Assembly: GCF_019879105.1 (NCBI RefSeq)
Contig: NZ_CP082249.1
Coordinates: forward strand, 1,178,001-1,242,000
DNA: 64,000 nucleotides
Origin: Natrinema sp. SYSU A 869
GTDB taxonomy: Archaea; Halobacteriota; Halobacteria; Halobacteriales; Natrialbaceae
Reading direction: 5' to 3'
A program made the position numbers and the translations under genes. Positions 1 through 64,000 of this stretch are shown here, piece by piece. Position 1 is the first letter of the stretch. Every line of letters begins with the position of its first letter. A model generated the notes under the pieces. That model ran no database searches. It was given only the letters and a program-made list of their open reading frames with translations, and was not told where the DNA came from.

Positions 1-202
1 GTCGCGCAGTTCGCCGTCGGCTCACGGGTCGCTTCGCTCCCCGTTCGCTAACCGAGGCCGTCACTTCGTTCGGTCTCACACGGCTCGCTGCGCTACAGCG
101 CGCGCCACCGCAGTCGAACGTCACAGTCCGCTGGAGATCCCCGGATCTGTGGCACGAATCTCGAGGGGTGCCAGCTTCTCGAGACGGTATCGACCGGAGA
201 GC

Positions 203-212
203 GAACAATAAA
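203..212 (+). promoter_or_regulatory. Probable TATA element for the acyl-CoA dehydrogenase gene
   Basis: The A/T-rich stretch acaataaag lies about 27-33 bases before the ATG at 238 in otherwise GC-rich DNA. That is the spacing expected for an archaeal TATA box driving a leaderless or nearly leaderless haloarchaeal mRNA. No Shine-Dalgarno sequence precedes the ATG. Confidence 0.45.
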
Positions 213-237
213 GGGGCGAGGTCGCCCATTCGAACGT

Positions 238-1386
238 ATGGATTTCGCACTTTCGGCCGAGCAGCAACAGATTCGAGATATGGTCTCGGAGTTCGTCGAC
301 GAGGAGGTCGTCCCCGTCGCCGAGGAGATCGACCACGAGGATGAGTACCCTGCCGACCTCGTGAGCGAGATGGCCGAACTGGGCCTGATGGGAATGCCCT
401 TCCCCGAGGAGTATGGCGGTGCCGGGCTGGACTATCACTCCTATGCGATCGGCCTCGAGGAGATCGCTCGGGGCTCGGGCGGCCTGGGAACGATCGTCGC
501 CGCCCACACCTCACTGGCGGGGAACATGCTCTACGAGTTCGGCGACGAGTCACAGAAAGAGGAGTACCTGACGCCGCTGGCCGAGGGCCGGGATATCGGC
601 GCGTTCGCGCTTTCGGAGGCCGGTGCGGGCAGCGACGTGCCGGCGATGGAGACCACCGCCCGGAAAGAGGGCGACGAGTACGTCATCAACGGCGGCAAAC
701 TCTGGATTTCGAACGGCTCCGTGGCGCAGACAGTCACGCTCTTCGCGAAGACCGATCCCGAGGCGGGCAACAAGGGCATCTCCTCCTTTATCGTCCGGCC
801 CGAGGAGGACGACGGCTTCATCGTCGAGGGCACGGAGGACAAACTCGGCGACAAGGGCTGTCCGACCGCCGAACTGCGGTTCGACGACCTCCGTATCCCG
901 GAATCGCGACTGCTCGGCGAGGAGGGCGAGGGCTTCGTCCACGCGCTGAAGACGCTCAACGGCGGCCGCATCACGATCGCCGCTCGCGGCGTTGGCATCG
1001 CCCGCGCGGCCTTCGAAGCGGCACGCGACTACGCCAACGAACGCGAGCAGTTCGGCCAGCCGATCGGCGAGTTCCAGTCGATCAAACACAAGCTCGCGGA
1101 CATGGACACGAAGATCCAGGCCGCGAAGATGCTCATGCACAAGGCCGCGGACAAGAAGATCCGTGGCGAGGACTACATCAAGGACGCCTCCCAGGCCAAG
1201 CTCTATGCCTCCGAAGTGAGCCGCGAGGTGGCCAACGAGGGCATCCAGATCCACGGCGGCTACGGCTACACCAAGGACTTCGCCGCCCAGCGGTTCTACC
1301 GCGACGCCAAGCTCAACGAGATCTACGAGGGCACTAGCGAAGTGCTTCGGAACACGATCGGCGATCAACTGCTTGAAGAGTCATAA
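238..1386 (+). CDS. Acyl-CoA dehydrogenase
   Basis: Cytosolic FAD enzyme that oxidises acyl-CoA to trans-2-enoyl-CoA and passes electrons to an electron-transfer flavoprotein. The 382 residues match the normal short/medium-chain family length and show the three-part fold: an N-terminal helical domain, a middle beta domain with the FAD-side motif FALSEAGAGSD (about residues 123-133) and a C-terminal helical domain. The C-terminus carries IQIHGGYGY and IYEGTSEV; the Glu of YEGT (residue 364) aligns with the catalytic base of MCAD and butyryl-CoA dehydrogenases. The ATG at 238 gives a complete N-terminal domain. The gene stands alone, so the chain-length specificity cannot be read from context. 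Confidence 0.96.
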   Translation: MDFALSAEQQQIRDMVSEFVDEEVVPVAEEIDHEDEYPADLVSEMAELGLMGMPFPEEYGGAGLDYHSYAIGLEEIARGSGGLGTIVAAHTSLAGNMLYEFGDESQKEEYLTPLAEGRDIGAFALSEAGAGSDVPAMETTARKEGDEYVINGGKLWISNGSVAQTVTLFAKTDPEAGNKGISSFIVRPEEDDGFIVEGTEDKLGDKGCPTAELRFDDLRIPESRLLGEEGEGFVHALKTLNGGRITIAARGVGIARAAFEAARDYANEREQFGQPIGEFQSIKHKLADMDTKIQAAKMLMHKAADKKIRGEDYIKDASQAKLYASEVSREVANEGIQIHGGYGYTKDFAAQRFYRDAKLNEIYEGTSEVLRNTIGDQLLEES

Positions 1387-1505
1387 TATAACCAACTATC
1401 TGTATGTTGGATAGTATTCAGATTGTGTATAGTTAGTAATTATATCATAGAATAATATTTATCACTTCCAGTAGGGTACAAACCTTCATGCAGTATAGAT
1501 GAGGT

Positions 1506-1970
1506 GTGGTGATAACAGCTATCTGTTTGTTATCTGGATGTGGTAGTAATAATCTCAGAGGAGCAGTAAAAAACGATGATGAAGCGCCCAACGAGGATAC
1601 TAATAAGCATTATTCGACAGATTCAATTGGATCAGAGCACGTGGAATTGGTTGGTTATATATCAAATAACGGTTCTGACGAAATAACCGCCAAAAACCAC
1701 ACTAACGACGTATTCAACGACATCGCACTGTTCAAGAACCTGTTCTCCGAGGTTGAAAGCGGGCAGCGAGGAACTGAAACGATCGGGGGGACAGAATACG
1801 ACGTCGTGCGGTCGAATCGATTCGGTTCGGATTCCGATGCCGCAATCAACGGGACGTCTGTATACGAGCGGCTGCCCGTCAAAAACCCGTCCGAGCATCC
1901 GGAGGGTAGATACGTCGCGTACAAGCATAAAGTGATCCGCGTGGTGCTCCAGCGGGAAACCAACGAGTGA
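1506..1970 (+). CDS. Putative lipoprotein of unknown function with a damaged signal peptide
   Basis: No family is recognised. From the GTG at 1506 the 154-residue product begins almost at once with a hydrophobic run and a lipobox-like LLSGC, followed by a polar extracellular-type region. This signal lacks a positively charged start. An ATG at 1488 in the same frame gives MQYR, then an in-frame TGA at 1500-1502, then GVVITAICLLSGC; changing the TGA to CGA would give a Tat-like MQYRRG n-region. A TATA-like aatatttatc at 1453-1462 is positioned for a leaderless transcript from 1488. The first 200 bases are much richer in A/T than the surroundings, which suggests foreign origin. The gene is either a pseudogene by nonsense mutation or starts weakly at the GTG. 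Confidence 0.5.
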   Translation: MVITAICLLSGCGSNNLRGAVKNDDEAPNEDTNKHYSTDSIGSEHVELVGYISNNGSDEITAKNHTNDVFNDIALFKNLFSEVESGQRGTETIGGTEYDVVRSNRFGSDSDAAINGTSVYERLPVKNPSEHPEGRYVAYKHKVIRVVLQRETNE

Positions 1971-2046
1971 GGCGATTCTCTCGCCGTCACTGCGTCGACG
2001 TGTAACGGATCTGAACCGATCTATATTCGCGGAACCTGATAGAGGC

Positions 2047-2346
2047 CTAATCCCGCGGTTCAGTATCCACGAGACACTCCCGAATCCACTCGGCGTGTTC
2101 ACGGACCCGCTGCTCCCCGCCATCGGTCAGCGCGTAGACGTCGTGCAGCCCCTCGGTTCGTTTCTCGACGAAGCCCGCGTCGACCAGCGCCGACAGCGAG
2201 CCGTAGAACGATTTGGGATCGAGCCGGTCGTCGTAGTGGGACTCGAGACGTGATTTTAGCTGCTGGCCGCGCAGTTCGCCGTCTTCGGCGGCGGCGAGCA
2301 GGAAACAGATGTCTCGGCGACGGCCGCTTCGAAGCCACTTGGTCAT
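2047..2346 (-). CDS. PadR-like winged-helix transcriptional regulator
   Basis: A 99-residue protein beginning MTKWLRSGRRRD. The central part reads like a PadR/winged-helix domain: helix LRGQQLKSRLESHY, then the recognition-helix region DPKSFYGSLSALVDAGFVEKR, then the wing DVYALTDGGE. Such small regulators bind DNA as dimers and usually control neighbouring transport or membrane genes. The open frame extends far upstream but that part is a shadow of the next gene; the ATG at 2346 starts exactly where the helix-turn-helix homology begins. The next gene upstream on the same strand encodes a membrane protease, 47 bases away, so the two probably form an operon. Confidence 0.75.
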   Translation of the reverse strand: MTKWLRSGRRRDICFLLAAAEDGELRGQQLKSRLESHYDDRLDPKSFYGSLSALVDAGFVEKRTEGLHDVYALTDGGEQRVREHAEWIRECLVDTEPRD

Positions 2347-2393
2347 ACGTCGCTGTCCGTGCGATGGATGCTCGAGCGTTACGGTTTCCGCTC

Positions 2394-3296
2394 TTACTCG
2401 GACTCGAGACGCCGATGGAGGGTCGCGACAACCGTCCACGCGAGGCCGCCGAGGGTGGCCGCGCCGAGCAGCGCCCGATCGCCGATCTCGAGGAAGGCGG
2501 TGCCGCCGGGCCGGCGGTCGTGGTGGAAGAGGAGCCAGCCCCGATCCGGATCGCCGAGGACGACGTCGCCGGAGCCGAAGGCGAGCGAGAGCAACACGGC
2601 GAAGAGTGCGTAGGCCGCGACCGCTGCGAGGGTGCCGACGCTGCCGGTCAGGAACCGCGCCAGGAGCGACGCCCCGGGGAGGCGGTTCACCTTCTCGTCG
2701 GTGCCGTAAATCCCGAAGCCTTGAACGTCGTCCGGCGGGTCGCCAACGCGAACGTCGGCGGGGTACTGACAGAGGACGGCGGCCATCCAGAGATCGCCGA
2801 TCGACCCGGCCGCGTTCGCCGCCAGCGGGACGATCAGCAGCGGTGTGGGGACGACGACCATCGCGGCGAGACCGACGGCAGTGATCACGACGAACGGCGC
2901 GAGCAGGGCGACGAGCAGTTGATTCCGCGTATAGCTCGCGCCGCTGGTCTCCGCGTAGGCGTAGGGCAACACGAAATAGGAGACACCGATGCCATAGTTC
3001 GGCGACTCGCCGTAGCGAGCCATGAACACCCCGTGAAGCAGTTCGTGGGGGACGACCACGCAGACGAGCAGTCCGATGGAGACGGCGAGCCAGCCCACTA
3101 CCGTCGGCGGCGAGGATGGCGCGATCACGATCGGCTCGAGCGAGGCCCCGCGGAGCCGCGCGAGGACGTGACCGAACGAGTAGGCGAAGCCGAAGAATCC
3201 CACCGCAGAGACGGCGAGCCACTGGATGGCGACCGATCGCGTGAGTCGAAACGTGGCAAGCGGTCGACGGGCCGAAAGGGAATCCAAACGGCTCAC
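2394..3296 (-). CDS. DUF3267-type integral membrane zinc metalloprotease
   Basis: About 300 residues with roughly five to six membrane segments. The motif VVPHELLHGVFM (HExxH form) lies inside a membrane segment, as in the DUF3267 and site-2-protease-like families. A second conserved region PNYGIGVSYFVLPYAY follows, which in this family sits near the active site. The likely substrate is unknown. The frame is open to a TTG at 3350, but the GTG at 3296 (product MSRLDSLSARRP) gives the more natural N-terminus. The small winged-helix gene follows downstream on the same strand. Confidence 0.8.
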   Translation of the reverse strand: MSRLDSLSARRPLATFRLTRSVAIQWLAVSAVGFFGFAYSFGHVLARLRGASLEPIVIAPSSPPTVVGWLAVSIGLLVCVVVPHELLHGVFMARYGESPNYGIGVSYFVLPYAYAETSGASYTRNQLLVALLAPFVVITAVGLAAMVVVPTPLLIVPLAANAAGSIGDLWMAAVLCQYPADVRVGDPPDDVQGFGIYGTDEKVNRLPGASLLARFLTGSVGTLAAVAAYALFAVLLSLAFGSGDVVLGDPDRGWLLFHHDRRPGGTAFLEIGDRALLGAATLGGLAWTVVATLHRRLESE

Positions 3297-3403
3297 TGGG
3301 CGAACCCTCGAAGGCGACCGAAAAATCGGTGTCGATGTTCGCCCTCCCAAACGTCTCGACTGGAACCGACAGGTTCCCGGTGGGTGCGTCCAGACTGGTG
3401 AGT

Positions 3404-3700
3404 ATGACCGACGATCGGATGGCCGAGGCCAACGGGATCAAGGCGACCTATGAGGAGACCGAGACGGAACGGGTCCTCGCGTTCGAACGCGACGCTGGCG
3501 AGTACGGGGCGGCCGGGACGGCCGCGATCGCACAGAACATCGAGGGGTACGCAATGTTGAAAGTGCGCCCGTCCGCGGACGGCGACGAGCTCGAGCGCTA
3601 CTACGGGTTCGATATGGCTCTTGACCACGCCGGGGAGCTGCTCGGCGTCTCGCCGCACAACCTGCCGATTCCGGCAGCCGCCGAAGACATGGGGATGTAG
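3404..3700 (+). CDS. Conserved haloarchaeal hypothetical protein (98 aa)
   Basis: A small soluble acidic protein starting MTDDRMAEANGIKATYEETE. It has no membrane segment or metal motif; I recognise it only as a type of short conserved haloarchaeal protein, with no function known to me. The ATG at 3404 follows a GC-rich upstream region shared with the divergent protease gene. The high glutamate/aspartate content and third-position GC fit a real haloarchaeal gene. Confidence 0.7.
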   Translation: MTDDRMAEANGIKATYEETETERVLAFERDAGEYGAAGTAAIAQNIEGYAMLKVRPSADGDELERYYGFDMALDHAGELLGVSPHNLPIPAAAEDMGM

Positions 3701-3732
3701 CCGGATACGGCCGACGAAACGTAACGGAGCGA

Positions 3733-4059
3733 TCAGACGACGAAGGCGGCGATGATGAGCAGTCCAAAGTACAGCACGACAAGGACGCCGAGCGCGTATA
3801 TTCGAAAGCGCCGCAGTTCCACGCGCTCCTCACGGGCGGCCCGCTCGACGGCTGCTCGCTCCCGATCGGAGAGGCGGTCGGGATGCTCGAGCCCGCGGTG
3901 AAGCGATTCTAACTCCGCTCGCTGAAACGGCCGGTCGCAGTACGGACAGCGGACAGGCGGTTCGTCGTCCCGAAGATTGATCTCGGGACCGCCGGGAGAT
4001 GCGGGCGCTGCAGTCGTGGTATCGGTTGCAGGTGCGTGACGACGCGATTCACCGGACAC
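3733..4059 (-). CDS. C2H2-type zinc finger protein with C-terminal membrane anchor
   Basis: From a GTG at 4059 the product is 108 residues: a short Thr/Ala/Pro-rich start, a zinc finger of the form C-P-Y-C-x12-H-x4-H (CPYCDRPF ... LHRGLEH), a charged helix rich in Arg/Glu, and one C-terminal hydrophobic segment (ALGVLVVLYFGLLIIAAFVV). It looks like a tail-anchored zinc-finger protein facing the cytoplasm. The reading frame extends to 4260, but that part overlaps the promoter and start of the divergent heme gene, so the later start is preferred. Its position beside the heme O synthase gene may reflect a respiratory role, which is inference only. Confidence 0.65.
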   Translation of the reverse strand: MSGESRRHAPATDTTTAAPASPGGPEINLRDDEPPVRCPYCDRPFQRAELESLHRGLEHPDRLSDRERAAVERAAREERVELRRFRIYALGVLVVLYFGLLIIAAFVV

Positions 4060-4205
4060 GATCAGCGCTACGAGGTCCGGCCCAATCCCTCTTCGGTCGG
4101 CTCTCGCGGACTGCGTCTCCGGCCGACCCACCGAACGGGTCCGTAACAGGTGGAAAAGCGAGAGCCCTAAATACGCGGAGTCGAACGGTGTAGACGAGAA
4201 TAGCC

Positions 4206-5627
4206 GTGGCAACAGAGTCGTTCCCCCGTCCGATCGGCACGCGGCGCCGCTTTTCCGCACTGCTCACAGCGACCGCGCTGGGCGTCTACCTGCTGTTGAT
4301 CGTCGGCGCGACGACTTCGCTCACGAACGCGGCCGCGTCGTGTTCGACGTGGCCAACCTGTCACGCCCCGGTCAACCCGCTGAACCAGACCGAACTCGCG
4401 ATCGCGTGGGTCCACCGACTCACTGCCGTCGTCGTCGGCCTACTCGTCGCCACGACAGCGTATGCCGCCATCTTCGGTGACGCCTCGCGGCGCGTCCGAG
4501 CGACGCTCGTCGTCGCCGCCGTGCTCTACGTCGTTCAGGTGGGTGTCGGTGCCATCACCGCAACGATCGGCCCCGAAGCGGTCCTCCCCGGCCTCCACCT
4601 CGCGCTCGGCCTCGTGATCTTCTCGGGCGTCGTCCTCGCGCTCGCGTGGGACCTCGAGCTCGCGACCGGCAGCGAGGACGAGGACGGCATCGACTCGCCG
4701 GACCCCCTCGAGGAGGAAGTCCCAACCGCGTCCGAACGCACGCTTCCCGCGAGTCGACTGGATCGCGCCCAACTCACCGCTTTTGCGTACTTTCAGATGA
4801 TGAAACCGCGGCTGATGTGGCTGCTCTGTCTCGTCGCCGCCGCGGGGATGGCGCTGGCCGCCGGCCCCGGCCTCGAAATCGCCACGATCATCGCGACGCT
4901 CGGCGGCGGCGTCCTCGCGATCGGTGCCTCGGGGACATTCAATCACGTCCTCGAGCGCGACGTCGACCAGAAGATGTCCCGCACCGCCGACCGGCCGCTG
5001 GCTGTCGACCTGATCCCGGTCCGGAACGCGCTGGCGTTCGGACTCGCACTGACCGCGGCGTCGCTGGCCGCGTTCCTGACGATCAATCGGCTCGCCGCGG
5101 CGCTCGGACTGGCCGCGATCGTGTTCTACAGCGTCATCTATACGCTCTTGCTCAAGCCGAATACGGTCCAGAACACGGTCATCGGCGGCGCTGCTGGCGC
5201 GTTGCCCGCACTCATCGGCTGGGCGGCTGTCACGAACGAGATCGGCTGGCCCGGGCTCGCACTTGCAGGCGTCATCTTCCTCTGGACGCCGGCGCACTTC
5301 TACAACCTCGCGCTGGCCTACAAGAACGACTACGCCCGCGGAGGGTTCCCGATGATGCCGGTCGTCCGCGGCGAGACCGTCACCCGAAAGCACATCCTCT
5401 ACTACATCGCTGCGACACTCGCGAGTTCGATCGCACTGGCTTGGATCACCGACCTCGGCGCGCTGTACGCCGGCACGGTCGTGCTCTTCGGGGGGATCTT
5501 CCTCTGGGCCGCCGTGCAACTCCACTTCGAGCAAACCGAGGCCGCCGCGTTCCGGTCGTTCCACGCCTCGAACGCGTTCCTCGGGGCCGTACTGGTCGCG
5601 ATTCTTATCGACGCGCTCGCGTTCTGA
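4206..5627 (+). CDS. ctaB: Protoheme IX farnesyltransferase with N-terminal half of a heme A synthase domain
   Basis: A 473-residue polytopic membrane protein. Residues 1-160 resemble the first four-helix half of CtaA/COX15, with the conserved Cys pair region SCSTWPTC and the helix histidine in WVHRL. Residues about 190-473 are a UbiA-type prenyltransferase with the Asp-rich motif NHVLERDVDQKMSRTADRP and the second motif YKNDYARGGFPMMP, which makes heme O from heme B for the terminal oxidase. An acidic linker joins the halves. The GTG at 4206 begins MATESFPRP. The fusion is known in haloarchaea; whether the half CtaA domain still acts in heme A formation is not settled by the sequence. Confidence 0.93.
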   Translation: MATESFPRPIGTRRRFSALLTATALGVYLLLIVGATTSLTNAAASCSTWPTCHAPVNPLNQTELAIAWVHRLTAVVVGLLVATTAYAAIFGDASRRVRATLVVAAVLYVVQVGVGAITATIGPEAVLPGLHLALGLVIFSGVVLALAWDLELATGSEDEDGIDSPDPLEEEVPTASERTLPASRLDRAQLTAFAYFQMMKPRLMWLLCLVAAAGMALAAGPGLEIATIIATLGGGVLAIGASGTFNHVLERDVDQKMSRTADRPLAVDLIPVRNALAFGLALTAASLAAFLTINRLAAALGLAAIVFYSVIYTLLLKPNTVQNTVIGGAAGALPALIGWAAVTNEIGWPGLALAGVIFLWTPAHFYNLALAYKNDYARGGFPMMPVVRGETVTRKHILYYIAATLASSIALAWITDLGALYAGTVVLFGGIFLWAAVQLHFEQTEAAAFRSFHASNAFLGAVLVAILIDALAF

Positions 5628-6082
5628 TTCCGGCTTTCGGCAGATTCTACAGCCGGAGCGCCGCTCGTCGCTCTTCTACGTCGAGTCGATTGTGGGCGGG
5701 GAAGCGAACTCCGCAAGTACGGTGGCTACCGTCGTTCCCAGATATAGTAGCCACTGAAAGTCACTGCACACCGGATCGCACGACGGTAGCGTGGTTCGGA
5801 GCGAGCTACGTGAGCGAGAACCGCGGACTATGCGATCGGCGTGTAAATCGTTTCAGTTGGTACTATAGAACAGTCGGTCGTCGGTCCCGTCGCCCCGTCG
5901 CCCCCGTCGCCGTTCGCGAGGACGGCGAGCAGATCGACCGTCATTGCCGAACCGGTCAGCGATGGGACGATTTCCTGTAGCGCTCGTCGGTATCCATATC
6001 GAAGGAGAAGAAGGCCCGAGTCACCGGTGAACGACTGCGTGTACTCTTGAAACCCATGCGTTCACCGCAGCAATCCGTGCGT
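5628..6082. other. Intergenic stretch between convergent genes containing a MITE-like repeat
   Basis: No open frame here has the composition of a real gene. The stretch lies between the convergent ctaB-fusion and carboxylate-transporter genes. It holds one inverted-repeat element (5743-5868); the rest shows no recognisable signal. Confidence 0.6.
5743..5868. repeat. MITE-like inverted-repeat element, copy A (126 bp with TA flanks)
   Basis: Begins TATAGTAGCCACTGAAAG and ends CGTTTCAGTTGGTACTATA. The two ends form an imperfect terminal inverted repeat of about 38 bases that continues inward through a GCACACC and a GATCGCA block. It is non-coding. The outermost TA on each side is consistent with a TA target duplication. 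A shorter relative is at 58591-58674, and the termini TAGTA...TACTA match those of the IS630-type element at 16860, which suggests mobilisation by an IS630-type transposase. Confidence 0.7.
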
Positions 6083-7702
6083 TTACCAGAGCAGGTGGGG
6101 CCAGACGAACGTAAACAGGACCCAGATGAGCCCCGTCAGGACGACGGTCATAATCGCATTCAGCACGAGTCCCGTCCGGAGCATGTGACGCTGCTTGACG
6201 TAGCCGCTACCGAACACGATTGCGTTCGGCGGCGTCGCGACCGGGAGCGCGAAGGCAAAGCTCGCGGCGATCGTCCCGGCGACCGAGAGGAAGAGTGCGG
6301 TCGAGAAGTCGGTCAGCCCGAGCGTCGCCGAGAAGACGCTGCCGAGACTGATCAGGATTGGGACGATGATGCTGGTCGTCGCAGCGTTCGACGTCATCTC
6401 GGTCAGGAAGATGACCAGCAACACGACCGCGCCGATAACGAGGACGATTGGTGCGCCGACGAGCCCGCTGAACGCCGTGTTCGCGATCCACTCCGTCGCA
6501 CCTGTGTCTGCGAGGGCGTTCGCGAGCGAGATTCCCCCGCCGAACAGCAACAGCGTCCCCCAGTCGATGTCGACCAGTTCATCCCACTCCATCGTATCGG
6601 CCAGCACGAGCGCGGGAACCGCGGCGACGCCGACCATCACGTAGTAGAGCAGCCCCTGATGGCCCTCGACGCCGAAGACCGTCATCCCGTCCCCGCCGAA
6701 CAGCGTCGTCAGCCAGACGCTCGAGAGGTACGGTTCGAAGAACTCGCCGAGCCCGCCGACCATCCAGAGGCCGGCCGTCGCGACGAAGATCGCCGCCACC
6801 CGCTTGCCGCGGGGATCGAGCTCGCCCATGGCCTCGAGTTGCTCTCGGGCGGTGGCTCGAGCCGCCCCGACTTCCGGAACCTCCGGCGGATACAGCACGT
6901 ATGTCAAGATAAACCAGACGAGCGGGAGCGTCACGACGACGACCGGGAAACCGACGAGGAACCAGTCTGTGAACCCAATCTCGTAGTCCAGAATGGCATT
7001 GAGTTGGCCGACAAGAATCGCGTTCGGTGGCGTTCCGATGATCGTTCCAACGCCGCCGACGCTCGCAGCGTATGCGGTCCCGAGAAGCATCCCGATCTGG
7101 AGGTTCGTGAACTCGGCCGTCGATTCGGCGGCCCCACCGTCGGCAATCGTTTCAGACGCCTCAGCGTCCTGCGTCTGGGTCTGCGACGACGCGAGATCGT
7201 CGCGATCGAGCACCTGCGTGAGGACCCCGACCGCGATGGGCGTCATCATCGCGGCTGTCGCGGTGTTCGAAACCCACATCGACAACATGGCAGTCACGAT
7301 CATGATCGCGAGGATCAACCGTCGCGGTGAGCTGCCCATCTTGGCGATGGAGTACAGCGCGATCCGCCGGTCGATATCGTACTTTTGAATCCCGTTCGCG
7401 AGCATGAAGCCGGCCAGGAACAGGAAGATGATGTGATCCGCGAATCCGACGAGAGCGGCGTCCATCGAGTCGTAGACGCCGGTACCGGTCAGCAACACGG
7501 GAATTGTCAGTGCGGTGACCGCCAGCGGGAGTGTGCCGCTCACCCAGAGAAAGCCGGCGAAGAACATCGTCGCAATGGCGTACTGCCCCGTCGTCGAGAG
7601 TCCCGATGGAGCGGGCGCGGCCGCGATCGCCACCATCCCGATCCCTGCAAGGAGAAATTGTAGTATTCGGCCATTTGAGCCGCCTAGCAGTCGATGTATC
7701 AT
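6083..7702 (-). CDS. DASS/SLC13-family anion (dicarboxylate) transporter
   Basis: 539 residues and about 12 membrane segments. Two related halves each carry the substrate/sodium-binding signatures of the DASS family: SNTATAAMMTPIA and IGTPPNA in the first half, and EMTSNAATTSIIVPI and ATPPNAIVFGSGY in the second. Members carry sodium-coupled di- or tricarboxylates, phosphate or sulfate; the substrate cannot be set from the motifs. The ATG at 7702 (MIHRLLGG) is chosen because upstream sequence in the same frame is a shadow of the small upstream gene. Confidence 0.92.
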   Translation of the reverse strand: MIHRLLGGSNGRILQFLLAGIGMVAIAAAPAPSGLSTTGQYAIATMFFAGFLWVSGTLPLAVTALTIPVLLTGTGVYDSMDAALVGFADHIIFLFLAGFMLANGIQKYDIDRRIALYSIAKMGSSPRRLILAIMIVTAMLSMWVSNTATAAMMTPIAVGVLTQVLDRDDLASSQTQTQDAEASETIADGGAAESTAEFTNLQIGMLLGTAYAASVGGVGTIIGTPPNAILVGQLNAILDYEIGFTDWFLVGFPVVVVTLPLVWFILTYVLYPPEVPEVGAARATAREQLEAMGELDPRGKRVAAIFVATAGLWMVGGLGEFFEPYLSSVWLTTLFGGDGMTVFGVEGHQGLLYYVMVGVAAVPALVLADTMEWDELVDIDWGTLLLFGGGISLANALADTGATEWIANTAFSGLVGAPIVLVIGAVVLLVIFLTEMTSNAATTSIIVPILISLGSVFSATLGLTDFSTALFLSVAGTIAASFAFALPVATPPNAIVFGSGYVKQRHMLRTGLVLNAIMTVVLTGLIWVLFTFVWPHLLW

Positions 7703-7778
7703 TGATACAGCGAAGATTGTCACTATTATTGTTAAACTCTTCCATTTGCGAACGCGCCGCACAGTGACAGCTAGACAG

Positions 7779-8024
7779 CTAGAAGTGGTCGACGACCGCC
7801 CGTACCTGATCGCCAGTGAGTTCGGAGCCGTAGAGTTCCAAGAGCGTCTGTCGGCGGGAACGAGACAGCGACCGACTCCCGCTCTCGAGCATCGAGAGAT
7901 GGGCCTGCACAAGTTCGTCGATTTCCCGTTCGACCGCCCGCTGGTCGTATCCGGCCGCGACCCGGAGGAGTCGCCACGCAAGTGGAGAGACCGCGTCCGG
8001 ATCCGGACCGTCAGAAGCGTCCAT
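7779..8024 (-). CDS. Small haloarchaeal hypothetical protein (81 aa)
   Basis: Starts MDASDGPDPDAVSPLAWRLL and is predicted to be all-helical and acidic, with a SRSRRQTLLELYG helix. No domain is recognised and there is no membrane segment. It lies 76 bases upstream of the DASS transporter on the same strand and may be co-transcribed with it. The coding-type composition and clean ATG support a real gene. Confidence 0.6.
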   Translation of the reverse strand: MDASDGPDPDAVSPLAWRLLRVAAGYDQRAVEREIDELVQAHLSMLESGSRSLSRSRRQTLLELYGSELTGDQVRAVVDHF

Positions 8025-8209
8025 GATAGTCAGCTACGAGAGACATGAAAGGCATCGTTGAAATGTGCTTCGTCAGGCACCGCTGAGACCCGCCATGCTC
8101 GGCGCGCCGAACGAGTCGAACCGTCGCCGTCGGTGCCGTCGCCGGTCGCCATCCGCTCTATCTGCGATGGAGGTGGACAGACCGTCGGGACCGCTTGCGT
8201 ACGAGCCGG

Positions 8210-9277
8210 TCAGAGCGTGTAGTCGTACTCCCCGTCTTCGGTCGCGAGGAACGCCTCGAGCAGGTCGATCGTCGCCGCGATGTCGTCGACGTGGGCGGTC
8301 TCAGTCACGGTGTGGAGATACCGGGTCGGGACCGAAATCGCGCCGACGGGTTTCGCGCCCGAGGCCTGCTGGAACCCCGCTGTGTCAGTGCCGCCCGACG
8401 GCAGGATCTCGAGCTGGTGGTCGATCCCACCATCCTCGGCGAGCGACTGGAGGCGGCCGTGAAGCTTCGGGTTCGTGATGACGCTCGAGTCTTTGAGCTT
8501 GATCGCGGTCCCCTCGCCGAGTTCGGTGACGTGTTCGCCGGCGTCGAAGCCAGGGATGTCGTTGGCGACGGTGACGTCGAGGGCGAGTGCGAGGTCGGGG
8601 TCGATGTCGACGCCCAGCGTGCGAGCACCCCGCAATCCGACTTCCTCCTGGACGGTTGCACAGAAGTGAATTGTCACGTCGGGATCGGCCAGCCGGCGGG
8701 CCGCCTCGAGCATGGCGAACAGGCAGACTCGATCGTCCAGTGCCTTGCCGGTGATCGTCTCGCCGACGCGCTCGGTTGTCTGGGTCATCGTGACGAGGTC
8801 GCCGGGCGAGACGCGCTCCGCGAGATCCTCGTAGGGGAGGCCGGGATCGACGACGACGTCCTTGACCTCGGGTGTCTTCTCCCGTTCATCCTCGTCTAAC
8901 GTGTGGGGCGGCGGCGAACCAATGACCGCCGGAATATCCTCGTCTTCGGCGTGGATCGTCACGCGCTGGGCCTTCAGTACTCTCGCGTCCCAGCCGCCGA
9001 GCGCGTCGAGTTCGACGAACCCGTAGCCGTCCTCGTCTCCGCGGACGTGACGCACCATGAAGCCGATCTCGTCCATGTGGGCCGCGACGGCCACCGAGTA
9101 GTCGCTCTCGCCCTCGAGCGTCCCGACGACGTTGCCCATCGCATCGGTGCGCACGCGGTCGACGCTGTCCTCGAGGTCCTGGACGACGAGTTCGCGAACG
9201 CGATCTTCGTAGCCGGGAACGCCACTCATCTCCGTCAGTTCCGTCAGGAGATCCAGATCGAACGGAACGCTTGTCAT
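8210..9277 (-). CDS. M42-family metallo-aminopeptidase
   Basis: 355 residues, the usual length for this family of cytosolic dodecameric aminopeptidases (TET, deblocking/glutamyl aminopeptidase), long misannotated as endoglucanases. The di-zinc site motifs appear in order: AAHMDEIGFM, the bridging Asp region in LDDRV, the catalytic QEEVGLRGA, and ALDVTVAND, with the late His in RYLHTVTE. They trim peptides released by the proteasome. The ATG at 9277 gives MTSVPFDLDLL and a full N-terminus. The gene is alone. Confidence 0.94.
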   Translation of the reverse strand: MTSVPFDLDLLTELTEMSGVPGYEDRVRELVVQDLEDSVDRVRTDAMGNVVGTLEGESDYSVAVAAHMDEIGFMVRHVRGDEDGYGFVELDALGGWDARVLKAQRVTIHAEDEDIPAVIGSPPPHTLDEDEREKTPEVKDVVVDPGLPYEDLAERVSPGDLVTMTQTTERVGETITGKALDDRVCLFAMLEAARRLADPDVTIHFCATVQEEVGLRGARTLGVDIDPDLALALDVTVANDIPGFDAGEHVTELGEGTAIKLKDSSVITNPKLHGRLQSLAEDGGIDHQLEILPSGGTDTAGFQQASGAKPVGAISVPTRYLHTVTETAHVDDIAATIDLLEAFLATEDGEYDYTL

Positions 9278-9441
9278 GATCTCACGTGTGGCGCGACGAG
9301 GTATAAGCGCGTGGAAACGAGCGAAACACTGCCGTGAGCCGAGACGAGAGATTCGCTCCGAGAGGTTGAGTATATTATTGCGACGGACTCCATCGCCGTA
9401 ACCGCGGAGTATTAACGGATCCGTCTACTACACGTGTGTAT

Positions 9442-10611
9442 ATGAGTGACGTACGTGTCGCAGGCACAGGGCTAACGCCGTTCGGGAACAACCCCGAACG
9501 GACCGGCCGAGGGCTCTTTGCCGAAGCCAGTATTACGGCCTTCGAGGACAGCGGCGTTCCCCGGGACGACGTCGAGGCCGTCCTCTACGGGAACTTCATG
9601 GGTGAACTCTCCGAGCATCAGGGCCATCAGGGGCCGCTGATGGCCGAAGCAGCGGGGGTCCAGGCCCCCGCGACCCGCTATGAGTCCGCATGTGCCTCGA
9701 GTGGCACCGCGGTCCGAGAGGCGGTCAAACGGATTCGCAACGGCGAGAACGACGTGTTGCTCGCCGGCGGGGCAGAGCGGATGACCAACCTCGGCACCGC
9801 AGGCGCGACCGAAGCGCTCGCGATCGCCGCCGACGACCTCTGGGAGGTCCGCGCCGGCGTCACCTTCCCCGGCGCGTACGCGCTGATGGCACAGGCCTAC
9901 TTCGACGAGTTCGGCGGCGAACACGAGGATCTGGCCCACATCGCCGTCAAGAACCACGCGAACGCCCTCCCCAACGAGAAAGCCCAGTACCAGCGCGCGA
10001 TCGAGGTCTCGGATGTCCTCGAGGCCCCACCGGTCTCGGAACCGCTCGGTCTCTACGATGCCTGTCCGATCTCGGATGGCGCATCCGCGCTCGTGCTCAC
10101 GAGCGAGTCCTACGCCGAGGAACACGACCTCGAGGCCCCGGTCGCGATCACGGGCACCGGCCAAGGCGGGGACCGGATGGCGCTGCACGACCGCGACCAC
10201 CTCGCTCGCTCGCCCGCCGCACGCGAGGCCGGTGAGGAGGCCTACGCCGACGCCGGCGTCGACGCCGGTGACGTGGACTTCGCGGAGGTTCACGACTGCT
10301 TTACCATCGCCGAGGTGCTCGCGCTCGAGGCGCTCGATCTCGAGCCGATCGGTGAGGGAATCTCGGCGGCCCGCGACGGTCGGACGACCGCGGACGGCGA
10401 GATGCCGATCAATCTCTCGGGAGGGCTGAAAGCCAAGGGCCACCCGGTCGGCGCGACCGGCGCGTCCCAGATTGCCGAAGTCACCGACCTGCTGGCCGGT
10501 GAGCATCCCAACAGCGAACACGTCGACGGCGCGACGACCGGCGTCGCCCACAACGCGGGCGGCACGGTCGCGAGTGCGACCGTTCACGTTCTGGAGGTGG
10601 TGGAGGAATGA
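9442..10611 (+). CDS. Thiolase-family protein (acetyl-CoA acyltransferase, SCP2-type)
   Basis: 389 residues from the ATG at 9442. The acyl-accepting cysteine lies in ESACASSG (Cys84), and the C-terminal GLKAKGHPVGATGASQ contributes the active-site histidine. Its length and the HDCFTIAEVL motif place it with the archaeal SCP2-type thiolases that work with a DUF35 partner, rather than with classical bacterial thiolases. The stop overlaps the next start by four bases (ATGA), so translation with the DUF35 gene is probably coupled. It could catalyse acetoacetyl-CoA formation or beta-ketothiolysis; the direction is not determined. Confidence 0.92.
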   Translation: MSDVRVAGTGLTPFGNNPERTGRGLFAEASITAFEDSGVPRDDVEAVLYGNFMGELSEHQGHQGPLMAEAAGVQAPATRYESACASSGTAVREAVKRIRNGENDVLLAGGAERMTNLGTAGATEALAIAADDLWEVRAGVTFPGAYALMAQAYFDEFGGEHEDLAHIAVKNHANALPNEKAQYQRAIEVSDVLEAPPVSEPLGLYDACPISDGASALVLTSESYAEEHDLEAPVAITGTGQGGDRMALHDRDHLARSPAAREAGEEAYADAGVDAGDVDFAEVHDCFTIAEVLALEALDLEPIGEGISAARDGRTTADGEMPINLSGGLKAKGHPVGATGASQIAEVTDLLAGEHPNSEHVDGATTGVAHNAGGTVASATVHVLEVVEE

Positions 10612-11003
10612 GCGACTCCGAATCGAGCGTCACCGACGCCGGCTTCGACGAGTGGCTCGCGGCCGCCGAAAACAACGACGCCTACTACCTCGAGTGTGCC
10701 AACGGGCACGGCTCCCTGCCGCCGCGTCTGGTCTGTCCCGACTGTGGATCGACCGATCTCACGGAAGTCAAATTACCCGAAACCGGCGATATTCAGACGT
10801 TCACAGTCACGCACGTCCCGACGCCGGCCTTCGAGGAGGACGCACCCTATGCGACTGCCATTGTGGACTTCGGCCCCGTTCGCCTCACTGGGCAGGTCGT
10901 CGGTATCGATCTCGAAGACGTCGAAACCGGGCTCACCGTCGAACTCGAGATCACGGTTTCGGAGACGACAGGCGAGCGCGTGATCAGCCTCCGACCGGCG
11001 TAA
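10608..11003 (+). CDS. Zn-ribbon/OB-fold (DUF35) thiolase partner protein
   Basis: 131 residues: an N-terminal rubredoxin-like zinc ribbon (ECANGHGSLPPRLVCPDCG) followed by an OB-fold acyl-CoA-binding domain. Proteins of this family sit between archaeal thiolase and HMG-CoA synthase or pair with SCP2 thiolases and are needed for their CoA binding. The ATG overlaps the thiolase stop by four bases. The first cysteine pair is altered: CxxxH replaces CxxC ahead of the conserved CPDC. Confidence 0.9.
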   Translation: MSDSESSVTDAGFDEWLAAAENNDAYYLECANGHGSLPPRLVCPDCGSTDLTEVKLPETGDIQTFTVTHVPTPAFEEDAPYATAIVDFGPVRLTGQVVGIDLEDVETGLTVELEITVSETTGERVISLRPA

Positions 11004-11074
11004 CCCGTCCTATTTAGCCGCGACGATAGTGCATCGCTTTCTCACTCGATCGCGGAAGCCGTTTTCGGACTCGA

Positions 11075-12019
11075 CTACTCGCCGGAGCCGATCCCGGCCC
11101 GCGGAAGTTCCGCGCTCAGATATTCGACGAACTTGTCGGGGTGTTCGGCGTGGGGCAACTGCGTCGCGTAGTCGATGACGACCAGATCGAGGTCGGCCGC
11201 CTCGGCGAGGTCCCGGCCTTCTCGGAGCGGGACGAGTTCGGCGTCGCGACCCCAGACGAGCGTTGTCGGCGTCTCGAGGGCGGCCAGCTCTGTCGCGAGG
11301 TCGAAATCGGGGTCGAGGGTGCCCGCGGCGAAGGAGGCAGGGGCGTAGCGCGCGCCGGGCTGGTGGGCGCTGTCCCAGGCGTACGTGACTTCCTCAGCAC
11401 TGATCCGGTCGGAATCGTAGTAGCCGTCGCGATCGTAGAAGTACCGGATCGAGGGTTTGCTCGCGAGCAGGTTGTACAGCGTTGTGCCGACGACCGGCGT
11501 CCGGAGGAGGGTCCGGACCCACGGCCGCTCGTCGCTCGTCTCGTCGGTCGGGCAGATCAAGACGAGGCGTTCGAAGTCGGTCTCGTCGGCTGCATCGACG
11601 GCGAACGGGCCGGACAGCGAGGAGGCGACGACGATCGGCTCGTCGGTGACGTTGGCCGCGAAGTCGCGGATGAACTCGGCGTACAGCGTTGCGGAGTAGA
11701 CCAGCGGCGGCCGCTCCGAGCGGCCGAATCCGGGAAGATCGACTGCGTAGACGTGGTAGTCTTCGGCCAGTTGCTCGACGATCGGCTCGAACTCGTGGCT
11801 GCTCGCGCCCGTATAGATCCCGTGAAGGAGGAGCATGTCGGGATCGTTCGGATCGCCGGCGACGGTGTAGGTCGTCTCGATTCCCCGCCAGCGATACGTC
11901 CGCTCGATGCCGACCAATGGGCTCTCGAGGTCGCTCGCACGTCGCTTGAGGAGGCGGTTCCCGAGGACGGCACCACCGACGGTTCCGAGGGCGACACCGA
12001 GGACTGTTCGGGCTTTCAT
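11075..12019 (-). CDS. Alpha/beta hydrolase with N-terminal hydrophobic segment
   Basis: 314 residues. An N-terminal stretch VLGVALGTVGGAVLGNRLLK may anchor it in the membrane. The fold signatures are LLLHGIYTG (oxyanion region), VDLPGFGRSE after strand 4, the nucleophile elbow VVASSLSGPF (serine), the acid region LVWGRDAELVP and the late histidine in LPHAEHPDKF. The elbow is A-S-S-L-S rather than the common G-x-S-x-G. Substrate unknown. It is transcribed convergently with the DUF35 gene, separated by 71 bases. Confidence 0.87.
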   Translation of the reverse strand: MKARTVLGVALGTVGGAVLGNRLLKRRASDLESPLVGIERTYRWRGIETTYTVAGDPNDPDMLLLHGIYTGASSHEFEPIVEQLAEDYHVYAVDLPGFGRSERPPLVYSATLYAEFIRDFAANVTDEPIVVASSLSGPFAVDAADETDFERLVLICPTDETSDERPWVRTLLRTPVVGTTLYNLLASKPSIRYFYDRDGYYDSDRISAEEVTYAWDSAHQPGARYAPASFAAGTLDPDFDLATELAALETPTTLVWGRDAELVPLREGRDLAEAADLDLVVIDYATQLPHAEHPDKFVEYLSAELPRAGIGSGE

Positions 12020-12166
12020 AGAGGACCGTAAGCGGCCGATGGCCTTAGACTTCAGGTTCAGGGTCAGAACCTGCTAGAATCAATCCGTGGCACAGAACCG
12101 GTGGTCAGCGGCCGGACGTGAACGGGATGTGAACGCGAATTGTGCTCTTCTCCCTTGCTACTAGGT

Positions 12167-12215
12167 AAAGCGGGAGTTCATGTTGAGTCCCACGCTTTAG
12201 TGACGGGGGAGTTCA
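12167..12215. repeat. Possible relic of an IS200/IS605-type (TnpB) right end
   Basis: The stretch contains AAAGCGGGAGTTCA, then GTCCCACGCTTTAG, then GGGGGAGTTCA: a short inverted repeat (AAAGCG/CGCTTT) and a direct repeat of GGGAGTTCA. From memory, CCCACGCTTTAG palindromes are common at the 3' end of haloarchaeal IS1341/TnpB elements. No transposase remains next to it. Confidence 0.3.
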
Positions 12216-12449
12216 AGACGCAATCGTCTGCTCTGGTGGCGAGGATCCGCAAACGGACTCAATGATAGCAACCAGTAGAAGGCCGATCGCTCTTTCGTGT
12301 GCTTCTTTCCGGCGGTGAATGTGCGCCGGACGGACCGGTTGCGCGTCGTAGTCCTCGAAGCTGTCGGATGGAACACCCTCCTCTCGTTCGAGATACACGC
12401 GAACTTCGAACAGCAGCGCGTGGAGATTGATGAGCTCCTGTTCCTTCAT
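12213..12449 (-). CDS. UPF0058 family protein
   Basis: 78 residues beginning MKEQELINLHALLFEVRVYLE, the hallmark N-terminus of archaeal UPF0058. The family is small, helical and metal-binding, with no established function. The His-rich segment PAHIHRRKEAHERAI supports a metal site. An AT-rich tract just upstream (12450-12500) probably carries the promoter. Confidence 0.88.
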   Translation of the reverse strand: MKEQELINLHALLFEVRVYLEREEGVPSDSFEDYDAQPVRPAHIHRRKEAHERAIGLLLVAIIESVCGSSPPEQTIAS

Positions 12450-12651
12450 AGCTATTCCTTATGGATGTGGGCCGGATAGCTATTTTTGAGACTGCTTTTA
12501 AGTGTAATGATCTGGGTGACAGCCTCTTCTGTTGGTTCCGTTCCATTTCACATCAAATATTTTCGTAAAACGAGGGTGTCTCACCGAAAGTGTCGTCTCT
12601 GAGACGACCGAAAATCGCCACGAAGGATCGTCTCTGCTCCCCATCGGAACG

Positions 12652-13755
12652 TTACTCCGCGTTCGAACCATCGCCCGTCTCGAGGTTTTCGACGCAGGCC
12701 TCGACAGGTGCGAGCACGTCGCCGGCGATCGAGTAGGGGTCGGTCTCGCCTCGCCGCACCGCGTCGGCGAGCTCGTCGATCCCACCGCTCGAGGCGAGTT
12801 CCTCCTCGAGCAGGGAGTGGACGTCCTCGCGCAACAGGGCGCGGATCTCTTCGGCGTAGCGCTGTCGAACCTTCTCGGCAAGCGTGCCGGAGTCAACGAG
12901 GTACATACGATGGTTTGCGAGTTCGTCAATGAAGGTCTCGACGCCGGTTCCTTTGGTCGCGACCGTCTCGACGATGGGCGGGGTCCAGTCCGCCGCTTCG
13001 TCGTCCGCATTGTCTTTGTCGGCGGCGTCGCCTCGGCCGTCACCGCCGCTCATCGCGTCGGCACCGTGGTGGCCGCCGCTCCCGCCCGCGAGCCCGCTTT
13101 CCTCGCCGAGATGGACCATCTCTCGCAGTTCCTGAACCGTACGATCCGCGCCGTCGCGGTCGGCCTTGTTGACGACGAATACGTCGGCGATCTCGAGGAT
13201 ACCGGCTTTCAGCGTCTGGATGTCGTCGCCCGATCCCGGTGGGACGAGGACGGCGACGGTGTCAGCGGTTCGGACGATGTCGATCTCGTTTTGGCCGGCA
13301 CCGACGGTCTCGATGATGATCTTGTCCTTGCCGAAGGCGTCCATCGCTTTGACGGCGTCCGCCGTCGCCGTCGAGAGCCCGCCGAGGGTGCCGCGGGCGC
13401 TCATGGAGCGCACGAAGACGTCCATATCGCCCACGGTAGAGGCCATCCGGATCCGGTCCCCGAGGACGGCCCCGCCGCTAAAGGGCGAGGAGGGATCGAT
13501 CGCGATGATCCCGACCGTCTCGCCGCGGTCGCGGTACTCCTCGGCGAGTTTGTCGACCAGCGTGGACTTGCCCGCGCCCGGCGAGCCGGTAATGCCGATC
13601 ACGTCGGCGTTTCCCGTGTGCGCATAGAGCGCCGAGACGAGATCGCGATACCCCTGCGACCGGTTCTCGATCTTCGAGATGACCCGGGCGAGCGCGCGGT
13701 GTTCCCCTGCAAGCAGCGCCTCGAGCAGCGATTCGTCGTCGGGATCCATGGTCAT
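12652..13755 (-). CDS. meaB: Methylmalonyl-CoA mutase-associated GTPase MeaB
   Basis: 367 residues. A G3E-type P-loop GTPase that loads and protects adenosylcobalamin in methylmalonyl-CoA mutase. Visible motifs are Walker A GSPGAGKS, switch region DPSSPFSGGAVLGDR, the Walker B-like IIIETVGAGQNE, the guanine-specificity NKAD, and a C-terminal helical dimerisation arm. An Asp/Gly/Ser-rich insertion around residues 230-260 is a haloarchaeal extra. The start overlaps the stop of the upstream cobalamin-binding subunit gene by four bases, so the two are co-translated. Confidence 0.95.
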   Translation of the reverse strand: MTMDPDDESLLEALLAGEHRALARVISKIENRSQGYRDLVSALYAHTGNADVIGITGSPGAGKSTLVDKLAEEYRDRGETVGIIAIDPSSPFSGGAVLGDRIRMASTVGDMDVFVRSMSARGTLGGLSTATADAVKAMDAFGKDKIIIETVGAGQNEIDIVRTADTVAVLVPPGSGDDIQTLKAGILEIADVFVVNKADRDGADRTVQELREMVHLGEESGLAGGSGGHHGADAMSGGDGRGDAADKDNADDEAADWTPPIVETVATKGTGVETFIDELANHRMYLVDSGTLAEKVRQRYAEEIRALLREDVHSLLEEELASSGGIDELADAVRRGETDPYSIAGDVLAPVEACVENLETGDGSNAE

Positions 13756-14168
13756 CGCTGCGGCGCGTTCTCGCGAACGAAATCGATGGTCTCATCGATC
13801 GAGGTCCCGGGACCGAAGATCGCCGCGACGCCTTCCTCTTTAAGTCCGTCGCGGTCCTCCTCGGGGATGACGCCGCCGACGAGGACGAGCGTGTCGTCCG
13901 CGGCACCGTACTCCGCTAAGCCGTCCATGATCTTCGGGACGAGCGTGTCGTGAGCGCCCGAGAGAATAGAGATACCGAGCACGTCGACGTCTTCTTGCAC
14001 CGCGGCCTGAACGATTTCCTCTGGGGCTTTGTGCAGTCCGGAGTAGATGACCTCGAAGCCGGCATCCCGGAACGCGCGTGCAACGACGTGAGCGCCGCGA
14101 TCGTGGCCGTCGAGACCGACTTTGGCGACGAGACACCGAATCGACTCCGCGTCCTGTTCGCTACTCAT
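13752..14168 (-). CDS. mcmA2: Methylmalonyl-CoA mutase, cobalamin-binding small subunit
   Basis: 138 residues forming a B12-binding Rossmann domain. The base-off/His-on motif DGHDRGAHVV supplies the histidine ligand for cobalt, and the later SILSGAHD and GGVIPEED match the family. It needs a separate large catalytic subunit, which is not in this window. The ATG at 14168 begins MSSEQDAESIR; upstream sequence in frame is not conserved in type. The operon partner meaB follows with an ATGA overlap. Confidence 0.94.
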   Translation of the reverse strand: MSSEQDAESIRCLVAKVGLDGHDRGAHVVARAFRDAGFEVIYSGLHKAPEEIVQAAVQEDVDVLGISILSGAHDTLVPKIMDGLAEYGAADDTLVLVGGVIPEEDRDGLKEEGVAAIFGPGTSIDETIDFVRENAPQR

Positions 14169-14403
14169 ACTCACCCATACCCGAGCCGACTGTTTGACTT
14201 TAACGGAAAATGGTGGTAGTTGCAACAGCAGTGGCGAACCGTTCCGCCCCGATTCGAGCCGAGAGCGCTCGCTCCCGGCCCGCACCGATCGAATCACGTG
14301 ACTGTCATCTCTCAGCGAAACCGGTCCGAACCAAAGGCTAAAGAACGAAACGACCGAACATTCCGGTAATGACTATCGTTCGTCTATTGCGGAGGGATCT
14401 ATC

Positions 14404-15078
14404 GTGGGCGTTGAAATAAAGGAAACGCGGGTGACCGACGCCGAGTTCGAGGAGATGAAGGGATTCGTCTTCGAGTACCTCGCCGCCAGCGTCGAGAAGG
14501 AAGAGGAAGGCGGCCGCATGCGCTGGTACCCTTGGCACTCAGCCGAGTACCGGCACAATCACATCCTCAACGTCGTCGATCTCGCGACCGACATCGCCGA
14601 AGCGGAGGGTGCGGACGTCGACGTCACCCGCGTCGCCGCCCTCTTTCACGACGTCGCCAAACTCGAGACCGACCAGGAACTCCACGCCGAGGCCGGCGCT
14701 CGCGTCGCCCGCGAGTACCTCGAGTCCCGCGCCGAGTATCCCGAGTCGTTCATCCAGCAGGTGTGTCGCGCCATCGAACACCACTCCTATCAGGGCGATT
14801 TGACGGATCTCGCGCTTGAGGCCCAGTGTCTCATCGAGGCCGACCTGCTCGACAAGGTCGGCGCGAACGGCACCGCCCTGATGCTGTTGCGAATGGGCTA
14901 CGAGGCGCGCACGCACATGGACTGCGACGAGATGGTCGAGCGCGTCCTCGAACGGGGGTACGACGCTGCCTCGCGCGTCCAGAGCGAGACCGCCGAGGGC
15001 ATCGCCCACCAGCGCCTGAAACGCGTCAAGTGGTTCCGCGAGTGGCTCGAGGACGAAATCGCCGCGTTAGGCGAGTAA
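14404..15078 (+). CDS. HD-domain phosphohydrolase
   Basis: 224 residues. Metal-ligand residues of the HD superfamily are visible in order: RHNHILNVV (first His), LFHDVAKLE (the His-Asp pair), EHHSYQG (further His) and a late Asp in EADLLDK. Such proteins hydrolyse phosphate esters, often nucleotides. The GTG at 14404 is taken as start; an internal ATG at 14455 is possible but would trim an amphipathic N-terminal helix. There is no operon partner. Confidence 0.88.
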   Translation: MGVEIKETRVTDAEFEEMKGFVFEYLAASVEKEEEGGRMRWYPWHSAEYRHNHILNVVDLATDIAEAEGADVDVTRVAALFHDVAKLETDQELHAEAGARVAREYLESRAEYPESFIQQVCRAIEHHSYQGDLTDLALEAQCLIEADLLDKVGANGTALMLLRMGYEARTHMDCDEMVERVLERGYDAASRVQSETAEGIAHQRLKRVKWFREWLEDEIAALGE

Positions 15079-15122
15079 CCGTCGATCCGCGACCGGCCGC
15101 TCGGGCGGCGATAGCCAGCCGC

Positions 15123-15809
15123 TCAGACGATTCGTAGGGTTCCCAATAGGAGGAAGAGCAGCCCGAATCCCACGAGGACGACGGCGCTCAGTGCGGCGAC
15201 CACGGGCGCGACGGCGTCGACGCGCTTCCCCGCTGCGACCAGCGCTGCCGGATAGGCGACAATCCAGAGGGCGATCCCACCAAAGAACCCGACCAGCAGC
15301 GCCGGTGAGCCGGTCTGGACGACTAACGTCCCCTCGAGTGCCCCACCTACGGCCGGCGCGTAGGATAACACGTCGAGCGTCCCCGGCTCGAGCAGGCCGA
15401 CGCCGACGGTGAGCCAGAAGCCGATCTGGTATGGGTTGGTCAGGGAGAGGACGAACGTCTTCCGGAACCCCTTGGCAGCGGCCCGGCCGGCGTCGGTAAA
15501 CGACGTGGCGGCCCGTGCTTCACTGATCGCGCCGACCGCGAAGTACACCATCAGACACCCGCCAGCGAGGTAGAGCACCGGGCGGACGACTGGAACACTG
15601 TCGAGGACGGCGACGATACCGGCGAGCGTGAGCACGAAAAAGATCACGTCCGCGAGCATCGCGCCGAGACCGGCCCGGAAGCCGGCCGCCCAGCCGCGGA
15701 CCACGCTCTCCTCGGCGATGAGTGCGTTCATCGGCCCTGGCGGAGCCGCGAGGGCGAGTCCGAAGACGACGCCGGCCAGTGCAGTGACGACGAGAGAGGC
15801 CCCAAACAT
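15123..15809 (-). CDS. LysE-family amino acid exporter
   Basis: 228 residues with six predicted membrane segments. The family signature AAPPGPMNALIAEESVVRGW is at residues 20-40, and SLTNPYQIGFW lies in the middle. Members export basic amino acids, threonine or homoserine, and the substrate is not predictable here. The ATG at 15809 begins MFGASLVV; upstream frame is non-coding. The gene follows the broken zinc-finger gene on the same strand. Confidence 0.88.
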   Translation of the reverse strand: MFGASLVVTALAGVVFGLALAAPPGPMNALIAEESVVRGWAAGFRAGLGAMLADVIFFVLTLAGIVAVLDSVPVVRPVLYLAGGCLMVYFAVGAISEARAATSFTDAGRAAAKGFRKTFVLSLTNPYQIGFWLTVGVGLLEPGTLDVLSYAPAVGGALEGTLVVQTGSPALLVGFFGGIALWIVAYPAALVAAGKRVDAVAPVVAALSAVVLVGFGLLFLLLGTLRIV

Positions 15810-15907
15810 CAGTCTCGAGTGGACGAGCCGTCGTGAAAAGGACAGTGATCCGGTCGAAATGGGCGTTCGACGGACCCGATCACAGCCGGTTCGAGGGGCC
15901 AAGTGTG

Positions 15908-16090
15908 TCAGTCCGACTCCGTCGTTGGTCTCGTCTTGCCCTCGAGGATGCCGGGTGCGACCGAACATCCACAGGGCGTTGCGATCCGTTCGAGGGGACC
16001 GCGCATCGTCACCTGCTAGATCGGTCTCCCACAACGAGGGCAGTCGGGGAGCGACGCCCGTTCGCCGGTGTCGTCGGCCGAGTCGGTCAC
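15908..16090 (-). pseudogene. Small zinc-finger protein gene interrupted by an in-frame TAG
   Basis: From a GTG at 16090 the frame reads MTDSADDTGERASLPDCPRCGRPI, split by an amber codon at 16016-16018. It then continues without a shift to QVTMRGPLERIATPCGCSVAPGILEG and stops at 15908. The paired zinc knuckles CPRC and PCGC are typical of small haloarchaeal CPxCG proteins and lie on opposite sides of the stop, so the full 60-codon gene was once intact. The remaining 24-residue product would lack half the metal site. A sequencing error or a recent nonsense mutation are both possible; a nearby frameshift would not restore PCGC. Confidence 0.6.
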
Positions 16091-16267
16091 CGATCCCACC
16101 CCGGACTGGTGAGACGGGACGGCCGTTCGTTGACGGTCGCGTAGGCGCTCGAGCGCATCGGTCGAGTCAATCTGTCGGGCAATATAGTTTTACAGTCATC
16201 TTATTTTGACTTATATCTACTGAAAAGGCCGGGAAAATAGGGTGCAGTCAGGATCGTTCGACACTGA

Positions 16268-16857
16268 TCAGAGATCCATATCGGCAACACACGAGCGCAT
16301 CGGGTACGATTGTGTCCCGCCGCTCGAGCGGCGCGCAACCAGGGTCGCGACCGCGACGGTTCCGTCACCGTTTCCATCGCCGTCCCCGTTGCTCGTGCCC
16401 TCGTCAATTGGCCGTCGTCGTTCCTCGTAGGAGAGGATCGTCAGATCCAGACACGCCCGGAGCAGGTCGTTGGACCGATAGCGATAGCGGTCGCTCGAGG
16501 GACCGGCGACCGGATCGCTCGAGCGGAGGTGGTGTTCGTAGACTAACACGCCGCCGGGGGCCAGTGCCTCCTTGAGGGTCGGAAGGTGCTCGAGGGCGGC
16601 GAAGAAGCTCACGGTGATCACGTCGTAGCGCCGGTGGCCGACGTCGAAATCGGCCAGATCGGCGCGCAGCCAGTTCACGTCAACGCCTCGCTCGGCGGCC
16701 CGGGCGCGTGCCCGCTCGAGTCCGGCCTCGGCGATGTCGACCGCATCGACGTCGTACCCGTGCTCAGCCAGGAAGAGCGCGTTTCGACCGGTCCCAGTCG
16801 CGACGTCGAGCGCCCGCTCCTCGGGGAGCGTCGCGATTCGGTGCTCAAGTTCCGGAA
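16268..16857 (-). pseudogene. Class I SAM methyltransferase, 3' part, split by an IS630-type element
   Basis: This part encodes the motif I region ALDVATGTGRNALFLAEHGYD, the acidic-loop region VDAVDIAEAGLERA, and motif IV-VI sequence RYDVITVSFFAALEHL and LAPGGVLVYEH, as in TehB-like methyltransferases. The protein begins on the far side of the IS element (17915-17982). Joining the two parts with one copy of the TA target gives exactly 660 bases and a 219-residue protein reading ...DDP-I-PELEHR... across the joint. The IS therefore inactivated a previously intact gene. The C-terminus has a low-complexity GDGDGNGDG stretch. Confidence 0.85.
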
Positions 16858-16859
16858 TA

Positions 16860-17912
16860 TAGTAACCGTTAGAATTTTCGCCCGTAGGTTGTTACTGTAG
16901 ACAATGGACCATCTCGACGAGATTTCCGTTGAAGAACTCCAAGACGCCCTTGACAAGGTTGAGGGAAACAAGCCGACACAACGGTTGTTAGCGGCGATTG
17001 CGTACAAGAACGGCGTGACACAGACCGAACTTGCAGAGTGGCACGACACTGGTCGAAGGACGATCTACAGTTGGCTCATGCGACTCGATACGGACGAACC
17101 GCTTGAGCAAGCCGTCTCTGATGCTCACCGATCCGGGAGAAAACGAAAGCTCTCAGAAACACAGCAAGAAGAGTTTGAACAAACCGTTCACGAACCTCCC
17201 GAGGAAGTCGGGATCGACGCGCCGGCATGGACGCCGGCGCTCGTCCAGGAGTTTCTTGAAGAAACCTACGGCGTCGAGTACTCCTATCCGAGTTGCCGGC
17301 GGTTGCTCAAAGAAGCTGGATTGAGTTACCAAAAACCGCGCCGCACAGCCGACGAAGCCGAGGAATCCGACACAGAAGAGTTCCGTGACGAACTCAAAAA
17401 AAGCGAGCGGAGATGGACGCCACAGTAGTCTGCATCGATCAGACCAAGAAATCCGTCCAGGTTGAGCCGCGTGCCGCGTGGTTTCCGCGCGGCACGCGGC
17501 CGAGCGTCGAACTTTCTGGCCAACGCGACTGGACGTGTCTGCTCGGCGCGATCACCGAAGACGGCGAGTGCTTCTTCTCACGATTCACCGAGTACGTCAC
17601 TGCCGATCACGCGAAACATTTCATTCTCGCGTTATGCAAAGAATTCGAAGAAGATCTAATCATCGTGCTCGATGGAGCGCCGTATTTCCAGGCATCGGCC
17701 GTCACGGACCTGGCGGCCCGTGACGACCTCGCCTTCGTCACGTTACCGGCGTACTCTCCTGAACTCAATCCGGTCGAAGAGTGCTGGCGACAGCTCCAAA
17801 CGGCTCTCAGCAATCGGTTTTTGACTCACTTGGCGAGTTAACAACGGCGATCGATACCGCACTTAATCAGCTCTCTGTACCAAAGGTGAGCAGTTATTTC
17901 TAACTCCTACTA
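16860..17912 (+). mobile_element. IS630-family insertion sequence (1053 bp)
   Basis: The ends are imperfect inverted repeats: left TAGTAACCGTTAGAATTTT, right (reverse complement) TAGTAGGAGTTAGAAATAA. A TA dinucleotide flanks each side (16858-16859 and 17913-17914), the standard IS630/Tc1 target duplication. Deleting the element plus one TA restores the surrounding methyltransferase frame exactly, so both boundaries are firm. The element carries one transposase gene with two frame breaks. Confidence 0.92.
16904..17903 (+). CDS. IS630-family transposase, two single-base frame breaks
   Basis: The N-terminal part (16904-17428) carries the helix-turn-helix DNA-binding region (TQTELAEWHDTGRRTIYSWL) and a second winged-helix-like part. 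The C-terminal part (17413-17841) carries the catalytic D-D-E residues in CIDQT, VLDGAPYF and NPVEECW. Adding one A to the A7 run at 17396-17402 joins the two parts, and adding one T to the T5 run at 17818-17822 extends the C-terminus through GELTTAIDTALNQLSV to a stop at 17903, inside the right inverted repeat. The restored protein would be 333 residues, normal for the family. The first break could instead be programmed -1 frameshifting at the A-run; the second could not. Confidence 0.85.
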
Positions 17913-17914
17913 TA

Positions 17915-17982
17915 GGGTCGTCGGCGGGCTCGAGGTCGGCCCGTTCGTACCGTTCGTTCCATCGGTCTCGGTCGTCGCTCAC
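17915..17982 (-). pseudogene. Class I SAM methyltransferase, 5' part, beyond the IS630 element
   Basis: From a GTG at 17982 the frame reads MSDDRDRWNERYERADLEP and reaches the IS at ADDP. The DRWNERY start is typical for TehB-like methyltransferases. It continues at 16857 on the other side of the element. Confidence 0.8.
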
Positions 17983-18129
17983 GGCGACGACGGTCGGGAG
18001 ACGCTTAAGACGTGGCCTCGCCGGCAGATCATGCCGTTCGGCTCGCGAACCAGTGGGCCTTTTTGTCCGGTCCCCTCCGTTCGAGAATCGGACCGACGCC
18101 GGTCGCTCGAACATATTGACGACCGTGAG

Positions 18130-21100
18130 CTACGATGACCCGTTTCCGAGCCGGGTGAACAGCCCCGAAATCGACGCCTTCCAGGACGACTCTGCGTCCC
18201 CGATTGCGGTGATTCCGTCCGGGCCGACGAGACAGAGCCGGCCGCTCGCGACGGCGATCGCCGTCACGTCCGTAACGGGCTCGACCGCCAGCTCCCACTT
18301 CCGGGAGCCGTCGTCGGTCGACAGCGCGGTGACGTGCCCATCGCAGGTGCCCAGACAGACGGTATCGTCGACGGCAACCGGATCGGTCGTCGGCTTACCG
18401 GCAGCGACCCGCCAGCGTTCGGCACCCGTCCTCGCGTCGACCGCGTAGACGCTCCCGTTGGTGCTGGTAGCGTAGACGTACCCGTCCACGATGGCCGGCG
18501 ATGCAGCGAATCGTCCCCCAGTGTCGAACCGGAAGTGCCGCGACCCGTCGGCGGTCGATAGCGCGCAGAGGGTGCCGCCACAGCCGACGGAGACGGTTCC
18601 ATCGGCGACTGCCGGTGACGTACGTACCGTCCCTCCGAGACCGAGGTCCGTCTCCCAGCGCCGGCTCCCGTCGTCGGCCTCGAGCGCGATCACACGCTCC
18701 TCACAGGCGGCATAAACGACGCCATCGTCGACGGCGACGCCGACGAGTGCGTCCTCAAGCGGTGCGGTCCAGACTGAATGGCCAGTGTCGGCGTCGATCG
18801 CGTGGAGGGTCTCGCCGCCGACATAAACCGTTCCGCCAGCAACGACCGGCGATGATCGGACGGCGGCATCTGTGCTGTATCGCCAGGCCCGTTCCCCCGT
18901 CTCGAGATCGAGCGCGTCGACCGCGGCGTCACCGCCGACGTAGACCGCGTCGCCGACCACGGCAGGCGTAGTCCGGATCGGCGCGTCGGTTTCGGCCCGC
19001 CAGCGCTCGCTCCCGTCCTCGAGGGCCAGTGCGACGACGCAGCCGTCATCGGTCGTGGCGAAGACCGTGTCGCCGACCAGCGCCGGCGGGGCGTCGATGG
19101 TACCGTCAGTTTCGACGCGCCACCGTTTGGTGGGCCGCCCGCCGAGTGCGTCCCCGTCGCCAGCGAAGCCGGTGCCCGCCGGTCCCGCTCGGGCCATCGG
19201 CCAGTCAGACTCGTCGCTCCCCTCGTCACGAGCGTCCTCGAGTCGCGCTGTCGCGGTCGTCGCTGCAGTCGAGACGGCGGGAACGGGGTCGTCGACCAGC
19301 GGCCGAATCACGGACAGTGAGTCGACCGCCTCGAGCGCCGTCAGCGTCCGAATCGCACGGGCTCGAACGCGCCCGTCGGGATCGGCGAGGCGCGAGCGGA
19401 GGCCGGCCGCGAGACGCTCCTCGTCGGCCTCGAGTGCACCGCTCGCTGCGGCGACGGTGGCCAGGGTTGACCCGGCCGTCGCCCGGACGTCGGCATCAGC
19501 GTCCGATAGGGCGGCGCGCAACTCGTCGGTTGCCGCCTTGAGTCCGTGGGGATCGTCCGCGGCCATCGTCGCGAGTGTGCGTCCGGCGGTGGCTCGCACG
19601 ACCGGGCTCTCGACGGCGAGTCCAGCGGCGATCTTCGAGACACCGGTTGGCCGCAGGCTCTCGGACTCGTCGGCGAGCACCGAGAGCGCGAGGACGGCGA
19701 GCCCAGCGGCCCACGGGTCGTCCTCGACGCGCTTTCCAAGCCCGGAGAGCTGATCGTTGATTCCGTCGACGTGGCTCGGCATCTCGCCGCCGCTCACTAG
19801 CGAGGCCGCATCGAGCAGCCGATCGTCGACGCGCTCGAGCGCCTCGCTCAGTGCAGAGCCGTCGTCGTGGCCCGTGACGGCGAGCGTCCCGAGCGCCAGC
19901 GTTGCATACCCCCGGACCGCTTCGTCGTCGTCATCGACCAGGTCGACCAGTCGATCTCGGCACGTCGCTACGTCCGCCGGAGCAGCGGCCGCCAATCGAG
20001 CGATATCGCGGGCGATCGACGCCCGGTCGGCATCGGCCGACTCGAGGTCCCCGAAGAGGAGTTCCGTGACCGGTCTGCGATCGGTCGCCCCGACGACCGT
20101 CGTTAGCGTCCGCACGAGCGCTCGCCGCCGGTCGCCCGTCGCCGCCCGCAACTGCTCGACGAGCGGGGTCGCGGCCCCGGCGATCAGCTCCGGGTCGATC
20201 CGCGCGATGTCGGCGAGCGCCGTCGCAATCGCCGTCGCGCGGTCGTCGCTGTCCGAGAGAATCTCGACGACCGCCTCGAACGGCGTCGGCTCGGCCTCGA
20301 TATCCGCCGCGAGGAGCATCTCGAGCGTATCAAGGGCCGCGGCACGGATCCTCGGCGTCGGATCGACGAGCAGGTCGCAGACGGCACCGACGGCGGCCGT
20401 CGTTTCGGCCCCAGTCTCGCAGTCCAGAACAGCCAGTGCCTCGCAGGCGGCGACGCGGATCCCCGCCTCGTCGGCGTCGGTCTCCGTGACGGCGAGCGCA
20501 ACCGATGGCCGGCAGTCGCTGCGCGAGACGGGTGCGACCGCGGTGAGCGTCTCGCGGATCGTCTCCCGGATGCTGCGGTCCGAATCGTCGAGCGCACTGA
20601 ATAGTCCGATCAGCGCTGGCCGGACATCGTCAGGGTGCGTCCCGGCGATCCTCGAGAGCGTGAGTGCAGCGTTGTTGCGGACGCTCGCGTCCTCGTCGGA
20701 GAGTCGGTCACCGAGCGATGGGACTGCCTCGCGTGCCTCTCGAGGTCGCTCGGCGGCGATCGGGACGAGATCCCGTGTGGCCGACCGCCGCACCGCCGCG
20801 CTGTCGTGGTCGAGGCGCCGACACAGCGACCGAACCGCCGGATGTGGGTCGGCGACCCCGGATTCAGCGATTTCGGCCAGCCTGCGGGCGGCGTAGCCGC
20901 GATCCCACTCGTCGTCCGCCTCGAGTCGGTCGATCAGCGCCGGGACGTCGACCTCGTCGTCGGCTTCCGCGAGCGCGCTCTCGCTCAGTGCGTCGGCCGC
21001 GTGATCACGGACCGGTTCGTGGGGATCGTCGAGTCGGTCAGCAAGTTGCGGGACGATCGGCCGGATCGAACGGGGCCGGATTTCGGCGACCGCCGCGATG

Positions 21101-22338
21101 GCGCGGGCGGCCTCGAACCGCACGTCGTCATCGTCATCGGCCGCGAGCACGTCCGCGAGTTCGCCGACGACGGGGGCAAGCGCCGCGGGAGTCCCATCCC
21201 CAACAGCGGCGAGCGCTGCGATACCGTGCCGTCGAACCGGCGGGTCGTCCCCTCCCAGTCGGTCCGCGAGCGGCTCGACGGCCGGCTCGACCGCGTCGGG
21301 CCGCTCCGTCGCCAGGGTCGCCAGCGCGGCAGCCGCATCGATCCGCACCGTCTCGAGGGAGTCCGCGAGTCGCTCGACGAGCGGATCGACGGCCGGGACG
21401 ACTGCATCGGGAGCGCTCTCGGTAACGGCCTGGACGGCGCTGATGGTCTCCCTGCGGACGGCGGCCTCGGCGTCGAGGCTCGACGCGAGTCGGTCGACGA
21501 CCTCGCCGACGGAATCGGGACGGTCCGTCGCGACGGTTTCGAGCGCCGCTGCGACGTCGGCGCGGACAGGTTCGTGCTCGTCCGTGAGCCCCGCCGCGAT
21601 CGGCTCGACCGCCGTCGCGACCGCTGACGGCCGTTCGGCCGCGACGGACCGGATCGCTCGAGCGGCGTGTTCTCTGACGGCTGGCTCGTCCTCGAGACGG
21701 TCGACGAGCGGATCGACGACATCGAGGACGGCGTCGGGTTCGTATGCCGCAATCGCTGCAAGGGTCGCCGTCGCGTTCTCTCGGACCGCAACGGTCTCGT
21801 CGTCGGTTGCGGCCGTGACCTCGTCGGCGACGGGAACGACCGGCTCGGGATCGTCGGCGGCAATCGATGCGAGCGCGTCCGTTGTTCGAACACGGACGCG
21901 TTCCTCGTCGGCGGTCACGTAGGCTGCGAGTGCTGTCGCCGAATCGGAGACCGCATCCGGATCGTCGGCAGCGATCGACGCGAGCGCGTCCACCGCGTCG
22001 GCCCGTACCGCTCCCGATCCCTCGAGACGATCGGTTAGCGCCGGCGCGGCATCCCGGGTCTCCCTCGGGAAGGCGGCCGCGACGGCCGACAGCGCCGCAG
22101 CCGCGTGAGACCTGATCGCCGGGTCGTCCCCGAGACAATCGATTAGCGACTCGACCGCGGAGCGGACGTCTCCTGGTCGGTTCGATGCCTCGTTGGCCAG
22201 CGTCTTAGCGGCGTACTCTCTGACGTCGGGGTCGTCGGCCGTCAGAAACGCCTCCAGTTGATCGATGCCAACGGTGACTTCGACGCCGTCGTCCTGTCCT
22301 TCTCTCGGTCCGTTCGGAATATCGTTCAGTTCTGACAT
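18130..22338 (-). CDS. Giant HEAT-repeat protein with C-terminal PQQ-type beta-propeller
   Basis: 1402 residues with no signal peptide or membrane segment, so probably cytoplasmic. Residues about 20-1020 are tandem HEAT/ARM-like helical repeats of roughly 35-40 residues, each with variants of RADAAxALxxVAxxxP and internal acidic ends. Residues about 1040-1400 are PQQ/quinoprotein-like propeller blades with recurring DGSERWR, AVDARTGAERW and ALSTDDGSRKWE motifs and SPAVADGTVYVG strands, about seven or eight blades. HEAT solenoids scaffold proteins and propellers bind proteins or cofactors, so a sensor or scaffold role is plausible; no enzyme motif is visible. It is transcribed divergently from the peptide-binding lipoprotein gene, 218 bases away. 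Confidence 0.9.
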   Translation of the reverse strand: MSELNDIPNGPREGQDDGVEVTVGIDQLEAFLTADDPDVREYAAKTLANEASNRPGDVRSAVESLIDCLGDDPAIRSHAAAALSAVAAAFPRETRDAAPALTDRLEGSGAVRADAVDALASIAADDPDAVSDSATALAAYVTADEERVRVRTTDALASIAADDPEPVVPVADEVTAATDDETVAVRENATATLAAIAAYEPDAVLDVVDPLVDRLEDEPAVREHAARAIRSVAAERPSAVATAVEPIAAGLTDEHEPVRADVAAALETVATDRPDSVGEVVDRLASSLDAEAAVRRETISAVQAVTESAPDAVVPAVDPLVERLADSLETVRIDAAAALATLATERPDAVEPAVEPLADRLGGDDPPVRRHGIAALAAVGDGTPAALAPVVGELADVLAADDDDDVRFEAARAIAAVAEIRPRSIRPIVPQLADRLDDPHEPVRDHAADALSESALAEADDEVDVPALIDRLEADDEWDRGYAARRLAEIAESGVADPHPAVRSLCRRLDHDSAAVRRSATRDLVPIAAERPREAREAVPSLGDRLSDEDASVRNNAALTLSRIAGTHPDDVRPALIGLFSALDDSDRSIRETIRETLTAVAPVSRSDCRPSVALAVTETDADEAGIRVAACEALAVLDCETGAETTAAVGAVCDLLVDPTPRIRAAALDTLEMLLAADIEAEPTPFEAVVEILSDSDDRATAIATALADIARIDPELIAGAATPLVEQLRAATGDRRRALVRTLTTVVGATDRRPVTELLFGDLESADADRASIARDIARLAAAAPADVATCRDRLVDLVDDDDEAVRGYATLALGTLAVTGHDDGSALSEALERVDDRLLDAASLVSGGEMPSHVDGINDQLSGLGKRVEDDPWAAGLAVLALSVLADESESLRPTGVSKIAAGLAVESPVVRATAGRTLATMAADDPHGLKAATDELRAALSDADADVRATAGSTLATVAAASGALEADEERLAAGLRSRLADPDGRVRARAIRTLTALEAVDSLSVIRPLVDDPVPAVSTAATTATARLEDARDEGSDESDWPMARAGPAGTGFAGDGDALGGRPTKRWRVETDGTIDAPPALVGDTVFATTDDGCVVALALEDGSERWRAETDAPIRTTPAVVGDAVYVGGDAAVDALDLETGERAWRYSTDAAVRSSPVVAGGTVYVGGETLHAIDADTGHSVWTAPLEDALVGVAVDDGVVYAACEERVIALEADDGSRRWETDLGLGGTVRTSPAVADGTVSVGCGGTLCALSTADGSRHFRFDTGGRFAASPAIVDGYVYATSTNGSVYAVDARTGAERWRVAAGKPTTDPVAVDDTVCLGTCDGHVTALSTDDGSRKWELAVEPVTDVTAIAVASGRLCLVGPDGITAIGDAESSWKASISGLFTRLGNGSS

Positions 22339-22556
22339 CTAAATTTCCCATCTCACGGTGTGCGTAGCCACAGCACACGCAATTGCGTTGATAGTTATAC
22401 GTACAGATACACTCAGTTAATTCTATCTCCGGCAAAACGAGATTCAATAATTGGCTCGGTTCGAGCCGATACTGACTCCCATCAGGTGCAGGCCGGTCAC
22501 ACAACCTCGTTCGTCACGACAGATTTGACCTGTTCACGGTTACATAACGGATTTCT
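22339..22556. promoter_or_regulatory. Divergent promoter region between the HEAT-PQQ gene and the binding-protein operon
   Basis: 218 bases, clearly richer in A/T than the flanking genes, with TATA-like stretches such as ttgatagttatacg and ttaattctatc. It has to hold both promoters. No operator repeat stood out. Confidence 0.5.
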
Positions 22557-24200
22557 ATGGGTGCACACGAGATATCAGCTGACGATCGCCCCGCTCTGGG
22601 GTGGACGAACGAACGGGTAGCCGAGCGATCGCGCGAGGCGACACGGCGCAGCCTGCTCGCCGCCCTCGGCGCCGCGAGCACCGGCGCGCTCGCGGGCTGT
22701 TCGACGACGCTCGGATCGGACTCGACGACGACGTTCCGCATTGGGACGCTCCGCCCACCGATCACGCTCGATCCGATCACTGCCCGGGCCATCGGGTCCG
22801 AACAGGCGATCGGACGGATCTTCGACGGGCTCTACGAATACGGCGAGGGGACCAATACCGTCCCCAAAATCGCGACCGATGAGCTCCAGTTCGAGGATGA
22901 TGGCCGGACGGCCGTCGTCGAACTCGACGAACGGGCCCGGTTCCAGAACGGCCGCGAGGTGGTCGCCGACGACGTCGTCTACTCGTTTACCGCCCCGATC
23001 GAGGCGGACGCACCGACGGCGTGGCGGGTGAGCCCGATCGAGTCGATCAATGCCGTCGACGACCGCACTGTCAGGTTCACGCTCGAGGCACCGTATCCGG
23101 GCCTCGAGCACGCGCTGACGCAGCCAATCGTTCCCCGACAGGAGCGGGAAGACGACAGCGAGGCGTTCTCAACGGAGCCGGTCGGAGCCGGTCCGTTCGA
23201 GGTAGCGTCGTTCAGTGCAGAAAAGAAGACCACACTCTCCCGCTGGGACGACTACTGGGGCGAGCCAATGCCCGCGATCGACAGGCTCACCATGGCGTAC
23301 GTCGAGTTCCCGATGACCCAGTTGACGAGTCTCCGAACGAACCGCAACGACGCGATCGAGCCGGTCTCGCCGCTGATCGTGAATCACGTCAGCGACGTGG
23401 CAAACGCGTCGGTGAAGCGACGCAAGGGATATACGTCGTTTTACTTCGGCTTCAACCTGAACCAGGGGCCGACGACCGATCCTCGAGTGCGGAAGGCGAT
23501 CAGCTACTGCATCGACCTCGAGAAAGCGGTCGCCGACTTCGTCGAACCGATGGGCCAGCGCCAGTACAGTCCGCTCCCGCCGCAGGTCGCCAGCGACTGG
23601 AACATGCCGACCGACGAGTGGGCTGACCTTGCAAACGAGACAAACCCCGAGAAAGCCCGGCAGCTGTTCCGCGAGGCCGACGAAGCGAGCGGCCAGCTCC
23701 GCATCCTGACGTCGACGGATCCGAAACACAAGGAGCTCGGCGAAGCGCTGGCAGGCGGTCTCAGAGACGCCAGTCACGGCGCGCTCGTCGTCTCCAAGCC
23801 GGAGTCGACCTTCCTCGATACATACGTCTCCGGCTCCGAGCGCGACTACTCGGTGTTCGTCGGGGAGATCACCGGAACGCCGGATCCGGACTCGCACCTC
23901 TACCCGACGTTCCACGAGAACATGGCCGGTGTGACGAACGGAACCTTCTACCGCGAGGACGCGGTTATGGAACGGGTCATGGCGGCTCGAGAGACAGACG
24001 ACCGCGAGCGGCGACGCCGGCTCTACGAGGCAGCGATCACGCGGCTGCTCGAGGATCGGGTCTGTCTACCGATCTGTTCGTTCAAAAATAGCTTCGCCGT
24101 GGACGCGGGCGTCCGGAACTTCCGTGTCCATCCGATCGCGGCGGTCAATCCGCGGCTCGCAGCGGGTGACGAGGTCGTCACGGTGAGGTCGAAATCATGA
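22557..24200 (+). CDS. Extracellular solute-binding lipoprotein, oligopeptide/nickel type (SBP family 5)
   Basis: 547 residues. The N-terminus has a Tat-lipoprotein signal: EATRRSLLAALG followed by the lipobox LAGC near residue 43. The body matches the DppA/OppA class: LRPPITLDPITARAIGSEQ, the family signature region around GRIFDGLYEYG, FQNGREVVADDVVYSF and GPFEVASF. It should bind peptides or similar ligands at the cell surface. No ABC permease or ATPase genes are adjacent; the next gene is an APC permease that overlaps by four bases. The long polar n-region before the arginine pair is usual in haloarchaea. Confidence 0.93.
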   Translation: MGAHEISADDRPALGWTNERVAERSREATRRSLLAALGAASTGALAGCSTTLGSDSTTTFRIGTLRPPITLDPITARAIGSEQAIGRIFDGLYEYGEGTNTVPKIATDELQFEDDGRTAVVELDERARFQNGREVVADDVVYSFTAPIEADAPTAWRVSPIESINAVDDRTVRFTLEAPYPGLEHALTQPIVPRQEREDDSEAFSTEPVGAGPFEVASFSAEKKTTLSRWDDYWGEPMPAIDRLTMAYVEFPMTQLTSLRTNRNDAIEPVSPLIVNHVSDVANASVKRRKGYTSFYFGFNLNQGPTTDPRVRKAISYCIDLEKAVADFVEPMGQRQYSPLPPQVASDWNMPTDEWADLANETNPEKARQLFREADEASGQLRILTSTDPKHKELGEALAGGLRDASHGALVVSKPESTFLDTYVSGSERDYSVFVGEITGTPDPDSHLYPTFHENMAGVTNGTFYREDAVMERVMAARETDDRERRRRLYEAAITRLLEDRVCLPICSFKNSFAVDAGVRNFRVHPIAAVNPRLAAGDEVVTVRSKS

Positions 24201-25597
24201 GCGAAAACGGAGACGGCGGGGGCAGGGACGGGAACGACGGCGGGAGCGGGGGCGGAGACGAGGGCGGGGGCGGAGGAGGGAACGACGGCGGCGGATTCGG
24301 CGTCGGAACGGCCGTCGCGCTGGGTGTGGGCGGTATCGTCGGCGGCGGCATCTACGCAGCGATTGGCATCGTCGTGGCCGCCGCGGGGATCCTGACGTGG
24401 TTCGCCTACAGTCTCGCAACCATCGTCGTCCTCTGTTGTGCCTACTCGTACGTCAAACTGAACGACGCGACCGATAGCAGCGGTGGGTCGGTATCCTACA
24501 TCGAGGAACTCACGGGAAGATCGACGGTCGCTGGTGTCGTCGGCTGGACGCTCGTCGTCGGTTACATCGGGACGATGGCGATGTACGCCTACGCGTTCGG
24601 GATGTACGGACAGATGCTGATCGGCTTCGAATATGTCTGGGGGCTGCCGATTCGACAGTTCCTCTCGGTCGGCGTGCTCGCGGTCTTCATCGGGTTGAAC
24701 CTCCTCGGTGCGAGTTCGTCGGCGGCGGTCGAACGGTATCTCGTGTTCATACAGGCGGGGATCATTGCCGTGTTCGGGCTGATCGGCCTGTGGTTCGGCG
24801 CGGCGAACTATCAACTGCGACTCGGTTTCGCGGAACTCGGGATCAATCCGATCCTCGCCGCCTCGGTCGGGTTCGTCTCGTTCGAGGGGTGGCAGCTCCT
24901 GTTTTACGATCAGGAACAGTTTGATGATCCGGACGAGACGCTCGCGAAGGGCGTGTTCATCTCGGTCCCGATCGCAGCAGCCATTTACATTCTCGTCGGG
25001 TTCGTAATCACGACCCTCCTGCCCGAAGAGGTCGTCGCCGCCCAACCTGAACCGGCGCTACTCTATGGGGCGCTGCTCATCTCGAAGTGGCTTGCGCTCG
25101 CAGTCGGACTCGCCGGGCTCATCTCGACGGCCAGCGCGATCAACTCGACGCTGTTCAGCGAGGCCATCTTCGTGAAGAACCTCATCGGCGACGACATCCT
25201 GCCCCACGAGATGGGCGACCCCGACGCCGACGCCGCCCCGAAACGGACCGTGATCGTCATCGGCGTCCTGACGGCCGCCTTTACCGTCCTCGGCAGCCTC
25301 GAGGCGGTCGTGGAGTTCGCCTCATTGGCCTTTATCGTCGTCTTCGGCGCGATGAGCGCGCTCGCACTGACAGTGCGCGATTCCGACGCGGTCGACGTCA
25401 ACCCTGTGCCGCCACTGCTCGGCGTCGTCGGCTCGGCCGCGTTCTTCGTCATGCTGACATGGTACCTCTACTCACAACTCCCCGCGGTCTTCTGGCTGGT
25501 TGTCGTCATCGCGGCGGTAGTCTTCACGGTCGAAGCGATGTACTTCAAACGAGAGGAACTCTCCGAAGGCGTTCAACAGGTGGAGAAACGGGTCTGA
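24197..25597 (+). CDS. APC-superfamily amino acid permease with glycine-rich N-terminus
   Basis: 466 residues. After a 33-residue Gly/Asp-rich disordered start, the APC pattern begins with VALGVGGIVGGGIYAAIG, the TM1 substrate-binding loop. About 12 membrane segments follow, with FVSFEGWQLLFYD as TM6 signature. It is a cation-coupled amino acid or amine transporter; the substrate is not determined. Its ATG overlaps the stop of the solute-binding lipoprotein gene (ATGA), so the two are co-translated. That pairing is unusual because APC carriers do not normally use a binding protein of the SBP-5 type. Confidence 0.9.
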   Translation: MSENGDGGGRDGNDGGSGGGDEGGGGGGNDGGGFGVGTAVALGVGGIVGGGIYAAIGIVVAAAGILTWFAYSLATIVVLCCAYSYVKLNDATDSSGGSVSYIEELTGRSTVAGVVGWTLVVGYIGTMAMYAYAFGMYGQMLIGFEYVWGLPIRQFLSVGVLAVFIGLNLLGASSSAAVERYLVFIQAGIIAVFGLIGLWFGAANYQLRLGFAELGINPILAASVGFVSFEGWQLLFYDQEQFDDPDETLAKGVFISVPIAAAIYILVGFVITTLLPEEVVAAQPEPALLYGALLISKWLALAVGLAGLISTASAINSTLFSEAIFVKNLIGDDILPHEMGDPDADAAPKRTVIVIGVLTAAFTVLGSLEAVVEFASLAFIVVFGAMSALALTVRDSDAVDVNPVPPLLGVVGSAAFFVMLTWYLYSQLPAVFWLVVVIAAVVFTVEAMYFKREELSEGVQQVEKRV

Positions 25598-25630
25598 AAC
25601 GACGGGCTACTGGAACCGGCTGGGCACTAC

Positions 25631-28162
25631 TTACGCCTTCGCCTGCCAGCTCCGGATGCGATCGGCGCTGACGCCCTCGACGTCGGACGCGACGGTGTCG
25701 GGATCGGCATCGGTCAGGTCCTCGAGGTCCTCGATCCCCGCGTCGGCGAGCTTTTCGACGGTCTTTGCACCGACTCCGTCGAGCGCCTCGAGGTCCGAGC
25801 CCGACTCGCTCTCGCGGGCTTGGAACTCCTGATAGTTACAGATCGGACAGCCCAGTTCCCAGGGCTCGTCGCCGCTGTGGATGACGAGTTCCGGCAACTC
25901 GTGCTCGTCACAGTGTTCGTCGGTGACCTCGATATCGCCGCGGCGGGGCAGCGGCAGTGAGTACTCGCAGTCGGGGTAGCGCGTACAGCCCACGAGGCGT
26001 GAGCCACTCTGGAGGGTCTTGACGGCGAGTTCGCCGCCGTGTTCCTCGCCACAGTCCGGACACTCGCCCAAGATCGGTCCCTCGCCGGCGTCCTCGGCCT
26101 TACAGAGCGGGCAGCCGTGGACGAACGTCTGCCGACCCGCGAGCATCTTGACCTCGTTGAGGCCGTGTTCCTCGCACTCATCCTCGAGGATAAGTGGCTT
26201 GCCAGTCGAGGGAAGCGGTAACGTGTTCTCGCAGTCGGGATAGCCGTCACAGCCGATGAAGTACGAGCCGTGGCGACTCCGGCGCACGAGCAAGTCCTCG
26301 CCGCACTCGGGACAGGGACCGAGTCGCTTGTCGTCTTTCAGCGACTTGCGGAGGTGGTCGCCGATCTCGTCGCGCGAGTCGGCGAGGTTCGCGAAGATCT
26401 CCTCGAGCATCTCACGAGACTCGTCTGTTACGTCGGCCAGCGTCGCCTCGCCGCTGGCAATGGCGTCCATGTCGGCCTCGAGCTGGGCGGTCATCTCCTC
26501 GCTGACGATCCGGTCGGCGTAGTTCTCGGCCGCGTCGACGACGGCCATCGCAAGCTTCGTCGGCCGCGGTGGATCGCTCTCGATGTAGCCCCGATCGTAC
26601 AGCTTCTCGAGGGTGTTGTGGCGCGTCGACTTGGTCCCGATACCCATATCCTCCATCGTCTCGATGAGCCGCGACTGGCCGTATCGCCGCGGCGGCTGGG
26701 TCTCTTTGTCCTCGAGTTCGACGTCGGAGAGCGCCAGTTCCTCGCCTTCGTCGACGTCGGGGACGAAGTTCTCCGTCGTGGAGAAGTACGGATAGACGTC
26801 GTGGTAGCCGGGCTCGACGAGGCGCTTCCCATTGGACTTGAGCCGGCAGTCGTCGACCTCGGCGACGACCTTGAGGTGTTCCCAGACCGCGGCGTCGGCG
26901 ACGGTCGCATAGAACCGGCGCACGACGAGTTCGAACACGTCCCACTCGTCGTCTGAGACGTCGCCGCGGGTCGGAATCTCGCCCGTCGGATGAATGGGCG
27001 GGTGGTCGGTCGTCTCCTCGTCGCCTTCAGTGGGGACGATCTCGTCGGCCTCGAGCAGCGACTCGGCGCTGTCGCCGAGTGACGGATGGCTGACGAACTC
27101 GTCTAAGAGTTCTTCGGGGTCGAGATCGTCGGGATAGACGGTGTTATCGGTCCGCGGATAGGTGATGTAACCGGCCGTGTAGAGATCCTCGGCGATCGAC
27201 ATCGCCCGTTTGGCTGAGTAGCCGATAGCACTCGCTGCGCGGATGAACTGGGTCGTGTTGAACGGTTCCGGCGGCGTGTCGGTTCGGGTCCGCCGGTTGA
27301 CGTCGACAACCGTCGCGGCGTCTCGGTCGGCGAGCGTCTCGTAGACCTCGTCGGCGACGGTTTCGTCCCAGACGCGCTCGGCTTCGTTGTCGTCCTCGTC
27401 GCGGTAGAAGTACTGCGCTTCGAAGGACGTCTCGTCATCTCGCGGTTCCTCACCGCTCGACGTCTCCGAGGCGCGTTGCGCCTCGCTCTTCTGCAGGTCC
27501 GCGAACAGCTCCCAGTAGTCCTCGGGATCGAAGGCCTGGATCTCGCGCTCGCGGTCGACGATCAGCTTCAGCGTCGGCGACTGGACCCGGCCGACGGAGA
27601 TGAAGTCGTCACCGAGTTGCCCCGCGGATAGGGAGAGATAGCGGGTGAGCGCGGCCCCCCAGATGAGATCGATGATCTGGCGGGCCTCACCGGCGGCCGC
27701 GAGATCGAAGTCGAGTTCGTCGGGTTCGTCGAACGCGCTCTGGACCTCGTTTTCCGTGATCGAGGAGAACCGAACCCGGCGAATCGGCACGTCCTCGTCG
27801 ACGTTCCGGACGATGTCGTAGGCTTCCTTGCCGATCAGTTCGCCCTCGCGGTCGTAGTCAGTCGCGATCGTCACGCGCTGAGCGCGTCGGGAAAGCAATC
27901 GAAGCGTCGCGACGATGTTCTCCTTCGTGGCCGTCTTCTCGACGCTCGCATCGATCAACTCGACGGGCTCGACGTCCCGCCAGTCCGAGTACTCCGAAGG
28001 GAAGTCCACGCCGACGACGTGGCCCGAGAGCCCCACGCAGCGCTTGCCGCCCCACTCATAGACGTTGACGCCGTTCTCGCGGCTCGAGTCGTAGGTCTCG
28101 CCGCTCAGAATGTCGGCGATCCGGCGGGCCGCGTTGTCCTTTTCCGTGATTATCAGCTCCAC
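25631..28162 (-). CDS. topA: DNA topoisomerase I (type IA)
   Basis: 843 residues. The Toprim domain opens with MELIITEKDNAARRIADIL and carries TDYDREGELIGKE; the active-site tyrosine is in GYITYPRTDN (Tyr335). After the core come several C-terminal zinc ribbons (CPECGEDLL ... CDGYPDC, CPDCGEEHG ... CTRYPDC, a final CPIC) and a helix-hairpin-helix region LEALDGVGAKTVEKLADAG. It relaxes negative supercoils. Acidic insertions in the middle are haloarchaeal. The start at 28162 is the conserved TEKDNAARR N-terminus. Confidence 0.96.
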   Translation of the reverse strand: MELIITEKDNAARRIADILSGETYDSSRENGVNVYEWGGKRCVGLSGHVVGVDFPSEYSDWRDVEPVELIDASVEKTATKENIVATLRLLSRRAQRVTIATDYDREGELIGKEAYDIVRNVDEDVPIRRVRFSSITENEVQSAFDEPDELDFDLAAAGEARQIIDLIWGAALTRYLSLSAGQLGDDFISVGRVQSPTLKLIVDREREIQAFDPEDYWELFADLQKSEAQRASETSSGEEPRDDETSFEAQYFYRDEDDNEAERVWDETVADEVYETLADRDAATVVDVNRRTRTDTPPEPFNTTQFIRAASAIGYSAKRAMSIAEDLYTAGYITYPRTDNTVYPDDLDPEELLDEFVSHPSLGDSAESLLEADEIVPTEGDEETTDHPPIHPTGEIPTRGDVSDDEWDVFELVVRRFYATVADAAVWEHLKVVAEVDDCRLKSNGKRLVEPGYHDVYPYFSTTENFVPDVDEGEELALSDVELEDKETQPPRRYGQSRLIETMEDMGIGTKSTRHNTLEKLYDRGYIESDPPRPTKLAMAVVDAAENYADRIVSEEMTAQLEADMDAIASGEATLADVTDESREMLEEIFANLADSRDEIGDHLRKSLKDDKRLGPCPECGEDLLVRRSRHGSYFIGCDGYPDCENTLPLPSTGKPLILEDECEEHGLNEVKMLAGRQTFVHGCPLCKAEDAGEGPILGECPDCGEEHGGELAVKTLQSGSRLVGCTRYPDCEYSLPLPRRGDIEVTDEHCDEHELPELVIHSGDEPWELGCPICNYQEFQARESESGSDLEALDGVGAKTVEKLADAGIEDLEDLTDADPDTVASDVEGVSADRIRSWQAKA

Positions 28163-28415
28163 CGCGGCTCACCTCCCACTCGTCGGGCGTCCGGTCGCAG
28201 TGCCAGCGGACGAATGTCGTTCATCGTAGCTCGTTACGATTGAGTTGTTGATAACGTTTTCGCCAAAACCGGCAGACAGCGCGGGTGTGCGTGCGGTCGC
28301 GGGCTCGCGTGAGCGAGTGCGGTCGCGTGCGCGAGGACCCCGCGGAGCCGGCAACCCGCGCCAGCGAGCCGAGCCCTTTTGTCGCGCCCGAGCGAGACTC
28401 AACGGAGAGTCACTC

Positions 28416-29914
28416 GTGGCAGCGACGGATCAAGACCGCAAGCGCGTCGATATGACGACGGGGGCGATTTCCCCAAACTCCTCCGTCTCGCGTGGCCGCT
28501 GGTCCTGGGGAACCTCCTCCAGACCGTCTACAACCTCGCCGATATGTTCTGGGTCGGCCGCGTGAGCAGCGACGCCGTCGCCGCCGTCTCCCTGATGTTT
28601 CCCCTCTCGTGGCTGTTCGTCTCGACCGCGATGGGGATCACCGCCGCCACCATCGCCCTGGTCTCCCAGTACGTCGGTGCCGGCGACGACCGGATGGCTG
28701 ACCGCGTCGTCGCCCAGACGATTCTACTGACGCTCGCCGTCTCGAGCGTCCTCGCCGTGCTCGGATTTGCGTTCCGCCGACCGCTGCTCTCCCTGATCGG
28801 CGCTCGCGGGCCGGTGTTCGTTGAAGCACTGGCCTATATCGAGGTGATCTTCCTGGCGCTTCCCTTTACATTCCTCTTCTTCGCCTTCCGAGCCTCGCTG
28901 CAGGGCGCGGGTGATACGAAGACGGCGATGTGGCTCGTGTTCGTCTCGGCGGGGCTCAACGTCGTCTTCGATCCCTTCCTCGTCCTCGGCTGGGGGCCGT
29001 TCCCCGCGATGGGGACGCGAGGAGCAGCAATCGCGACGTTTCTCTCGCGCGGGCTCGCGACCGCCGCGGGGATCGCGATCCTGCTGGACGGCCGGTTCGG
29101 CGTTCGACTCCGACTCGGGGATCTCACGCCCGACCTCGCGCTCCTCAAACGACTGATCGACATCGGCTATCCGGCCACGTTCGACGGCTGGGCGCGCAGC
29201 TTTGCGGCGGTAGCGATGGCCGGGTTCGTCGCTCAATTCGGGGCCGCACCCACCGCGGCGTATGGAATCGGTATCCGGCTCATGTCGGTGACGTGGGCCG
29301 TCGCCGGAGCCGTTGGCCAGGCGACGGCGACCGGCGTCGGGCAGAACCTCGGTGCGGAGACGCCCGATCGAGCGGTCGCCGTCGCTCGAACTGCCACCGC
29401 GGCGACGATGGCGTTCATCTTCATCGTCGCGGCCGTCCTGTTCGCGTTCCCGGCGGCGGCCATACGGCTCTTCGTCACAGATCCCGCCGTCGTCACCGAG
29501 GGCATCGACTTCCTGCGAATTACCGCACCCTTCTGGGCGCTGTTCGCCGGCGTGATGGTCATCCAAGGCGCGTTTCGCGGGGCCGGGAACACCCGCGAGG
29601 CCATGGTTCTCTCAATCCTCTCGCGGTGGGTCTTCCGGATCCCCCTCGTCGTCGTCCTCGCCTTTTCGTGGTCCGTGACGCTCCCCGGAGTTGGCGTGAC
29701 GGTCGCCGCCCTCGAGTGGGGCGTCGCGGGGATCTGGTGGGCCTTCGCTGTCGGCATGATCGCGGCCTTCCTCGTGGCCGTCGCCTGGTTCCGGCTCGGG
29801 ACGTGGACCGAGGGCGTCATCGACGGAAGCGATACCCAGACTCCGGGCAGCGGTGGCGATTCTCGAGCAGAACCCACCAGCGGCGAGAGCGAGACGGATT
29901 TCGTCGACGACTGA
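28416..29914 (+). CDS. MATE-family multidrug efflux transporter, frameshifted near the N-terminus
   Basis: Twelve membrane segments in two MATE halves: LLQTVYNLADMFWVGRVSSD in helix 1, GAGDTKTAMW and later FRGAGNTREAM as family motifs. It would export cationic compounds coupled to sodium or protons. The native start is best placed at the GTG at 28416 (MAATDQDRKRVDMTTGAI), which resembles the normal DLTxGPI leader but is in a different frame from FPKLLRLAWP onward. Restoring one T in the run at 28468-28470 joins them and gives 499 residues. Otherwise translation would have to begin at a TTG at 28379 with an atypical N-terminus. Confidence 0.85.
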
Positions 29915-30050
29915 GCCGTGTAGGTCTCCGCATTCGGTCGATGCTCGATCCGTCGACCGGCCGCGATACCGCCGTCTCATCCGGCGAGCGTATTCTCCTG
30001 TGATAACTCCACGAAAGTTGATCATGTCATGGATCCCAGCTACGACAGAC

Positions 30051-30056
30051 TTATCA
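30051..30056 (+). promoter_or_regulatory. Probable TATA element of thi4
   Basis: ttatca is centred about 28 bases before the ATG at 30082, the spacing of a leaderless haloarchaeal transcript. No TPP-riboswitch-like fold is evident in the 167-base gap, which fits control by a protein regulator such as ThiR (encoded at 35094-35993). Confidence 0.4.
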
Positions 30057-30081
30057 CTACCGGATGGTATTACTCAGTTGT

Positions 30082-31014
30082 ATGAGCGAATTTGAGCAGT
30101 TCAGTCAAGTCGGCGAAGCCGACGTCACCCGTGCGATCGGACAGGAGTGGACCGAGGAGTTCATGGACTTCTCGGACTCGGACGTCATCATCGTGGGCGG
30201 CGGCCCGTCGGGGCTGACGGCCGCGAAGGAACTCGCCGAGCGCGGTGTGAAGGTAATGGTCGTCGAGAAGAACAACTACCTCGGCGGCGGCTTCTGGCTC
30301 GGCGGGTTCCTAATGAACAAGGTCACCGTCCGCGACCCCGCCCAGCAGATCCTCGACGAACTCGACGTCTCGCACAAGCAGTCCCAGGATAGCGAGGGAC
30401 TCTACGTCGCGAACGGTCCCGAGGCCTGTTCCGGGCTGATCAAGGCCGCCTGCGACGCCGGTGCGAAGATGCAGAACATGACCGAGTTCACGGACATCGT
30501 CATCCGCGAGGACCATCGCGTCGGCGGCATCGTCATGAACTGGACGCCGGTCCACGCCCTGCCCCGGGAAATCACCTGCGTCGATCCGATCGCCGTCGAG
30601 GCCGATCTAGTCATCGACGCGACCGGCCACGAGGCGATGGCCGTCAAGAAACTCGACGAGCGCGGCGTCCTCGACGCGCCGGGTATCGGCGATGCCGAAG
30701 AAGCAGCCACTGGGATGGATCAGACGGATTCGGACACGTACGGCGCGCCTGGCCACGACTCGCCCGGCCACGACTCGATGTGGGTCGGCAAGAGCGAGGA
30801 CGCCGTCGTCGAACACACCGGCCTCGTTCACGACGGCCTGATCGCCACGGGGATGGCGACCGCGACCACCTACGGCCTCCCGCGGATGGGGCCGACCTTC
30901 GGTGCCATGCTCGTCTCCGGCAAGCGCGCCGCCCAGGAAGCGCTCGACGAACTCGAGATCGACGCCGAACCGGTCGACATCACCTCGCGCGCGGCGACGC
31001 CGGCGGACGACTGA
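30082..31014 (+). CDS. thi4: Thiamine thiazole synthase Thi4
   Basis: 310 residues. It makes the thiazole moiety of thiamine (ADP-thiazole) from NAD and glycine. The N-terminal dinucleotide fold is [21 protein letters not shown], followed by [14 protein letters not shown]. The residue in ITCVDP is Cys166, aligned with the sulfur-donating cysteine of yeast Thi4, rather than the histidine of the sulfide-dependent methanogen enzymes. That suggests a self-consuming, cysteine-donor type, as studied in Haloferax. A haloarchaeal insertion ([16 protein letters not shown]) sits before the C-terminal [18 protein letters not shown]. The ATG at 30082 is preferred over 30064 because it lies the right distance from the TATA element. 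Confidence 0.95.
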
Positions 31015-31180
31015 GCGGGCCGATCACTGCCGTCACCGATCGTTTTTGACCGATTGTGTCGATCGATTTCGTCGATCGGTTGGAGTTGGTCTCATCTCAT
31101 CTCGAGGGGTGGTCGCGTCGTCGCGATCGCGTCTCACGTGCTCTCCTCGAGGTATCGGTACCGGTGCCGTTTCTCGCTGC

Positions 31181-32926
31181 TCAGCCGTTCGAAACGGTGG
31201 CCGATCCCTCGCGAGGGACGTGTTCGTCAGGTGGGACGAAATCTACCTCAGAAATAGTGAACCGAGCGCCACCAGCTTCGCTGTCGGTCAGCGATAGCGA
31301 CCAGCCGTGTGCATCGGCAATCGAGGAAACGATCGCTAGCCCCAGTCCCGTACCGCCGTCCCCTGAGTAGCCGTACTCGAACACACAGCCGCGTTCCGCC
31401 TCGGGGATTCCCGGCCCGTCGTCGGCGACGTAAAAGCCCCGCTCGAGCGGGCCGACCTGAACCGTCTCGCCGCCGTGTTCGACCGCGTTTCGAAACAGAT
31501 TCTCAAACACCGTTTGCAACCGCGACGGATCGGTGCGAACGAGGTCGTCGCCGAGTTTGTTCTCAAACGCGGCCGTGCCGGTATCGCTGGTCGTCCACGC
31601 GTCCGCGACGACGTCGCGGAGGGCCACCACTTCGGGGTCGTCGATCGACTCGCCCTCCCGCGAGAGCATCAGGAGATTGTCGATGGTGTCTTCGATCCGT
31701 TCGAGCGCGATCAACACGTCCGCGACGTGATCGACATCATCGGTCGCCTGGGCCTGCTGGGCATAGCCGAGAGCAACCGAAACCGGGTTCCGCAGATCGT
31801 GGGAGAGGACGCTGGCGAACTGCTCTAACTGGTCCGTCTTCCGTTCGAGTTCGGTCGCGTACTCCTCGAGTTCGGAGATGTCTCGCATGATCAGCGCGTA
31901 GCCTCGCGGCTCTCCACCGCTCGCAATAGCGGAGGCGCTGATGCGTAACGTGCGCGTTTCTCCCTCGACGGAGACGCGAACCGTCCCGGAGAATGGTGAC
32001 TCGAGCGTCCCTTCGATTCGCTCGACGATCGCCTCTGCGCCGCCTCCGTCGGCAGTCGGCTCGTCTGCTGACTTGACCAGCGCCGGGTAGATGTCCTCGA
32101 GCGTGTAGCCGACGTGGTCGTCGAGATCGGGGAAGAGTGTGTCGGCCCGGTCGTTAAAGTCGACGATCGTTCGATTGGCGTCGACGACCAGAATCGCGTC
32201 CTCGAGCGACTCAAAGATCGCGTCTCGAGCCAGCGGCGATACTGCGAACATTCGAGTTCGAAATAGCCCCATGGCGATGATGACGCCGTAGAACCCGCCG
32301 CCGTACAACCCGTACGGAAAGCCGGGTGCGGGGACGAAGCCGGTATTGGTGAACATCGTCGAGACGAAGATCGACAGCATACCGGCCAGCACCGCGGCCG
32401 CCTGCCACCGGGTGCTGCGCTCCGTGAAGAGAAACATCTGGAGGAAAAGACCGAAGCCGAAAACCGTGTAGATATTGATCAGACCGACCAGCCACACGCT
32501 GGCGGCGGTAAACTCGGGTCGCACGTAATGAAACGGTTCGGTGAGAACCACAAACTCGCTGACCATGAATCCGCCGGGGTTGATGAACCATAGTATGCCG
32601 GGCACGGCTGGACTGGCAAGCAACAGCGCCCATACTGGTTTCGTCAACCAGTACTCTCGGCCCGTGTAGTAAACGGCCAATAGGAGCCAGATAACGGGAT
32701 TCACGATACCAATAAAGAACCACAGCTGGAACCAGAACGCCTGCGTCGCGGGATTCGACGAGAGCATCTGGAACGTTGCGAACGCCGCCTGGAGCGCGTG
32801 CGCCGACAGTAAGGCGATCATCACCGTTCCGGCCCGGTCGTGGGTCTGCCGGCGGACCCACCACGCGACGACAATAGAGATGAGAGCCGTCACCACCAAT
32901 CCTGCGAGGTGCCCGATATAAAGCAT
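31181..32926 (-). CDS. Membrane sensor histidine kinase (7TM-PAS-HisKA-HATPase)
   Basis: 581 residues. Seven hydrophobic segments fill residues 1-225 (histidine kinase N-terminal 7TM type), then a PAS domain (AILVVDANRTIVDFNDRAD, about 245-350), then HisKA with H-box VLSHDLRNPVSVALG, and HATPase with N-box FENLFRNAVEHG and G-boxes DDGPGIPEAE and GTGLGLAIV. It phosphorylates a response regulator in answer to an unknown signal. No receiver-domain gene is next to it. The ATG at 32926 (MLYIGHLAGLV) places the first helix correctly; the divergent gene begins 147 bases away. Confidence 0.93.
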   Translation of the reverse strand: MLYIGHLAGLVVTALISIVVAWWVRRQTHDRAGTVMIALLSAHALQAAFATFQMLSSNPATQAFWFQLWFFIGIVNPVIWLLLAVYYTGREYWLTKPVWALLLASPAVPGILWFINPGGFMVSEFVVLTEPFHYVRPEFTAASVWLVGLINIYTVFGFGLFLQMFLFTERSTRWQAAAVLAGMLSIFVSTMFTNTGFVPAPGFPYGLYGGGFYGVIIAMGLFRTRMFAVSPLARDAIFESLEDAILVVDANRTIVDFNDRADTLFPDLDDHVGYTLEDIYPALVKSADEPTADGGGAEAIVERIEGTLESPFSGTVRVSVEGETRTLRISASAIASGGEPRGYALIMRDISELEEYATELERKTDQLEQFASVLSHDLRNPVSVALGYAQQAQATDDVDHVADVLIALERIEDTIDNLLMLSREGESIDDPEVVALRDVVADAWTTSDTGTAAFENKLGDDLVRTDPSRLQTVFENLFRNAVEHGGETVQVGPLERGFYVADDGPGIPEAERGCVFEYGYSGDGGTGLGLAIVSSIADAHGWSLSLTDSEAGGARFTISEVDFVPPDEHVPREGSATVSNG

Positions 32927-33072
32927 TACACGTAAACTCGGTCGTACGGAGTTACAGCTTTCGGCCATCCGGAGTTCATTGGGACGCTTCCGGACCGTAC
33001 AGCCTCCCCAAACGGGTACTACCGCGGCGACCGACCGCAACTGTTTCATCCAGTGGTACCACGTATTCATAC

Positions 33073-33840
33073 ATGGTCGAGCGAGTCATCTGCTACCGCG
33101 CGCCGTCGACGGTCGCTGCAGTCGACGAGATCGCCGACTGGCTGCAGGCACGGATCGACGCCGACGTCACCGTCCGGGATCGCTTTCTCGATGTTCACCG
33201 CACGGACGACCTCCCCGAGCGGTTCGCCGAGGCACGAGTCCCCTCGCCGTACGAACGTGAGACGGGCAATACGATGCTCGGGACGATCCGCTATGAGGAA
33301 CGCGCTCTCGAGAACCCCGAACGCGAAGGCGGCGTCCTCTACGACGGTGTGCAGGTCCAGCGCGCGCTCAATGCCGCGCTCCCCGAAGAAGAACGGGGCC
33401 TCGAGACGCTGCACGTCCCGATCCTCGATCGTGCGATCGGGACGTGGGGCGACCACGACGGGCGTTGGCACAAGCGCGTGAACGTCCTCGGACAGCCGGC
33501 GCTGGTTTCGGTGCCCGGACTCTACGAGGCACCCGCCAAACCCGAAGCCTACTACAAGGAAAAGCAACGCCACGCCCTCCTTTCCGGCGACGCGCCGCCG
33601 CGGGAGGTCCTCGAGAATCAGGTCGAGGGCGACTTCCTGATCGACGACGACCCGCGGACTACGGACGCGCTGAAGGGATACGTTTTACAGACCTACCACT
33701 TCCTCGAGACCGGCGAGGCGTTCTGCGACCGCGAGGGGTGTCGGCTCTTCAACGCCCACCGTCAGTCGGAACTGATCGACGCGCAACTTCGCGACCCCGC
33801 GTTCTGTCCCGCCCACGACGACCTGTACGCCCGGTCCTGA
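33073..33840 (+). CDS. Archaeal protein with C-terminal Cys/His cluster, possible metallopeptidase relative
   Basis: 255 residues, soluble. The C-terminus has CDREGCRLFNAHRQSELI followed by FCPAH, a likely zinc site of Cys and His residues that resembles the C-terminal metal knuckle of archaemetzincin-like proteins. A HExxH catalytic motif is not present in the body, so peptidase activity is doubtful. Middle segments such as GVLYDGVQVQRALN and HKRVNVLGQPALVSVPGLYEA look conserved. I know it only as an archaeal DUF-type family (DUF6775 or DUF7001 are candidates). The ATG at 33073 follows a divergent promoter region shared with the kinase. Confidence 0.7.
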   Translation: MVERVICYRAPSTVAAVDEIADWLQARIDADVTVRDRFLDVHRTDDLPERFAEARVPSPYERETGNTMLGTIRYEERALENPEREGGVLYDGVQVQRALNAALPEEERGLETLHVPILDRAIGTWGDHDGRWHKRVNVLGQPALVSVPGLYEAPAKPEAYYKEKQRHALLSGDAPPREVLENQVEGDFLIDDDPRTTDALKGYVLQTYHFLETGEAFCDREGCRLFNAHRQSELIDAQLRDPAFCPAHDDLYARS

Positions 33841-33901
33841 CCCGGTGACGGGACGGCGAACCGGTGCGTACTTTTGTGCGAGTATCGTTCGACAACATAC
33901 A

Positions 33902-34312
33902 ATGAGTCAAGAGTTTACCCACGAGGTCCCGGTCCGCTTTCGCGACCTCGATCCGTTAGATCACGTCAATCACGCCGTCTACGCGACCTATCTCGAGGCC
34001 GCTCGGATCGCCTACATCGAGGAAGTCCTGGGCATGCCCGAGGAGGACCTCGCCTTCGTGGTTGCGACCCTCGAGATTTCCTACGATCGGCCGATCACCT
34101 ACGGCGACGAGCCAGTCGTCGCTCTCTCGATTGCGGAACTCGGCGACTCGAGTTGCACCATGGAGTATGAGATTCGCGTCGACGGCGCGGTTGTCTCGAC
34201 GGCGGAGACGACGATCGTCCACGTCGATCACGAGACCGGGCGACCGACCCCGATCCCGGCCGACGTCCGCCGCCGACTCAGCGAGTACGGCGAAGTCGAA
34301 GCTCCCGCGTAA
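33902..34312 (+). CDS. Hotdog-fold acyl-CoA thioesterase (4HBT family)
   Basis: 136 residues. The hotdog signature RFRDLDPLDHVNHAVYATYLEAAR contains the catalytic aspartate in the DxxxHVNHAxY pattern of YbgC/4-hydroxybenzoyl-CoA thioesterases. It hydrolyses an acyl-CoA to the free acid and CoA. The ATG at 33902 gives MSQEFTHEVPVRFRD, the usual family start. It follows the previous gene on the same strand with a 61-base gap. Confidence 0.9.
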   Translation: MSQEFTHEVPVRFRDLDPLDHVNHAVYATYLEAARIAYIEEVLGMPEEDLAFVVATLEISYDRPITYGDEPVVALSIAELGDSSCTMEYEIRVDGAVVSTAETTIVHVDHETGRPTPIPADVRRRLSEYGEVEAPA

Positions 34313-34365
34313 CCGTCGATAGCCGCTATTGACTATCGGTTCACGCCCATCTGAACCGTCCGCCG

Positions 34366-35067
34366 CTATGGTATTTTCCCGCCGGTAAGCCGGACGACCC
34401 CGAACACGTGGGTTTCGTCCGCGACGGTGGCCGCGCGCTCGCGGAGACGAGCGTGGGCGGCGTCGATCTTCTCGTCGAGCCGAACGTGCGGGTCGCTTTC
34501 GTAGCGGAGTTTCGTCGTCGGCGGCGTCGAGAGGACGACGATCGCCCGGAAGGCGGCGTTAACTGGCGGGGCGTACCACTCCTGACTCCGGGCGGCGTTG
34601 GCGAGGACGACGGTGCCGTCGGGACCGACGAGGTTACACCAATCGTCGACCGCGCCCGCCGGATCCGCGAGCATGCCGACGACGAACGTCGCGAGCACGG
34701 CGTCGATATCGTTGCCGTTCGTCTCCGACACCCCGGTCTCACCACGACTACCACCGACCGGCGGCTGTGTCGCGTCTCCCTGCAGGACATGGACGTTGTC
34801 GTAGTCCGCGGTGGCCACTCGCGCCCGCTCGAGCACGGGCCGCGTGAAGTCGATCCCGATCACGGTCCCCTCGGGACCGACTCGCTCGCGGAGAGGGAGG
34901 AGGTTCGCGCCCGTTCCACAGCCCATCTCGACGACCGTGTCGCCGGGCTCGAGGCGGCAGGCGGCGGCCGCCCGCTCGCGGAGACCCGCAATACCCGGTG
35001 TTCGGCGCGCGATCAGATCGTAGAGACGTGCCCAGCGGCCGTAGAACTCCTGTGCTGATTCCGTCAT
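34366..35067 (-). CDS. Class I SAM-dependent methyltransferase
   Basis: 233 residues. It begins MTESAQEFYGRWARLYDLIARR, as in UbiE/COQ5-like methyltransferases. Motif I is VVEMGCGTGANLLPL, the adenosine-binding acidic end is VIGIDFTRPVLE, and the next motif is VLQGDATQPP. The substrate is unknown. It is convergent with the thioesterase gene and lies 26 bases from the end of thiR in the same orientation, so it may be in the same transcription unit. Confidence 0.9.
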   Translation of the reverse strand: MTESAQEFYGRWARLYDLIARRTPGIAGLRERAAAACRLEPGDTVVEMGCGTGANLLPLRERVGPEGTVIGIDFTRPVLERARVATADYDNVHVLQGDATQPPVGGSRGETGVSETNGNDIDAVLATFVVGMLADPAGAVDDWCNLVGPDGTVVLANAARSQEWYAPPVNAAFRAIVVLSTPPTTKLRYESDPHVRLDEKIDAAHARLRERAATVADETHVFGVVRLTGGKIP

Positions 35068-35093
35068 TGACGCCTTCGCTATCGTGTGTCCGT

Positions 35094-35993
35094 TCAGATG
35101 AGCGATCGAAGCGTGTCCGCGACCGACTCCGCGTCCGGGCCGAGGACGTAGATCAGCGCCTCGATTCCCATGCCGCCGGTCTGGTACAGCACCGTCGCTT
35201 CGGGCTTGTCTTCGATCGCCGCACCGACGCTTGAGGCGACATCGTCGGATTCGTCGAACTCGACGGCCACGTGGCCCTGGTCGGTCAGTTCGTCGACCAG
35301 TTCCGTATCGTACGTGATGTTGATGGCCGCCGAGGCGTCCGCACCGTGGCGGCGGGCGGCCAGCAGCACTCGTGCGACGTGCTCGGAGACGCCGAACTCG
35401 GGGTCTGCGGGGACCGTCGCGCGCCCTTTGACGTCGAAAATTCGGCCAGGGACGCCCGCGACATCGTCGACGTCTTCAGCGTTAGGCGTGCAGGCGACCA
35501 GGTTCGATCCGACCGCGGGGATCAGGCTCGTAAATCCGCTTGCGGTCTCGAGCATCCCCAGGCCACGCCGGAGCGATGAGAGAACCCGCTCGCTGGTCCG
35601 GAGATCGCTCTCGGGGTCGTGCACGCGGAAACTCGAGCCGTGATCGGCGAGTTCCGGTACGGCCTCCTCGTGGAGTTGGGCGAGCAGGTCCCCGCCGGAC
35701 TCGAGATCGCGGATCAAGACCTCGATCTCGATGAGCGCTTGCACCGGCGAGATCTCGCCGGCCGCCAGCCCGGTGCCGAGTTCGTCGACGAGATCCAGCA
35801 CCCGGTCGTCCTCGGCGATACGATCATTGACCGTCACGTCGCCGTGGGCGTACTTCGAGACGGCGCTCTGGCTGATGCCGAGCACGTTGGCGACCTCGCT
35901 CTGCGTGAATCCCCGATCGCGGAGATCGCCGGCGAGCAGCGACCGCACGGTCGGAAGGAACTCGTCCACGACGATTTCTTCGACGAATTGCAT
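35094..35993 (-). CDS. thiR: ThiR-type thiamine regulator: N-terminal HTH plus ThiN-like domain
   Basis: 299 residues. Residues 1-60 carry a helix-turn-helix (FTQSEVANVLGISQSAVSKY). Residues about 130-299 are a ThiN domain related to the thiamine-phosphate synthase domain of ThiDN (IPAVGSNLVACTP, GRIFDVKGRA, VLYQTGGMGIEALIYVLGPD). Archaeal ThiR proteins repress thiamine synthesis and transport genes in answer to thiamine phosphates. Here thi4 lies 4 kb away and would be a natural target. The symbol is assigned by domain architecture; specific operators were not identified. Confidence 0.88.
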   Translation of the reverse strand: MQFVEEIVVDEFLPTVRSLLAGDLRDRGFTQSEVANVLGISQSAVSKYAHGDVTVNDRIAEDDRVLDLVDELGTGLAAGEISPVQALIEIEVLIRDLESGGDLLAQLHEEAVPELADHGSSFRVHDPESDLRTSERVLSSLRRGLGMLETASGFTSLIPAVGSNLVACTPNAEDVDDVAGVPGRIFDVKGRATVPADPEFGVSEHVARVLLAARRHGADASAAINITYDTELVDELTDQGHVAVEFDESDDVASSVGAAIEDKPEATVLYQTGGMGIEALIYVLGPDAESVADTLRSLI

Positions 35994-36093
35994 TCGTTAC
36001 TCAGGATACGGCGGGCGATGGGATAACTTATTGGTCCTGACGGCGGGACTGTCTGATCGCCAGCGAACGGGTACCGAAGACGAGAATAACGCG

Positions 36094-36699
36094 TTAGAAG
36101 ACGACGGGGACGATCATCGACGCGAACTCGTAGGCGAAGACGTGGTTGAGCAGGACGTAGGTGACGACGCCGAGGAAGAGACTCAGGATCCACGCAGCGG
36201 CGGCGATGCGGCCGACTCTGGCGTGTGACGTCTGCCGGAGTTCCGCGGGCGTGTGGCTCAGTCCGAGGATCAGGGCGTAGAGGACGACTGGGACCGAGAC
36301 AATCGAGAGAATGATGTGGATCGCCAGCATGACGAGATACGGATAGTAGGCTAGATCGTGACCGACGAACTCCTTCGTCCCGCCGCCGCCGACCTTGAGC
36401 AGGTAGACGACCAGAAAGCCGAGGATCAACGCGAACCCGCTGACCATCGCCAGCCGGTGTTTCTCGACCTCGCCGGCGCGAATCCAGTACCAGCCGAGCA
36501 ACAAGATGGTCGTCGCGGTCGTGTTGATGACCGCGATCACGTGAGAGAGCAGATTGACCTGTGCGTTCGTCAGATCGGGATAGATCGGGATGTCTAACAG
36601 GAACGTCCCGAGCACCAGCGCGTACCCGACGATCGTCAGAAGGACCGTTGCACCCATCGGCTGCTGCCGGAGTCGCCGTCTCGCGTCAGCGGTTGCCAT
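36094..36699 (-). CDS. DUF420 family membrane protein
   Basis: 201 residues with five to six membrane segments. Conserved polar residues lie within helices: NLLSHVIAVINTTATTILLLGWYWI, EKHRLAMVSGF and YYPYLVMLAIHIILSIVSVPVV. The repeated histidines (LSH, EKHR, IHI) are those expected for DUF420, a family related to cytochrome oxidase assembly proteins (CtaG/CtaM type). The function is inferred, not shown. The ATG at 36699 begins MATADARRRLRQ. Confidence 0.85.
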   Translation of the reverse strand: MATADARRRLRQQPMGATVLLTIVGYALVLGTFLLDIPIYPDLTNAQVNLLSHVIAVINTTATTILLLGWYWIRAGEVEKHRLAMVSGFALILGFLVVYLLKVGGGGTKEFVGHDLAYYPYLVMLAIHIILSIVSVPVVLYALILGLSHTPAELRQTSHARVGRIAAAAWILSLFLGVVTYVLLNHVFAYEFASMIVPVVF

Positions 36700-36853
36700 T
36701 ATCGGACGTTAGGAACACCGCCGTATCACGCTTGCTGTTCCGGGAGCGGTCCGATACGTGCCGTCTCCGTAGCTCAGCCGTGATCGATCGGGAACCGATC
36801 GAGTCGCTCGCGACGGGAAGTCTCGAACGGGCACGATCCGTCTCGGAGAACCG

Positions 36854-37147
36854 TCAGTCGGCCGATTCGGTCGCGTCCTCGAGCATCACCGTGCCGTCCT
36901 GATCAACGGTGACATCATAGCCACAGAACGAAAACGAGACGGTTCCACCGGGTCTGTTCACGCCGTTGGATCGATCCGCAAAGAGGGCGTCGAGTGCCGT
37001 CGGATCGACGACGTCGTGGAGCGATTGGTAGTCCGGTGGCGAGACCGCCGTCATCGGAACGTCTTCCGCGTCGGCGACCGCTTCGATCACTGCTTGACTC
37101 GGTGCTTTGCGAGACGACGTCCCGACGCTACCGCCACCCTCCACCAT
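36854..37147 (-). CDS. HalOD1 output-domain protein
   Basis: 97 residues. The sequence SQAVIEAVADAEDVPMTAV ... LHDVVDPTALDALF ... VSFSFCGYDVTVDQDGTVML is the complete HalOD1 domain, a haloarchaeal output domain usually fused to or near signalling proteins. It is stand-alone here. It may bind a partner in signal transduction; no biochemical function is known to me. Confidence 0.87.
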   Translation of the reverse strand: MVEGGGSVGTSSRKAPSQAVIEAVADAEDVPMTAVSPPDYQSLHDVVDPTALDALFADRSNGVNRPGGTVSFSFCGYDVTVDQDGTVMLEDATESAD

Positions 37148-37264
37148 CCTATCCGGGCTTTCAGAAGCCGATTGAATAAAACTGTCCTTCCGGATTCCGC
37201 ACCCATGCGCAACGAGAACACGGGTTTCGATGGCAATTCAAGGCTGGTCGAAACACAGCGGCCG

Positions 37265-40050
37265 TTAGCTAATGTGAATCGCGGGTTTACCGGGCCGGGC
37301 TTTGGCTGCCTGCTCGTCGTCGCCGGTCGCCCGCCGAACGACGACAGCCACATCGAACTCGTCGGTGACGAGCCAGGACGCACGGTCGAGAATCGAACGC
37401 TCGCGGTCCGCACCAAGCAGGTCCCCACCGTCCCCGCCGTCCTGGCCGACGAGGTCGCCCACGAACGCCGCGACGCGCTCGTGATCGGAGTCGATGGCGA
37501 GCGAATCGTCCGCGAGAACGCGGTCGACGATCGAATCGACGGGATCGGAGCCGTCGTCCGCGACCGCAGTCCGGCTCACCAGTTCGGCGACTCGGTACTT
37601 CCACTCGGCGGCGACGACCAGTTCGATCCGCTCGGGGTCGTCGATATCGGCGACATCGACGATGTCTCGGACGTCCTCGAGCGTGCGATCGACCAGCCGG
37701 CGCTCGAGCTGGTAGGCCGACGCGTCGCGCGTCGGTTCGGGCCAGTCGGCTTCGACGGCGAGCCCCTCGCCGCGGAGTTTGTTCCAACATTCCTCGCCGA
37801 GGTGGGGTGCCATCGGGGCGATCAACGCGGCCAGCGTCAGCAGACCGCGTCGGTAGATCTCGCCGTGCGGGCGGTCGTACTCGCGGTAGCGCCGGAGCAA
37901 GCGCGCAAGTTCCCGGATCTCGGTTGCAGCCCGGTGGAACCGGAATCGTTCGTACTCTTCAGTGACCGCGGCGATCGTCCGGTCGATCTCCCGAGCGACG
38001 TAGTCGTCGTGATCCCGACGCTCGACGCGGGTGTCGCCCTCCTCGACGAAGTCCGCCGCCATCCCGTAGAGGGTCTGCTGGAGGTCGTAGGCCCCGCGAA
38101 CGTTGTTGGCGGTCCACTCGAAGTCCTGTTCGGGGTGAGCCGCCGAGAGCACGAACAGTCGCGTCGTCTCCGCGCCGTACTCCTCGGGACGACGACGTTC
38201 CCCTTTGAACTGGACATCTTCTCACCGTCGTACAGCACCGTCCCCTGACTCATGAGTTCCCGAATCGGCTCTCGCCGCTCGAGGAGGCCAATATCGGCTA
38301 GCGCCTTCGTGAAGAAGCGAGTGTACAGCAGGTGGAGGATGGCGTGCTCGTCGCCGCCGACGTAGAGATCGATCGGCAGCCAGTCGTTCGCGATGTCCGT
38401 ATCAAACGGTGCGTCCGCGAGGTCCGGCGAGAGGAAGCGTAGGTAGTACCACGAGGAGTCGACGAACGTGTCCATCGTGTCCGTCTCGCGACGTGCAGGG
38501 CCGCCGCAGTCCGGACAGGTCGTCTCGTTCCACTCCTCGGCTGCATCCAGCGGGTTGCCCGTCGTCCGGACAAACTCCGGCAGTTCGACGGGGAGGTCCT
38601 CGTCGGGCACGAGGACGTGGCCACAGTCGTCGCAGTGGACGACCGGGATCGGCGTCCCCCAGTAGCGCTGCCGGGAGATCAGCCAGTCCCGGAGCCGGTA
38701 GGTGACGTCGTCTACGAGCGCGTCGTGGTCTGCCACCAACCGTTCGCCGGCCGCCTCGCTCTCGAGGCCGTCGTACTCGCCGCTGTTCTCGAGGACGCCC
38801 TCGCCGGTGTATGCCGAGGTTTCGTCGGTTTTGACGTTGCTACCGCGGTCGTCTGTTTGATCGGCTCCGCCCTCGGGAACGATCACGCGCTCGACCGGCA
38901 GGTCGTGCTCGCGGGCGAAGGCGTGATCGCGCTCGTTGTGGCCGGGGACGCCCATCACGGCACCGGTGCCGACGTCCTCGAGGACGTAGCCGGCGACGTA
39001 GACCGGGAGTTCCTCGCCGGTCAGCGGGTGGATCGCGGTGGCGTCGGTTTCGACACCCGAAAAGCCGACCTCGTCGGGATCCTGCTCGCGGACGGTGTCG
39101 ACGTACTCGGCGACGCTGTCGTCGTCCTCGGCCAGTTCCCGCGCCAGGTCGTGCCCGGGTGAGACGGCGAGATAGGTCGCGCCGTAGATCGTCTCCGGGC
39201 GGGTACTGAACACGTCGACGGTTCGATCACCGTCGTCTCCGTCGCCATCGGTGCCACCGTCAGTGCCGCCGTAAGCGGACACGTCGAATGTGATCCGCGC
39301 TCCTTCCTGCCGACCGATCCAGTTGCGCTGGATCTCGCGGACGCCATCGGGCCAGCCCTCGAGCTCGTCGAGTCCCTCGTGGAGTTCCTCGGCGTAGTCG
39401 GTGATCGTGAAGAACCACTGGTCGAGTTCGCGCCGCCCAACTGGCGTCTCACACCGCCAGCAGACCCGCTCGCCGTCGCTGCTCGCGGCTTCGCCGCTCC
39501 CCTGATCCGAGGACTCACTGTGTTCGTCCTCGCGCTCGACGACCTGTGCGTCGGCCAACACCGTCTCGCAGTCGGGACACCAGTTGACCGTCGCCGCCTC
39601 GTACTCGACGAGCCCCGCATCGTAAAGCCGCTTGAACAGCCACTGATTCCACTGATAGTACTCGGGCTCGCAGGTCGTGATCTCCCGCGACCAGTCGTAG
39701 CCAAAGCCCATCGTCTCGAGTTCCTCGCGCATGCGCCGGATACACGCCTGCGTCCAGGACTCGGGGTCGGTCGCTCGGTCGAAGGCCGCGTTTTCGGCGG
39801 GAAGACCGAAGGCGTCCCACCCCATTGGGTGGAGGACGTCGTCGCCCTGCATGCGACGATAGCGCGAGTAGGCGTCCGTAATCGCGTAGTTTCGGACGTG
39901 CCCCATATGGAGCGTGCCCGACGTGTAGGGAAACATGCCGAGGACGTAGGTCGGATCCGTGGCGTCGGCATCGAGCGCGTAGACGTCGTCGCGCTCCCAG
40001 ACGTACTGCCAAAACTCCTGTACCTGCGCGTGATCGTAATGACTCGTCAT
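37265..40050 (-). CDS. leuS: Leucyl-tRNA synthetase, broken by a one-base frameshift
   Basis: It charges tRNA-Leu with leucine. The first 620 codons, from the ATG at 40050 ([11 protein letters not shown]), hold the HIGH motif as HMGH (residues 48-51), the CP1 editing domain inserted at about 220-430 and zinc-binding cysteine pairs (CPDC, CWRC; later CDDC and CPDC). The KMSKS loop is KMSSS near residue 610. Just after NVVVP the frame is lost; adding one base at the run 38186-38188 gives [19 protein letters not shown] and continues to a stop at 37265, with the anticodon-binding and C-terminal domains. The repaired protein has 928 residues, normal for the family. A true break would be lethal unless another leuS exists, so an assembly error is likely. 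Confidence 0.92.
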
Positions 40051-40245
40051 TGTCGGCGAGGTCCGTTGGCGCTTACTCGGGGTGCCTGCTATATGATTGT
40101 TCGGCCACCCGGCGAAGCGAGGGGTTCGACAACAGCGGACATGTCGTTTTGAACGGCATCGTCGCGGCTCCTCGAGTAGGATTTCGATATGCGGGGGTCG
40201 CTCATATCGAAAGGCCAAAACTGGTTCCGTCGCTTATCAGTGCTG

Positions 40246-40677
40246 ATGGGAGCTTTCGAAACACACAGCGGGCGAGTCCCCGAATCGCACCGCGACATTC
40301 TCGAGAAACAAGCGTTCGGCCACCTTGCGACGAACGATTCAGACGGCCACCCGCACAGCAGTCCTGTCTGGGTCGACCACGACGACGGGGAGGCCGTGCT
40401 GATAAACACGCTCCGCGGCCGCACCAAGGAGCGAAATATTCGAACGAACCCGGAGGTCTCGATTTCGATCGTCGATCCCGACGATCCATACCGCTACGTG
40501 TCCGTTCGCGGCCACGCAACGCTCTCGGAGGACGGGGCCAACGATCACGCCGACGAGTTGGCCCGACAATACCTCGACGTCGAGGAGTACCCCCACCATG
40601 ACGAGGAGGACGAACCGCGCGTCATCGTTCGGATTCCCGCCGAGCACGTCGTCGCCCGCGGACGCGAGTACGAGTAG
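40246..40677 (+). CDS. PPOX-class F420-dependent oxidoreductase (split-barrel flavin/F420-binding family)
   Basis: 143 residues with the pyridoxamine-phosphate-oxidase-like split barrel: FGHLATNDSDGHPHSSPVWVDHD, then VLINTLRGRTKERNIRTNP and YRYVSVRGHATLSEDG. Archaeal members usually bind F420 rather than FMN. The substrate is unknown. The ATG at 40246 is chosen; a GTG six bases earlier is an alternative. It lies between leuS and the leuS relic, on the opposite strand. Confidence 0.85.
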   Translation: MGAFETHSGRVPESHRDILEKQAFGHLATNDSDGHPHSSPVWVDHDDGEAVLINTLRGRTKERNIRTNPEVSISIVDPDDPYRYVSVRGHATLSEDGANDHADELARQYLDVEEYPHHDEEDEPRVIVRIPAEHVVARGREYE

Positions 40678-40780
40678 TGAGACGGCGGGTCGGAACAGTT
40701 CGGCCGGACCGACTGTCGTCCACATCCAACCGTCGGTTCGTCGGCGCAGCCACTCGGCCGTGGCCACACCGGCACCGCCG

Positions 40781-40890
40781 AGACCGGTCGTAGGCGTCGG
40801 TGACCGCGTAGTTTCGGACGTGGCCCGTGTGGAGCGTGCTCGGCGTGTAGGGGACATCTCGAGGACGGAAGCCGGATCTTCGGCGTCCTC
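40781..40890 (-). pseudogene. Relic of a second leuS N-terminus
   Basis: On the minus strand the frame PYTPSTLHTGHVRNYAVTDA matches the neighbouring LeuS segment [20 protein letters not shown] residue for residue over most positions, including the HIGH motif (HTGH). A shifted frame just before it reads DAEDPASVLEM against [14 protein letters not shown] identity with 39867-39970 is obvious (GCGTAGTTTCGGACGTG is shared). No start or downstream part remains. It is a decayed fragment of another leuS or of a tandem duplication. Confidence 0.75.
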
Positions 40891-41013
40891 GTCGGAGTCC
40901 GAATCGAACCGATACTATCGGAAGTGGTCCCATATCAGCCGACGAGTGTCATTTCGTTCCACTGTGTGTTGAGATTAACAAAGCGGGCGGGTCGTCTACG
41001 GTCAATCCGTCGA

Positions 41014-41700
41014 ATGTCCCGCCTTCGAGACGACCTCCCATCGGCGTTCGCGCTGCTTCTCACCATCGTGGCCGTCCTGCTCGCGTTCGGGGCCCTCACG
41101 GTGGTCTTCGCCCCGGACTTGCAGGCGGATGAGACGGATTCGTCCGCCACTGCGGTAGAGAACGACGACGCGTCGACCGCCGAACCGAACGTGACGACTG
41201 ACGAACGCGAGCGCGACAACGCGACCGACACCGAAACTGATACCGACGACTCGTCTCCCGATGATGACGATAGCACTCCGACGGAACCGTCAGCGGGCCC
41301 GGAGCCGTCAACCGATTCCGGACTGTCCGCGGATGACGACCCCGACGAAGACGACGACCCGCCGGACGATTCTGCCCGATCGTCGCCAGACGACGCCGAG
41401 GAACCGGTTGAGCCCACTGAACCAGACGGGCCCGCTGGGCCCGACGAACCCGCTGGATCGGACGAATCCGACGACGCGGGCGACGACTCCGAACTCGATG
41501 AACTGGAACGAACACTCGAGGACGCCGGACTGATCGGCGATGCGGACGACTCGGCAGCGAGCGACCGCGACTCACCGGAAGACGATGAGCGAGAGCCGCC
41601 GGAAGATGTCGAGCCGGGTCCGCCGGATGACATCGAACGAGGGCCGCCAGATGATGTCGAACGAGGACCGCCAGACGATACCGATCCATTCGAGGGCTGA
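41014..41700 (+). CDS. Membrane-anchored, extremely acidic low-complexity protein
   Basis: 228 residues from the ATG at 41014 (MSRLRDDLPSAF). A single hydrophobic segment ALLLTIVAVLLAFGALTVVFA anchors it; the remainder is Asp/Glu/Ser/Pro/Thr-rich and predicted disordered. Near the C-terminus GPPDDIER, GPPDDVER and GPPDDTDP are tandem repeats that are also visible in the DNA. No domain is recognised. The long tail probably faces outside as a charged stalk or spacer. Confidence is limited because compositional bias alone can mimic coding sequence, but the start, anchor and stop make sense together. Confidence 0.65.
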   Translation: MSRLRDDLPSAFALLLTIVAVLLAFGALTVVFAPDLQADETDSSATAVENDDASTAEPNVTTDERERDNATDTETDTDDSSPDDDDSTPTEPSAGPEPSTDSGLSADDDPDEDDDPPDDSARSSPDDAEEPVEPTEPDGPAGPDEPAGSDESDDAGDDSELDELERTLEDAGLIGDADDSAASDRDSPEDDEREPPEDVEPGPPDDIERGPPDDVERGPPDDTDPFEG

Positions 41701-41819
41701 CCGTTCCGCCCGCCGGCCCGCGCTGGCCACCTGTCGCGACCGGAACCATCGCTGGCCGTAACACTCGCCGGGTCTGATAACTGGGGACTGTCTTCTTTGG
41801 TGCCATCGTAGCACGACCC

Positions 41820-42806
41820 ATGCCGACAACCGCACTCGTGACCGGCTGCTCGTCCGGCATCGGCTATGAAACGGCACGCGCGCTGCTTGCTGCGGACTGG
41901 CAGGTCTACGCGACCGCTCGAGACCGCGACCGGGACGGCCTCGAGCGACTGGCCGACCGCGGGGCCGACATCGCGGCGCTGGACCTGACCGAGCCCGACG
42001 ATATCGACCGCGTCGTCGAGCGAATTCGCGACGAGGCCGGCGGCGTCGATTGCCTCGTCAATAACGCGGGCTACGGACAGTTCGGCCCGGTCGAAGACGT
42101 CCCGACGAGGCTGCTCGAGCGGCAGTTTGCCGTCCACTGTTTCGGGCCGCATCGACTGATTCGAGCGGTGCTTCCGGGGATGCGCAAGCGCGGTGACGGT
42201 CGGATTATCACCGTTACCAGCGCCGCGGATCGGCTCGCGCTCGCCGGGATCGGCTGTTACACCGCGTCAAAGTGGGCGATGGCGAGTCTGAGTGATGCCC
42301 TCCGACAGGAGCTGACCGGTTCGGGTGTCGACGTCGTCGTTGTGCAACCCGGAATCGTTCGGACACCGTTCTATGACCGCACCGTGACGGCGGTCGACGA
42401 CGCGGCCGCAGCCACACGAGCAGAGGCACAATCCGACACCGGCACTGGAGCGACGGACGCGAATCGGGGCGGCACGAACAGGAAGGTGACCGTCGTCAGT
42501 CCCACGGGGTACACCGATCTCTATCGCGTTCTCCGGCGACTCCGCGCCGTCGAAGGCGGCGGTCCGTTCGTCAACGACCCCGAACGAGTCGCCGCGACGA
42601 TTCGGGAGGCCGCAACCGTTCCGACCCCCGATACGCACTATCGCGTGGGTCCGGTGCCCCTGATCGGCTCGCTGTATGGTACGCTCGTTCCCGGCGCGAT
42701 ACGGGACCGGCTCACCAAGGTGGGGATTCGACTGGCCGCGAGTGAGCCCGTCCTCGACCTGCTCGAGCGACGCACGTCGGACGCAGCGTCCGAGCGGTAT
42801 CCCTGA
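41820..42806 (+). CDS. Short-chain dehydrogenase/reductase
   Basis: 328 residues. Cofactor motif TGCSSGIG at residues 9-15, the acidic site ALDLTEPDD, NNAGYGQFGP at 81-90, catalytic Ser in TVTSAADR and Tyr147/Lys151 in CYTASKWA. The GYGQFG form is typical of the classical SDR subgroup acting on lipids, sterols or retinoid-like alcohols with NADP. An insertion of about 50 residues after VQPGIVRTPF contains a low-complexity part. Substrate unknown. The ATG at 41820 places the nucleotide motif correctly. Confidence 0.92.
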   Translation: MPTTALVTGCSSGIGYETARALLAADWQVYATARDRDRDGLERLADRGADIAALDLTEPDDIDRVVERIRDEAGGVDCLVNNAGYGQFGPVEDVPTRLLERQFAVHCFGPHRLIRAVLPGMRKRGDGRIITVTSAADRLALAGIGCYTASKWAMASLSDALRQELTGSGVDVVVVQPGIVRTPFYDRTVTAVDDAAAATRAEAQSDTGTGATDANRGGTNRKVTVVSPTGYTDLYRVLRRLRAVEGGGPFVNDPERVAATIREAATVPTPDTHYRVGPVPLIGSLYGTLVPGAIRDRLTKVGIRLAASEPVLDLLERRTSDAASERYP

Positions 42807-42849
42807 TCGAGACGGGCAGTGACGAGAAAATGCGATCGCGGAGCGATCG

Positions 42850-43311
42850 CTATCGCGTTCCGGCGGCCGTCTCCCGCGGGACATCGCGGCCGGCGGCGTA
42901 GGCGATGTACGCCGATAGCGCCGCGGCGACGAGTCCCGAGACGATGTTGCTCGAGGTCAGTCCCGTACCGGCGACCTCGAGGCCGCTGATCGCGAACTGG
43001 CCGGCGATCGCGAAGTGGGAGACGGCCATCCACAGCGCGAGCAGGGCGACGAGCGACATCACGCCGGTACTGGTCGGATAGGCGTTGTTGATCCGGTAGT
43101 AGTTGTACCCCGCCAGCAGGAAGATCGCACTGCCGACCAGCAGGTTGTTCCACAGCATGGACTGCGCCGGCTCGTAGACGAACGGCGAGACGGCCAGCCA
43201 CAGACCGATCAGCGAAACGAAGCCGCTCAGCCACTTCTGGCCGTCCGGCTCACCTTGGTCGCGGGCGTGCGATTCACCGGTTGCTGGGTCGTTCGTTGTG
43301 GATCCACTCAT
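42850..43311 (-). CDS. SPW-repeat membrane protein
   Basis: 153 residues with four predicted membrane segments in two related pairs. Each pair carries the SPW motif: WLSGFVSLIGLWLAVSPFVY, and the diverged second copy VALLALWMAVSHFAI. The short N-terminus is charged and cytoplasmic. The family is widespread and its function is unknown. It is convergent with the SDR gene. Confidence 0.85.
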   Translation of the reverse strand: MSGSTTNDPATGESHARDQGEPDGQKWLSGFVSLIGLWLAVSPFVYEPAQSMLWNNLLVGSAIFLLAGYNYYRINNAYPTSTGVMSLVALLALWMAVSHFAIAGQFAISGLEVAGTGLTSSNIVSGLVAAALSAYIAYAAGRDVPRETAAGTR

Positions 43312-44145
43312 GGCTCTTTCAATCGAGCGTACTGCGGGAACACTGAAAAAGCGCGTCGACTGTTCACGCTCCGCTCTCGAAATCCGCCCGAAGACCGAAC
43401 GTTCGGCGATGGATCAACGGGCCGTATGAGCGGCCAAAATCAGCTTTACGACTTGCCAAGCGGTGACTGGCGGTCCCCCGCTAGATAGGATAAACTAGTG
43501 TTACTGCACGCCTGATTGGGGAGCCGATCTCCCTATTGAACCATCTCCCTGCGAGTCACTATCCCGTCCGAACGGTACGGTAACTGTTCCTCTCGCCCAT
43601 CAGCGATGGCATCCACGGTGTCCGGCAGTCGATACCCACAGGTTGAGAGAAATCATGGTAGCGCTTCGACTCCTCTCGCTTTGAGAGACTATCACAGAAA
43701 GTGAATTCTCGAGAGCCGTCATTTTCACACATCAGGAGTGTTTCCCGCTGTTTCTCCCACTATAGACGCCGTATAACGAGCGCGATATCCCGCTCTCGTG
43801 CTCGAACTGTGATCGCCGTCGCAGACGGTTTCCGGTACTGGAACGATTTTATCGTCCGTATAGTGAACCGCCAAACAGCGAAATAGCCGCGTAATGAAAA
43901 GACTCGTCTGTGACCGATCGAACTCGTGGGTGACCGAACGCTGCAGGCAGTGTGGCCAGCAGCGCACCTCGAGTCGGTTCTTGCCTCGAGAGCCGCCGGA
44001 CGACATGGCGTTTACGACAGTAGCGTCCGAGACCGAGAGCAGAGAGACCGCCAGCCAGTCGATCGCAACCCGACCGAAAGCGGCAGTATCGGACGGAGAC
44101 GAGACGGCGCGCACGTAAATCGACAACGAATTACAATTCACAATT
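43312..44145. other. 834-base region without a convincing gene
   Basis: Lies between the SPW gene and the Asp-rich secreted protein gene. Short open frames exist (for example 43894-44118, with a CRQCG motif), but their composition and lack of supporting start signals are not convincing. There is a small hairpin GGGGAGCCGATCTCCC near 43518. The 44120-44145 stretch is A/T-rich and probably holds the promoter of the next gene. Confidence 0.5.
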
Positions 44146-45195
44146 ATGCGTCGTAATGTCCAAGAACAGCAGACGGAGACCCGATCGATTCAAAGCGGCG
44201 TCCAGATTCTGCTCACCGTCAGTGGCATCGTATTCCTGCTGGCCGGGTTAGTACTCGCTGCGAGCGGAGCCTCCGTCAGCAGCGCCATCGGGTCAGTCAC
44301 TGATCGATTTGACGACTCAGACCAACCGGCTGACGACGATATTGATTCGTCGGATGGCGACGCTGCGGACGCTGGCAGTGGGAACGAAACCGAGGATACC
44401 AGCGGCGATAGTGGCGATAGCGGCGATGGTAGCACCACTGACGGCGGAGACAACAGCGATGGCGGCGGTGATAGCAACAATGACGGCGGAGATGGCAGCA
44501 ATAGCGACGATGGTGACGGCGATACGAATGGAGATAGCAGTGATGGCGATACTGATGGCGGCGGTACGGACGGAGATGACAGCGACGGTGGTAACGACGG
44601 AAACAGCAGCGACAGTGAAGAAAACAGCAGCAACGGCGATGACGGACCGCACACGTTGACCGTGACTGTAGAAGACCAGGACGGCAACACGATCGAAGGG
44701 GCCGACGTCAGCCACGATGAGCCCTTCAGCGATGAGAAAACGACCGGCGGAAACGGCGAGGTCAAATGGGAGGTCGAGAACGGTAACTACAGTGTTTCCG
44801 CGAATGCGGACGGATACCAGTCCGCGGAAGACAGCGTCGAGATCGATGGCAGTGACAAGTCGCTCACGCTGACGCTCGAGGAAGAAGACGACAGCTCGGG
44901 AGGCGGTGGCTTTGGTGGTGGCGGCTCGAACGACGACAGCAACCCGGTGACGTTCATCGTGGAAGACCAGAACGGCAACCCGCTCGATAATGCGACCGTT
45001 GCGCTCGAGCAGCAATCGCTGTTTCAGGGGAAAGAGAAGAAATCCGTCGACCAGGACGGCGAGGTTGACTTCGAGCGCGAGAACGGCGAGTACTCGTTCA
45101 CCGTGACCGTGGACGGGAACGAGTCGGACGAACAGACCATCGAAGTCGATGGCGACACAAGACAGCGCGTGACGTACGAGACGACTGACGGCTAG
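44146..45195 (+). CDS. Membrane-anchored protein with Asp/Gly/Ser-rich stalk and two carboxypeptidase-regulatory-like domains
   Basis: 349 residues. A single hydrophobic segment (ILLTVSGIVFLLAGLVLAAS, about 23-42) anchors it. Residues 55-165 are an extremely acidic linker built from short Asp, Gly, Ser, Asn units. Two beta-sandwich domains follow: the first with LTVTVEDQDGNTIEGADVS (about 168-245), the second with VTFIVEDQNGNPLDNATVA (about 270-345), both of carboxypeptidase regulatory-like or transthyretin-like type, separated by a GGGGFGGGG linker. They are likely binding or structural modules at the cell surface. The start of the surface-glycan region is a fitting context. Confidence 0.8.
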   Translation: MRRNVQEQQTETRSIQSGVQILLTVSGIVFLLAGLVLAASGASVSSAIGSVTDRFDDSDQPADDDIDSSDGDAADAGSGNETEDTSGDSGDSGDGSTTDGGDNSDGGGDSNNDGGDGSNSDDGDGDTNGDSSDGDTDGGGTDGDDSDGGNDGNSSDSEENSSNGDDGPHTLTVTVEDQDGNTIEGADVSHDEPFSDEKTTGGNGEVKWEVENGNYSVSANADGYQSAEDSVEIDGSDKSLTLTLEEEDDSSGGGGFGGGGSNDDSNPVTFIVEDQNGNPLDNATVALEQQSLFQGKEKKSVDQDGEVDFERENGEYSFTVTVDGNESDEQTIEVDGDTRQRVTYETTDG

Positions 45196-45993
45196 AGGCG
45201 GTTCGGTCCAGTCGCGTTTTGCCGCTCGTTTTCATCGGCTCTCAAAGTGGTTCGTACCCTCGGGTTCGTCGACCGACTGCCTGCTCGAGCGTCGACGTGA
45301 CTCCGAACCCGTTCTCGTGCTAGCAGAGACACCGCTGGCACCTCGTTCGGTGATCAGGGTTTCGAACGCGACGCAGGGTTTTCTGATCACCTGTCGAGAC
45401 CATCGATGACCGTGTTCGCTGGACATCGGTGGCAGGAAACAACATAGGGGCGGTGCCAACGAGCGCCCCGATCCGTCTCGAGGGATCGCCCGTGACCGAC
45501 CGGGATATGACGTCACGAGCAACTTATCTTCGCGACCGCTCGAGAGGTATGACATCTGCACTCGGCACGTGACACGCCGGCCTCAGCGTAGTTACGGAGG
45601 CCACTGACGCGCTCGAAGAGCGGTGCGAGCAGGGATCAAGGATCGTTCCCTTCCGTCGCCTCGATATTCGGACCGCAAGTACGTCGAGCATCGTTTGTCC
45701 CGCTGCGGACGGTCGCAGGTGACGACGTTCGGTGCTCGGCGTTCCAGGTGTACATGACCGGCTCGGTGTTCCGAGTGCGCGTGACCGCTGCTGTCGCCTC
45801 TCAGTCGCTCAGACGGACGAGCGAGCGGTCACCTGTGATCCCCTCGCTCCTCGAGAGATGTGACTCACTGTTGCCAGGTTACACTATCACGTTCACTGGG
45901 TCACACTACCGTCCTCACGCTATCGGTTCGAGAACAGACGCTATCGGTTTCGAACGGACGCGTCGAAAAGGCGTTATCCGGAGCGTGAGCCAG
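45196..45993. other. 798-base region without a convincing gene
   Basis: Between convergent genes. All longer open frames are GC-type shadows. No tRNA, repeat or promoter pattern stood out. Confidence 0.5.
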
Positions 45994-47805
45994 TCATTCG
46001 ACCGTGACGCTCTTCGCGAGGTTACGCGGTTTGTCGATCGGACGGTCGAGTTGCTTTGCAGCGTAGTAGGAGAGCAACTGGAGTTGGACGTTCGCGAGCA
46101 AGCCTGCCCAGACGGGATGGGTTTCAGGGACCGACAGGTGTGCGTCGGCGACGTCGGTGAGGGGCTGCTCGTCCGGTCCGACGGCGACGATCGGCGCACC
46201 GCGAGACTGGGCCTCGATCGCGTTCGTCTTCGTCTTGTCGTCGTCGTCACCGCCAGTCGCGACCGCGAACACGGGTGTCTCCTCGGTCACGAGAGCGAGC
46301 GGACCGTGTTTGAGTTCCCCGGCGGCGAACCCTTCTGCGTGCTCGTAGGTGATCTCCTTGAACTTCAACGCGCCTTCGAGCGCCACCGAGTGCCCGAGCC
46401 CGTGACCGATGAAGAAGTACGAATTACTGTCGAGCATGTCCCGGGCGAGCGTCTCCGCCTGCCCCGTCTCGAGGACGGTCTCGACGTGCTGTGGGAGATC
46501 CGTGAGCGCCTCAAGCATCGATGCTCGGTCCTCGACGGGAGTCGCATTCGGAACGTCTCCGGCGACGCGCTGGGTGAGCAGGGCGAGCGTGACTGCCTGC
46601 GAGGAGTAGGTCTTCGTCGCCGCGACGCCGACCTCCGGGCCGGCGCGGATGTAGACGGCGTCGTCGGCTTCGCGTGCAACTGTCGAGCCGACCACGTTAG
46701 TAACGGCAAGCGTCCGCGCGCCACGATTGGCCGCTTTCCGGACCGCATCGAGCGTGTCGGCGGTCTCACCGCTTTGCGTAACTGCGACGACGAGCGTGGT
46801 CTCATCGACTGGCCCGGCCGTGGATTCGTACTCGCTCGCGCGGAGGACTTCGGCCCGCATGTCTGCCTCCCGCACTAACTGCCCGCCGTACATTGCCGCG
46901 TGATATGACGTCCCGCAGGCGACGAACTGGACGGACTCGATACCGTCGAACGAGCCGGATGGGAGGTCCTCGAAGGCGACGTCCCCGTCCTCGATTCGGC
47001 CCTCAATCGTGTTCGAGAGGGCTGTCGGCTGCGTATTGATCTCTTTGAGCATGTAGTGGTCGTACTCGCCTTTCCCTGCGTCCTCCGGATCCCAGTCGAC
47101 GGTGTCGACAGATCGCTCGATTGGAGTTCCGTCAAGCGCAGTGATCTGGTAGGAATCAGGCTCGAGGACGACGAGGTCGCCGTCCTCGAGGTAGATCACT
47201 TCGTCGGTGTGATCGAGGAACGCCGGCACGTCGCTGGCGAGATACCACTCGTCCTCGTCGAGACCGAGGACGAGTGGGGAGCCCTTTCGTGCCGCGTAGA
47301 CGCGTTCCTCGCCGTCGACGATTGCGGCGATTGCGTAACTCCCCTTGAGCGTATCGACGGCCTTGCGGACCGCCTGTTCGGTGTCATCGGTCGTCGCCAG
47401 GTAGTCGTCGATGAGATGCGGGATGACCTCTGTATCGGTGTCGCTCTCGAACTCGTGGCCCTTCGCCGTGAGCTCCGTCCTGAGCTCGTCGTAGTTGTCA
47501 ATGACGCCGTTGTGGACGACCGCCACGTCACCCGCCGTGTCCGTATGCGGATGGGCGTTCTCGTCGGTCGGTGGCCCGTGCGTGCTCCAGCGGGTGTGGC
47601 CGATCCCCATGTTTCCGTGCGGGTCGCTATCGAGCGACGATTTGAGGTCGGACACTTCGCCAGACGTCTTGTGGACCTTGACGCCCGATCCGTTCTGGAC
47701 GGCGATCCCCGCCGAGTCGTAGCCGCGGTACTCGAGATTCTCGAGGCCCGAGAGGAGCGTCTCCGCCGCGCTTCCGTGGCCGATACGGGCGATAATACCG
47801 CACAT
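45994..47805 (-). CDS. glmS: Glutamine--fructose-6-phosphate aminotransferase (isomerising)
   Basis: 603 residues. It makes glucosamine-6-phosphate from fructose-6-phosphate and glutamine, the entry step to UDP-GlcNAc and related sugars. The nucleophile Cys2 is in MCGIIARIGH; GHTRWSTHGPP and the glutaminase residues follow. Residues about 240-603 are two SIS sugar-isomerase domains (FVACGTSYHAAMYGG, VTQSGETADTLDAVRKA, GHGLGHSVALEGALKFKE), ending with the usual KPRNLAKSVTVE. The ATG at 47805 is fixed by Cys2 and by the strong Shine-Dalgarno sequence upstream. It lies at the edge of the glycan region and would feed it. Confidence 0.96.
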   Translation of the reverse strand: MCGIIARIGHGSAAETLLSGLENLEYRGYDSAGIAVQNGSGVKVHKTSGEVSDLKSSLDSDPHGNMGIGHTRWSTHGPPTDENAHPHTDTAGDVAVVHNGVIDNYDELRTELTAKGHEFESDTDTEVIPHLIDDYLATTDDTEQAVRKAVDTLKGSYAIAAIVDGEERVYAARKGSPLVLGLDEDEWYLASDVPAFLDHTDEVIYLEDGDLVVLEPDSYQITALDGTPIERSVDTVDWDPEDAGKGEYDHYMLKEINTQPTALSNTIEGRIEDGDVAFEDLPSGSFDGIESVQFVACGTSYHAAMYGGQLVREADMRAEVLRASEYESTAGPVDETTLVVAVTQSGETADTLDAVRKAANRGARTLAVTNVVGSTVAREADDAVYIRAGPEVGVAATKTYSSQAVTLALLTQRVAGDVPNATPVEDRASMLEALTDLPQHVETVLETGQAETLARDMLDSNSYFFIGHGLGHSVALEGALKFKEITYEHAEGFAAGELKHGPLALVTEETPVFAVATGGDDDDKTKTNAIEAQSRGAPIVAVGPDEQPLTDVADAHLSVPETHPVWAGLLANVQLQLLSYYAAKQLDRPIDKPRNLAKSVTVE

Positions 47806-48408
47806 CAGCACATCACCTCCTGAGCAGCGGCCGTCGACCACGGTGTCCCATCGGACAAACGCCGTGCGACGTGGGTGACGATGGTCGCGTCGGTCGTTTC
47901 GGGCCTGTTCGAGACCGCTGCCTGAACTGCAGTACTGGTTCGTGTCATTGGTATCTCCGACCCCGTCCGCCAGTACTGGCGACGGCCGGGGCTTCACTCT
48001 CATCACGTGTGACAGCGGCCATTACTATAGCACGAATAAGTCAGTACTGCGAATACGACGGAATCTATCGGCCGTATAATCCCGCATTCCTTTCTCGAAA
48101 TCATCTATTTCAGTCTAACCCGGGTTGAGATCCCGACATACCCTGGCTGTCGTCCGGTTCCGGCTATCGGAACGAGACATAGTTTGGTCAGCAACGTCAA
48201 TTACATCGTGTCGGGACAAAACTGCTGGCCGCCGTGACTGCTCCCTTCCCCGATCCGAACTGTCGCTCCGACGGTGGTCTCGAGTACAAGACGGGGCGTC
48301 AGGACAGAGGCCGTCGCGGACGGAATTCGGATCGGCCTCGGTTGGGTGACTGGTGGGTGAAAACGGGGAGAGGTGTGACTGTTGGTGAGAACAGGGTCTG
48401 GTACGTGC
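47806..48408. other. 603-base region upstream of glmS
   Basis: Holds the glmS leader and promoter (A/T-rich stretch around 48020-48060) and otherwise shows no gene I can support. No glmS ribozyme-like structure was recognised, though this cannot be excluded by eye. Confidence 0.45.
47812..47822 (-). promoter_or_regulatory. Strong Shine-Dalgarno sequence of glmS
   Basis: On the minus strand AGGAGGTGAT precedes the ATG at 47805 by about six bases. It is unusually complete for a haloarchaeon, where most messages are leaderless, and implies that glmS has a leader transcript. It confirms the start that leaves Cys2 as the nucleophile. Confidence 0.75.
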
Positions 48409-49149
48409 CTACGGCAGGGGATTATCGACTTCGTCCGACTCTCCCTCTCGGCTCGGCGTTCGATCGGCCAGTGTGATGACATTCTCTCGACCGACTGATT
48501 GCTTCTCGATCGTGCCGTTGGTGTGCATCTGCGAGCAGATCCGGCTCACTTTCGACTTCGACCACCCGGTCTCTTCGGTGATCCGATGCTGGCGAATCTG
48601 GCCGTGATTCGCGACAAGGAGCCGGACTACTTTTCCTTCGTCGCTCAGGAGTTGTGGTGGCGTTTCCGGTGAGAGATACGACTCGTACACTCCATGGTTG
48701 TTAGTTCGTGCGTGATCCGAGTCATCTCCGTCATCTCCCGTATCCGGCACCGGCAGGAGCGACGAAATGCCGATATCGCGATCCGATAGCACGTCGGCCA
48801 TTCGGAGACCGACGAGTCCGCTGATTAACAGGAAGAGAACCGCGATCAGGGCCGATTCCCAGAACGACGTCACTCGTAGCAGTTGTACCCCAGACAACGA
48901 TCCACCGGACCGGTCGCTAATCTGTGGAACGGCCGGTCCCGATGCGACCGCATGGACGTCGTACCGCTGTATCGAAGCCGGAACCGTGTCGATCGAGACG
49001 GTGCTATGAATCGATGCGAACCGTTCTCTGACTCCGATCTGAGGCGTGGACACCATGATTCGCGGTTCTGTGCAGTCGGTGCGAGACCGAGTCACGAGCA
49101 TCGTGACCTCGCCGACCGCATCGGATATTCCGACCCACGCCCCCTTCAT
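48409..49149 (-). CDS. Membrane-anchored winged-helix regulator
   Basis: 246 residues. An N-terminal domain of about 95 residues is followed by one membrane segment (SALIAVLFLLISGLVGLRMA), then an acidic linker and a winged-helix domain with RLLVANHGQIRQHRITEETGWSKSKVSRICSQM. This is the MarR/IclR-like helix-turn-helix of haloarchaeal membrane regulators. The HTH would face the cytoplasm and the N-terminal domain outside, so it could sense an external signal. It is divergent from the nucleotide-sugar dehydrogenase gene and may control the glycan cluster (inference). Confidence 0.78.
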   Translation of the reverse strand: MKGAWVGISDAVGEVTMLVTRSRTDCTEPRIMVSTPQIGVRERFASIHSTVSIDTVPASIQRYDVHAVASGPAVPQISDRSGGSLSGVQLLRVTSFWESALIAVLFLLISGLVGLRMADVLSDRDIGISSLLPVPDTGDDGDDSDHARTNNHGVYESYLSPETPPQLLSDEGKVVRLLVANHGQIRQHRITEETGWSKSKVSRICSQMHTNGTIEKQSVGRENVITLADRTPSREGESDEVDNPLP

Positions 49150-49408
49150 TATAGAGCAGTATAAGTGAGTTTAACAACGTTCTAAGCGCTCTATCGGGCA
49201 ACCGACTCCCGACCCGCTAAATCCGTCAGCAGCGTTCCCGACTGCCGGTGTCCGCTCGTTGTTGCTTCCGCACTGGTTTATTCGAGGTATAGTAAACCCC
49301 CTCAACCGACTTGTCGATTCTACGGGACGCCCCGCGAATTGCGGGTGCACCAATTCCGAAGTCACCGTTGCACGCGTTGTGTGACGGGTCAGCGACAACG
49401 CATCACCC

Positions 49409-50812
49409 ATGACCACGATAATCAGCGACACGGAGACGCGAGCCGACGATCGGGAGAGCGACCAGCACGCACGAAAATCGAGTAGCCGTGGCGGGACTGC
49501 CCTCGAGCACTCGAACGCGCAGTCGACGCGTGCGGCGACGATCTGTGTCGTCGGACTGGGATACGTCGGTCTCCCGCTCGCAGTCGGGTTCGCCCAGTCG
49601 AACTACCGCGTTATCGGATACGATGTCGACGACGTGACAGTAGGTCGACTCCAAGAGGGTGTCGACACGACCGGCGACCTCTCCGACGACGCGATCCAGA
49701 ACGGTGACATCTCATATACGACCGACGCGACCGAGATCGGTGAGGCCGACTACGTCATCATCGCCGTTCCCACACCGATCGACGACGACGATCAGCCGGA
49801 TCTCGGCTACGTCGAGAGCGCGGCGACCACCGTCGGTTCGAAGATGGATCCCGGAACGACGGTCGTCCTTGAGTCAACGGTCTACCCGGGCACGACGCGC
49901 GAGACACTCGTTCCGGCGCTCGAAGACGCGTCCGGACTGACTGCGGGCACGGACTTCTTCGTCGGCTACTCTCCGGAACGCGCCACGCCGGGCGACGAGG
50001 AACACGGCCTCGAGGACGTCGTCAAAGTCGTCAGCGCACAGAACGAGACGGTCCTTGAGGACGTGGCGACGCTGTACGAGGCGGTCGTCGACGCAGGCGT
50101 CCATCGTGCTCCGTCGATCGAGGTCGCTGAAGCCTGCAAGGTCGTCGAGAACGCCCAGCGGGACCTCAACATCGCGTTCGTCAACGAGCTCTCGATGGCA
50201 CTCGACAATATGGATGTCGACGGACAAGCCGTCCTCGAGGCCGCAGGAACGAAGTGGAACTTCCATGACTACCGGCCAGGGCTGGTCGGCGGCCACTGTA
50301 TTCCGGTCGATCCGTACTTCTTCGCGTACCGATCGGCCCGGGAAGGGTTCGACCCCGAGCTCATGCAAACGAGCCGGCAGGTCAACGAGTCGGTGCCCGA
50401 CCACATCGCAGAGCTGACGATCAAGGCGCTCAACCAGTGTCACAAGACGCTCCGCGAGAGTCGCGTTCTAGTGTTGGGGCTGGCGTATAAACCGGGCGTC
50501 GGGGACATTCGAAGTTCAAAGATCGGCAACGTCATCGACGAACTCCAGGAGTACGACATCGATGTCGAGGGGTTCGACCCATTCGCGGACGATGATGCAG
50601 CCCAGGAATCGTTCGGTATCGAAGTCCAGGAGCAACTCTCGTTCGAGGACTTCGACGCCGTCATGCTCGCGACGCCCCACGAGGAGTTCGAACAACTGGA
50701 CCTCGAGGCGGTGGCGGGCAAACTCACCGACGATCCCGCACTGATCGACGTGACCGGCACGGTCGACGAAGACGTCGCCGCCGACGCGGGACTCGTCTAT
50801 CGGAGGTTGTGA
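49409..50812 (+). CDS. Nucleotide-sugar dehydrogenase (UDP-N-acetyl-hexosamine / UDP-glucose 6-dehydrogenase family)
   Basis: 467 residues. It oxidises the C6 alcohol of a UDP-sugar to the uronate with two NAD. The N-terminal 45 residues are a polar extension; the NAD site is ICVVGLGYVGLPLAVGF; the middle shows PTPIDDDDQPDLGYV and STVYPGTTRE; the catalytic cysteine is Cys297 in GLVGGHCIPVDPYFF, and the C-terminal domain has LGLAYKPGVGDIRSS. The GGHCIPVDPYF form is typical of WbpA/TviB-like enzymes acting on UDP-GlcNAc or UDP-GalNAc derivatives. It is the first gene of the glycan run DH-DUF354-GT4-membrane protein. Confidence 0.92.
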   Translation: MTTIISDTETRADDRESDQHARKSSSRGGTALEHSNAQSTRAATICVVGLGYVGLPLAVGFAQSNYRVIGYDVDDVTVGRLQEGVDTTGDLSDDAIQNGDISYTTDATEIGEADYVIIAVPTPIDDDDQPDLGYVESAATTVGSKMDPGTTVVLESTVYPGTTRETLVPALEDASGLTAGTDFFVGYSPERATPGDEEHGLEDVVKVVSAQNETVLEDVATLYEAVVDAGVHRAPSIEVAEACKVVENAQRDLNIAFVNELSMALDNMDVDGQAVLEAAGTKWNFHDYRPGLVGGHCIPVDPYFFAYRSAREGFDPELMQTSRQVNESVPDHIAELTIKALNQCHKTLRESRVLVLGLAYKPGVGDIRSSKIGNVIDELQEYDIDVEGFDPFADDDAAQESFGIEVQEQLSFEDFDAVMLATPHEEFEQLDLEAVAGKLTDDPALIDVTGTVDEDVAADAGLVYRRL

Positions 50813-50914
50813 AGCGATGCGAGACCAGCGACGCGTCTTCGACGGATCGGTCGTCCGGACGGGGAGTCGAACACCGTCGGGAGCAGTCACCGTCTCGAAC
50901 CACTGGCCGATCGC

Positions 50915-50920
50915 GGAGGT
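50915..50920 (+). promoter_or_regulatory. Shine-Dalgarno sequence of the DUF354 gene
   Basis: GGAGGT nine bases before the ATG at 50930. It selects that ATG over the upstream TTG at 50924 and indicates internal translation within the glycan operon. Confidence 0.7.
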
Positions 50921-50929
50921 GGATTGACG

Positions 50930-52000
50930 ATGCGAGTGATGGTAACTATCCAACATCCCGGCCACGTCCACTTCTTCCGGAATCCAATCGCGGAACTGGA
51001 AGCGCAAGGACACGACGTCCACGTCTTCGCTCGCGAGAGCGGCGTCGCCGTCCGACTGCTCGAGGCGTACGACATCGACCACGAGGTGTTGGCCGGCGAA
51101 TCCGGATCGCTGGTCTCTCTGGCAGCAGTTCAGGCAACATACGAGCTTCGACTGCTGCGGCGAGCGCACCGGATCGATCCGGACGTGATTACGGCGATCG
51201 GCGGCGTCGCTGCCGCCCACGTCGCGTCGATGGTGCGAACGAAAAGTCTCGTCTTCTACGACACCGAACACGCGACCCTCATCACGAAACTCGGCTATCC
51301 GTTCGCAGATGTGATCGCCACGCCGGCGTGTTATCGGGACGATATCGGCCCGAAACAGGTGACGTACCCGGGGTATCACGAACTCGCCTATCTCCACCCC
51401 GAGCGATTCGACCCTGATCCGACAGTGCTCAAGGAAGTCGGGCTCGCCCCCGAGGAGTCATTCGCCGTCGTCCGGCTCAGCAGCTGGGACGCCTCCCACG
51501 ATGTCGGCCACGGCGGCTTCGACGACCCCCGCGAGGTTGTCGACCGACTCGAGGACGCGGGCGTACGGGTTCTACTGACGGCGGAAGGAGAGCCGCCGGC
51601 CGACCTCGAGTCGTATCAGTTCGAGACGTCGCCGGACCGGATGCACGATCTGCTCGCATACGCCGACGTCGTCCTGAGCGAAGGGGCGACAACTGCAGCG
51701 GAAGCCGCCGTGCTCGGCACACCCGCGGTCTACGTGAACCCGCTTTCGCTCGGCTACACGACGGAACTCGAAGAGGAGTATGGCCTGCTGTTCGAATACA
51801 ACGGCGATACAAGACACGCGCGCGGGCTCGAGCAGGCCGTCTCAGCCGTCGAGGAATCCGACGACACGTGGGAGCGCCGTCGCGAGCGCCTGCTCGCCGA
51901 TCGGATCGATGTCACGGACTATGTCGTCCGACAGATCGAGACGCTCGCACAGGCACGCACAGCGGGACAATCGACTCCTGCAGCCAATATGGGCTACTGA
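50930..52000 (+). CDS. DUF354 family predicted glycosyltransferase
   Basis: 356 residues beginning MRVMVTIQHPGHVHFFRNPI. The GT-B-like fold of DUF354 shows HPGHVHFF at the N-terminus, VITAIGGVAAAHVAS in the middle and LLAYADVVLSEGATTAAEAAVLGTPAVYVNP at the C-terminus, resembling the donor-binding half of UDP-GlcNAc 2-epimerases and MurG-type enzymes. It probably transfers an activated sugar or isomerises one. Its stop overlaps the next start. Confidence 0.88.
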   Translation: MRVMVTIQHPGHVHFFRNPIAELEAQGHDVHVFARESGVAVRLLEAYDIDHEVLAGESGSLVSLAAVQATYELRLLRRAHRIDPDVITAIGGVAAAHVASMVRTKSLVFYDTEHATLITKLGYPFADVIATPACYRDDIGPKQVTYPGYHELAYLHPERFDPDPTVLKEVGLAPEESFAVVRLSSWDASHDVGHGGFDDPREVVDRLEDAGVRVLLTAEGEPPADLESYQFETSPDRMHDLLAYADVVLSEGATTAAEAAVLGTPAVYVNPLSLGYTTELEEEYGLLFEYNGDTRHARGLEQAVSAVEESDDTWERRRERLLADRIDVTDYVVRQIETLAQARTAGQSTPAANMGY

Positions 52001-52962
52001 TGAAGGTACTCCAACTGGTCACGTCGCCGCGGCCGTTTTTCGACCAGCAGGTGTCCGTCCTCGAGGACCGCGGCATCGACTGTACGGTCCTCGAAGTCCC
52101 CGGCGAACACAGCGGAAATTCGGGCCGGTCAGCGGTGGATTACGCCCAATTGTACCCGAAACTACTCTCAGAGGTCCGATCGACGTCGTACGACCTGGTA
52201 CACGCGAACTATGGGCTCGTCGCCCCCTTCGCGCTCGCCCAGCCGACGCGACCGGTCGTCGTGACGCTGTGGGGAACCGATCTCATGAGCCAGCAGTCGT
52301 GGCTCCGATCGGTCAGTCGCTACAGTGCCCGCCGGTCGGACGCCGCGATCGTCCCGAGTCGAACCATGTCGCACGAACTCGAGGCCGAGCACCAACTGAT
52401 TCCGTTCGGCGTCGACACCGATCTGTTTCGACCGATGTCCCGGTCGCACGCGCGCGAGTACATTGGATGGGAGACCGACCGACCGGTCGCACTCTTTCCG
52501 TACGACCGGACCCGATCGGTAAAGGACTTTTCGCGTGCTCGCCGGCTCATCGAACACGCAGATGTCGATGTCGAGCTCCGAACGGTCTCCGGCGTCGATC
52601 ACGAAGCAATGCCCTACTATATGAACGCAAGCGATGTCCTGCTGGTCACGTCGAAACGCGAAAGCGGCCCGATGGTCGTCAAGGAAGCCGCCGCGTGTAA
52701 CCTGCCGGTCGTCTCGACCGATGTCGGATTCGTTCGGGAGACGATCCGTGGCGTGACGAACTGCATCGTCAGCGACCACGACGGGGCGCTCCTTGGCGGG
52801 CTCGAGCGGGCCATCGAAGACGGGGGGCGATCCGACGGTCGAGATTCGATCGACGGACTCTCCGTCGAGTTCCTCGGGGAGCGCCTCCACGGGTTGTACC
52901 GTCGACTAGTGGACCGAGACGAAGAACTGGACTATCCGACAGGGGTCAGCCATGAAGTATAG
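52000..52962 (+). CDS. Glycosyltransferase family 4 protein
   Basis: 320 residues, starting at an ATG that overlaps the preceding TGA. The N-terminal half has MKVLQLVTSPRPFFDQQV and LVHANYGLVAPFALA; the C-terminal GT1/GT4 half has LIPFGVDTDLFRP, and SKRESGPMVVKEAAACNLPVV with the E-x7-E-type pattern that binds the nucleotide-sugar donor. It is a cytoplasmic retaining transferase building the repeat unit. It overlaps the following membrane gene by 11 bases. Confidence 0.92.
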   Translation: MKVLQLVTSPRPFFDQQVSVLEDRGIDCTVLEVPGEHSGNSGRSAVDYAQLYPKLLSEVRSTSYDLVHANYGLVAPFALAQPTRPVVVTLWGTDLMSQQSWLRSVSRYSARRSDAAIVPSRTMSHELEAEHQLIPFGVDTDLFRPMSRSHAREYIGWETDRPVALFPYDRTRSVKDFSRARRLIEHADVDVELRTVSGVDHEAMPYYMNASDVLLVTSKRESGPMVVKEAAACNLPVVSTDVGFVRETIRGVTNCIVSDHDGALLGGLERAIEDGGRSDGRDSIDGLSVEFLGERLHGLYRRLVDRDEELDYPTGVSHEV

Positions 52963-54928
52963 ATCGCTGTCGGAACTGCGACCGCTGCGACTCGACACCG
53001 TCGCGGCGATCGGCGGGTTCCTGCTCGCGGCGGTGCTGTTTCCGCTGCGATTTCTCACGTCGCAGATTTACATCAATACCGTCCCGGTAATCCTCGGCAC
53101 CGCGTGTGCGTTGTATCTCCTCTCCCTGTATCAGCAGGACGACTCGCGGGTGTTCCCAACCCTTCCGCCGGCGGTGTCGATGGCGCTCCCGAGTGCCGTC
53201 TTGGTCGGACTCACGGGGCTCGTGCTGCTGACGGTCGTGCAGGGGGCGCGAACGCACCTCTTCTTCGGACTGGCGAGCGTCGTCGGGACGCTCATTATCG
53301 GCCAGATCATCTTCGCGAGCGATCGCGACCTCCATCCCGGCTTGCTGCTCCTCCAGATCATCCTCTTCGCGTTCATCTTCCGGTTTACCGCGCTGTACGC
53401 GACGCCGGGATACATCGGGATCGATATCTGGACTCACCGCGGATTCATCGATGCGATTCTCACGGAGCAATCCCTGAGCGCGATTTCCCACGACAAACAC
53501 TACGGATCGCCGTTTTATCACCTGCTGGTCGCCGCCTCGTCGCTGCTGTACGATGTCCCGATTCGGGCCGCGTTGTACCTTTCCGTGGGACTCGTGATGC
53601 CCCTCTCGGCCCTGCTCGTCTACGCGACCACGAACCTGCTCGTCGCGCCACGATGGGCGGTGCTGGCGACGGCGTTCTACGCCTTCGCGAGCCACGTCGC
53701 GAGGTGGGGAATGCATCTCATCCCCACGAGCCTGGGGCTCATCTTCTTCCTCGCGATGTTGTACGCGCTGATACGAGTGATGCGGATCGAGTACACGATT
53801 CGGGACTTCTCGCTCCTCCTCCTGTTGAGCGTCGCCGTTATCCTCACCCATCAGGTGTCGACGTTCATCATGCTCATCCTGTTGCTCGCGGCGTTTCTCG
53901 CACAGCTCGTGTTCGTGATCGGTCCGTTCGGGCTCACGCGGCTCGACTCGAGCGTCTTCCGAACGAAAAAGCCAGTCAATCTCGTTGGGCTCGTCGTCTT
54001 CAACCTCGGACTGACGATATTCGTGTGGTCGCTGACACCGTATCGCCAGGAGTCGTTCCTGGCCACGATCCTGAGCTACTTCACGCAGACGCTTGAGGAG
54101 AGCGCTGGATTCCTCAATACCGCGGGCGGCTCGTCCGACGAGGCCGAAGCGGGGGCCGAGGCTGCGCCCACGCTGATCGAACAGCTCGTACCCTACGTGG
54201 ACAACCTTGGGTTCCTGCTCCTGCTCGGTGCCACGTTCGTCGGCTGTCTGTACGTCGTCCACAGGCGACGCGCCGAACAGTCGGTGTTCACCCTCCTGCT
54301 GGCGGCGGCCTTCATGCTAGTGTTCATCCTCGGACTGCCGATGTTCGGCATTCGGAACTTCATTCCGACGCGCTGGTTCGCGTTCCTCTACGCACCGATG
54401 GCAGTCCTCGGCGCGATCGGAGTACGGACGCTGAGAGGGAACATGACGCCGGCACTAGTCGCCTCAGTGTTACTCGTCATCGTGCTCATTTATCCGGGCG
54501 CGATGGTCCTCGCTGCGGAGAGCAACGCCGAAAATCCAGTCTTCTCGAACCAGCACGAGCGCCTCGCGTACGACCAATCGGAGCTCACCGCGGTCGAGTC
54601 GATTGCCGAACTGACCGGTTCACCCCAAGGTGAGGAGATCCGCCCCAATCAGCAACTCCATACCGACCACCCGTATCAGACGCTGTTCAGTCGGACCGGC
54701 GCGTATCCATCGACCACGACCGCGACGGTTCCCGAGGACGGTATCGCGGATCACAACTATACGGTCTATCGATCGGAACAATCGACCGACGCGACGTACG
54801 TCACGGACACCAACGGGACCGCACGGATAGCACAGCTCTCTCGAGGGCAACTCTGTCGGCCGGAGCAGGCCACGGTCTACACGAACGGGGATGTGACGAT
54901 GTGTACGACCTCTCCGGCACGTAACTGA
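52952..54928 (+). CDS. Large polytopic membrane protein, GT-C-like
   Basis: 658 residues with about 12 membrane segments and a 120-residue C-terminal domain outside the membrane. The first large loop contains YIGIDIWTHRGFIDAIL with acidic residues in the position where GT-C glycosyltransferases bind lipid-linked donors. Family assignment is uncertain; it could instead be a polymerase or a transfer protein. It begins 11 bases inside the GT4 gene, so it is translated with it. The C-terminal domain has several N-x-S/T sites (DHNYT, DTNGT) and pairs of cysteines near the end. Confidence 0.8.
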   Translation: MKYRSLSELRPLRLDTVAAIGGFLLAAVLFPLRFLTSQIYINTVPVILGTACALYLLSLYQQDDSRVFPTLPPAVSMALPSAVLVGLTGLVLLTVVQGARTHLFFGLASVVGTLIIGQIIFASDRDLHPGLLLLQIILFAFIFRFTALYATPGYIGIDIWTHRGFIDAILTEQSLSAISHDKHYGSPFYHLLVAASSLLYDVPIRAALYLSVGLVMPLSALLVYATTNLLVAPRWAVLATAFYAFASHVARWGMHLIPTSLGLIFFLAMLYALIRVMRIEYTIRDFSLLLLLSVAVILTHQVSTFIMLILLLAAFLAQLVFVIGPFGLTRLDSSVFRTKKPVNLVGLVVFNLGLTIFVWSLTPYRQESFLATILSYFTQTLEESAGFLNTAGGSSDEAEAGAEAAPTLIEQLVPYVDNLGFLLLLGATFVGCLYVVHRRRAEQSVFTLLLAAAFMLVFILGLPMFGIRNFIPTRWFAFLYAPMAVLGAIGVRTLRGNMTPALVASVLLVIVLIYPGAMVLAAESNAENPVFSNQHERLAYDQSELTAVESIAELTGSPQGEEIRPNQQLHTDHPYQTLFSRTGAYPSTTTATVPEDGIADHNYTVYRSEQSTDATYVTDTNGTARIAQLSRGQLCRPEQATVYTNGDVTMCTTSPARN

Positions 54929-55362
54929 CCGTCCTGCCGTCGTCGACCATACTCCCCGGTCTTCTTCTCGGATCTTCTTCTTCTTGGATCACTACGAACA
55001 GTTCTACCTGTGAGTCGAACTGACGGACCTGTCCTCACCAGCGATGGTGCAGTCGACAACTGGTCATCTATCGGCTGCGTCTCTGACGCCTGTCTGCCGA
55101 TCTCAGCGGATCCTCGAGGCTGACACGACGGTTACCTCCTGTACTCGATACGACGATCAACAATGCTCCCTGTGCGATCTTCGACGTAACTGCGATCCAA
55201 GTCACGTTCCGTGTCTCAGATGAGACACTGTTGTTCGACCGGAGGACAGCTCACAGAACAGCACGGGAAGCGCACAGTGGCAGTCTCAGGCGATTTCGAC
55301 TGGGAGACGTAAATTTCCTTGTAGTAACCGTTCGGATCCGTTCTATAGCGGTTGATCGCTGA
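54929..55362. other. 434-base intergenic stretch between convergent genes
   Basis: No gene or clear repeat. A short string TGTAGTAACCGTT near 55321 resembles the left end of the IS630 element (TATAGTAACCGTT), but there is no second end nearby. Confidence 0.45.
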
Positions 55363-55940
55363 TCACCGATGACGCTGGGCGCGGAGCAGCCGCCAGACGT
55401 TAGCGACGATCGGCGCACCGTCGAACAGCCAGAGTGCCAGAACGGTGAGGCCCAGCAGGGACTGGAATACGATCTGCACCGTCAGCCCGCCGGTGAGGAG
55501 TTGGTGCACGTATCGGAAGAAGTATCGGGCGAAGTGGTCGAGAAATCCGCCGTGAGAGGTCGCTGGCGGCGATGCAATCGGCCAGAGGACGGTTCGGAGG
55601 TCGACCACCCGCCCTCTGAGAAGCTGGCTGATCATGTCGGCAACCGGGTGTGAGAGATACGCGAGTGCGAAGGCACCCGAAAGGACTCGTTCCCCTCGCC
55701 GGGCGGCCACCGCGTATGCCGCGAGGCAAACGAACGGAGCGACGAAAATCGAGTGCCCGATCGAGTAGCCGGCGTCCGTGATACCGGCCGTCCAAGCGAG
55801 CGGTTTGTCGATGAGGTCCGGTAGCTGTGACCCGATGGCGACGACGATCGTTCGCGAGCCGAGGGCGATTTCCGAAAGATCACGTTCGTCGTCAGAGAGT
55901 ACAGGACGTACGCGAACGCGAGGTGTTCCCACGGCCACAT
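55363..55940 (-). CDS. DUF457-type membrane-bound metal-dependent hydrolase, frameshifted
   Basis: The native N-terminus MWPWEHLAFAYVLYSLTTNV begins at 55940; the rest (GSQLPDLIDKPLAWTAGIT, GHSIFVAPF, LSHPVADMI, GGFLDHFARYFF) is in a different frame, joined by restoring one base near 55867-55878. The repaired product has 192 residues and five to six membrane segments. Conserved His and Asp residues (WEH, PDLIDKP, GHS, SHPVAD) are the metal-binding pattern of the YdjM/DUF457 family. The ATG directly follows the stop of the DUF1616 gene (TAGATG), so they form one operon. Substrate unknown; a phospholipase-like or lipid-carrier role is speculative. Confidence 0.8.
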
Positions 55941-56928
55941 CTATTCCACCTCGATCGGGAGGCGGGCAACGCGATAGGCATTGTCGGCCGTCGGCTCCGC
56001 CGGCGGTTCACCGTTGTAGAGCAACAACGTCAGCCGAAGGTCGTCCCCCTGCATCGTCGGCGTGATCTCGAGACTCTGCCGGTGTGAAGCGCCATCGGAA
56101 ACCGTCGCCGTCTTCTGCCTATCTCGGTCGATTCGCTGACGGTCACGTTGGTACCGTCGTCACTCACCCGCTCGAGCAGTACCACGGTCGTGTAGGTCCG
56201 CTCTTCGTGTTCTTGGTTTGTGATCTTCGTCTGCAGTTCCTGGGTTTCCCCCGCAGTATAGGTCGACTGGTACATTGTTTCCGTTCCCCGGTGACATTTT
56301 CCGAGCCGACCGATAATTCCGTAAACCCGTCGTGCTGTGGTGGGTTTACGAGAGCGAAGCCACCGCTTGCAAGCAACAGGAGCAGCCCGATTCCGATGGC
56401 CACGTTGTACGGTCGGTAACTGATTCGCTCGTACGGACTCGGACGAACCCGAGTAAAGAACGGTGAGACCGACGAAATCGAGGGTGTGAACCGTCGATCG
56501 GGTGGACAGCGGTATCGAGAACCGATCGCGAGGAGTGCAAGGACGACGGTGACTACTGCTAGTCCAGAGAGTATCGGTTCGAGCGTCACTCCCCCTGGGG
56601 TTACGGTCGCGAAAAGGGTGATCGCGGGTACGAGCGCAACGCTAAATACGACTGACAGGACCGTTCGTTCGACCGCCTCGAGTCCACCACTGACTAGCAA
56701 CGGACTGCCGAGTCCAGTTTTTTCGTCGTCGAAGGTTCGATAGTCGTCGTTTGGCTCGTCCGGAAAGAGTGCCGAGACGAGCGTATACCCGGGAAGAAAG
56801 AGAACGAACGGAATTGTTAGCGCAATTCTCACAGCCCCGCCAACCCCTGAAAGAATTCCGACCGTGAGGGCACCAGTGACTGCGATGACGACTGCCAGAT
56901 CGAAAAACCACCAGTGAGTGTCGCTCAT
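55941..56928 (-). CDS. DUF1616 family membrane protein, two frame breaks
   Basis: The start MSDTHWWFFDLAVVI and LTIPFVLFLPGYTLVSALFP (DUF1616 signature) are followed by four or more membrane segments and an extracellular beta-rich C-terminal domain. The frame breaks after SVGSENVTG (one G lost from the run at 56286-56289) and again near 56135. With single bases restored it reads TETMYQSTYTAGETQELQ, then RQKTATVSDGASHRQS, and ends YRVARLPIEVE. The repaired protein has 329 residues. DUF1616 proteins are frequent in haloarchaeal glycosylation and surface loci, and their role is unknown. It is followed immediately by the DUF457 gene. Confidence 0.82.
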
Positions 56929-57316
56929 TTCGTCGTCATAAGGGACAGTGGCGGTTTATTATCGCCGAGATAAGCCCCGATTCTACGGGCCAGTCTGACG
57001 ACCGTCTGACGACTAATTGTAACGATATCGACACCGAATCTGCTTAAGTCACTTTCGCCCGTTCTTGAGCGCCATAGAACCGTGAATGACCGTAAACTCG
57101 GTATGAATGTCGGAAATCCGCGTAGAATAATTTCTCGAAATAAAGGCCCCTACCCCTTCCTAGCATTGTGATTTTCAGGCCCTATAGCGCCTGATATATC
57201 GGTATAAAAATGGCGTGAAATGAGATCTGGCTCTGTGAAACCACATAAAATGAGTAATTCAGAAATACACGGTATCCATCCTTTATTACCCTCTTCTGAA
57301 TAGGGGGATTAGCGCA
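56929..57316. other. 388-base intergenic promoter region, A/T-rich
   Basis: Between two divergent genes. The 57030-57310 part is clearly poorer in GC than the rest of the window, with several TATA-like stretches. It shows no gene and no repeat matching others here. Confidence 0.45.
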
Positions 57317-57927
57317 ATGAAAGCGAAACATATCAGCTCTGAAGGGAAGGATGAGGCGGGTGTGATTGACGACGGTCAGGGCGCGGATGAGGACGCTGAT
57401 TGCCTCTCCGAGGAGCCTGCGTTTTCGAAGGATGATATCTTTCATCTCCTGCAGAACGAACGTCGTCGGATGGTTCTCCGGTATCTCCGGGGTACTGAAG
57501 AGCCCGTACGTATGCGCGATGTCGCAGAGCAAGTCGCGGCATGGGAACATGATACTACTGTCGAAAATCTCACGTCGACACAGCGTCAGCGCGTCTACAT
57601 CCCCCTCTATCAGTCGCATCTCTCGAAACTCGATGAGGCGGGCCTGATCGAGTACCAGCAAAACCGCGGGCTCGTCGAGCGAAAGCCTCCCGCTGATCGA
57701 GTCGACCAGTACCTCGAATTGGACTCGACCGAGGAATCAACCGATGAGAAGCGCTCTGAGAGCCCACAGTGGGACGATTACTATATCGGAGCAACAGTCG
57801 TGTCCTACGCCATTCTCCTCGGTGCAGTGATCGAGTTGCCGTTACCTCGTTCCTCTCGGGGATCGGCTTGAGCGCACTCATCCTCACGGTCTTTACGATG
57901 GTCACGATCAAGCGACTCGTCAACTGA
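57317..57927 (+). CDS. DUF7344-type winged-helix protein with C-terminal membrane segments, frameshifted
   Basis: The helix-turn-helix region is FSKDDIFHLLQNERRRMVLRYLRG ... VRMRDVAEQVAAWE ... VYIPLYQSHLSKLDEAGLIEY, a DUF7344 winged helix. A first membrane segment (YYIGATVVSYAILLGAVIEL) comes after it. The visible frame then ends at 57871 with an unnatural tail. Restoring one base near 57834-57842 yields a second membrane segment (AVTSFLSGIGLSALILTVF) and the end MVTIKRLVN at 57927, giving 203 residues. It is probably a membrane-tethered regulator. It is convergent with a related gene. Confidence 0.78.
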
Positions 57928-57988
57928 TGACTGGTGGACTCTCTCGACGCAGAACGAAACGACGACCGAGGCAGTAGACGTCTGTCCG

Positions 57989-58474
57989 TTACGAAATCAG
58001 GACGGAAACCGAGACGAGTGTGATGAATACAAGCAACAATCCGATCGAGATCGTTGCGAGCACGGCCGGTGAGAATAGCCGACCCTCGCTCGTGTGAGTA
58101 GCGGACCGCTCGATTAGTCCCTGTGTTTCATCGAATTCGATGGCTCCTGACGCATCGAGTGCTGGCAGGCGCTCCTGATGCAGTCGCTCGTGGATGGTTG
58201 CCCACGTTTCAATCGGCGGATAGGCCGGTTCGACCAGCGCATCGGTGACTTCGTCGACGGTCACGGGTGTGTTCATCTCGTTGAGGACATCTACGAGAGC
58301 ATCATTGGACTCCGGAAGGAACCCCTCTACTCGAGTATTGACTTCTTGGCCCGCCGGGAAATCGCACCCTGGAGCGTAGACCATCGTCACTCCCGAACTC
58401 GTCCCGGAAGTCACAGAACGCTCTTCGTCGGGGTCATCGGACGAAGAGTGCAACCAAGACGGCGTCAGACGCAT
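57989..58474 (-). CDS. Second DUF7344-like regulator with C-terminal membrane segment
   Basis: 161 residues from the ATG at 58474 (MRLTPSWLHSS). The middle part is a diverged winged helix: NDALVDVLNEMNTPVTVDEVTDALVE, then TIHERLHQERLPALDASGAIEFDETQGLIER, which matches the QSHLSKLDEAGLIEY part of its convergent neighbour. The C-terminal membrane segment is VLATISIGLLLVFITLVSVSVLI. The DNA-binding part is shorter than usual, so it may act as a partner. The pair flanks a MITE-like repeat and the AsnB-like gene. Confidence 0.72.
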   Translation of the reverse strand: MRLTPSWLHSSSDDPDEERSVTSGTSSGVTMVYAPGCDFPAGQEVNTRVEGFLPESNDALVDVLNEMNTPVTVDEVTDALVEPAYPPIETWATIHERLHQERLPALDASGAIEFDETQGLIERSATHTSEGRLFSPAVLATISIGLLLVFITLVSVSVLIS

Positions 58475-58590
58475 ATTCCGCGCTAAAACACCGTGGTATA
58501 TAAGACTTCTCACGGTTACCGCCTGTGAACGGAATAGATAGCACTTAGAGTGATTTCGCGGGTGATAGTCACAGCGGAACCCCAACAGAG

Positions 58591-58674
58591 TATAGTAATT
58601 ACTGGCAGTTAGTGCACGCCCCATCACACGACAGCTGTGCAAACAGTGTATAAACCGTTGCAGTTGATACTATA
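58591..58674. repeat. MITE-like inverted-repeat element, copy B (84 bp with TA flanks)
   Basis: Begins TATAGTAATTACTGGCAGTT and ends ACCGTTGCAGTTGATACTATA, with matching imperfect inverted ends like copy A at 5743-5868. Shared blocks include CAGTTGRTACTATA, GTGTAWAAACCG and TGCAC. It is shorter in the middle than copy A. Both have the TAGTA termini of the IS630-type element at 16860, so a common mobilisation is likely. Confidence 0.65.
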
Positions 58675-58703
58675 TTGCCTATTCGTCCGGATCGGGCCGA
58701 GCG

Positions 58704-60404
58704 TTACGCGACCATCCGCTTCGGTGGCCACAGCCACGAACGGAGCTGTGCCTGTGATTCCGACCACTCGAGCCACTCGCGGAGGTCGGTGAGTCTGAGT
58801 TTGTGTCTGGCTGGCAAGTGATGGACGTGCTCGAGGTCGCCCAACAGCCGTCGGTCGAAGTCGTGCCGTTCGAAGAGTGTCTTGCGATCCGGCCACGGCG
58901 GTTCGAACGACGAGAGAAGCGGTGTCTTCCGACGAACGAAGCCTTCTACCTCGTTGAGTAGCGTTGCATCGTGCGGTCGGTCGGGCGGTCGGTGTCGCAG
59001 GATGTCGTCGTCGATTTGTTCGCACGCCTGGAGGAACGTTTCCGTCGTTCGGTCTTCCGGTGGCGCCATGAGGTGCCAGTCGATCAGGTCGCGGTCCGTC
59101 GCCAGAAACGAGGTCACGAAGTGATCGGACAGGTGATTGTGAAACGGCATCGACGGCTGGTTTGCGATGCCACAGCACGTGAGCGCGTTCTGGACCGTCT
59201 CTGCACGGTCCCGTCTCGCTGCAAACTCGTCGCCGATAGCGTCCCTGACGAACGCTTCCGGATCCACGTCGAAGGACGTCCGCTCGGCGAGCTCGAGGCT
59301 GGCCTCGCGGCTGTAGCCAAACTTCTCGAGAAGCACCTCGACGGGGTCCGGATCCGGATCGAGCCGGCCGGTCGGAATGCGTTTATCGAGGACGTCGACG
59401 GTCTTCGAGGCGGTGAAATGGCCGCGGAAGAACGTATCACAGAGGAGGCCGTGATACATCGTATCAACCCCGATTTCGTCCGTGTAGCCGGCGTGGTGGA
59501 TGTGCAAGGACTCTTTGATCCCCTGTGAGTAGCGGGTCTTCGACTCGTCGGGCCGGAGGTAGCGCTCGTCCGGCGGGAAGGCAGTGTGGCTCGCGCCATA
59601 CTGGGCAGCGAGCGATCGCGCGCCGCGGACCTCCTGTGCCTCCAGTGATCCCACCGTATAACTGCGGTCGATGTCGTCAACTTGTGAGAGGATGATTCGC
59701 GAATCGTAGCCTGCCGAGAGGAGCACGCCCTTTCGCCCCGGTAGCGACGACCGCCGTCGGAATGCCCGCTCGAGTCGATCGGCGAGTTCGTCGACCGCGT
59801 CGAATTCCTGGGGTGGCTGCGGGTCGTAGACGAAGCGATCGAGCGAGTCGACCGACGCGGGCGTGAGTTGGCTGTCGATCGGCAGCCGATGGAGTCCCGT
59901 GACGGTCGTCTTCTCGCCGAGGATAACTCCGAGGTGGAGGAATTCGAGGACGCCGTCTCGAGAGAGCGTCGGCTCTGCGATCGTGCGGCCGATCGCAGCA
60001 GCGTCGGTTCCGAAGACGCGGGTCCCCGAACCATCGGTATAGAAGCACTCACGGGAACGAACGGGATCAGTAGCGACGAACGCGCCGTCGCTCGACTCGG
60101 CGTCGACCACGGCCAGGTACGACCCGTTGAGTGCCGTCAACGCATCCTGTCCATCCGTCTCGTAGTGCTCGAGGAGCCAGCGCGCGGCGTTGGGGTCGTC
60201 ATCGGGAACGTACGCCTCGCCCCAGATGAGACAGCACCCCTCATCGCCGGTGTACGCGGCGCTCCAGCCGCGTGCGCCGAGATCGGAATCGCGGATTCCG
60301 ACTGTAAGCGTCGATCCGGCGAGCACCTCGTCGAAGTCGTCGCTGGATCTGAACCGCTCGAACGCGTCTATACCACCGAATACACCGAAGAGTTCCCTGT
60401 TCAT
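58704..60404 (-). CDS. Asparagine-synthase-like protein lacking the glutaminase cysteine
   Basis: 566 residues from the ATG at 60404 (MNRELFGVFGGIDAF). The C-terminal part has the PP-loop of asparagine synthase as GVLLSAGYDSRII (near residue 231), with downstream YTVGSLEAQEVRGARSLAAQ. The N-terminal half has the class II amidotransferase fold but starts Met-Asn, without Cys2, so it cannot use glutamine in the normal way. It likely adenylates a carboxylate and couples it to ammonia or an amine; such proteins occur in glycan and surface loci. The longer frame to 60431 gives a less natural start. The gene is transcribed away from the deacetylase. Confidence 0.88.
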   Translation of the reverse strand: MNRELFGVFGGIDAFERFRSSDDFDEVLAGSTLTVGIRDSDLGARGWSAAYTGDEGCCLIWGEAYVPDDDPNAARWLLEHYETDGQDALTALNGSYLAVVDAESSDGAFVATDPVRSRECFYTDGSGTRVFGTDAAAIGRTIAEPTLSRDGVLEFLHLGVILGEKTTVTGLHRLPIDSQLTPASVDSLDRFVYDPQPPQEFDAVDELADRLERAFRRRSSLPGRKGVLLSAGYDSRIILSQVDDIDRSYTVGSLEAQEVRGARSLAAQYGASHTAFPPDERYLRPDESKTRYSQGIKESLHIHHAGYTDEIGVDTMYHGLLCDTFFRGHFTASKTVDVLDKRIPTGRLDPDPDPVEVLLEKFGYSREASLELAERTSFDVDPEAFVRDAIGDEFAARRDRAETVQNALTCCGIANQPSMPFHNHLSDHFVTSFLATDRDLIDWHLMAPPEDRTTETFLQACEQIDDDILRHRPPDRPHDATLLNEVEGFVRRKTPLLSSFEPPWPDRKTLFERHDFDRRLLGDLEHVHHLPARHKLRLTDLREWLEWSESQAQLRSWLWPPKRMVA

Positions 60405-60629
60405 CGTCGAAGACTTCCTTACAGACGGCATACGGTCGCATGGAGGAAGAATCGAGTTCCGACCGATCCTCGTTTCCGTACGCCTCCGTGGGCCACCTTC
60501 GGACGAACACTCAATTACTATGCTACCGTTAAGCGCCGAAGCGACGGATTCAGGGCGAGTCGGACGACTATCGCTTTGGACTATTGGATCTATAATAATG
60601 GGATCGCTGTCGGTAGCTTCGGATCGTCA

Positions 60630-61958
60630 ATGTCACAGAAACGCGCAACGCGACGTCGGTTCCTCGCACTGTCGGGTGCGGCCGGACTCACCGGTATGGC
60701 CGGCTGTGCGGATCGGATCAAGTCGGCGACCGAGGGAGTCAACGGCAATTCATCGGACGAAACCCCTGGCGGTTCGGACGGCTCGACGCCGGGACTCACG
60801 AACGGTGTTCCGCCGCTCGAGACCGAATTCGACAGCCGAGAACAGTACCGCCAGCCGGGCGAATCGCTCGATGACTTCAGTAATCTCGATGCCTGGACCG
60901 TCAGTCGTGGATCTGGCGAAGCGGACACGGACGTCGTATTCGACGGTGAACAGAGCTTCAAACTACAGTCGGACGGTAGCAAGAATATCGTCGCGGAGCG
61001 GAGCCTCAATGGCGAAGACCTGACGGAGACGGATCTCTCCGTTGCGATCCGGACGACGACGCCCCAGAGCATTGCGGTCAACCTGCGTCTCGTCGACCAG
61101 TTCGGCGGTGAGAAGGTGTACTCGCTCCGTGAAATCAGGTACCGCGCGCCCGACATCGGCTGGTTCCGGACGAGTCCTGGCGTCTTCCAACAGGACGAAC
61201 CCGGACCGTCGCTAGACTATCTCGATCGACTCGAGATTCAGGTGCTCCACTCCATGCCGGAGGCGGAGGTCTGGGTCGACGATCTGCGGACCCACGAGAC
61301 GCCCGATCAAGGGTACGTCATGCTGAGCTGGGACGATGGGACGCTCGACTACTACGAGTCCGCCGCGCCGCTCCACGACGAGTACGGGTTCCCGGCGGTC
61401 CAGGCACCAGTGCCGCGGTGGGTCGAACAGGGACAAGACGGGGTCATGTCGCTCTCGGAACTCCAAGAGCGTCAGGAAGCCGGCGACCAGATCGTCGTCC
61501 ACGGGACGCACAATCCGATTCACGAACTCGACGACGAAGGCGCACTCGATGAACGACTCAAGAACGACAAACGGTGGTTCATCGACAACGGCTTCGAAGG
61601 GGCGAACTACATCGTCCATCCGCACAACAGTTTCGACAAGACGAGCCTCGAGCAGGCGACCAACTACCACTACTGCGGCGGCTTCAATCAGGCCGGGAGC
61701 GTCAATACGACGAGCGTCTACGGCTTCGATCCGCTGGCGTTACCGCGGACGATCGGACATGACCTCGAGATTTCGAAACAGTGTGTCGATCTCGCCGCCC
61801 AGCACAACCAGTGTACGATCTTGAACTTCCACACGTTCGAAGCCAACAACACGATGCCTAAGGGCGACTATAAGACGTTACTCGAGCACATCGATAGCGC
61901 CGACGTCAAGGTCATCACCTTCGACGACCTCTGGAAACTACGAGCGGGCGACCACTGA
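60630..61958 (+). CDS. Secreted polysaccharide deacetylase (NodB-like), Tat lipoprotein
   Basis: 442 residues. The signal is MSQKRATRRRFLALSG with lipobox GMAGC (about residue 27). A linker of Ser/Gly/Asp precedes a beta-sandwich (carbohydrate-binding-like, residues about 70-230: NLDAWTVSRGSGEADTDVVF). The NodB part has LSWDDGTLDYYES (Asp pair), and HGTHNPIHEL with zinc-site histidines; the last motif is ITFDDLWKL. It would remove acetyl groups from amino sugars of a surface glycan. The ATG at 60630 is chosen for the Tat signal; the open frame upstream is a shadow. A TATA-like ctataataatgg at 60590 precedes it. Confidence 0.9.
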   Translation: MSQKRATRRRFLALSGAAGLTGMAGCADRIKSATEGVNGNSSDETPGGSDGSTPGLTNGVPPLETEFDSREQYRQPGESLDDFSNLDAWTVSRGSGEADTDVVFDGEQSFKLQSDGSKNIVAERSLNGEDLTETDLSVAIRTTTPQSIAVNLRLVDQFGGEKVYSLREIRYRAPDIGWFRTSPGVFQQDEPGPSLDYLDRLEIQVLHSMPEAEVWVDDLRTHETPDQGYVMLSWDDGTLDYYESAAPLHDEYGFPAVQAPVPRWVEQGQDGVMSLSELQERQEAGDQIVVHGTHNPIHELDDEGALDERLKNDKRWFIDNGFEGANYIVHPHNSFDKTSLEQATNYHYCGGFNQAGSVNTTSVYGFDPLALPRTIGHDLEISKQCVDLAAQHNQCTILNFHTFEANNTMPKGDYKTLLEHIDSADVKVITFDDLWKLRAGDH

Positions 61959-62112
61959 TTTTCGGCTCCCGTCGTTGTCCCGCTTGCAGTCCGCGGACGA
62001 CTGCCCGAAACGACCGACGCTCCGGTAGCGACGTCTCCCCGTTCACGAACCGGGAGCGGCGGTGTTTACCGGTGACTGCCGCCACGGTGGACAGCAGGAC
62101 CCGACGAACAAG

Positions 62113-63321
62113 TCAGCAGTTCGCCGAGAGCGTGATCCGATCGATATCGGTCGCTCCGTCGTCGTCGACGACGCGTAACGCGACCGGATGGTCGCCGTTC
62201 GCACTGATCGTCACCTCGATCGTCTCGCCAGCCTCGTCGAACGAGCCGTCGTCACCGACGCACCACTCGTAGTCCACTAGTTCGCCGTCCGGATCGCGCG
62301 ACTGCGAGGCATCGAGCGTGACCGTCTGACCCGGCTCGAGAACCGTTTCCGTCGCCGACGTCGGACGGGTCTCGATCCGTGCAATCGGTGACTCCGCCGT
62401 CGGGCTCTCGTCACCGTCGGTACTGTCGTCGACTGGCTCTTCGGGTTCAGGCTCGGGCTCGGATTCCGCTGGCTCGTCGTCAACCGGTTCTTCGGACGGA
62501 CTGCTGCCGTCGGCGTCGTCGAGCAGGAGTTCGTCTTCGAAGAGTCGCTCGACGATTGCCGTGTGCCACTGGACGCGGGTCTCGAGTTCGACGCCAGTCG
62601 AGAGGGTCTCCGCCAGGAACCCATCGGCGTCCAGATCGCGGGCGGCCTTGTGAGCGAGCAGGCCGGCCGGGTCGGTGTCAGGTTTGGAGAAGGGGCCGGT
62701 CTCGAACGCGAGGGCGGGATCGTCGACGTAGTTTCTGGTGACGTAGTTGGTGGCGTCCGTAGCGGCGTCGTCCGCTTCGTTGCCGCCTGAGTGGAATATC
62801 GCCTGCCCGACGCCATCCATGGGATCTCCCGCGTAGATACCCGTCGACTCGTGAAGATCGATCAGTATGTCGGGATCGTACTCGCTGATGACGTCCCAAA
62901 GTTCCCGCGCGAGCTGCGTTTCCGGCGTCTCCCCCTCGGGGAACTGCCGATTGAGGTTGTTCCCCTCATCATCGTTTCTGGTCCCGCGCTCGATCGCGAC
63001 AGCGTTGGCCTCGGGAATCGTCACGAGCGTCCCGGCGTCGATCGTCAAATCAGCGATCCGGCCTGCCGCCGTGTAGCCCGCGACCTCGTTCCCGTGCATT
63101 CCGCCGACGACGACGGCCGTCGGACCTTCGGTGTCCGCGGTCGTCACGTACACCGTTGTCTCTTCGTCCGTTCCCTCGCGAATGACGATGGAGTCCCGAC
63201 TGACGCCCTCGCTGTCGTTCTGGGCCGTGTCGCCAACGACGCTGGCGACGCTGGTACTGATAAGTGTACAACCGGCTGTGGCAGCCAATATAGATCGTCG
63301 TGAGAGTGTATCGCGTCTCAT
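62113..63321 (-). CDS. Secreted zinc carboxypeptidase/aspartoacylase-like protein with PKD domain
   Basis: 402 residues. A Tat signal MRRDTLSRRSILAATAG opens it. The metal-binding sites of the AstE/AspA or M14 type follow: VVVGGMHGNEVAG (His-x2-Glu), and IDLHESTGIY with the third ligand. After a Glu/Asp/Pro-rich spacer (about 275-315) comes a PKD-type beta domain (VTLDASQSRDPDGELVDYEW ... GDHPVALRVVDDDGATD). It is extracellular and could cleave peptides or deacylate a surface compound; the two cannot be told apart. The start is at the ATG at 63321. Confidence 0.82.
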   Translation of the reverse strand: MRRDTLSRRSILAATAGCTLISTSVASVVGDTAQNDSEGVSRDSIVIREGTDEETTVYVTTADTEGPTAVVVGGMHGNEVAGYTAAGRIADLTIDAGTLVTIPEANAVAIERGTRNDDEGNNLNRQFPEGETPETQLARELWDVISEYDPDILIDLHESTGIYAGDPMDGVGQAIFHSGGNEADDAATDATNYVTRNYVDDPALAFETGPFSKPDTDPAGLLAHKAARDLDADGFLAETLSTGVELETRVQWHTAIVERLFEDELLLDDADGSSPSEEPVDDEPAESEPEPEPEEPVDDSTDGDESPTAESPIARIETRPTSATETVLEPGQTVTLDASQSRDPDGELVDYEWCVGDDGSFDEAGETIEVTISANGDHPVALRVVDDDGATDIDRITLSANC

Positions 63322-63469
63322 CCGTCCGTTCCGTCGGTGTCGGTCGGTTTTACTACAGGTACAATAACCGGCGGAAACGGTATTGTTCCGCTTTTGCAAC
63401 AGTCTGCGTCGATAGAATGCGCTTCCCAGTCGTTTCAGAGCGGAAACGACCGGCGGAGAACCGGTGTAC

Positions 63470-64000
63470 TCACCGGGAAAGTACACGCCGACCGAGTGTC
63501 GTCGCGATGAGCAGGACGACGAGCATCGCGACGACTGGACGCGGCCGCCGTCGAACGCCGGCAATGGCGACCCAGCCGACACCAGGATACGCCCGCGGCG
63601 ACGCTGCGGCCTTGCGGAAGTGCCACGCGCCACGCAGGAACTGTCCATCCGCGAAGTACCGCTTCGCGATGACGAGTTCGTGGCTCGAGCGGATCTCGTA
63701 CCCCTGGTCCTCGAAGCGATCGATCTCGGCCTCGTACGCCGAGCGGTACTGCTCGCTCGCGTTCGCAACGATGGCCGCCGACGGGTGGCCGGTATCCTCG
63801 CGGCGGACGAGCACCTCGTCGACGTAGGCGAGTTTCCCGTGTTCGAGCACACGCAGGCAGAATTCCGGGTCCTGGAACCGGTCGAGTTCCTCGTCGAAGC
63901 CGCCGGCGTCTCTGGCGACTTCGGTCCGGACGAGCAGCGTCGAGCCAGCTCCCGGTTGGACGTTGTCCGCGAGAATCTCGCCAATCAGTTCCTCGTTCCC
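63470..64000 (-). CDS. Family 2 glycosyltransferase, partial (5' end beyond the window)
   Basis: The frame runs off the right edge; 176 C-terminal residues are visible. The segment VARDAGGFDEELDRFQDPEFCLRV is the acceptor-side motif of GT-A family 2 enzymes (GGFDE ... ED/QD region). A single C-terminal hydrophobic segment (PVVAMLVVLLIATTLG) anchors it. It belongs to the glycan cluster. The N-terminal donor-binding part is outside the window. Confidence 0.9.
   Translation of the reverse strand, partial: GNEELIGEILADNVQPGAGSTLLVRTEVARDAGGFDEELDRFQDPEFCLRVLEHGKLAYVDEVLVRREDTGHPSAAIVANASEQYRSAYEAEIDRFEDQGYEIRSSHELVIAKRYFADGQFLRGAWHFRKAAASPRAYPGVGWVAIAGVRRRPRPVVAMLVVLLIATTLGRRVLSR

Follow-up and report, generated by a model that had tools for sequence, protein, structure and literature searches.

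In the 64,000-nucleotide stretch of DNA analysed here (the window), a decayed piece of a second leuS copy lies upstream of the living leuS gene. It is probably a stub left by a duplication of the leuS 5' end that took place when a foreign cassette, composed of a gene for an F420-dependent PPOX-class oxidoreductase and the tail of an LVIVD-repeat gene, recombined between leuS and its upstream neighbour, designated here gene N. Most likely, this stub is a footprint of gene exchange with a related haloarchaeon rather than the remnant of a lost second enzyme. The PPOX gene belongs to the same event as the relic.

The relic occupies positions 40790–40893 of the minus strand (about 104 bp) and corresponds to leuS nt 79–183 (codons 27–61), including the region of the HIGH motif, which reads HTGH here. 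With about 35 codons, no start codon, and a 1-base gap relative to leuS, it cannot encode an enzyme. When positions 40690–40990 were compared with the window by BLASTN, segment 40790–40888 matched leuS positions 39868–39966 on the same strand in 81 of 99 bases (81.8%, E 4e-22), and the next-best match after leuS had an E value of 0.05; compared with the leuS protein, the relic matched at 69% over 29 residues (E 1e-6). A query of 40690–41020 against the complete genome, in which 25 of 104 candidates were scored, gave as matches with an E value of 0.001 or lower the region itself, the living leuS (82%), a second LeuRS gene (77%), and one 25-bp hit, with no genes of other HIGH-class synthetases among them. 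The homology of the relic to leuS is beyond chance and, among the candidates scored, better than that to other class I synthetases; neither a fortuitous match nor another HIGH-class synthetase, which the first-pass annotation of this DNA had named as possible alternatives, was seen. The same annotation had described a piece of the leuS HIGH region, oriented as leuS and located 730 bases upstream of its start, with an F420-type oxidoreductase gene on the opposite strand in between. The piece, its orientation and the intervening gene were all borne out, while the limits given for the piece (40781–40890) had to be revised to those above and its distance to 740 bp from the leuS ATG at 40050; a role of the oxidoreductase gene in the event had gone unnoticed.

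The relic region, used as a DNA query against 29 Natrinema genomes with 25 candidates scored per genome, revealed the relic in its own genome only; the matches in other Natrinema were to leuS1, leuS2, the flank, and short pieces. Similarly, no second leuS piece was detected by tblastn (E 0.01) at 80 leuS loci of named genomes, with flanks of up to 6 kb where the contig allowed.

The locus is a mosaic, in which a native upstream flank is followed by the leuS stub, the tail (3' end) of an LVIVD-repeat gene of foreign origin, the PPOX gene, a promoter that turns native, and the living leuS. The flank (40895–41013) is collinear with a stretch of DNA whose end, in relatives devoid of the PPOX gene (e.g., G014 and G011), lies about 98–104 nt upstream of leuS, indicating that this flank and gene N (41014–41700, plus strand) are in their native place. 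Gene N, whose DNA is directly upstream of leuS in the PPOX-less relatives, encodes an acidic protein with an N-terminal hydrophobic stretch and no Pfam match. The gene changes fast. In many Natrinema its DNA can be recognised at this position, and in G084 a gene judged N-like by eye occupies the corresponding place. The relic sits where the leuS start belongs, with about 175 bp (−98 to nt 78) missing. The adjacent segment (40703–40789, minus strand) represents the decayed 3' end of an LVIVD-repeat gene together with the PPOX 3' flank, and aligns with G069 and G068 with local scores of 63 and 53.5, as compared with maxima of 40.5 and 45, respectively, in 500 shuffles each. In G068 an LVIVD-repeat gene (PF08309) follows PPOX in the convergent orientation, and in G069 the corresponding DNA was recognised by alignment. 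The PPOX gene itself (40246–40677, plus strand) matches TIGR03618 with 117.5 bits at a cut-off of 79.05.

On the side of the living gene, the leuS upstream DNA outside about −66 aligns with that of PPOX-bearing genomes (86% over 687 bp in the case of G022), whereas positions −18 to −1 are identical to those of G011. As read from the alignments, the promoter type switches between about −66 and −19, and the putative zone of homologous crossover (40069–40116, minus strand) is PPOX-genome-like outside and G011-like, i.e., native, inside. The far side carries a duplicated and truncated piece, which is leuS nt 79–183 in the window's genome (W) and a leuS promoter piece in G022. No such promoter piece was found in W (P 0.61).

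The distribution of the PPOX gene is patchy. Only 2 out of 29 Natrinema genomes, W and G022, have a close orthologue; all 29 have some PPOX match, but outside these two it does not exceed 52% and is located elsewhere. A family search of 125 genomes revealed further close orthologues (82–89%) in G084 and G080 of genus g37 and in G068 and G069 of genus g33, the next match being at 63%. In all five carriers other than W the gene is divergently adjacent to leuS, while a search of 15 kb near the 63% PPOX gene of G145 found no leuS. The carriers, including W, represent three genera, and when 392 genomes were drawn evenly from the order (E 1e-48 or better), PPOX genes above 70% were confined to these genera. 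Among the 80 leuS loci of named genomes (flanks up to 6 kb where the contig allowed) only two had a PPOX match, at 47–49%. The third-codon identity between W and G022 was 86.6% for PPOX vs 68.8% for leuS, and the respective values were 80.3% vs 68.8% for W and G084, and 76.1% vs 66.8% for W and G080; for W and G068/G069 the values for PPOX (66.9/70.4%) were about equal to those for leuS (66.2/68.1%). PPOX has diverged far less than leuS in the first three pairs, a pattern indicating that PPOX was exchanged horizontally among Natrinema and g37. Additionally, the leuS genes of G084 and Haloterrigena salina share 90% identity, and the H. salina locus (L096) is an empty site: its alignment to the G084 locus (L185) omits a stretch of 569 bp with PPOX, with a 12-bp overlap at the borders.

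A parallel scar is present in G022. Between PPOX and N (about 8013–8193 of L168) this genome carries a decayed second leuS promoter, in the native order after N. The piece scored 56.5 against the promoter of G025 and 30.5 against its own, neither of which was reached by any of 500 dinucleotide shuffles, and its P value was 0.01 or less for 25 of the 32 promoters tested. Of 880 segments of 180 bp from five loci, six reached 30.5. Five of these lay at real leuS promoters; the G022 piece, which straddled a segment border, is not counted among the six. No comparable piece was found in W, G084, G080, and G068 (P 0.58–0.94), and the value for G069 was 0.013. A decayed leuS coding piece beyond PPOX was not found in G022 (P 0.42–0.73), and the similarity of its tail to the LVIVD-repeat gene is weak, being reached by 16 of 500 shuffles.

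The alleles of the relic were analysed over leuS nt 79–183 (104 comparable sites), with G011 leuS as the reference for the native allele. A total of 20 differences were found, of which 12 are shared with leuS genes from outside the W clade (W, G011, G009, G014, and G001) and 8 are private. In 20,000 simulations of decay from the native allele the mean number of such shared foreign alleles was 4.4 (P 5e-5). Of the private substitutions, 7 out of 8 fall at codon positions 1 or 2, as expected under decay. At the nine sites that differ between G068 and G011, the relic has the G068 base in seven and the G011 base in two; the matches at sites where other carriers differ from G011 were 7/9 for G069, 7/12 for G080, 6/11 for G022, and 9/21 for G084. 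The PPOX-less G017, G018, G020, and G028 matched nearly as well (6–7 of 8–11 sites), and thus the alleles are more telling against the W clade than for any particular donor. An ACG codon at nt 91–93, common to the five genomes of the W clade, is absent from the relic. On the basis of these alleles, we favour a non-native stub.

Maximum likelihood placement over 61 branches ranked G068, the G068+G069 branch, and G069 as the top three, with g37 next. Placement with W was 3.7 lnL units worse (AU 0.20), with G001, G009, or G014 3.6–3.7 units worse (AU 0.18–0.34), and with G011 4.1 units worse (AU 0.02); the AU value for the W+G011 stem was 0.03, all values being uncorrected for 61 tests. The placement test thus fails to reject the W clade as a whole. 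These values are for the trimmed relic; if the sites beyond nt 183, which are LVIVD tail, were retained, W was 5.7 units worse (AU 0.075).

The living leuS (37265–40050, minus strand) encodes a bacterial-type LeuRS (TIGR00396). Its reading frame slips once, at about 38190, which we take to lie just after the KMSKS motif. The remaining frame is open, the 295 codons downstream of the slip are conserved, and all five full-length relatives read are intact at this site, so that the slip is either a real lesion or a sequence error. The differences between W and G011 at codon positions 1/2/3 were 15/14/58 in the 294 codons after the slip vs 17/16/108 in the 590 codons before it, as if constraint was relaxed after the slip. 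However, this part is more variable at positions 1 and 2 in 10 of 10 pairs of five intact relatives, and being naturally more variable it gives no sign of old decay. The first-pass annotation linked the relic to an apparently broken living copy, but this link is unproven: nothing ties the slip to the relic, and it lies a long way 3' of the leuS portion represented there. As to the origin of the living gene, the named leuS loci closest to it are those of Natrinema species, and it groups with G011 in a leuS tree read without support values. Among twelve 150-nt segments it was closest to G011, or tied, in eight, including the first two (99 and 95%), while in the segments from 300, 600, 900, and 1200 other Natrinema were 2–4 points above G011. 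Taken together, the tree, the segments, and the G011-like inner promoter suggest that the living leuS was probably not brought in together with PPOX.

An origin of the relic from the second LeuRS gene, or from another class I synthetase, was disfavoured by the quality of the matches. The loss of a second LeuRS, proposed in the first-pass annotation, found no support: W has a second LeuRS gene elsewhere (C3:2465865-2467577, 62% identical) with an uninterrupted frame, and the best matches of the relic are to leuS1. The relic is 76.5% identical to this paralogue vs 77–85% to 27 leuS1 loci of other Natrinema, i.e., a few leuS1 genes are nearly as low as the paralogue. In BLAST, the trimmed relic scored 77–119 bits (median 100) against 32 leuS1 genes and 68.9–88.7 bits (median 79.7) against nine second-LeuRS genes, which overlaps the leuS1 range. 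The top match among these 41 genes was the leuS1 of G069, a genome that also has PPOX beside leuS. Two bacterial-type LeuRS forms do occur in haloarchaea and get transferred (PMC3436685). Nevertheless, since paralogues score lower (at best 88.7 vs 119 bits) and one persists in the genome, and since the G011-like living leuS and inner promoter make its replacement by a leuS incoming with PPOX improbable, we regard it as very improbable that the relic is a remnant of a full-length second LeuRS or of a native leuS whose place was taken entirely by an incoming gene.

If the strain had instead duplicated the 5' end of its own leuS in tandem, the stub would be native and would have decayed in place, and PPOX would have come in by a separate insertion or an illegitimate join. 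This would fit the natural order of the relic and the native flank, as well as the AU value for placement with W. The first-pass suggestion of tandem duplication was correct in that a leuS 5' end is duplicated, but the alleles of the relic speak against a simple copy of the neighbouring gene: the neighbour-derived alleles expected of a recent duplicate were not found, at 12 of the 20 sites where the relic departs from G011 it has a base known from other lineages, and the codon of the W clade at nt 91–93 is missing. We therefore consider this explanation unlikely, though placement with W retained an AU value of 0.20. The arrangement N–stub–PPOX–leuS could also be an old state of the Natrinema ancestor, lost nearly everywhere and kept by vertical descent in G022 and W. 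The position of PPOX between leuS and N in G022, and between leuS and the N-like gene in G084, agrees with this, as does the leuS promoter piece beyond PPOX in G022. On the other hand, 27 of 29 Natrinema genomes, sister G011 included, lack a close PPOX orthologue, and the mismatch of PPOX and leuS similarity in the same pairs would require later exchange regardless, which renders such descent rather improbable. Insertion of a foreign cassette, which we prefer, has points against it as well: an intermediate arrangement was seen in none of the genomes compared, the AU value for placement with W is 0.20, and the nearest relatives differ, being G022 and g37 for PPOX and g33 for the relic.

If the stub is an insertion scar, the order of events and the type of crossover that we infer would be as follows, the donor being presumably an unsampled relative. 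A foreign cassette, carrying PPOX and the tail of its old neighbour, would have recombined into the space between N and leuS, with the leuS promoter and 5' region as the anchor, and this region would thereby have been duplicated. The join might have been a single crossover, the donor being circular or tandem, or it might have been homologous on one side and illegitimate on the other; the product would have been N, promoter, and leuS 5' stub, followed by the LVIVD tail, PPOX, promoter, and leuS. Afterwards, about 175 bp with the stub promoter and start codon (−98 to nt 78) would have been lost, and the remainder would have decayed. A circle-type single crossover would leave donor leuS in the stub, while one-sided illegitimate joining would leave that of the recipient. 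Alternatively, the cassette could have been assembled in another Natrinema lineage and moved into W by ordinary homologous recombination. More tentatively, a small PPOX cassette may repeatedly have entered and left genomes of this haloarchaeal family at the leuS promoter and 5' end, with leuS as the anchor, each entry duplicating the 5' region and later loss leaving stubs. The coding piece in W, the promoter piece in G022, and the clean empty site in the comparison of H. salina with G084 could then be the traces of such traffic.

The relic is ordinary in kind, but its detail is informative. It offers a base-level view of how a non-essential gene may be exchanged between haloarchaeal genera beside an essential one without breaking the latter, and such a scar may be useful for studying the joining of foreign DNA to archaeal chromosomes. 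It also calls for caution, as stubs of this type are easily misread as lost paralogues. In the literature, we found no title on a leuS/PPOX insertion scar.

The locus resembles the products of homology-facilitated illegitimate recombination (HFIR) in having a homologous crossover zone on one side and a duplicated or truncated piece on the other. HFIR-type joining can leave duplications or truncated pieces. In the reports on it, HFIR, by which foreign DNA is joined by homology at one end and without homology at the other, is described in bacteria (PMC3240628, PMC5361080), whereas here it would be deduced from an archaeal scar, for which single-crossover insertion accounts equally well. A similar displacement with remnants is described for the effector/immunity arrays of Vibrio T6SS clusters, where an incoming module uses a conserved upstream part as its anchor and shifts the old gene further back, the remnants staying in order (PMC5361080); the locus in W differs from these in its genes, in its archaeal host, and in having a single cassette and no array. 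Closest in terms of the gene family is the work of Andam et al. (2012), who reported that the bacterial-type forms LeuRS-B' and LeuRS-B'' occur in one haloarchaeal genome, and that their neighbourhoods vary, which was ascribed to non-homologous recombination (PMC3436685). W likewise has two bacterial-type forms and the neighbourhood changes, but that work concerns the transfer of whole genes, while the scar in W consists of a 5' stub only and is tied to the adjoining PPOX gene.
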